Source of the DNA: a bacterium
GTDB lineage: Bacteria; Bacteroidota; Ignavibacteria; Kapaibacteriales; UBA7675
Reading direction: 5' to 3'
Assembly (NCBI GenBank): GCA_030426285.1
Contig: JAUHYX010000006.1
Span: 1 to 32,524, forward strand
DNA length: 32,524 nt
Shown here: in pieces, positions 1-32,524 of the stretch
Position numbering within the stretch: the first letter of the stretch is position 1
Layout: each line of letters begins with the position of its first letter
Notes under the pieces: generated by a model
What the model was told of the DNA's origin: nothing
Seen by the model: the letters and a program-made list of their open reading frames with translations, nothing else
Database searches by the model: none
Position numbers and translations under genes: made by a program

Positions 1-708
1 GTAGTTCTCAATTCCTCATTGGTTGAGAGCTTTGACAAAGACCAGTTGCTAGGTGTGATTGGGCACGAGTTAGGACATATTGCAAGCGGGCACGTGTTGT
101 ATTTAACATTGCTCATGTTTTTAGATGCCATGGTCAGAATGACAAGCGTGATCCCGTTTGGTGGCATTCCTTTTCAGGCAATACGGTATGCAATGTTAGA
201 ATGGAGACGAAAGGCAGAATTAACTGCTGATAGAGCAGAATTGCTGGTTACTCAGGATCCGAAACACGCATACAATGTTTTGCTTAAGTTGGCTGGCGGT
301 AAGAATTTGGAGCAAATGAATCTCAATGAATTCTTCAGACAAGCAGCAGAATATGAGAAGGGAGAGAAATTTCAAGACAGTGTGTACAAGTTTATTGACA
401 TGATTCTGTTAACACACCCTCAACCAGTTGTACGCTTGACGGAGCTCAAATCTTGGGTTGATTCTGGCAAGTTTGACGAGATTTTGTCTGGAAATTATAT
501 TCGTAGGTCTAATGAAGAAGACTATGAAGAGGTGTTTACGACTGCGAACGATGCAGGTGCGCAGTATACTTCAGACATGAAAAACAGTAAAGACCCAGTT
601 TACCAAGCTGTAGGGAGCATCTTCGATGCCGCTGGCAACATGGCTTCACGTACCGGTGACTTTTTCAGCGACATCATCAACGGCAATTCCGGCGAACAAA
701 AGAAGTAG
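1..708 (+). CDS. M48-family metallopeptidase (5' truncated by window edge)
   Basis: Frame is open from base 1; HELGH zinc motif (GVIGHELGHIASGH) followed by ELTADRAELL, as in M48 peptidases. Confidence 0.88.
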   Translation, partial: VVLNSSLVESFDKDQLLGVIGHELGHIASGHVLYLTLLMFLDAMVRMTSVIPFGGIPFQAIRYAMLEWRRKAELTADRAELLVTQDPKHAYNVLLKLAGGKNLEQMNLNEFFRQAAEYEKGEKFQDSVYKFIDMILLTHPQPVVRLTELKSWVDSGKFDEILSGNYIRRSNEEDYEEVFTTANDAGAQYTSDMKNSKDPVYQAVGSIFDAAGNMASRTGDFFSDIINGNSGEQKK

Positions 709-762
709 GCAAAGGTAGGTTGGAACAAATCGAATCAACTTCACCAAAGTCCATTTAGTCCC

Positions 763-3198
763 TTACATCAGTTTGAAGGCAAACAACGTGATATCATCGT
801 GTTGAGGTGTTGAACCCCGGAACTGCTCGATGTCATCTATTACTGTGTTTACAATCGCTTGCGGAGAGGCCCCAGCTTTTTGTAGACTGGCGATGAGTCC
901 TTCTTCGTCATACGACTGTTGATTTGCCGCCATGGCTTCGGTAACCCCATCGGTGTACAACACAACCATGTCTTGCGGGCGCAACTTTACGCACCGAGAG
1001 GTAACTGCTCGTTTGAAGCGGTCACCGCGATCTAAGCCAATTGCCATGCCTTTGGTTTGCAGAAACTTGGTTGTCTGTTCTGACCCCGAGTACAATAGAG
1101 AAGGTGGATGCCCCGCATTGGCAAATGTGAATGTTTGCTCGACCGGATTGATAACGCCATAAACCATGGAAATAAATTTGCCGCGTTCCATCATATCGTA
1201 AAGCAGCTGATTTACTTTGTGCAGTACCGCAGCAGGGTCAGACGAATCTTGAACCTGTGATGCGATTACTCCTTTAGCCAATGTGATATAAAAGGCAGCA
1301 GAAAGGCCTTTTCCAGACACATCGCCAACCAACACACCAACTTCACCATTTGGCAAACTGAACACATCGTAGTAGTCGCCACCAACTTCGTTGGCAGGAA
1401 TACAAACCGCTGCACATTGCAGCGTATCAGAGACAGGAAGTGTCGTCGGGAGAAGACGTTGTTGCACTGTTTTGGCTGCAGACAACTCCTCAGAAATCCG
1501 TTTTTGCTCATCCATTTCTTTGAGAAATAGGGGCTTGTAGTCTTCCGGTGATACGTCTTCCGGTTTTTTCCGATACCCTACAACACCAAAAATCAACAGT
1601 CCTCCGCCAATACCTGCTGCTACAATTGTGAGTCCGGTGCTCTGCAACCACAAAGGGGAGAGGGCAATAAGCCCAAAGGTGATTCCTGCAGCAACAACAC
1701 TCAAAACATCGTACTTGTGTATGACATACAGTATCACCAACGAAACAACAACTGAGTCCACGATCAGCGACACTGGAGAACCATTTTTGAGTATTCCCTG
1801 CAACACAATTCCCAACAAAATCAGAATTCCAGCAATAAACAATACTAGCCACTTCTTGTCTGAGATGCGTTTGGCAAGGGAATACGCTGTAATAGCGATC
1901 AACATGAAAAACAGCGCAGCTTGCAGAGTGTCAGAAACGATCAGCACAAATGGGTTGATAACAAGATAAAATCCAGCGGCCGACAAACTCAAATCTGCTG
2001 CTAAAATCCACCCCAATCCAAGCGCGTTGCCAAGGATACTTAAAAGAGAACCACTTGTCAGCAACACAATCCCAAAAGCAATTCCAGTAAGAATAGAACG
2101 GCCTTGAAAGTACGAAATGGGTTGCCGCAGGGTGACGCGATGTATTGTATAGAATTTTTCAGGAATGTTCTCGAGTGCAACCGAGATGAGACTAGAGCTT
2201 GTAACGCCGTACAGGAGTAAACCCTGTATACTCTGGTACAGAGCCAAGAAAAGGATTATTTCCAATCTGTTGGAGAATAAACTAGATGAAGCCCCAGTCA
2301 ACATCAGCGCCATCGTAACGCTGATACTTATAAGGTACGGAAAGCTGAGCGCGCGCTTTGAGCTTCGAACTATGAAAACAACCAAACATGTGAGAATAAT
2401 AAAGATAAAGAGTCCGAAAGCCACAGCACGTGCCATGGGAGGGAGGGTTACGAGCGACAAAGATGAAGCTTCAATGCCATTGGCAAGCTGCGCAGACAAG
2501 GGTACGCGATCGAATCCGGCAAAAATGTTGCCTTCAGGTCCAACATTTGCAAATACTACGTATTGATACGCGGCAATGTCAGAAGACTCACAAGGGGCAG
2601 TGAACTGAAGATGGTTAGCTGTAGTATCTCTGGTAAAATGTAGATTCTCATACTCTTGTGGCAATAGCGGCTGCAAGAATAGGAGAATATCACTTATAGA
2701 ATTGGCAACGGTGTCCTGTTGTAGACAACCACCAATGCGTTGGCCAGTGGAATTATACACAACAAAGTACGCACTAGATTCTACTTCTTGAACCAAGTCG
2801 ACACCGTATTGTCTCGGACGAGATTGATTGCCAGAAAAATTCAGTGTGATTGAAGTACTGATGTCAACCGCATAAAAAAACTGTGGACTTCCAAACTGTT
2901 CGAGTAGTGTGGCAGTTGAGTCATATCCATGTTGCAGAACACTGGTCGCAACCAAGCTTTCGTCGAGCAATGGAAAAATCTTGTATCCAACTGATACATC
3001 TCCAGATACAAGCTGTTGCCTTTCGATGATATGGTCAATATCCTCATGCACCTTGTCTCGTGCACGCACAGCTGATGACGGGACATTGAAATTAAAAGAT
3101 AGGTCAAAGACAAACTGTGAACCGAGCAACAAGACAGCGGCGATCACAAACCATATTACGTCGGTCGAAGTCGATTTTTCAAAGCTGTGTGCCTTCAT
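763..3198 (-). CDS. Membrane-anchored SpoIIE/RsbU-type PP2C serine phosphatase
   Basis: N-terminal TM segment, extracytoplasmic domain, multi-TM region, then a C-terminal SpoIIE domain (AAKTVQQRLLP..., NEVGGDYYDVF, VGDVSGKGLSAAF, YTDGVTEA, HDDITLFAFK). Confidence 0.9.
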   Translation of the reverse strand: MKAHSFEKSTSTDVIWFVIAAVLLLGSQFVFDLSFNFNVPSSAVRARDKVHEDIDHIIERQQLVSGDVSVGYKIFPLLDESLVATSVLQHGYDSTATLLEQFGSPQFFYAVDISTSITLNFSGNQSRPRQYGVDLVQEVESSAYFVVYNSTGQRIGGCLQQDTVANSISDILLFLQPLLPQEYENLHFTRDTTANHLQFTAPCESSDIAAYQYVVFANVGPEGNIFAGFDRVPLSAQLANGIEASSLSLVTLPPMARAVAFGLFIFIILTCLVVFIVRSSKRALSFPYLISISVTMALMLTGASSSLFSNRLEIILFLALYQSIQGLLLYGVTSSSLISVALENIPEKFYTIHRVTLRQPISYFQGRSILTGIAFGIVLLTSGSLLSILGNALGLGWILAADLSLSAAGFYLVINPFVLIVSDTLQAALFFMLIAITAYSLAKRISDKKWLVLFIAGILILLGIVLQGILKNGSPVSLIVDSVVVSLVILYVIHKYDVLSVVAAGITFGLIALSPLWLQSTGLTIVAAGIGGGLLIFGVVGYRKKPEDVSPEDYKPLFLKEMDEQKRISEELSAAKTVQQRLLPTTLPVSDTLQCAAVCIPANEVGGDYYDVFSLPNGEVGVLVGDVSGKGLSAAFYITLAKGVIASQVQDSSDPAAVLHKVNQLLYDMMERGKFISMVYGVINPVEQTFTFANAGHPPSLLYSGSEQTTKFLQTKGMAIGLDRGDRFKRAVTSRCVKLRPQDMVVLYTDGVTEAMAANQQSYDEEGLIASLQKAGASPQAIVNTVIDDIEQFRGSTPQHDDITLFAFKLM

Positions 3199-3205
3199 AC
3201 ATTTC

Positions 3206-5167
3206 CTAATACGTGTAGGTAAAACCTATGCTTAGCGTGCGGCCAGGTCGTTCAAGTCCTAGTTGAAACAATGTTGCTGTATCGAATACATTTTCCAATG
3301 ACACCTCAACTGCTAGAATCGCAGCTTCTAGCATCATTGTGTATGTTGTTCTGAAGCCTACAAGGGTACTTGGAGCAACTTCAACAAATTCATCTGAAAA
3401 CGGGTCTTGGCCGTACTGTGAACCAGTGTATTCGGCATCAAGTCGGACGCGTACTGAACGATTGTCGTACGTAACGGCAAAAACTCCCAAGAGTTCCGGT
3501 CGGTATTCAATGTACTCAATTTCGTCGTCAGTGGTTTGCGTGATCCACGTTACATGCCCGTCTACCACGAGATATTCCCAAGGCTCATACTCACCAAACA
3601 ACGACACACCACCTATTGCAGATGACTTTATGTTCACTCGTGTAAATGTCCCGTCTTCTAGCGAAAGCCGTGAAATTCCGTCGTTGTATCGCGTGTAAAA
3701 TCCTGTGGCAACTACCAGAGCATCTATATCTGAGTATGTGTAGGTGAATTCTGAGGTAAGTCCAGATTCAGGACCCAACTCCGTATTTGGCGTAAATTTA
3801 CCTAGGGCACCCGAATACTGTTCTCGCGCGGTAGCAAAGCGATTGCGCTTGCCAACGGCCAACATCAGAGCATCGGAAGCACTGAGTTGGTATGACACAC
3901 CAGCGGTTCCCTGGAGAGCCGTGACACTTGCATGCGTCGAAAAATTTCCTGTTTCGGACGGACTCTGAAGGTCAATTCCAATGCCAGCAAATACTCGAAT
4001 GTCGGATGTCAATGCATGTGAAAGCTCTACAACACTACTTCCTAAAACAGAGGCATATTCTATGTCTTCGCCAGTAGCGCCTGCATCGTATTCTCTCGTT
4101 GTGTGTTGTGTTGCAAACCACGTAGATGCAACATCGATATGAGTCTGCTTGGAAAACGCATGCTCAAACAGCACTCGAGCGCCAAAAGTGTTGTCGATAC
4201 CTTCTTCGGTTGCGCTTAGCGTGTCATACAAACGTGAAGTATACGCATCTACTTGTTGTTCGTAAGCATCTGCCCATAGTGAAACCCGCAAGTTCGTTTC
4301 GCGATCAAAATCATTGTTAACATTGCCGATAACCAACGTGCGTTCGATGTTGGAATACTTCCAGAATCGCGCGTCTTCACCAACATGCGCTTCAGGCGTT
4401 ACACCTTTGTCGCCACTAACTCGCATCGCTGTCAGTGAGGCAGAGAACGTGTCTTCTTTGTACAGGGCACGAGCCATTCCCATAAATCGCGATGAAGCAG
4501 AATTTGTTATCAAGCCTTCGCCATCAGCTCGAAGGTGACCACTCCGCGAAGCCGTTTCAGCAAATCCTGACAGGTTCCACTGACCCGTTCTATGTGTTAC
4601 GGACGAGGAGAGCTGGAGTCCACCACCGTCGCTAACACTCGTTTCAAGTGAACCCGACCACGGGCTGTTTACAAACTCTTGACCAGTTAAACTCACTGCT
4701 CCGCCTAGAGTGTTTGGTCCGTATAGAATACTCATGGTTCCCGGTACAACTGTCATGTACTGCACCATTGATATCGGTACAAACGACAAGTCTACACGAT
4801 TATCCCACGGCACATTTATCAGCGCACCGTCGAACAGCACAGCTGTTTGTCTTTCTCCGGAACCCCGCAAATACACCAGAGACTCACCGCGCGAGTTTGT
4901 TTGCACAAAGCCCGAGGGGACATCCCTGACAAGATCCGCTGCACTTTCATTTGAAACGCTGCGAATTTCCTTTGGCGAGAGCACAAAAGCGCGCTGTTGC
5001 ACTTCTTTTGCAGAGACTCTTCCAAATGCGATGACGGGATCAATCCGATAGACCAATGTATCGTTGATGATAGTATCGCGAATTGCAGATTGTTGAAACA
5101 ACACTGCTGAAGCAGTGGTAGTTGCAAGGCAACACAAGAAGACCGATGCTACTAAAAACTTAACCAT
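3206..5167 (-). CDS. TonB-dependent outer-membrane receptor
   Basis: Signal peptide, plug-like segment (SAADLVRDVPSGFVQTNSRGESLVYLRGSGERQTAVLFDGALIN, YGPNTLGGAVSLT), beta-barrel-like C-terminus ending GFTYTY. Start MVKF chosen because it overlaps the upstream stop. Confidence 0.88.
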   Translation of the reverse strand: MVKFLVASVFLCCLATTTASAVLFQQSAIRDTIINDTLVYRIDPVIAFGRVSAKEVQQRAFVLSPKEIRSVSNESAADLVRDVPSGFVQTNSRGESLVYLRGSGERQTAVLFDGALINVPWDNRVDLSFVPISMVQYMTVVPGTMSILYGPNTLGGAVSLTGQEFVNSPWSGSLETSVSDGGGLQLSSSVTHRTGQWNLSGFAETASRSGHLRADGEGLITNSASSRFMGMARALYKEDTFSASLTAMRVSGDKGVTPEAHVGEDARFWKYSNIERTLVIGNVNNDFDRETNLRVSLWADAYEQQVDAYTSRLYDTLSATEEGIDNTFGARVLFEHAFSKQTHIDVASTWFATQHTTREYDAGATGEDIEYASVLGSSVVELSHALTSDIRVFAGIGIDLQSPSETGNFSTHASVTALQGTAGVSYQLSASDALMLAVGKRNRFATAREQYSGALGKFTPNTELGPESGLTSEFTYTYSDIDALVVATGFYTRYNDGISRLSLEDGTFTRVNIKSSAIGGVSLFGEYEPWEYLVVDGHVTWITQTTDDEIEYIEYRPELLGVFAVTYDNRSVRVRLDAEYTGSQYGQDPFSDEFVEVAPSTLVGFRTTYTMMLEAAILAVEVSLENVFDTATLFQLGLERPGRTLSIGFTYTY

Positions 5168-5885
5168 GATGGGGGAGACGTCGTTTGAAAACATGTGAAA
5201 AAATAACTGCGAGAATTTTTATACCTGCCAATACTGACCCCTTCACAGTGCCCGTGACTTTGGAAACACCGATGCGTTTCCTGTAGGACACTGGAACTTC
5301 GGTGCACCGCAAGCCAAATCGCGCGGCCTTAACCTGCATTTCGACAGTCCAACCATAATTGGTGTCCTGCATGTTCAATAACTCAAGTGAACTCCAGCGG
5401 ATGGCGCGAAATGGACCTAGATCAGTGAAATGCACCCCCCAGAATAACGATATCAATTTGGTGGACAACCAGTTGCCGAAGACTGCTTGAGGGAGCAATG
5501 CCCCTTCTTCATGGTTGCCAATTATCCTAGAACCAATCACCAAGTCGGCGGTGTTCTGAAGTATTGGAGTGACAATGTTGAGAAGCTCTTCTGGGTGATC
5601 GCTATAGTCTCCGTCGAGAAACACAACGATGTCTGGTGGACTATTGCTGAGTTGGGCAAGAGCAGCAAGGCAGGCCGCACCATAACCGCGCTGAGGTGCC
5701 AACACTACTTGTGCACCTGCTTCCCGCGCAACAGCCGCAGTATTGTCGGTCGAACCATTGTCACCAACAACAACGCGATCCACAATTGAGGGAATATCGC
5801 GCAGGACTAAAGGCAACGATTCCTCCTCATTCAACGCGGGAATGACGACTGCGATTGTAGGAGCGTGAACCTGAGACATTGACAT
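5160..5885 (-). CDS. Family 2 glycosyltransferase (dolichyl-phosphate mannose synthase-like)
   Basis: VVIPALNEEESLPLVL, VGDNGSTDNTA, FLDGDYSDHPEE motifs. Confidence 0.9.
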   Translation of the reverse strand: MSMSQVHAPTIAVVIPALNEEESLPLVLRDIPSIVDRVVVGDNGSTDNTAAVAREAGAQVVLAPQRGYGAACLAALAQLSNSPPDIVVFLDGDYSDHPEELLNIVTPILQNTADLVIGSRIIGNHEEGALLPQAVFGNWLSTKLISLFWGVHFTDLGPFRAIRWSSLELLNMQDTNYGWTVEMQVKAARFGLRCTEVPVSYRKRIGVSKVTGTVKGSVLAGIKILAVIFSHVFKRRLPHHG

Positions 5886-5986
5886 AAGTGCAACTTACCG
5901 AAAATGCTACACATATTGCCTTGAGCGCGTGAACACCAATTTCAGTATCTTGCTCGCTTTGTCTCGAACGAACAGAGAAAACAAGC

Positions 5987-7405
5987 ATGAAGAGAGTGTA
6001 TTTCATTGGTATTGGCGGCACAGCAATGGGAAATGTTGCCATTGCATTGAAATCTCAGGGATACGATGTATTTGGGTCGGATGAAGCGGTTTATGACCCC
6101 ATGTTGTCGCATCTTCGCGAAGCGGGGATTTCATGGCATACAGGCTACAGTGAAGAACATATCTCACCTTATGCCGAAGATCTCATTGTTGTAGGCAACG
6201 CTGTTAGTCGGGGTAATCCAGAAGTTGAGTTTGCTCTGCAGCACAAATGTCAGCAGTACTCTCTCGCCGAGCTCATTTCGGAACTCATCATCAAAAGGCG
6301 CATGAGTTTTGTGGTTACTGGTACGCATGGAAAAACGACAACATCAAGCATGCTCGCCTGGATTCTGGAATGTGCTGCGTTTTCACCGGACTTTATGATT
6401 GGTGCTGTGCCGGCAAACTTTGCAAGTGGGTGCAGAGTGTCGGCAACTTCTGAGCACGTTGTGTTAGAAGGTGACGAATACGATTCAGCCTACTTTGACA
6501 AACGCAGCAAGTTTATTCACTACAAACCGGACATTGCTTGTGTAAATCACATCGAATTCGATCATGCCGATATTTTTCGAGATGCTACAGATGTGCGGCG
6601 CACTTTTGAACATTTTGTGAAGCTTATTCCGCAAGATGGTTTCTTGTTTTTCAATGGTGATGTTGAGGTCGCACGAGAAGTGTGCACTGTTCCATGGTGT
6701 ACCAGTATTTCTGTTGGCACTCAGTCCCACAATGATGTGAAGATCACGCAGGTGCATGTTGAAGCTGGGATTCAGCATGTCACATTTGTATATGAAGAAC
6801 AAGAGTGTGTATTCGCAATGTCAATGGTAGGTGAACACAATGCTCGTAACGCTGTGATGGCTTGTTGTATGGCTCTTTCAGCTGGGGCGGATAAACAAAC
6901 TGTGTTGGAAGCCATGTTGACATTTCGAGCGCCAAAAAGAAGGATGGAAGTATTGGCAGAAACTACTCATTGCGTGTTTGTAGATGATTTTGCTCACCAT
7001 CCAACGGCAATTCGAGAAACGCTGAAGGCTGCTCGAACTCAATTCCCAGGATATCATATCATTGCTCTGTTTGAACCGCGATCAAATACGAGCACGCGTT
7101 CCATTATGCAACGAGAATTCACCGAAGCACTCGCAGGTGCAGATGCACTGATGATTGGCTCGGTTAACAGACCAGAACGCTACACAGATGCCGACCGCAT
7201 GGATGTTCCAGCAATGGTACGCCACATTTCAAGTAAGGGCAAACAAGTGCTGCAATTAGACACCGCAGATGCAAATCAGTTGGAGCAACAGGTTGTGACG
7301 TTCATTCAGCAACATGCAAGTGAGAAAACGCTCATTCTCACTCTTAGTAATGGCAATGTGTATGGATTGCGTCCTCGAATTGTCGAACTTGTGCAGTCCT
7401 TATAA
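5987..7405 (+). CDS. mpl: UDP-N-acetylmuramate:L-alanyl-gamma-D-glutamyl-meso-diaminopimelate ligase
   Basis: Mur ligase architecture; IGIGGTAMGNVA N-terminus, VTGTHGKTTTSSML P-loop, EGDEYDSAYFDKRSKF, DDFAHHPTAIRETL, FEPRSNTSTR. Confidence 0.92.
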   Translation: MKRVYFIGIGGTAMGNVAIALKSQGYDVFGSDEAVYDPMLSHLREAGISWHTGYSEEHISPYAEDLIVVGNAVSRGNPEVEFALQHKCQQYSLAELISELIIKRRMSFVVTGTHGKTTTSSMLAWILECAAFSPDFMIGAVPANFASGCRVSATSEHVVLEGDEYDSAYFDKRSKFIHYKPDIACVNHIEFDHADIFRDATDVRRTFEHFVKLIPQDGFLFFNGDVEVAREVCTVPWCTSISVGTQSHNDVKITQVHVEAGIQHVTFVYEEQECVFAMSMVGEHNARNAVMACCMALSAGADKQTVLEAMLTFRAPKRRMEVLAETTHCVFVDDFAHHPTAIRETLKAARTQFPGYHIIALFEPRSNTSTRSIMQREFTEALAGADALMIGSVNRPERYTDADRMDVPAMVRHISSKGKQVLQLDTADANQLEQQVVTFIQQHASEKTLILTLSNGNVYGLRPRIVELVQSL

Positions 7406-9748
7406 TGACAGTATGTTCATATACAATTGGATTGCTCCTGGAACGCCAGCAGGGAGCTGTCTAAAGAAACTCAATCCCGTGTATACCCATATGCCAGAGC
7501 CGTACTCGGTGAACATCAAGGCACCACCAACTTCTTCTTCGCCTGTGTCGTTGCCGTATACGAGGTCTTGGTAGTCGCCCCGACGCTCTTGTTCTGCAAA
7601 ATACAGTCCACGTTCTTGCACCCAATCTTGGAAGTCTTTGTCTGAAATCGGGTTGGGGTATGTAAACACCTCGTGTTGATTCAAATGCACTTTTAAGGGT
7701 GCTGTTTCTTCTGTAATCCTATTCCAGGAGACCCCTAAATTGTATGGCCCAACATACGGATACAACAAATTGCGTGTGGTAGCATATTGCACAATCACGG
7801 TGCCGCCATTGTCACAAAAATCCAACAACATGTAGTGAATGTGTTTGATATTTGTGAGCGAATTATAGGCTCGAATCCCCATCACAACAACTTCGTAATT
7901 GCTTAACATGGAAGCAGTTACGGTATTGGGATCAAGTACCGTAACATGTACACCTAACTGTGAAAGCACATCGGGAATTTTGTCGCCAACACCATGGATA
8001 TATGCAATGAGTTTGTTCGAAATTCTCGCTCCAGTTTGTGATAGTGTTATGCTCGCTGGAGTTTGCACGACCTGCTGTTCGATATGAGGATAAGAAACTG
8101 TTTGCAACCGGTGCACAGCATTGTTGCTTTGAGATTCGTGCAGTGTCAATGCTCCGAAGCTACCTTTTACTAAAGGGGTAACAGCTACATCAAATGTCAC
8201 AGTATCAGCAGGGCCAATTTCCAGACTCTTTGGTTCCACCTGCCAATTAGCATCGACAGCAAGATCGATCGTTTTCTTCTCCTGACTTGCATTGTACAAG
8301 GTGACCGATGCTGTCTTAGGCAACATATTGGTCCAGTACATGATACTATTCACATCTGCCGTCACATCGGGAACAATCGTCACATGATGAGATTGCTCAC
8401 CGAACACATCGTGCGTGTTGTAGAAACGAATGGGGACAGGAACCTCCCACACAACTGCAGCCTGCTTTGTTTGATAATGAATAGGTACGCTCAGCGTGTT
8501 TCTTCCCGACACAAACTGATGCGTTTTTACAACAACATTGTGAGTGTTTGCCTGAAGATACTGGACTTCGCGCCCACCTAAACCCGATGCTGGGAACTCC
8601 AATGGGAGTCCCGTTCTATTGTTTATGTGAAGCTCTACAGAGTCTACACTGCCCACAACATAAGAAGGCTTGCGTGCCCGCGCAGACAACTCTACACCGG
8701 CGAGCTGTAGAAATAAATGTGGCAGAGTGAATCGTTGAATCGAATCGAGCAATTGGTCGCGATACGAACTCAAAGCAATACTCTGTTTGAGTTCAGCCAA
8801 TTTGAGAGCAGTTGTTGATGGATCGTGAAAGTCAAACGTTGATAACAATTGCTGCAGTTGATTGTCAAATTGTTGCAACGAACCTGAGAGTGCTGACCAA
8901 GACGTAGGACAGTTGTCAAAAATACTGTAGACGGCTGGTTTGCCAGCTAAAACTTTGAACCATGTTTTGTAGTGACCACTCTCATACACTGTACCGAAAC
9001 TTTGGCAGCGGTTTTGACTTCTGCTATGGGCAGCAATGTGGGATGTTGATAAGCCATCCAACGGGTTGAAATCGTCTATGGCAAGACTGATGAGGTCAGC
9101 TGTGTCAGATGGATCAACTCGCTCTGGAATCCAGGTATTCCAGAGAAGGCGAACAGGCTGCCAAGGTGGTAGTTCAGAATCAAAGCTCGGGTCAGAGGCA
9201 GTTTCGAAAGCAACTTCTGCAAGAATTGCCGAAGCTGTATGGTGACCGTGTCCACCCTCACCGGTAGTTGGAAATCTCGTGATCACCAAGTGCGGTTGTA
9301 GTGTTCTAATGTGATTTGTGATTTCAGTCACCAATTGCACAGAATCCCATTGTTTTAGCGTTTCTTCGGGAGTTTTAGAATAGCCGAAATCATAAGCAGT
9401 TGTAAACTCTTGTCGAGCGCCATCAATCCTTCTCGCACTCAACAATTCTTGTGTTCGCAATGCTCCTAGAAGATGTCCCTGCTCAGTCCCAATGCGATTC
9501 TGTCCGCCTGAACCTCGCGTCAAACTCAGATACGTTACATGGGCTTGGTAGTCCCGAGAAAGGCTCGCTATCAAACGAGAATTTTCGTCATCCGGATGCG
9601 CGGCTATGTACAAGACTCGCAACGGGCTTTGTAACTTTTGTAGATCTGCATATAATTCCGAGCTCGAAGTTGACCGTTCATACGCATTGGGTTGAGACAG
9701 TGCAAAAACAGAGGAGGCGCAGAAAATCAGAATGGACAAGTATCTCAT
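7400..9748 (-). CDS. PIG-L (LmbE-like) family deacetylase with long C-terminal extension, secreted
   Basis: Signal peptide; AAHPDDEN and GHGHHTAS metal-binding motifs; about 780 aa. Confidence 0.87.
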   Translation of the reverse strand: MRYLSILIFCASSVFALSQPNAYERSTSSSELYADLQKLQSPLRVLYIAAHPDDENSRLIASLSRDYQAHVTYLSLTRGSGGQNRIGTEQGHLLGALRTQELLSARRIDGARQEFTTAYDFGYSKTPEETLKQWDSVQLVTEITNHIRTLQPHLVITRFPTTGEGGHGHHTASAILAEVAFETASDPSFDSELPPWQPVRLLWNTWIPERVDPSDTADLISLAIDDFNPLDGLSTSHIAAHSRSQNRCQSFGTVYESGHYKTWFKVLAGKPAVYSIFDNCPTSWSALSGSLQQFDNQLQQLLSTFDFHDPSTTALKLAELKQSIALSSYRDQLLDSIQRFTLPHLFLQLAGVELSARARKPSYVVGSVDSVELHINNRTGLPLEFPASGLGGREVQYLQANTHNVVVKTHQFVSGRNTLSVPIHYQTKQAAVVWEVPVPIRFYNTHDVFGEQSHHVTIVPDVTADVNSIMYWTNMLPKTASVTLYNASQEKKTIDLAVDANWQVEPKSLEIGPADTVTFDVAVTPLVKGSFGALTLHESQSNNAVHRLQTVSYPHIEQQVVQTPASITLSQTGARISNKLIAYIHGVGDKIPDVLSQLGVHVTVLDPNTVTASMLSNYEVVVMGIRAYNSLTNIKHIHYMLLDFCDNGGTVIVQYATTRNLLYPYVGPYNLGVSWNRITEETAPLKVHLNQHEVFTYPNPISDKDFQDWVQERGLYFAEQERRGDYQDLVYGNDTGEEEVGGALMFTEYGSGIWVYTGLSFFRQLPAGVPGAIQLYMNILSL

Positions 9749-11238
9749 TTTGTAGTGTTCTTATCAGAAGTTGAAAGAAGTATAGAGCCAATGACGCACA
9801 ACAATGCATTCACAAACATAGCAACAATTCCGGTGTGAAAACCAACGATTCGGCTCGGGAACGCAAGCCCAATGTCTTGCCCGAACACTCCGAGAATTGC
9901 AATTCCCGTTCCAACTACAAATCCGGATATTATTGCTTGCGTATTTGCGCGCTTCCAGAACAACCCTAGAAGTACAACTGGCATGAGCTGTACAAGCAAT
10001 TCCAGTTTTATGATCATCAGTCGCCAAATTGTTTGGTCCACAGAGATCGCCAGCACGACGAGCAAGGCCATGAGTATCCAAGACAAAAACTTGTCTGAAT
10101 GTGTTAGAATTTGTAGGGTGGAGGCTGTTTTTGTGTTTTGCCGGCGAAGATCTTGCGTGAAAATGGACGAAATGGATAGCAGGGCTGAATCGACAGTTGA
10201 CATAATTGCTGCAATTGCCGCGCATATAAAACTAATGAGCACGACATGTGCAAAGATGCTATGACTTGCCAAGTATTCAAGTGTTTTCAAAGATACGAGC
10301 TCGCTTCCAGCTGCGTCGAGCCCTGGAAATGTCACATGCCCACTGCTAGCCACAAAGACCATAAACAGCGTTGTTACAATTGGCATAAACAGCATAACCT
10401 TAAACGCGCGTCTCAGAGTTGCGACTGATTCTGCTGCATAAATGCGTTGAATTGCGTGCGGGTACAGGGAAATGCCAAACATGAACAAAAGCATGCTACT
10501 GAGCCACCCCGTAAGTGCAGTTCCAGTGGGAGCATCCCAAAATTCCGGTTTAGCGGCTCTGAGAGTTGTGAAAATCTCTTGCGGCGACCCAATGTAACCA
10601 AAAATCAGAGCCACAATGGTCACGCAGCCAATGAGCAAGATCACACCTTGAATAGCATCTGTCCAGGCTACAGACCGCATGCCACCTAGTGACTCATATA
10701 CAACCATGACGATGGCCGCACCAACAATCCCAGCTTCGAATGACACGGCCCCATTTGTTACCACCTCGACGATATATCCCATGGCTTTGAGATTGGATAG
10801 GATGTAATTGGCGAGGGCAACAATACAAGAAACGCCTGCTAGAACCACTAGTGTTCGCGACTCAAACCGTTGCTGAAGGAAGTCGCCAAGAGTAACAAAA
10901 CCGTGCTTGTCAGCTAGCTTTCTGAGTTTAGGAGCAAAAACGAAGTACATGACAACGACCGACATCATGCTGGTCATACTGCTGACAATCACAAATCCCT
11001 CACGATACGCTTTCCCTGCAAAGCCAATGAGAGTGTTCCCACTGTATTGAGTGGCATAGAGTGTCAACAATAACACAACAAACCCCAGTGATTTTCCGCC
11101 GAGATAGAAGTCGCCGGCTGTAGAACTGCGCTGTTTCGACTTGCCATAAAGTCCCAAGCCAATTAGTACTAGCATGTAGACCAATAGGACCGCAATTCCT
11201 TCTGTTCCTAACAGTGAATCACTCAACTCTGTCTCCAC
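9745..11238 (-). CDS. Sodium:solute symporter (SSS family)
   Basis: Multiple TM segments; GDFYLGGKSLGFVVLLLTLYATQYSGNTLIGFAGKAYREG typical of SSS. The likely GTG start at 11238 overlaps the end of the upstream small ORF (ORF-track start at 11304 is probably too long). Confidence 0.87.
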   Translation of the reverse strand: METELSDSLLGTEGIAVLLVYMLVLIGLGLYGKSKQRSSTAGDFYLGGKSLGFVVLLLTLYATQYSGNTLIGFAGKAYREGFVIVSSMTSMMSVVVMYFVFAPKLRKLADKHGFVTLGDFLQQRFESRTLVVLAGVSCIVALANYILSNLKAMGYIVEVVTNGAVSFEAGIVGAAIVMVVYESLGGMRSVAWTDAIQGVILLIGCVTIVALIFGYIGSPQEIFTTLRAAKPEFWDAPTGTALTGWLSSMLLFMFGISLYPHAIQRIYAAESVATLRRAFKVMLFMPIVTTLFMVFVASSGHVTFPGLDAAGSELVSLKTLEYLASHSIFAHVVLISFICAAIAAIMSTVDSALLSISSIFTQDLRRQNTKTASTLQILTHSDKFLSWILMALLVVLAISVDQTIWRLMIIKLELLVQLMPVVLLGLFWKRANTQAIISGFVVGTGIAILGVFGQDIGLAFPSRIVGFHTGIVAMFVNALLCVIGSILLSTSDKNTTK

Positions 11239-11419
11239 CCATAGTGTTCCAAATCTGTTTCGAGTAGAGTGCAACAACACAAACAACAACAATCGAGGCC
11301 GCAATGCTAAACACTGCCCACACGGGTACGAGTGAGTCGCTCAGAGAAGACGAATCCCACCACGGGACTGTGAGCGCCAAGGCAAGGACAAGTGCTAGGC
11401 CTGTTCTGAATACTTTCAT
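11219..11419 (-). CDS. Small two-TM membrane protein upstream of, and overlapping, the symporter (putative small partner)
   Basis: MKVFRTGLALVLALALTVPWW...VPVWAVFSIAASIVVVCVVALYSKQIW; overlaps the symporter start by 20 nt in a different frame. Confidence 0.6.
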   Translation of the reverse strand: MKVFRTGLALVLALALTVPWWDSSSLSDSLVPVWAVFSIAASIVVVCVVALYSKQIWNTMGGDRVE

Positions 11420-11469
11420 TGTGCGTATATTCACGCTTGTTCAACAACGATTGGTGCTGAAATTAGGGA

Positions 11470-12699
11470 ATGGCGAAACAAAAGCATAAAAAAGAGGTCT
11501 CACCGCGACTTATAAAATGGTTCTTGCTTTCTGCCGGTGTGGCAATTGTCACAGTGGTTTTGCTTTACACGCAGCTATTGGTCGACGAATTGAGAAATCG
11601 CGAACACAAAATGATTCGCACATATGTAGAACAGTTTGATTTCCTCGTGAATTCTCCCGACAACAGTCCAAATGTTGACCTAACATTCTTCATGGACCAG
11701 GTTATAAAAAATATCCATTTTCCGATTGTGTGGACCGATGCCAACGGGGAACCTGTACAGCCATATGTTACAAGCGTTATCAATGTTGAAATTGATACTG
11801 CTGATACGCAGGAAGCGCAAAGGGAGTACCTTGTTGCACTCATTGCAGAAATGGAAGCACTGTACGAGCCGTTGCAGATTACAGACCGCTACGGCAATGT
11901 GATCTCGAAATACTACTATTCGCATTCTTCTCTAATCACGCGACTTGAGCTCTTTCCGGTCATTCAAATTTTGGTGATAGGCGGATTTATTGTTCTTGGT
12001 TATGTGGGGTTTAGCTACATCAAGCGCACTGAAGAGTCGCGCGTTTGGGCGGGACTCGCCAAAGAGGCCGCTCATCAGATGGGAACACCTCTGAGCAGTA
12101 TGATGGCATGGATAGAGATCTTGAAAGTTGATGCAAAACCGGAAAATGAGGAAATCGTGCATGAGTTGGAACGAGATATCGAGCGTCTCAACAGGATTTC
12201 GCACAGGTTTTCCAAGATTGGCAGTTTGCCCGAACGGTCGCGTCAACACGCTGCTTCTCTCATAGAACGCGTGATTCAGTATTACAAGCAGCGATTGCCA
12301 GCACTTGGATCCAGCGTTGTCATTGAGCATGAATTGGATCAAGATATTTACGTCCTTGTCAACACCGATGTGTTTGAATGGGTGATTGAAAATCTCATCA
12401 AAAATGCAGTTGAAGCAATTGAAGGCGACGGTGTGATTACTATATCGCTAAAGCAGAAGGAAGGTGCAGTTGTAATCCGGGTGCAAGACTCTGGCAAAGG
12501 CATGAATCAAGCCACACGTAGAGCAGCATTTCGTCCGGGATTTACAACAAAAACGCGAGGTTGGGGCTTGGGACTTAGTCTTTGCCGACGCATAATCAAC
12601 GATTACCACGGCGGTAAAATCACAATTGTTGACACTGCGCCAGGGAGAGGTACAACATTTGAAATAAAACTGCCAGAAGGAGGGAACGGTGGCGTTTAA
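11470..12699 (+). CDS. Membrane sensor histidine kinase
   Basis: Two TM segments, AKEAAHQMGTPLSSMMAW H-box, IENLIKNAVEAI N-box, DSGKGM, GWGLGLSLCRRI. Confidence 0.9.
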   Translation: MAKQKHKKEVSPRLIKWFLLSAGVAIVTVVLLYTQLLVDELRNREHKMIRTYVEQFDFLVNSPDNSPNVDLTFFMDQVIKNIHFPIVWTDANGEPVQPYVTSVINVEIDTADTQEAQREYLVALIAEMEALYEPLQITDRYGNVISKYYYSHSSLITRLELFPVIQILVIGGFIVLGYVGFSYIKRTEESRVWAGLAKEAAHQMGTPLSSMMAWIEILKVDAKPENEEIVHELERDIERLNRISHRFSKIGSLPERSRQHAASLIERVIQYYKQRLPALGSSVVIEHELDQDIYVLVNTDVFEWVIENLIKNAVEAIEGDGVITISLKQKEGAVVIRVQDSGKGMNQATRRAAFRPGFTTKTRGWGLGLSLCRRIINDYHGGKITIVDTAPGRGTTFEIKLPEGGNGGV

Positions 12700-13477
12700 C
12701 TTGACGTCTTTGGGACGCAGGACCGATCTGATTTTTGCGCGCCACAACGGTGTTGTAGAAGATCGCGGTGAGTATCTCGTTATTAAGACCGAACGAAATC
12801 CCGGCTTTTATTGGGGTAACTATTTGCTGTTTGATGAATCTCCCAAAGCCACTGATTACGTGCGTTGGAAGGAGTTGTTTGACAAAGAATTCCCGTATTA
12901 TGCACAACCGCAACACTATGTATTTGCCTGGCAGGAGCAGAGACTGGGAGAAATTGATGAGTTTCTTGCCCATGATTTTGTGGTCGACAAGGGTGTTGTG
13001 CTCACGGCAACTTCTGTCAAGGAGCCGAAGCGCCTACACACATCCCTGCAAGTAATGCCTATTGAATCTGACCAACAGTGGAGTGAATTGTTGACTCTGG
13101 TTGTAGCTGACAACACGGAACACGAACCTGAAAGCTATCTGCGCTTTAAGCGTCAACAGTTCCTAGATTACCGCATAATGCAATCTCAAGGAATAGGGCA
13201 GTGGTTTGGCGCTTACATTGGCGGCACGCTTGTTGGAAACTGTGGTGTTTTCTTTGAGGATGGAATTGGACGCTTTCAACAGGTAATAACATTTGCTGAC
13301 TACCGAAACATGGGCGTATGCAACACTCTAGTGCATCGCGTTTGCGTGTGGGCTTTTGAGCAGAACAAAGCCACCACATTGGTTATGGAAGCAGACGTAG
13401 ACTATCATGCTGCGCGTATCTATGAGGGGCTAGGTTTTCGGGCCAGCGAGCACAACTTTGCGTTGACTTGGTGGTAG
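12689..13477 (+). CDS. GNAT-family N-acetyltransferase
   Basis: GTG start behind a strong SD (AAGGAGGGAACGGTG) overlapping the kinase stop; C-terminal GNAT features (FQQVITFADYRNMGVCNTLVHRVCVWA, ARIYEGLGFRASEHNFALTWW). Confidence 0.75.
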   Translation: MAFNLTSLGRRTDLIFARHNGVVEDRGEYLVIKTERNPGFYWGNYLLFDESPKATDYVRWKELFDKEFPYYAQPQHYVFAWQEQRLGEIDEFLAHDFVVDKGVVLTATSVKEPKRLHTSLQVMPIESDQQWSELLTLVVADNTEHEPESYLRFKRQQFLDYRIMQSQGIGQWFGAYIGGTLVGNCGVFFEDGIGRFQQVITFADYRNMGVCNTLVHRVCVWAFEQNKATTLVMEADVDYHAARIYEGLGFRASEHNFALTWW

Positions 13478-13479
13478 TT

Positions 13480-15309
13480 TCACAGTTGCTTGGCAATTGT
13501 AAAGTAGAACGTTGATCCATTTTCTTGTTCACTCTCTACCCAAATATTCCCTTTGTGCATTGTGACAACGCGTTTGCAGTTTGCCAAACCTATGCCTGAG
13601 CCTGGTTGTTCACTCTCGCTGTGTGCCTTAGTAAAAATGTTGAATATGCTCTTCTGGTGTTTTTCTGCAATTCCTTGACCATTGTCACTAATAGAAAACA
13701 AGTAGTGGTCCAACTGTTCTTTGCAGCTTATGTTTATGACCGGACTGCGTTCATGTGACCGGTACTTGATAGCATTTTGAATAAGGTTTTGAAACAGCAT
13801 TTGCAAATGTGGCATGAAACCTAGGATCACAGGTAGGCCTGCAAATTTGACAAGTGCATGCGAGCGGTTGATGTCAGCCGTGAGGTCGCGCAACACATCG
13901 GGAATCAATATATTGAGATCTACTCGTTTGGGCGGTTCACTCATGTCTTTCTTTGCAAAGTCTAAGAGCGAGACAATCATATTTAGGAGACGTGAGACAG
14001 TTTGTCCACTGCGCTCCAACAACTGTTGTTTGCTGTCTTCAGACAAACCAGAATTAGGATCGAGAAGAGAATCGATAACTTGCTGAACAGAAGACAATGG
14101 GCTCTTCAGGTCATGTGTTGCCATGTATACAAACTGTTCCATTTCAACACTTTGCACGAGTAGTTGTTCGTTGGCAAGCTTTAGTTCGGAAACATCGACA
14201 AATGATCCCAAAATTGAAGTGAGGTTCCCTTCAGAATCGTAGTCAAATCCGCAGTCACGAGCCTGGCACCAAACAATACTACCTGACTTGTTCTTGATCC
14301 GATACAGCATTGTGTCGTATTCACCATCATTGAGCGCTTTAATACGTTCGAGGTGTTCTGCCAAACCCTGTAAATCTTCAGGGTGAAACAACTCAGAATA
14401 CTGTTCAGGTGCCATTGCCTGTAGCTCTTCGAGTGTGTATCCGCTCAACTCTGTGAACTGCCGATTCACATACGTGTATCGTCGCTTTTCCAAGTCGTAG
14501 ATATACACGGCATTTGCTGAAGAATTCATCACATTGGAGATAAAATCGTGCTGCTCACGGTTGCGTTGCTCAAGGTCTCTAAGTGCCGTAACGTCCTTGG
14601 ATATGAGGTTGACACCTACGACAACATTGTTTTTTACAATAGGGGTGGCAGCTGTTTCAAATACCGATTTTCCATTGAGAGATGGGTATTCAATGCTGTA
14701 CTGAACTGGTTCTTTGCTCTCAAAGACTTCCTCGAGCTTTTGCGCGACGCGTTCTTTTTCGGAATCGGGTAGAATAGACAGCAAGTGTGAGCCAACTACA
14801 TCTTGCTTTTTTAGGTTTGGGGCAATATGATTTACATACTGAATGGTCAAATTACTGTCTACTTGTGCTATGTAGTCTTGGTTGTAGTCAACAACAGATT
14901 TATAGAACGCTTTGAGGGTTTCTGCCTCTCGAATCAACTGTATCTTTTTGGAGGCATCAACAATAAGAGCTAGGACCAATTTTTGCTGTTTTGACTCAAA
15001 TGGTGTCAATGAAACTTCAATCGGGATGAGCTGGCCATTTTTGTGTTTGCCTTGCAAAAACCGTCCTTCGGCCATCCGTCTACTCGAGGCTTGCTTGAAA
15101 AAGTCCTGACGGAGTTGGCTATGACGTTCCGCAAAACCATCTGGCAGTAGCATACTCATTTGCTGTCCGATCAGTTGAACTTTCGAGTAGCCAAATAGAT
15201 CGACCATGGCTCGATTGGCGAATTCCACAATGCCTTGTTCGTTCACGGCAATGACGGCTTCGACCAAGCTGTCAATCGCATCAAATTGTGTTGTTGTGCT
15301 AAATGGCAT
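13480..15309 (-). CDS. Multi-PAS-domain sensor histidine kinase
   Basis: Three PAS-like segments, MATHDLKSPLSSVQQ H-box, QNLIQNAIKYRS N-box, DNGQGIAEKHQKSIF, GSGIGLANCKRVV. Start at ATG 15309 (MPFSTT) preceded by AGAGGA. Confidence 0.9.
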   Translation of the reverse strand: MPFSTTTQFDAIDSLVEAVIAVNEQGIVEFANRAMVDLFGYSKVQLIGQQMSMLLPDGFAERHSQLRQDFFKQASSRRMAEGRFLQGKHKNGQLIPIEVSLTPFESKQQKLVLALIVDASKKIQLIREAETLKAFYKSVVDYNQDYIAQVDSNLTIQYVNHIAPNLKKQDVVGSHLLSILPDSEKERVAQKLEEVFESKEPVQYSIEYPSLNGKSVFETAATPIVKNNVVVGVNLISKDVTALRDLEQRNREQHDFISNVMNSSANAVYIYDLEKRRYTYVNRQFTELSGYTLEELQAMAPEQYSELFHPEDLQGLAEHLERIKALNDGEYDTMLYRIKNKSGSIVWCQARDCGFDYDSEGNLTSILGSFVDVSELKLANEQLLVQSVEMEQFVYMATHDLKSPLSSVQQVIDSLLDPNSGLSEDSKQQLLERSGQTVSRLLNMIVSLLDFAKKDMSEPPKRVDLNILIPDVLRDLTADINRSHALVKFAGLPVILGFMPHLQMLFQNLIQNAIKYRSHERSPVINISCKEQLDHYLFSISDNGQGIAEKHQKSIFNIFTKAHSESEQPGSGIGLANCKRVVTMHKGNIWVESEQENGSTFYFTIAKQL

Positions 15310-15419
15310 GCATTCCTCTAACCGGTGAACAGTATAGTGCAAGCAAAATCGGTGAATCATGCTTAGCCTAGTTCGTAGATTATAGCTCTCGCGCCACACA
15401 AATACAATCAAAAAAGCAC

Positions 15420-16196
15420 TTATTCCCACCAATGGTGCAATTCTTGCCGTTTGGCAATTTCGTCTCCATCAATCCAAGCTTTGACAAAAACATCCCAGCC
15501 ATTTGACATCGATTCTGCAGGGATATCGAATTCAGATCCGCCGGCATTAAACATAATCGCTTTATGTGGCACTCTGTAGTCGCCCCAAGAACACGGCATG
15601 GAAAGGGAACCGTCATAGATTCTCCACGTTCCCAAAAAAGCATTATTGAGGTAACCTTGAGACTGAATACTCCTGTCGTCATACCTCCACGAGCCTTGGT
15701 CATCAAGGTACACCAATGTATAGAACCGCCCTTGGAATGTTCCGCTATGGTACTGCGCTGAATCTTCAACAAACTCGTACGAACCGACAATTGTGTACTG
15801 ACCTTGTAAATCATTCGATGGTTCATACTCACTATCCGAAGTCATGGGGACCGTAGCAAACACAGAATCTATACGCATCCACCCGTGAAAAGCACCAATG
15901 TTGCCACTGACATTTGACGCACCAGCTACATCAAACCTCAAATGCGAGTTTGATGTTCTACGCACATCTCGAAACGCAATCTTTATTCTCTGAAATTTGT
16001 CGCCGATAACGCCGAGTACATTGTGTGGTTCGGTATGGCACCAAATGTCTTGAGGCTTCAAATTCTTCAGCAGCGACAGTTCATCGACTTCTTGCAATTC
16101 AACCTCTTCAACAACGGGAAACAAGTCAAGAATATCAGTTGCTACAGGACTACTAACACTCAGACCCAACAAAACGTACCAGATGCATAATTTCAT
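15420..16196 (-). CDS. Hypothetical secreted protein (258 aa)
   Basis: Long ORF with an N-terminal signal peptide (MKLCIWYVLLGLSVSSPVATD) and no strong competing ORF. Confidence 0.75.
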   Translation of the reverse strand: MKLCIWYVLLGLSVSSPVATDILDLFPVVEEVELQEVDELSLLKNLKPQDIWCHTEPHNVLGVIGDKFQRIKIAFRDVRRTSNSHLRFDVAGASNVSGNIGAFHGWMRIDSVFATVPMTSDSEYEPSNDLQGQYTIVGSYEFVEDSAQYHSGTFQGRFYTLVYLDDQGSWRYDDRSIQSQGYLNNAFLGTWRIYDGSLSMPCSWGDYRVPHKAIMFNAGGSEFDIPAESMSNGWDVFVKAWIDGDEIAKRQELHHWWE

Positions 16197-16415
16197 AACA
16201 TCTTCTCTGAAAGCAGGATTAGTGGCATCTCTGCAAACAGCAGAGACATAAATACATCAAAATACATGATTATATTGTTCCACAAAGCTACCGTGCACAA
16301 CTTTCTGAGTAATTATGTTTGCTGTTTCTTTCAAAACTAATGCATTTCGACTCATCCAGCTATTGGGTGATTCTCAACAACGGCAACCTCATATTTCCCG
16401 CGTTGGATTGTGACC

Positions 16416-16625
16416 TCAGTTTTCGTTCTGAAGTACGGTAATGACGCGTTCCTTAGGAAAGCTTGCAATCAGCGTGTCACCAATCCAAAACTCGTAGCAT
16501 AGGTTTTGACTACTGGGCGTCAAGACGCGATCGCATTTAATGGTTGCCGATTTTTGAACTGTCGTGGTTCCCGGCGGAATGGAGTATGTGATAGTGTACG
16601 ACAAAGAGCCTGTGTCGGAATTCAT
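16416..16625 (-). CDS. Small hypothetical protein (69 aa)
   Basis: ATG at 16625 preceded by AAAGGAGAATACC, a strong SD; MNSDTGSLSYTITYSIPPGTTT... Confidence 0.6.
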   Translation of the reverse strand: MNSDTGSLSYTITYSIPPGTTTVQKSATIKCDRVLTPSSQNLCYEFWIGDTLIASFPKERVITVLQNEN

Positions 16626-16692
16626 GGTATTCTCCTTTAACAGATTCAAGGATTGTGTTGTTGAGGATATCAAAAGTAGTTCGGAAAAACAA

Positions 16693-16740
16693 AAGGAAGC
16701 CCCTGTGTACAACACACGTTCCGTGGGGCTTCCCCTTTTA
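16693..16740 (-). terminator. Rho-independent terminator for the minus-strand gene ending at 16745
   Basis: Inverted repeat GGAAGCCCC (16696-16704) / GGGGCTTCC (16726-16734) with a T-rich run on the minus-strand transcript. Confidence 0.75.
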
Positions 16741-16744
16741 CTTT

Positions 16745-17083
16745 CTATGTTAGGCTGTCGTCTAAACACTCAGAAACTGGCTTCTGAATACTGCGTTTGA
16801 GTGCGATTTCTATGTACTCGATCAGATCTTTGTGGGTTATTTCAACGTCGTCTTTCGCAGCGTTTTTGAGCACACCCTGTAGTGTATCTAATATTTCATG
16901 TGTAGCCATGTAAGCTTGGTTCTTGGCAATTCGGCACGCAATTTCCTTGGTGCCTTCTATATCGAAAAACAAAGGAGCTTGCAGGTTGTTTTCTTCATGA
17001 AACGCCCGTTGCGAATTGTCGTGTTTCCAGCCATGACCTATGATATCTTCATGTGTTGGAATACTGTGTGTGTGCTTTGGCAT
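16745..17083 (-). CDS. Hypothetical protein (about 112 aa)
   Basis: Start MPKHTHS preceded by AAGGA; ORF ends directly at a terminator hairpin. Confidence 0.6.
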   Translation of the reverse strand: MPKHTHSIPTHEDIIGHGWKHDNSQRAFHEENNLQAPLFFDIEGTKEIACRIAKNQAYMATHEILDTLQGVLKNAAKDDVEITHKDLIEYIEIALKRSIQKPVSECLDDSLT

Positions 17084-17126
17084 GTACATTCCTTGTTGTC
17101 AAAAAAGTGTGAATATGTTCATGCAT

Positions 17127-17438
17127 TCAGCTGGCAAGATTGTATTTGAAGTATGTTTGAATAATCTTTTTTCCTCTCTTCGTGATGTTGTGCACGATAT
17201 ATCCCTGCGGGAGAGCGACGCCGGAAACCCACTGACCATGTATCAGTTTGAGGGTCTCCATAGTTTTCAGCGTCTCTACAGCTAAGTCCTGCATATCACC
17301 CCAACTCGGGTTCGCGTAGTCGATGTGACCACTATACCACAGCAGGAGGTGTAAGATATCTCCGGCAGAAACAGTTGTCCTATGTATGCCTGTTCCTGCA
17401 CATTTGGGGTTCGTTGGATATTCAGAGTTCGATTTCAC
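17127..17438 (-). CDS. Hypothetical small protein, possibly winged-helix-like C-terminus
   Basis: 103-aa ORF co-directional with 16745-17083; C-terminus GYIVHNITKRGKKIIQTYF resembles a wing/recognition segment. Start codon (GTG) uncertain. Confidence 0.5.
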   Translation of the reverse strand: MKSNSEYPTNPKCAGTGIHRTTVSAGDILHLLLWYSGHIDYANPSWGDMQDLAVETLKTMETLKLIHGQWVSGVALPQGYIVHNITKRGKKIIQTYFKYNLAS

Positions 17439-17459
17439 GTGCTTTGATTGTTTTTGAAT

Positions 17460-17473
17460 TGATCTATAGATCA
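17460..17473. promoter_or_regulatory. 14-bp perfect palindrome TGATCTATAGATCA upstream of a small hypothetical operon
   Basis: Perfect inverted symmetry; 22 bp upstream of the annotated start at 17438. Confidence 0.35.
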
Positions 17474-17530
17474 GTTATCGCTATGTTTTGTAGTTCTCAG
17501 CGAGATACATGAACAAACATGAAGAGGCAG

Positions 17531-17740
17531 TTAGTACTCTTCGTCGATATCGGTGATCGAAACTTCATCGGCTGCTTGACCAAACACTACTCTGATGCTG
17601 TCCATCAAATCTTGATCGTTCTCTACAGCATCAACTTCACTTTGTCGAGAGGCTTCAATCATATAGATCTCCTGCGACGAATATTCGCATGGGCTGCAAA
17701 TGGCACCCAAAAAAAGCAGTACAATAAGAAGGTTTTCCAT
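17531..17740 (-). CDS. Small secreted acidic hypothetical protein (69 aa)
   Basis: Signal-peptide-like N-terminus MENLLIVLLFLGAICSPC, acidic tail, upstream GAGAGGA SD. Confidence 0.5.
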   Translation of the reverse strand: MENLLIVLLFLGAICSPCEYSSQEIYMIEASRQSEVDAVENDQDLMDSIRVVFGQAADEVSITDIDEEY

Positions 17741-17840
17741 GCTCGTGTCCTCTCTTGTATGTCACGTTGCTAGAAACCTACATGCGAGTCGTTTGGAAGA
17801 GGTGGACACATTTGCTCTAAAATTCAATGCGAGAAAAAAC

Positions 17841-19334
17841 ATGGATAATTTGCGGGCTCTGTGTGCCTTGGTTCGGGATTTGGACAAGCAGGAGATTGTG
17901 GCGGATCTGTTGTTGCAGCAGGGAGGAGAGACCCTGCGGCGCTTCTATGTTGGAATTCGCGACAATGTATACATGAATGAAGCTGATGCTTTGGCGGATT
18001 TGTACCCTGGAGAACACAATCCTTCTACATATAGCATGACGAAGGCGCGTCTGCGCGACGCACTCGTCAATATGTGGTACGTGCTGCAACCTGTGCAGAG
18101 CAAGAATGAACACGAACAGGTTGAGAAAGCTCTTCTGCACTGCGAGAAAAGTATTGGTGCTTTGCGAGCCATGGTTAGAAGTGGCAAGGGGTTGTATGCT
18201 GAGAAGTCCCTACGGCGAGTGCTTAGTTTGTCGGAAAAATATGAATTCACGCAAATTCTAGCTGAGGCGCATCAGCTAATGGCGTCAATTGCTACACTAA
18301 ACGGAGACTCTAACGCGGTTGAGAAGCACCAACACCGTTCACTCGAGATGTATCAGTTGAACACGTTAGAAATAGAGTCTGACGCATTGTTGCGCCAACT
18401 GTATTCGGGTTCGTTTCGTTCTGCAAAAGATGTGTTGCCAGAAGACAGGCTGATGAGTATCGACAAGCGGCTCGGAGAAATGCTCAGCGAGCACCAATCA
18501 TCTTTTAAGTTGAAACGCAACGTGTTTCGCGGTCGCAACTATATCGCGCAGTACCACCACAACTATGCATTGTCAGCACATCTGTGTGAAGAAATGGAAC
18601 ACTTTTACGAAGAGAATTCACACTTGCTCAGTCCAGCTCGTCTCGCAGAAACCTGCATACACAGATCTTGTGCTCACTTTCACTTGGGCGAATATGAAAC
18701 CGGAGCTCAGTTTGCAACAACAGCAATTGAGAACCGACCAGAAGCTTCTAACAATTGGCTCATCGCCAAAAATTTCCAACTGCTCAACACGCTGCACTTA
18801 GGCAATGTTCGCGAGGCTAGAGACATCATAAACAGTGTGCTAAACTCGCCAAATTTTTCGAACCGAACGCTGCCCATGCAAGAAAAATGGCGCTTGTACG
18901 ATAGTCTGGTCTCGTTTGTTGAATCTACACATAGTAAACGAAGTTACAGAGCATCAGTAGACGATTTACAGCACATCCCCAAGGACTACAAAGGGTACAA
19001 TATCATCCACGTAACTATTAGTCTGCTCGATATGCTGGCCAATGACGAATTCGATGTCTTGGTTGATAGGGTGGATTCGTTGCGAAAGTATATCGCGCGG
19101 CATGTCAAATCTTCGGACCCTCGTTCGCATGCCTTTCTCAAGAGCATGGAAATTATGATCAGGCAAAATTTCAATGTGAAAAAAACTGAGGCACTGGCGA
19201 GCAAACACATCCTGAAGCTGAAAGAAGAATTCACACAGCGGTCAGAACACATTGAAATTGTACCATATGAAATGCTCTGGAAGCGACTACAGCAGATTAG
19301 TGATATGCGGAAAATTGTTGAACCGTCGTCGTAG
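17841..19334 (+). CDS. Hypothetical predominantly helical (TPR-like) protein, 497 aa
   Basis: Long ORF; likely ATG at 17841 (MDNLRALCALVRDLDKQEIVADLL...); helical-repeat-like segments (HLGEYETGAQFATTAIENRPEASNNWLIAKNFQLLNTLHLGNVREARDII). Confidence 0.75.
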   Translation: MDNLRALCALVRDLDKQEIVADLLLQQGGETLRRFYVGIRDNVYMNEADALADLYPGEHNPSTYSMTKARLRDALVNMWYVLQPVQSKNEHEQVEKALLHCEKSIGALRAMVRSGKGLYAEKSLRRVLSLSEKYEFTQILAEAHQLMASIATLNGDSNAVEKHQHRSLEMYQLNTLEIESDALLRQLYSGSFRSAKDVLPEDRLMSIDKRLGEMLSEHQSSFKLKRNVFRGRNYIAQYHHNYALSAHLCEEMEHFYEENSHLLSPARLAETCIHRSCAHFHLGEYETGAQFATTAIENRPEASNNWLIAKNFQLLNTLHLGNVREARDIINSVLNSPNFSNRTLPMQEKWRLYDSLVSFVESTHSKRSYRASVDDLQHIPKDYKGYNIIHVTISLLDMLANDEFDVLVDRVDSLRKYIARHVKSSDPRSHAFLKSMEIMIRQNFNVKKTEALASKHILKLKEEFTQRSEHIEIVPYEMLWKRLQQISDMRKIVEPSS

Positions 19335-19350
19335 TCTACAATCTGCCGAA

Positions 19351-19761
19351 CTAGCGTCGAATAAACGTGAGATCATGCCTTTGAATACGTATGGTATCGC
19401 GTTTTTCCAGGCGGAACGACAACTGATTTTCCTCGAACTCATTGTCAGTCCCTAGTCCACAGGTAACAGAATCACCAATCCCGTATAGCAATTGAACGGT
19501 CTGCTCGATTTCGAGCGGTGGCATCTGAATTGTGTCAGGAGTATAACAATCTTCGCTTTGTCGCTTTGTAAACACAGATATATCGCTGCTGAAGGCTGGA
19601 TCAGCTACAAATGCCCAGTGAATGTAACGATCCGAATACTCTGTACCAGCATCTGGCTGAACATCGATAATGACAACGGGTGAAAAAGTATCAATCGCAG
19701 GCTCGGTAGACGAGGAACAGGCCACCAATGCACAACAAAAAAGACAAGCCAAATATTTCAT
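19351..19761 (-). CDS. Hypothetical lipoprotein
   Basis: MKYLACLFCCALVACSSSTEP: SpII lipobox LVAC. Confidence 0.7.
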   Translation of the reverse strand: MKYLACLFCCALVACSSSTEPAIDTFSPVVIIDVQPDAGTEYSDRYIHWAFVADPAFSSDISVFTKRQSEDCYTPDTIQMPPLEIEQTVQLLYGIGDSVTCGLGTDNEFEENQLSFRLEKRDTIRIQRHDLTFIRR

Positions 19762-20203
19762 GTATTCAACAACACTACGTGAAAAAAAAATGCGCGAGCT
19801 GGACAAATATACGCTGAGAATCGAAGTTTTGAAAGGGTATGAACTGATGGTTTGCGAACGCGTGTTTGATACTATACTAGTTTACATAACACGGATAGGG
19901 CTACCTGACACTTGATATTCCTGCGACAAAAGAAGTGTTGTAGACTTGGACAGTCACATAGTACTTTTGTCTTCTTTATAGTGTCGTAACCTACTGCATC
20001 CATGAATCAATGAATTCATGAAATCACGAGTTCACAACAAATCTGGCACACTAATACATTTTTGTCTATTCCAATACCGCCGATAATATATATTATGTAA
20101 AGTAATTCAAATGTATACCTGAGAAAGTTTGGTGACACTCATATACCCTACTAGTTAGAACGTACTTCTTTTAGAGGGACAGATTTGGCTTTAATAGATC
20201 CTA

Positions 20204-21310
20204 TCATGGACAATCATCTGCGAACAACACTTTTGTCGGAATGAGTCCAGCGGTCAATTCAGTATTTATACATGTGTTTGACACTTGGCCTAAATTCTGA
20301 TAGTCCAACGCGTTCGTGTACCACAAACAATCTGAGCATGAATTGTAATCCAATGAATACAATGCATTTTCGGGGCCAAATGAAGATTCAATTACGAGTT
20401 CTGACTCTCCAGTTTCAAGATCGAGCTTCGAGATTCCTTGTGGTCCGATATATGCTATTTCAGTTTCATCAATAACTTGTAGGGAGAATGAGCGGTTTTC
20501 TATGCGCCACTCTTCGATTACCTGTCCTGAGTTCGGCTGAATGCGTTGTATCCCCCCCAATGAGTCCTGTTGCTCACCAACTTGATAGTGGTTAAACAAG
20601 CAATACAGCTCATCTGAATTGTCTGCGTAAGCAAGCGTCGTTGGATTTGGACCAAGTTCGGTGTATCCTATTACTGTTCCACTTTCCAGATTGATGGTTA
20701 GCAGTGTACTTGCATTGGGTTCGTCTTTGCGGTAAATACCTAGACCACTATTAACGACATAGAGTTTGTGGCCTACTACCATCACGTCCTCTGGGGCAGG
20801 ACCCGTTCCCCAAGATCGCGCAATCTCCGGATTGGTGATGTCAGAAACATTGATTTCATACACGCTGTCGCGAAAATCAGTTACATATAGGAATGTGTTA
20901 TAGTCGCCTTGCCCGACACATAGTTGACGTGGACTCGGATTGGCTCCTGGCAATGGCAGAGTGGCAATGTGGTGACCAGAAAGATCCAGAAATACTACGG
21001 CACCTGAACCATTGAGCGATACTGCTAACATTCGTTCGTCCTGAACGCTAATCAATTCCATGTCCACCGCAGCATCACCAAGCGGAACTCCATTTGCTTC
21101 GGCGAAAAGACTCGAATGTGTGTGCTCCAACGTTGCACCACAATAGGCGTCAATAGACGCATTGTTACTGCCCCACAGTCCTTCATTTAGAACAAATACT
21201 GTTGGATCTTGACATGATATACTCTGAATTGGGTCTTCATCTGAGCATGAATATGCAAGGAGAGTAAATATGGCTAGAGCTAAGAAATTCGTGTTTCGAT
21301 TGTATGTCAT
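20204..21310 (-). CDS. Beta-propeller surface lipoprotein (DUF5074/YncE-like; BtuG-like fold suggested)
   Basis: Lipobox LLAYSCSDED; FVLNEGLWGSNNASIDAYC start and repeated blade-like strands (LTINLESGTVIGYTELGPNPTTLAY; LDLETGESELVI). Confidence 0.7.
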   Translation of the reverse strand: MTYNRNTNFLALAIFTLLAYSCSDEDPIQSISCQDPTVFVLNEGLWGSNNASIDAYCGATLEHTHSSLFAEANGVPLGDAAVDMELISVQDERMLAVSLNGSGAVVFLDLSGHHIATLPLPGANPSPRQLCVGQGDYNTFLYVTDFRDSVYEINVSDITNPEIARSWGTGPAPEDVMVVGHKLYVVNSGLGIYRKDEPNASTLLTINLESGTVIGYTELGPNPTTLAYADNSDELYCLFNHYQVGEQQDSLGGIQRIQPNSGQVIEEWRIENRSFSLQVIDETEIAYIGPQGISKLDLETGESELVIESSFGPENALYSLDYNSCSDCLWYTNALDYQNLGQVSNTCINTELTAGLIPTKVLFADDCP

Positions 21311-22209
21311 GGTGTTGGAAGGTACACTTGGAATGTGTGAGTTACTTGTTGTTGTACGTCGCAGATCATCACAAACACCATTCCTGTGACGAATGCTGGC
21401 ACTTGCGTTGAAGTTCCTACTGGCACAGTGGCTGAAAACTGACGTTTTCCTAGCGCATTAAAGACTCGAATTTGAATGTCTTCGTGATACGTATTTTGAA
21501 TGCTGCGATGATGTAAAGAAACAGCTTGAATGTCATCTGTTAGAATCGAGTTGGCACTATATGACTCAGAGTTCAAAACTGCTATCGCATCAAGCTCACT
21601 ACCATCTACGATGGGATCGTACAGTGGATGTCCAGGAGTTTTGATAATACCGGACACGTCTTGCAAACGAATGAACCGAATACTGTCTACTCCAATTGAT
21701 TCCAAATCAAAGTGGGTGCCTCCTGCCTGCAGAATGTCGGTCTCAATTGCAGCTCCAATGGTTGGTTTGGTACCAGAACAACCCACAAGAGTTACTGAGT
21801 CAAATGGGAAATCAATCCACTCAAGTCCATCTCTCGATACAGAAACTTGTGCCGGCTCAATGAACAATCGACCTAGTCCCTGAATTTCGAAAGCGTTTTC
21901 AAATACAATGAAATCTGTGCCAGGTTTGTTTACACACCACTCACCTCCTATAGTCAACGTAATACTTCCCCCCAACCCAAGCGAAACGACATCATCTGGT
22001 GATGTTGAAGGTATGAATCTCGTTGCGGTAGTAGTTGGTCTATTCAAATTATTGGGAAAAAACTGACTCGATTGTGATTCGAATTCTCCTTCTCCCCACG
22101 AGACATTAACAACTTCTGAAAGCCAAATTGGCGCGGAATCTTGGGCGGCCGTGATGCAAAAACTGAGAAAAAAGAACAAGAGAGTTTGTTTTGCTGCGGA
22201 AATAACCAT
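21307..22209 (-). CDS. Secreted cell-surface protein with possible T9SS-type C-terminal domain
   Basis: Signal peptide; GGSITLTIGGEWCVNKPGTDFIVFENAFE; C-terminal IQIRVFNALGKRQFSATVPVGTSTQVPAFVTGMVFVMI resembles a type A sorting domain. Stop overlaps the next start by 4 nt. Confidence 0.65.
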   Translation of the reverse strand: MVISAAKQTLLFFFLSFCITAAQDSAPIWLSEVVNVSWGEGEFESQSSQFFPNNLNRPTTTATRFIPSTSPDDVVSLGLGGSITLTIGGEWCVNKPGTDFIVFENAFEIQGLGRLFIEPAQVSVSRDGLEWIDFPFDSVTLVGCSGTKPTIGAAIETDILQAGGTHFDLESIGVDSIRFIRLQDVSGIIKTPGHPLYDPIVDGSELDAIAVLNSESYSANSILTDDIQAVSLHHRSIQNTYHEDIQIRVFNALGKRQFSATVPVGTSTQVPAFVTGMVFVMICDVQQQVTHTFQVYLPTP

Positions 22210-22297
22210 CGAAGTGGAGCTGAGATTAAATGAGTGTTTTCAATTCAGACCGCAAACTAGTAAATTTGCACTGAACAAAATGAAAACAGGATGAACT

Positions 22298-22849
22298 ATG
22301 AATACTGAAACAAAACAATATGTCGTGTTTGGCCTTTTGGTCACGTTTGGAGTGCTGGGAAGAATCCTGCTAGTGGATTATCCAAACTTCGCCCCTATTA
22401 CAGCATTGGCAATATTCGGCGCTGCTTTTCTGCCAAACAAACGTATGGCCTACGCAATCCCTTTGGGCGCCATGTTGGTGAGTGATTTGTTTATCGGTTT
22501 GTATGATGGTATTTGGATGACATATTTGGCTTATGCAGCTGTTGTCGCGGTTTCACTGCCAATTTTCAAGCAAAAGGTTTCTGCACCACGAGTTTTAGGT
22601 GCAACAACACTGGGTGCGGTCGTATTCTTTGTGATTTCCAATCTCGGTGTTTGGCTGACTGGTGTTTTTAATCCAAGCATGGCATTGTATGCAGCAGACT
22701 TGAGCGGATTGGTGATGTGCTATGAAATGGCGTTGGCTTTTTATCGCGATCATCCCACAATTCTTGGTGACGTGCTCTTTGCTGGTGTTTTGTTTGGTGC
22801 TTATGCCTGGTACAAAGAGTCTCAAACCAGCCAGACCCAAGTTGCATAG
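22298..22849 (+). CDS. DUF6580-like putative transport membrane protein (ECF S-component-like topology)
   Basis: Multi-TM; NFAPITALAIFGAAFLPNKRMAYAIPLGAMLVSDLFIGLYDGIW...GVVFFVISNLGVWLTG-type segments. Confidence 0.65.
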   Translation: MNTETKQYVVFGLLVTFGVLGRILLVDYPNFAPITALAIFGAAFLPNKRMAYAIPLGAMLVSDLFIGLYDGIWMTYLAYAAVVAVSLPIFKQKVSAPRVLGATTLGAVVFFVISNLGVWLTGVFNPSMALYAADLSGLVMCYEMALAFYRDHPTILGDVLFAGVLFGAYAWYKESQTSQTQVA

Positions 22850-22875
22850 CGACAGACACATGTTTACGTGAAAGC

Positions 22876-22916
22876 AAAAAAAAGCACCGTTCGAAATTGA
22901 ACAGTGCTTTTTTTTT
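22876..22916. terminator. Bidirectional rho-independent terminator between convergent genes
   Basis: A-run, GCACCGTTC (22884-22892), loop, GAACAGTGC (22899-22907), T-run. Fully paired with one G-U on the minus-strand transcript; one C-A mismatch on the plus-strand transcript. Confidence 0.88.
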
Positions 22917-22943
22917 ACACTCAAGGGGTTGTCACGCGTATTA

Positions 22944-23372
22944 CTATTTGTGACGGTCTAGGTTTTGTTGCTTCGTCTTTGAACCAGTTCCCAAGACTTT
23001 ACGCAATCCTTTGATCACGTCTGAAACAGTGTTGAGTGGACGTATGATTTGTTCAGATACGAACTTTTCGAGCTCTGCGATGCGACGGGTGACACCAGCA
23101 ATCTCTTGTACTATCTTGCCTGTGTCGTCTAATTGCTCTTCTACCTTCTTAGTGATGCCCACACTGTGTTTGCTAGCCTCTTCTAAGTATCCGAGGGTTG
23201 GACTCGTTTTTTGACGAAAGTCTTTAATCTCATCCAAAACCGCCGAAATTGTCATAGAAGTTTCATTGGTAACTCTCCTGACGTCCCTTATCATAGAAAT
23301 AAGAAAACCACAGGTAACGATACCAACAACACACAGTGCAGCAGCCAAAATATCCAATACCAAATCAGGCAT
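22944..23372 (-). CDS. DUF948-like single-TM protein
   Basis: MPDLVLDILAAALCVVGIVTCGFLISMIRDVRRVTNETSMTIS...; start overlaps the upstream YtxH gene stop (ATGCCTGA) with a GAGGAG SD. Confidence 0.7.
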   Translation of the reverse strand: MPDLVLDILAAALCVVGIVTCGFLISMIRDVRRVTNETSMTISAVLDEIKDFRQKTSPTLGYLEEASKHSVGITKKVEEQLDDTGKIVQEIAGVTRRIAELEKFVSEQIIRPLNTVSDVIKGLRKVLGTGSKTKQQNLDRHK

Positions 23373-23775
23373 TAGAAGTCTCCTCTTCGCCATCTTCTTC
23401 ATGGCGTTTCAGATTAGAGATATTATCGTTGATTTCTGACTGCATATGCGAAACGCGATCGCGCGCTTGATTCACAAGCTCCTCAGCTTCAAACAACAGA
23501 TGCTCTGCTTGATCACGAGCTGAATTTACAACGTCTTGCGCGCGCTGTTTGCCTTCGTTGATGTAAACTCTTGCTCTGTCTCTTGTTCCGCGACTATATT
23601 CAGAAGCACGACTGTACACATCATTATAGATGCCTTCTCCGCGTTCTGCTAAGTCCTGTCTCAGCTCTTTTCCACTTTTTGGAGCGAGAAGCAGCGCTGA
23701 AACAGCACCAATTGCTCCACCCAACAACAAGCCAATTGCCATACCTTTTGTGTATGATTCTTCATTGTTTGCCAT
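23365..23775 (-). CDS. YtxH domain-containing protein
   Basis: GMAIGLLLGGAIGAVSALLLAPKSGKELRQDL signature. Confidence 0.88.
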   Translation of the reverse strand: MANNEESYTKGMAIGLLLGGAIGAVSALLLAPKSGKELRQDLAERGEGIYNDVYSRASEYSRGTRDRARVYINEGKQRAQDVVNSARDQAEHLLFEAEELVNQARDRVSHMQSEINDNISNLKRHEEDGEEETSNA

Positions 23776-23899
23776 AGCATCCTCCTGTGCACTTTTCGAT
23801 TCTATTATTGTTAACGTTATTCAGTTTGGCTGTACTTCAGTAATTTGTACTACTTGTAGTCAAGATCAGCTCTGTAAACATGTCTTGACCAATCAGTTC

Positions 23900-24964
23900 A
23901 TGTACTTCGCATCAAGGTTTATGTTACACTCAATTTTGAAGACACTTCTCATACATTGCTTTTTCTTGGTCTGTCTCGTATCCTGTGCTAGTGAGACCAA
24001 TGGTGGAGATTCACAATCGCAATCTTCTCAGCAACAGAATACACAACCAAATAATGCATCCACCCAATCAAAAGCAAATGTTATGCCAAACCCGTTTCCC
24101 GGAAATGGCGAACAATTGCGACAATTTGCTCAGGATCAAGTGGATTTAGGGCCTAGAGTTCCCGGTTCAGACAGTCATAAACGCGCGCGCGACATGTTCG
24201 TATCTCACTTTGAACAAACGCTAGATACAGTGTTTTTGCAAGAGTTTACCGCCGACGTGTATGGTGAGTCATTTCAGTGTTGGAATGTTATTGGGCAGAT
24301 CCGTCCAGAAGCAACCAAGCGTGTAGTGTTGTGTGCGCATTGGGATACGCGTCCGATGGCAGACCACGACCCTGAACATTCTAGGCGCAATGAGACATTT
24401 GACGGTGCCAACGACGGAGCTTCTGGAGTGGCAGCTCTGATGGGAATCGCAGAACATATCAAGACTCTCGATGTTGAATTTGGAATAGACCTTATTCTGT
24501 TTGATGCCGAAGATATGGGTAATGCCGGTGATGCCGATATGTTCTGTATCGGAAGCACGTACTACAGCAACAATCTCCCTACTGTTAAACCAGTTGCTGG
24601 CATCCTTCTCGATCTTGTAGGCGACCCCAATGCAGTGTTTCCCCTCGAAGGATACAGTCAACAGTACGCTCCAGGACTTCAACAGCTTGTATGGAGAGTA
24701 GGACAACGCGTTGCTCCCTCCCGCTTCGTATTTGAGTATTATGGTGCAGTTCAAGATGATCATGTGCCGTTGAATGAAGTCGGTATTCCTACAATTGATA
24801 TCATTGACTTGCAGTTGGTCGGACACAATGATCCTGCGGAACATCGCAAGTACTGGCATACGAGCCATGACACAATGGATAAGGTTTCTGCAAGTACATT
24901 GTACGATGTTGCCAATGTAGTATGGCAGTCACTGCAACTGATTGATAGAAACCTAAAGGAGTAG
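23900..24964 (+). CDS. M28-family peptidase / glutaminyl-peptide cyclotransferase-like lipoprotein
   Basis: Lipobox LVSCASE; VVLCAHWDTRP, GANDGASGVAALM, LFDAEDMG, HVPLNEVGIPTIDIID, WHTSHDT. Start at 23900 or 23921. Confidence 0.85.
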   Translation: MYFASRFMLHSILKTLLIHCFFLVCLVSCASETNGGDSQSQSSQQQNTQPNNASTQSKANVMPNPFPGNGEQLRQFAQDQVDLGPRVPGSDSHKRARDMFVSHFEQTLDTVFLQEFTADVYGESFQCWNVIGQIRPEATKRVVLCAHWDTRPMADHDPEHSRRNETFDGANDGASGVAALMGIAEHIKTLDVEFGIDLILFDAEDMGNAGDADMFCIGSTYYSNNLPTVKPVAGILLDLVGDPNAVFPLEGYSQQYAPGLQQLVWRVGQRVAPSRFVFEYYGAVQDDHVPLNEVGIPTIDIIDLQLVGHNDPAEHRKYWHTSHDTMDKVSASTLYDVANVVWQSLQLIDRNLKE

Positions 24965-24969
24965 AAGTC

Positions 24970-25812
24970 GTGCAAGAGTACATCAACGTTGTTGTCGCTG
25001 TCAACGAGGAAGAATTTGACCTCGTGACGGCTGCAGTTTCAGATTATCAGTTCATTGGTATCACAGAGGGCCTTGATGAGTTGACGCTCTGTTTTGACCG
25101 TCCTGAGAATGAAGAAGATTTCATCGGTAAGCTAAAGGACGATATTGAGCAATACGCTTCTACTGCCTCGAACTTTAGGTATGAGGTGGTGCAACGAAAG
25201 AATTGGAATGAAGAATGGGAGAAGTCACTGAAGCCCGCATATATCGGTGACTCAATTGTTGTGGTTCCAGAACATTTGGCTGATTCAGTAGACGCTGAAC
25301 TCACTATAGTTGTGACACCAAAAATGTCGTTCGGTACCGGGCACCACCAAACTACAGCTTTGGTTCTCGGATTCTTGCAAGAACATGTCGCGCCAGGTCA
25401 GCGGTGGATTGATGCAGGAACCGGCACAGGAGTGTTGGCAATCGGCGCAATAAAGTTAGGTGCGGGTTCTGTGTTTGCATTTGACTTTGACGAATGGTCT
25501 GTGGCCAACACGCTTGAGAACTTGAGCTTAAACCAAGTTAGTAGTACGCAATGTATTGTTTTAGAAGCTGATGTATTCACTGTCGAACTACCAATAAGCG
25601 ATGGAATTGTTGCGAACCTTCATCGGCATGTGATTTTGCCAAATCTTGACCGTTTTTATACCGCTTTAGAGTCTGGTGGACCACTCATTGTCAGTGGCCT
25701 CCTAAAGTACGATGTAGATGAAGTTGTGACTGAAGCGCAACGTGTAGGCTTTCAGTTCTTGGAGACGAGAATTGATGGTGAGTGGGCAGCAGTTTGTTTT
25801 AAGAAACCTTGA
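24970..25812 (+). CDS. prmA: Ribosomal protein L11 methyltransferase
   Basis: NWNEEWEKSLKP, PKMSFGTGHHQTT, WIDAGTGTGVLAIGAIKLGA; GTG start. Confidence 0.9.
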   Translation: MQEYINVVVAVNEEEFDLVTAAVSDYQFIGITEGLDELTLCFDRPENEEDFIGKLKDDIEQYASTASNFRYEVVQRKNWNEEWEKSLKPAYIGDSIVVVPEHLADSVDAELTIVVTPKMSFGTGHHQTTALVLGFLQEHVAPGQRWIDAGTGTGVLAIGAIKLGAGSVFAFDFDEWSVANTLENLSLNQVSSTQCIVLEADVFTVELPISDGIVANLHRHVILPNLDRFYTALESGGPLIVSGLLKYDVDEVVTEAQRVGFQFLETRIDGEWAAVCFKKP

Positions 25813-25833
25813 ATGTTGTAGAGAGAACTAGAA

Positions 25834-26751
25834 ATGGCTAAAAGAGCAGCAGGAATAGATATTGGTACGAATACGATCCTTATGGTAGTGGCGGATGTTC
25901 ACGCAGATGGTTCGTTTGATGTGGTAGAAAATGTGTATGAAATGCCCAGAATAGGTCAGGGTTTCGGCAAGGAAAGTGCCATTGCACAAGCTCCTTTGGA
26001 CAGAGCCAGCGCTGTTTTGCGCGAGTTTGCAACTCGCATGCAGGAGTTGTCGGTAGAACGGTGTTTTGCCGTGGCAACCTCTGCTGTTCGAACTGCCACT
26101 AACCAATCAGAAGTTCTCAAAGCGCTCGACGCTGCTTTGGGTATTCCGGTGCTTCCAATATCCGGTGAATTTGAGGCGCGATTAGCTTTCATGGGTGCTG
26201 AGGATTTTGATGGACCAGCAGCGGTGCTGGACATTGGTGGTGGTTCAACCGAGTTGTGTCTTGGAGAAAACAACAATGTTCTCAGTCGAATTAGTTTAGA
26301 ATTTGGTGCCGTAAAGCTCTCAGAACGCTTCGTGAACAAACAACCGATTCCAGACTTGGCGATTGACAAAGCCCATATGTTCTTGAATACACAGATGGCA
26401 AGTTTTGGGAACGAAGACATACCAGATTTGACGGCCGTTGGTGGAACACCTACAAGCATTGCCAACCTTATCATGGCAAAAGATCCGTCGAGGGCTACTG
26501 AATTGCATGGGTTCTCTTTGACGAGAGAAGATGTGGAGTCTGCATGCACTATGCTGTTTGGCATGTCAAAAGACGAAATTGTTGCAACCGGTGTGGTCGA
26601 AGAAAAGCGTGCCGACGTTTTGCCTATGGGGGCAATGATTCTCCGCGAAGTCTTCAGACATTTTGGTTTGGCATCCTGTAAAGTCAGTACGCGAGGTATT
26701 CGTTACGGGGCAATGTTGGAAGCAGTTGAAGGAACCGGATTTAGGATGTAG
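25834..26751 (+). CDS. Ppx/GppA-family phosphatase (exopolyphosphatase-like)
   Basis: GIDIGTNTILMVVADV, ATSAVRTATN, VLDIGGGSTEL, AVGGTPTS. Confidence 0.9.
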   Translation: MAKRAAGIDIGTNTILMVVADVHADGSFDVVENVYEMPRIGQGFGKESAIAQAPLDRASAVLREFATRMQELSVERCFAVATSAVRTATNQSEVLKALDAALGIPVLPISGEFEARLAFMGAEDFDGPAAVLDIGGGSTELCLGENNNVLSRISLEFGAVKLSERFVNKQPIPDLAIDKAHMFLNTQMASFGNEDIPDLTAVGGTPTSIANLIMAKDPSRATELHGFSLTREDVESACTMLFGMSKDEIVATGVVEEKRADVLPMGAMILREVFRHFGLASCKVSTRGIRYGAMLEAVEGTGFRM

Positions 26752-26753
26752 AG

Positions 26754-28199
26754 CTACTGTTGAAACGTCCACATGGCGTCAAATTCCTCGATTCGCGTGT
26801 AGCTAGGATTATTGCCAACTGCGTTGCCTTGAGTCAAAGTTAGATCAAAGAGCCACGCGTGTAGAATTTCATTCCAAACAACCCCATAAGACATTGTTTG
26901 CTTGGCGTCGCGTTCAGTAATGTATGTTATCGTCAACGTTGAGTCAGTTTGCTCAACAACCGGGAATTGTTCTCCGTAGTAACTCAATGAATCGTGTTCA
27001 ACAGATGAGAACAAGAGATGCGGCACACAAATTGTATCAGTTCCTTCTGCAAGAATTATCTGTGAGTCCCAATTAGCGTATGATTGCGAATCATACACCA
27101 AAAGTGTATCTGTGCGTCCATCGCGGTTGAAATCTAGCAACAGTTCTCGTTGGCGTGGCTTTCGCTGTTCACCAAAAGTTGTATAAACAACAGGAAACCA
27201 AATTTGGCCATTGTTGTAGCAACCAAGAATCGTGTCACTGTAATTGTCCATACCATCAACAGGGTCCCAAGAATCACCTGCTTCGTTCAACTCAACATAC
27301 CAAGCAAAGTCGTTTACGGTAATTGTACCGTTGTTGAGACGCTCCAAGGACAGCCCTCCTCCAGTCTTCCCTCTGCTATTTCCTAAGTCTGTGTTAAAGC
27401 CGTTGCGAACAATACCTTTGTAGAAATACAAAAGTGCTCGAGACTCACGATCTCGAGTGTCCGAGAACCAACCTTCGATATCCACAAACCCGCCGACACC
27501 ACTATTGTTGCATTGAAATCCAATAACCTTTGCAGAGTAGTCTTCCCCCTCCAATGGGTTTGTTGCAAACGATTGAAACATCGTAACAACATCTTCTGAA
27601 TCGTCGTGCCAACCACTTGACGAACCAGTGGCGATTAAATGTACCCGCTTCATCGATTCTACCAGACGCACTGAATCTAAAAGCTGTGATTTATAGTGTG
27701 GGTGTAGCTGCGAGGCTTGAACATCCTCTCTGAACTGTTGGGTAATTTCTATGTGTTGCGCAGTGCCGAACAGGCTCAACAACGGAAACAACCACACAAT
27801 TGCGCCTAAAAACCGTGAGCGTTCTTCGGGAGTTGGAATACGGCAAGTTTCCTTTTTGCCGAACCATCGATACCGGTTCTTTGCGACCCAATCGTAAATC
27901 CTGTCTCGCAAGAACTTAGGAACAAGTTTGCCCACGGCAACTATCCGCCATGGCATCTTCAGATGAGATGCAATTGCCATGGCTGCATCGGATTGCTCAA
28001 GCAATACGCCATTTTTCACAACAACGATACTATCAGGATCACCCTCAATGACGATTCCGTGTTCTGCCAGAAGCGCGGTGGCGAAGTCGGATTGCAGCGA
28101 GGCAAATCTCAGGTTGTTGTCGCGTTCGTGCCGCACCACAAAGTCGACACTGGAATTGCACAAATTGCAGACACCGTCGAACAGTACTATGTCGTTCAT
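26754..28199 (-). CDS. DCC-family thiol-disulfide oxidoreductase (DUF393) fused to a C-terminal domain of unknown function
   Basis: NDIVLFDGVCNLCNSSVDFVVRHE...CRIPTPEERSRFL, then a hydrophobic segment and about 340 further residues in one uninterrupted ORF. Start MNDIVLF with AAGGTGAG upstream. Confidence 0.82.
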   Translation of the reverse strand: MNDIVLFDGVCNLCNSSVDFVVRHERDNNLRFASLQSDFATALLAEHGIVIEGDPDSIVVVKNGVLLEQSDAAMAIASHLKMPWRIVAVGKLVPKFLRDRIYDWVAKNRYRWFGKKETCRIPTPEERSRFLGAIVWLFPLLSLFGTAQHIEITQQFREDVQASQLHPHYKSQLLDSVRLVESMKRVHLIATGSSSGWHDDSEDVVTMFQSFATNPLEGEDYSAKVIGFQCNNSGVGGFVDIEGWFSDTRDRESRALLYFYKGIVRNGFNTDLGNSRGKTGGGLSLERLNNGTITVNDFAWYVELNEAGDSWDPVDGMDNYSDTILGCYNNGQIWFPVVYTTFGEQRKPRQRELLLDFNRDGRTDTLLVYDSQSYANWDSQIILAEGTDTICVPHLLFSSVEHDSLSYYGEQFPVVEQTDSTLTITYITERDAKQTMSYGVVWNEILHAWLFDLTLTQGNAVGNNPSYTRIEEFDAMWTFQQ

Positions 28200-28200
28200 C

Positions 28201-28491
28201 TCACCTTGCATACGCCCGCATCACGGTATCCCGGCTCAATTCAGATGTTGTAGTGCCATTGATTATTTGGCGCACTGCTTCTATGCGAATGCTCTTGATT
28301 GGTTCGTCATACCCGCGGTGCGTACCTCTTGGAGTATACATGGTGTAGACGTGACCTGGTGGGGCAAAGTATTCTAGCCATTCCCATTTGTTGGGATTGG
28401 TATTCCTGTTGCCCATATATCTCTCGAGAAACCGCTGCATTTTATGTGTTTGGCGGTACGAATTCCTAACATGGGTTGGTACAACAAACAA
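28201..28491 (-). CDS. Hypothetical protein between paaD and the DCC fusion gene
   Basis: 96-aa ORF ending 1 nt before the next ATG; protein-like composition (NKWEWLEYFAPPGHVYTMYTPRGTHRGYDEPIKSI); TTG start uncertain. Confidence 0.5.
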   Translation of the reverse strand: MFVVPTHVRNSYRQTHKMQRFLERYMGNRNTNPNKWEWLEYFAPPGHVYTMYTPRGTHRGYDEPIKSIRIEAVRQIINGTTTSELSRDTVMRAYAR

Positions 28492-28535
28492 TTCTTTGAG
28501 TTTTCTAGAGCCGTGGTGCCGAGCATCACATGTCC

Positions 28536-29027
28536 TTAGCCTGAGGTAACGGGCTTGAACTGTTCAAAAGCTTGACTGCAATTGTTGCAGTAGTGAATTG
28601 AGCGACACAAGGTTGGACCAAACGGAGTTTGCATTGTCGTATTGCGAGAATCGCAATGCGGACAAGCAACATTCTGTAACACGTCCAACGAAATATATCC
28701 ATCATGAACTGGCGGAGGAGCTAAACCCCAATCTTTGATTAAGGCTCGACCCTTTTCAGAAATCATGTTTGAATTCCACTGTCGGTCGAAATTCACATTT
28801 ACTGTCACTGACTCAACCCCGAGTTCAACAACAGCATCTCGAATCGAACGCTTTATGAAGTCAATTGCCGGACACCCTGCAAATGTAGGAGTTACTTCTA
28901 CCTCAGCTGCTCCGGATTCGTCAATAGATATCGACGAAACCATCCCGAGATCCACCACACTAAGCTTGGGAATCTCGGGATCCATAACACTATCTAAAGC
29001 AGTCCATATTTCCTGCTCAGTTACCAT
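28536..29027 (-). CDS. paaD: 1,2-phenylacetyl-CoA epoxidase subunit PaaD (MIP18/SufT-like, zinc-ribbon tail)
   Basis: VMDPEIPKLSVVDLGMV, FAGCPAIDFI, C-terminal CPHCDSRNT...CNNC; in paa gene order. Confidence 0.9.
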   Translation of the reverse strand: MVTEQEIWTALDSVMDPEIPKLSVVDLGMVSSISIDESGAAEVEVTPTFAGCPAIDFIKRSIRDAVVELGVESVTVNVNFDRQWNSNMISEKGRALIKDWGLAPPPVHDGYISLDVLQNVACPHCDSRNTTMQTPFGPTLCRSIHYCNNCSQAFEQFKPVTSG

Positions 29028-29779
29028 TCTACCTCTGTATCTATTACGAGCACTTCACTCATTTCTTTCACCAATGGTGCCAGATATTCGGAGTGATAAC
29101 CCTTTCGGCCGCCAACTACTGGTGTGATAGAACTCCAGTCAGGAGCAGCGAGGCCTGCTTTTTCCAAAATTGGGTCTATCGCCGCTTGCCATTGTGCTTG
29201 CAAATCCTGCTCACTTACAACAACTCCCTGCTCTACAAGCTCCTGCTCGCCTTCGATTGCTTCAAACAAACCAAGAGCATACGGAGCCAACTCATCCAAC
29301 GCAGTTTGCATGCGGGCTTTGCTGACTTCTGTTCCATTGCCAAGCTGGTCAATCCAAGTGTTGGCGTGCAACACATGGTATTCAACTTCCCCTTTAAATT
29401 TCTTGGCTAGGTTGGCCAACGGTTCAAATGGGCAAGAAACCAAAGAAGCGAGACGCACCCGCTCGGCATGGTCAAACAAAAAGTGGCGCATCAGCGAAGT
29501 GTCGTAACCGCCATTCGGCAGCTCAACCAGCTGAGCACAAGTGTACTTCCCTTCTTCACGCAAAAACGCCAAGGTGTCAGGATGATCGTAACCAAACGTT
29601 GTATGCAACACATTGTACAACGCCTGCGCTTGTCCAACCTTGTCTTGAGCCATTGAGCAAAAGGCAATATCCTCTTCGATAACCGGGCCAAATGCCGTCC
29701 ATTCAGAATGCCTGTGCCCGAGCACGAGCAAATCGTCGGCCGTCTTCAGAATATAGTTTTCTAATGCGCTAGTGTTCAT
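29021..29779 (-). CDS. paaC: 1,2-phenylacetyl-CoA epoxidase subunit PaaC
   Basis: ADDLLVLGHRHSEWTAFGPVIEEDIAFCSMAQDKVGQAQALY; in paa gene order. Confidence 0.92.
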   Translation of the reverse strand: MNTSALENYILKTADDLLVLGHRHSEWTAFGPVIEEDIAFCSMAQDKVGQAQALYNVLHTTFGYDHPDTLAFLREEGKYTCAQLVELPNGGYDTSLMRHFLFDHAERVRLASLVSCPFEPLANLAKKFKGEVEYHVLHANTWIDQLGNGTEVSKARMQTALDELAPYALGLFEAIEGEQELVEQGVVVSEQDLQAQWQAAIDPILEKAGLAAPDWSSITPVVGGRKGYHSEYLAPLVKEMSEVLVIDTEVEW

Positions 29780-30146
29780 TCATCTGCCTCTTAAACTTCT
29801 CTATCTTGTCTCGCACTTTGTAGAATCCCGCATTGCGGTACTGTTTTTCAGGAACCGTTTTGTACAAACTATTATCATTTTCAACAGTGAATACCTGCGA
29901 TGTTTTGACCACCCAGATACTATATGTTTGATCTCTGCGCCCATACTGCTCTTTGGCAAATGTGTATGCCAATTCCGAGCTAGGAGCGTGTACGGTTCCT
30001 TGATGAATGTGCCGTGCACCTGATTTTTTCTGATGGAACACTTCGTATGTTTCCCACTGTTCCTCTGGGTTGAGAACCACTTCTGTTGGTTCTGTTGGTA
30101 ATTCCGCACGTGCGACGCGCGGATCTAACGACTTTATCGTAGCCAT
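29769..30146 (-). CDS. paaB: 1,2-phenylacetyl-CoA epoxidase subunit PaaB
   Basis: ETYEVFHQKKSGARHIHQGTVHAPSSELAYTFAKEQYGRRDQTYSIWVV. Confidence 0.92.
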   Translation of the reverse strand: MATIKSLDPRVARAELPTEPTEVVLNPEEQWETYEVFHQKKSGARHIHQGTVHAPSSELAYTFAKEQYGRRDQTYSIWVVKTSQVFTVENDNSLYKTVPEKQYRNAGFYKVRDKIEKFKRQMNEH

Positions 30147-30167
30147 ACTTCCTTGCTGTTTTGATGC

Positions 30168-31157
30168 TTAACTGAGTGGCAAAACTTGTTTTCCTGAACG
30201 AGCCATAAGTGCTTCGCGCACCCACCTACCGTCTTCCTCGGCCTTTCGGCGAACCTGAAGTCGCTCGTGATTACAAGGACCATTGCCTTTAATCACTTCC
30301 CAGAATTCATCCCAATCTGGATCGCCAAATTCCCATTGCCCAGTCTCTTCGTTTTTCTTCAAGTCTGGATCAGGAACTGTGAGACCCAATTCCCAAATTT
30401 TAGGGACATACATATTGAGGAATGTTTGGCGCATGGCATCATTTGAGGCCATTTTCACTTTCCAACGCTCAAGTTGGTTTCCGTGAACTGATGATGTGTC
30501 TGGAGGTCCGTGGAAGTGCATGATCGGCTTCCACCAGCGCGTTAAGGCTTCTTGCACCATTGCGCGTTGTTGTTCAGTGCCCGTGGCAAGTGTCACAACA
30601 GACTCATATCCATAAAACAAGTGGAACGACTCTTCTTGGCAAATGCGGTCCAACGCCCGGCAATACGGTCCATACGAACCCTTTGCATTTGTGGTTTGGT
30701 TTACGATTGCTGCCGCATCAATGAGCCATGCAATAACAGCGGTGTCTGCCCAGGTTTTTGCTGGATAATTGAAAACATTTGAATACTTGCTCTTTCCACT
30801 CAACAGGTCGTTGATCATTGCTTCGCGGGGCTTCCCAAGAGTTTCTGCTGCATTGTACAGGAGTTGGGCGTGGCCAACTTCATCTTGCACTTTTGCGAGT
30901 AGACTCAGTTTGCGACGGAACCCTGGCGCACGCGTGATCCACGTACCCTCAGGCAATGCGCCGATTATTTCACTGTGAGCATGTTGCTCTATGAGTCGAA
31001 TTAATTGTCTGCGATACTCATGTGGCATCCAGTCATGCGGTTCAATCTTTTCACCGGCATCAATCCGCGCTTGGAATTCCTCCAAACGCACCGGGTCTTC
31101 TTGATCCACAGGTACTTTTTTGTCTATGTCGTCGGGTATAAATCCACCACCGTACAT
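30168..31157 (-). CDS. paaA: 1,2-phenylacetyl-CoA epoxidase subunit PaaA
   Basis: ferritin-like PaaA signature: [50 protein letters not shown]. Confidence 0.93.
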
Positions 31158-31233
31158 ATATATTCTCCCTGATTAAGTGGGTGCGTATATCTCGTAATAT
31201 CAGATTATTTTCACTACATACTCATGACGAATA

Positions 31234-31885
31234 TCATAGCCATGTAATGTTTTCAGTCCCGTATTGGGCATAATACTCAGAAAGTTTCTTTTTTGTCTCG
31301 TTCTCGGCGTTGCGCAAGGCATGCGGAATGAGGTCAACCGCCCGGCTCAAACTGTACACGTTGATGTTTCGGCGCTCGAGTTCTTCGTAAACCGACGAAC
31401 CGTCTGCGCGTTTCTCACATCTGTCCGTCAACCGATTGCTCAGACAACTTGTCGAGTTCTGCAAACAAGCTTTTACCGGTTGTCACGGTATCTTCTATGA
31501 CAATAGTTCTGCCTCGCGGAGCGCCAACAAAGAATTTGTCCTTGGGGTCTCCATGTTCTTTGGGCTTAGCGCGACCCATGGACACAACATGCGACCCTTC
31601 TGCAAATTGTTGTGACTGCATCGCCAAGCGCATTTGAGCCACAATTCCGAGTTTTGTCGCTCCTTCTGGTACACCGTATAGTGTGTCAAAAGACACATTC
31701 TTCGCTTCGAGATATGCGAGAACAAAATCCGCTAGTTGCGACAAACTAAAGGCGTCTTCGACAACTGTTCTCCAGTTGACATAAAAGTAGGATTCGCGCC
31801 CACTCTTGAGCGTCAATGGAGCGTCGTACACTGCTATTGCTTTGTTTCGCAATACAAATTCGTTAAAAGTCTGTTGGTCAAACAT
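31234..31885 (-). pseudogene. pyrE: Orotate phosphoribosyltransferase, split across two frames
   Basis: Frame 1 (31415-31885) carries the N-terminus and PRPP motif (VIEDTVTTGKSLFAELDKLSEQSVD) then stops; the rest of the expected C-terminus (LTDRCEKRADGSSVYEELERRNINVYSLSRAVDLIPHAL) is in another frame (ORF 31234-31464). Confidence 0.75.
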
Positions 31886-31906
31886 ATATGTTCGCTTTGG
31901 TTAAAG

Positions 31907-32524
31907 TCACAAGTACAATCCGGCAATCGCCGCAGTTGAAAGACAAGCCAGGGTTGCTGCCAACAATGCTCTAGGCGCAATTCTCGACAAGTCGTTGGCT
32001 CGAGATGGAGCCAGTGCCGAAGCACCACCTACAAAAATAGCCACTGATGCGATGTGTGCAAAGCCGCATAGTGCATACGTGCACACTACAATGTTGTGTT
32101 GACCGCTAATTGTCCCATTGTCAATTCCGGTCGATAAATGTTGATACGCAACTGCCTCTGTCAAAAGAAGCCTATCGCCCAGGAGTTGAGACAAGGCGCT
32201 GACCTGCGTGGACTCGATCCCAGTCATCCATGCAAATGGATACATGATAGCAGCGCTAATAGTTTGTAAGGTTAAGCTTCCCTCCCATCCAAAGGCCGAT
32301 GCCAATGCACCACTGGTAGCACCTACAACGCTGTCGCCAATCCCGGTGATGGCCAACACCGCTATGAGCAATGCTGCTAAACCAACACACAATGTTACGC
32401 CTTGCCTCGATCCGCCTATGACTGCCGCAAACCAATTGTCGTATTCAGAGTCAACAGGCTTTACATGTTGGCCAGCAGTTTCTGCTTGCTCAGTTTCGGG
32501 AATCAATATTTTTGAAAACATCAC
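31907..32524 (-). CDS. NupC-family concentrative nucleoside transporter (C-terminal part; gene continues past window end)
   Basis: VMFSKILIPETE, ITGIGDS, FAWMTGIESTQVSALSQLLGDRLLLTEAVAYQHL, TYALCGFAHIASVAIFVGGASALAPSRANDLSRIAPRALLAATLA; the frame is open to the window edge. Confidence 0.87.
   Translation of the reverse strand: MMFSKILIPETEQAETAGQHVKPVDSEYDNWFAAVIGGSRQGVTLCVGLAALLIAVLAITGIGDSVVGATSGALASAFGWEGSLTLQTISAAIMYPFAWMTGIESTQVSALSQLLGDRLLLTEAVAYQHLSTGIDNGTISGQHNIVVCTYALCGFAHIASVAIFVGGASALAPSRANDLSRIAPRALLAATLACLSTAAIAGLYL

Follow-up and report, generated by a model that had tools for sequence, protein, structure and literature searches.

A pyrE reading frame interrupted at a TTGAC junction in a bacterial draft genome

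A split pyrE on the minus strand

The gene for orotate phosphoribosyltransferase (OPRT), pyrE, is divided between two reading frames in the DNA analysed here (the window, 32,524 nt), which raises the question of whether the organism has lost part of the gene or the contig misrepresents it. The window makes up the entire contig C85 of a draft genome that totals 3,356,261 bases in 363 contigs, with a completeness of 97.46% and a contamination of 2.24%. The sequence and the list of open reading frames agree with an earlier sequence-only reading, in which one frame ended in SVDGQM and a stop and another carried the LTDR C-terminus. The minus-strand gene starts at 31885 and is closed by a TGA at 31415, giving 156 codons that end in SVDGQM; a second minus-strand frame holds the C-terminal block LTDRCEKRADGSSVYEELERRNINVYSLSRAVDL, from a TTG at 31431 to a stop at 31234. 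The parts of the gene are as follows.

31415..31885, minus strand: 5′ part of pyrE, N-terminus of a divergent OPRT with a premature TGA (156-aa ORF; identified with TIGR00336 and by phmmer to OPRTs in PDB)
31234..31431, minus strand: 3′ remnant of pyrE, out of frame, 65 codons from LTDR to ENITWL and a stop (aligns with the C-terminus of homologues, 30–43% identical)
31427..31431, minus strand: deletion junction TTGAC (VD in the left frame, LT in the right; 23 nt absent; spacing 64 versus 87 nt)

The N-terminal part matches TIGR00336 over profile positions 12–133 with 50.8 bits (E-value 1.6e-13), below the cut-off of 106.8; intact relatives of the same divergent OPRT type, at 54–70 bits, also remain below it. 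Alignment to 31 homologues places the PRPP motif IVIEDTVTTGKS in the 5′ part. The claim that truncation spares this motif and removes the C-terminal part was thus correct, and the core strand and the LTDR segment have to be added to what is lost. No continuous frame across the core strand and the C-terminus exists in the window pyrE, owing to the premature stop and the missing nucleotides. The C-terminal frame itself is undamaged and homologous up to its end, and the flanks of the deletion show no other damage.

The size of the missing segment was obtained from 32 intact relatives, namely 31 loci from a collection of genome contigs and a gene of the same family (L039), which is 46% identical to the window pyrE. 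All 32 relatives place 29 residues, or 87 nt, between the PRPP-motif Glu and the Leu of LT(N/D)R, against 64 nt in the window, which therefore is short of exactly 23 nt. The earlier estimate of about 20 nt, with a remainder of 2 modulo 3, had the phase right and the length slightly too short. A deletion that breaks the frame, as first proposed, is the sole reading that fits this fixed spacing. The 23 nt correspond to six residues (IIAAIG-like, core strand) plus the frame shift. When an intact homologue is aligned with the solved OPRT structure 4wml, IIAAIGLTNRME pairs with VVGSIIALDRQE directly past the PRPP motif, which assigns the lost residues to the core of the enzyme. Since both this strand and the whole C-terminal part are gone, the truncated product would be without activity.

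Could the two frames still yield a working enzyme, either as two subunits or by ribosomal frameshifting? A TTG-started ORF of 76 aa does span the C-terminal part. However, the six core-strand residues are encoded in neither frame, so that neither frameshifting nor complementation can restore them, and none of the relatives is split: in L039 and the 31 other homologues one uninterrupted frame covers this region. We regard a split or frameshifted enzyme as scarcely credible and reject it on these grounds.

The TTGAC junction and the probable route of loss

A single TTGAC remains at 31431–31427 and can be read in both pyrE frames, as VD on the left and as LT on the right; the copy that would have been lost is not in the sequence. 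It had been proposed that both flanks originally carried TTGAC. The pentanucleotide indeed fits both frames, and comparison with the 32 relatives gives the right copy good support (L in 28 and T in 28 of them) and the left copy weaker support (V in 19, with a variable column, mostly N, at the D). For random 23-nt deletions in the window, a junction homology of at least 5 nt is expected at 0.5% of positions. The deletion was likely mediated by the repeat, a route deduced from what is left at the junction rather than seen, because the second copy is gone.

Our preferred explanation, to which we give somewhat better than even credence, is that 23 nt disappeared from the single pyrE of this organism, the probable route being slipped-strand or microhomology-mediated deletion between two copies of TTGAC, and that this happened recently or in part of the population. 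Such an event would shift the frame and take out the core strand that precedes LTDR. The undecayed 3′ remnant and the retention of full-length pyrB, pyrC, pyrD and pyrF suggest that the deletion would be recent, or carried by only some of the cells.

The break in pyrE is an event of an already known kind. In 5-FOA-resistant mutants of Halobacterium salinarum, pyrE2 has a hotspot for 7-nt deletions at a 9-nt direct repeat (42 mutants; PMC2816208). The two cases are alike in that deletion at a short direct repeat inactivates pyrE. They differ in that the window allele comes from a draft genome with no known selection, with a repeat of 5 nt whose second copy is deduced.

Deletion or assembly error

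The main competing explanation is an artefact of assembly or consensus: the organism's pyrE would be intact, and the contig would reflect a wrong join of the flanks or a path that is chimeric or in the minority. The draft is in 363 pieces, the junction lies about 1.1 kb from a contig end, the de novo pyrimidine pathway is otherwise complete with no salvage enzymes found in the draft genome, and intact pyrE is present in nearly all genomes sampled from the order. The k-mer or overlap lengths used by assemblers, however, far exceed 5 nt, and joins at a 5-nt overlap are unusual; a join at TTGAC would therefore require real molecules or chimeric reads. In addition, no other broken gene was noticed among the Pfam-identified genes of the window, and no second copy or allele of the pyrE-region DNA was found on any other contig of the draft genome. 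An assembly riddled with frameshifts was rejected for this window, the remaining Pfam-identified genes looking unbroken. Papers on indel errors in draft metagenome assemblies were searched and yielded nothing specific. We consider an artefact possible rather than probable; on the strength of the atypically short overlap and the otherwise unbroken genes, we lean slightly towards a junction that reflects a real molecule rather than a contig error.

The frequency of intact pyrE in the order was estimated from 61 sampled genomes, the window's own included. All of them have a TIGR00336 match, which exceeds the cut-off in 55. The best match is weak in G048 and G058 and may belong to another phosphoribosyltransferase, and in G034 pyrE is apparently divided between two contigs. 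A missing or split pyrE is thus an occasional feature of draft genomes.

A second gene that could compensate for the break was looked for, as the sequence-only reading had proposed. Profile search of the 363 contigs found no second pyrE, a result that, like every gene absence given here, is bounded by the completeness of the draft genome and by how sensitive six-frame profile searching is. A fused pyrE/pyrF was rejected as well, profile searches and the pyrF frame showing neither this nor a second pyrE. Other phosphoribosyltransferase matches were discarded as pyrE candidates, since their frames and neighbours suggest hpt, prs and a RecQ-PRT fusion.

The pathway otherwise appears intact. Full-length frames of pyrB, pyrC, pyrD and pyrF are found elsewhere in the draft genome (L042, L049, L041 and L040, respectively), with carB, or at least its first 468 aa, adjoining pyrB in the same locus; by NCBIfam models, pyrC, pyrF and pyrB score above the curated cut-offs and pyrD below. 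In contrast, profile searches of the draft genome gave no match to uridine kinase (PF00485), uracil phosphoribosyltransferase (UPRTase, PF14681) or dNK-type kinase (PF01712). Taken as assembled, the genome offers the cell no route to UMP that we can find. With no salvage enzyme detected, no source of UMP would be visible if a null pyrE were fixed, and the organism would then be a pyrimidine auxotroph without a detectable salvage enzyme. That the three enzymes went undetected therefore speaks for an artefact or a minority allele rather than a fixed null pyrE.

Established auxotrophy, in which pyrE would be a long-fixed pseudogene and nucleosides would be imported, has some appeal from the gene lying directly upstream.

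31907..32524, minus strand: 3′ half of a nupC-type concentrative nucleoside transporter gene, cut by the contig end (TIGR00804, 137.5 bits, profile positions 203–401 of 401)

Yet a nupC-like frame also adjoins the intact pyrE of the same-family relative (L039), so that the nupC–pyrE neighbourhood predates the break. Moreover, pyrB, pyrC, pyrD and pyrF are undecayed, and no kinase or UPRTase was found in the draft genome for imported nucleosides or bases. This explanation appears unlikely. Still less likely, in our judgement, is a maintained polymorphism in which pyrE-null cells coexist with intact kin and take up, through NupC, the pyrimidines that these release, the salvage enzyme of the null cells having gone unrecognised. 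A nucleoside transporter of the NupC type is encoded although PF00485, PF14681 and PF01712 are unmatched genome-wide.

If the preferred deletion is real, it would mark the start of pyrimidine auxotrophy in a bacterium, ahead of decay in other pyr genes. If the junction is an artefact, one contig join can yield a false call of auxotrophy in metabolic reconstruction. Neither outcome alters a general idea.

The divergent OPRT type and neighbouring genes

The window gene shares the PRPP motif, the K-EHG loop and LT(D/N)R with a divergent type of TIGR00336 PyrE known here from Lokiarchaeota, DPANN archaea and Aminicenantes metagenome-assembled genomes (MAGs), and is 45–55% identical to it over the N-terminal part. 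Unlike members of this type, it has its frame broken by the 23 missing nt. Among the loci retrieved, the divergent type occurs mostly in Lokiarchaeota and DPANN assemblies, and the close homologues of the window OPRT are mostly from Lokiarchaeota, Woesearchaeota and Aminicenantes MAGs. In the family to which the window belongs, G001 has a divergent OPRT next to nupC, and G002 has an ordinary TIGR00336-type gene. This mixture of divergent and ordinary PyrE, together with the source of the homologues, suggests that horizontal replacement may have taken place.

Elsewhere in the window, several long ORFs without a Pfam match lie within 13480–23402 (for example 17700–19334, 20204–21310 and 21307–22209). 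Directly downstream of pyrE, at 28536–31157, are the phenylacetyl-CoA epoxidase genes paaABCD, which are apparently intact.
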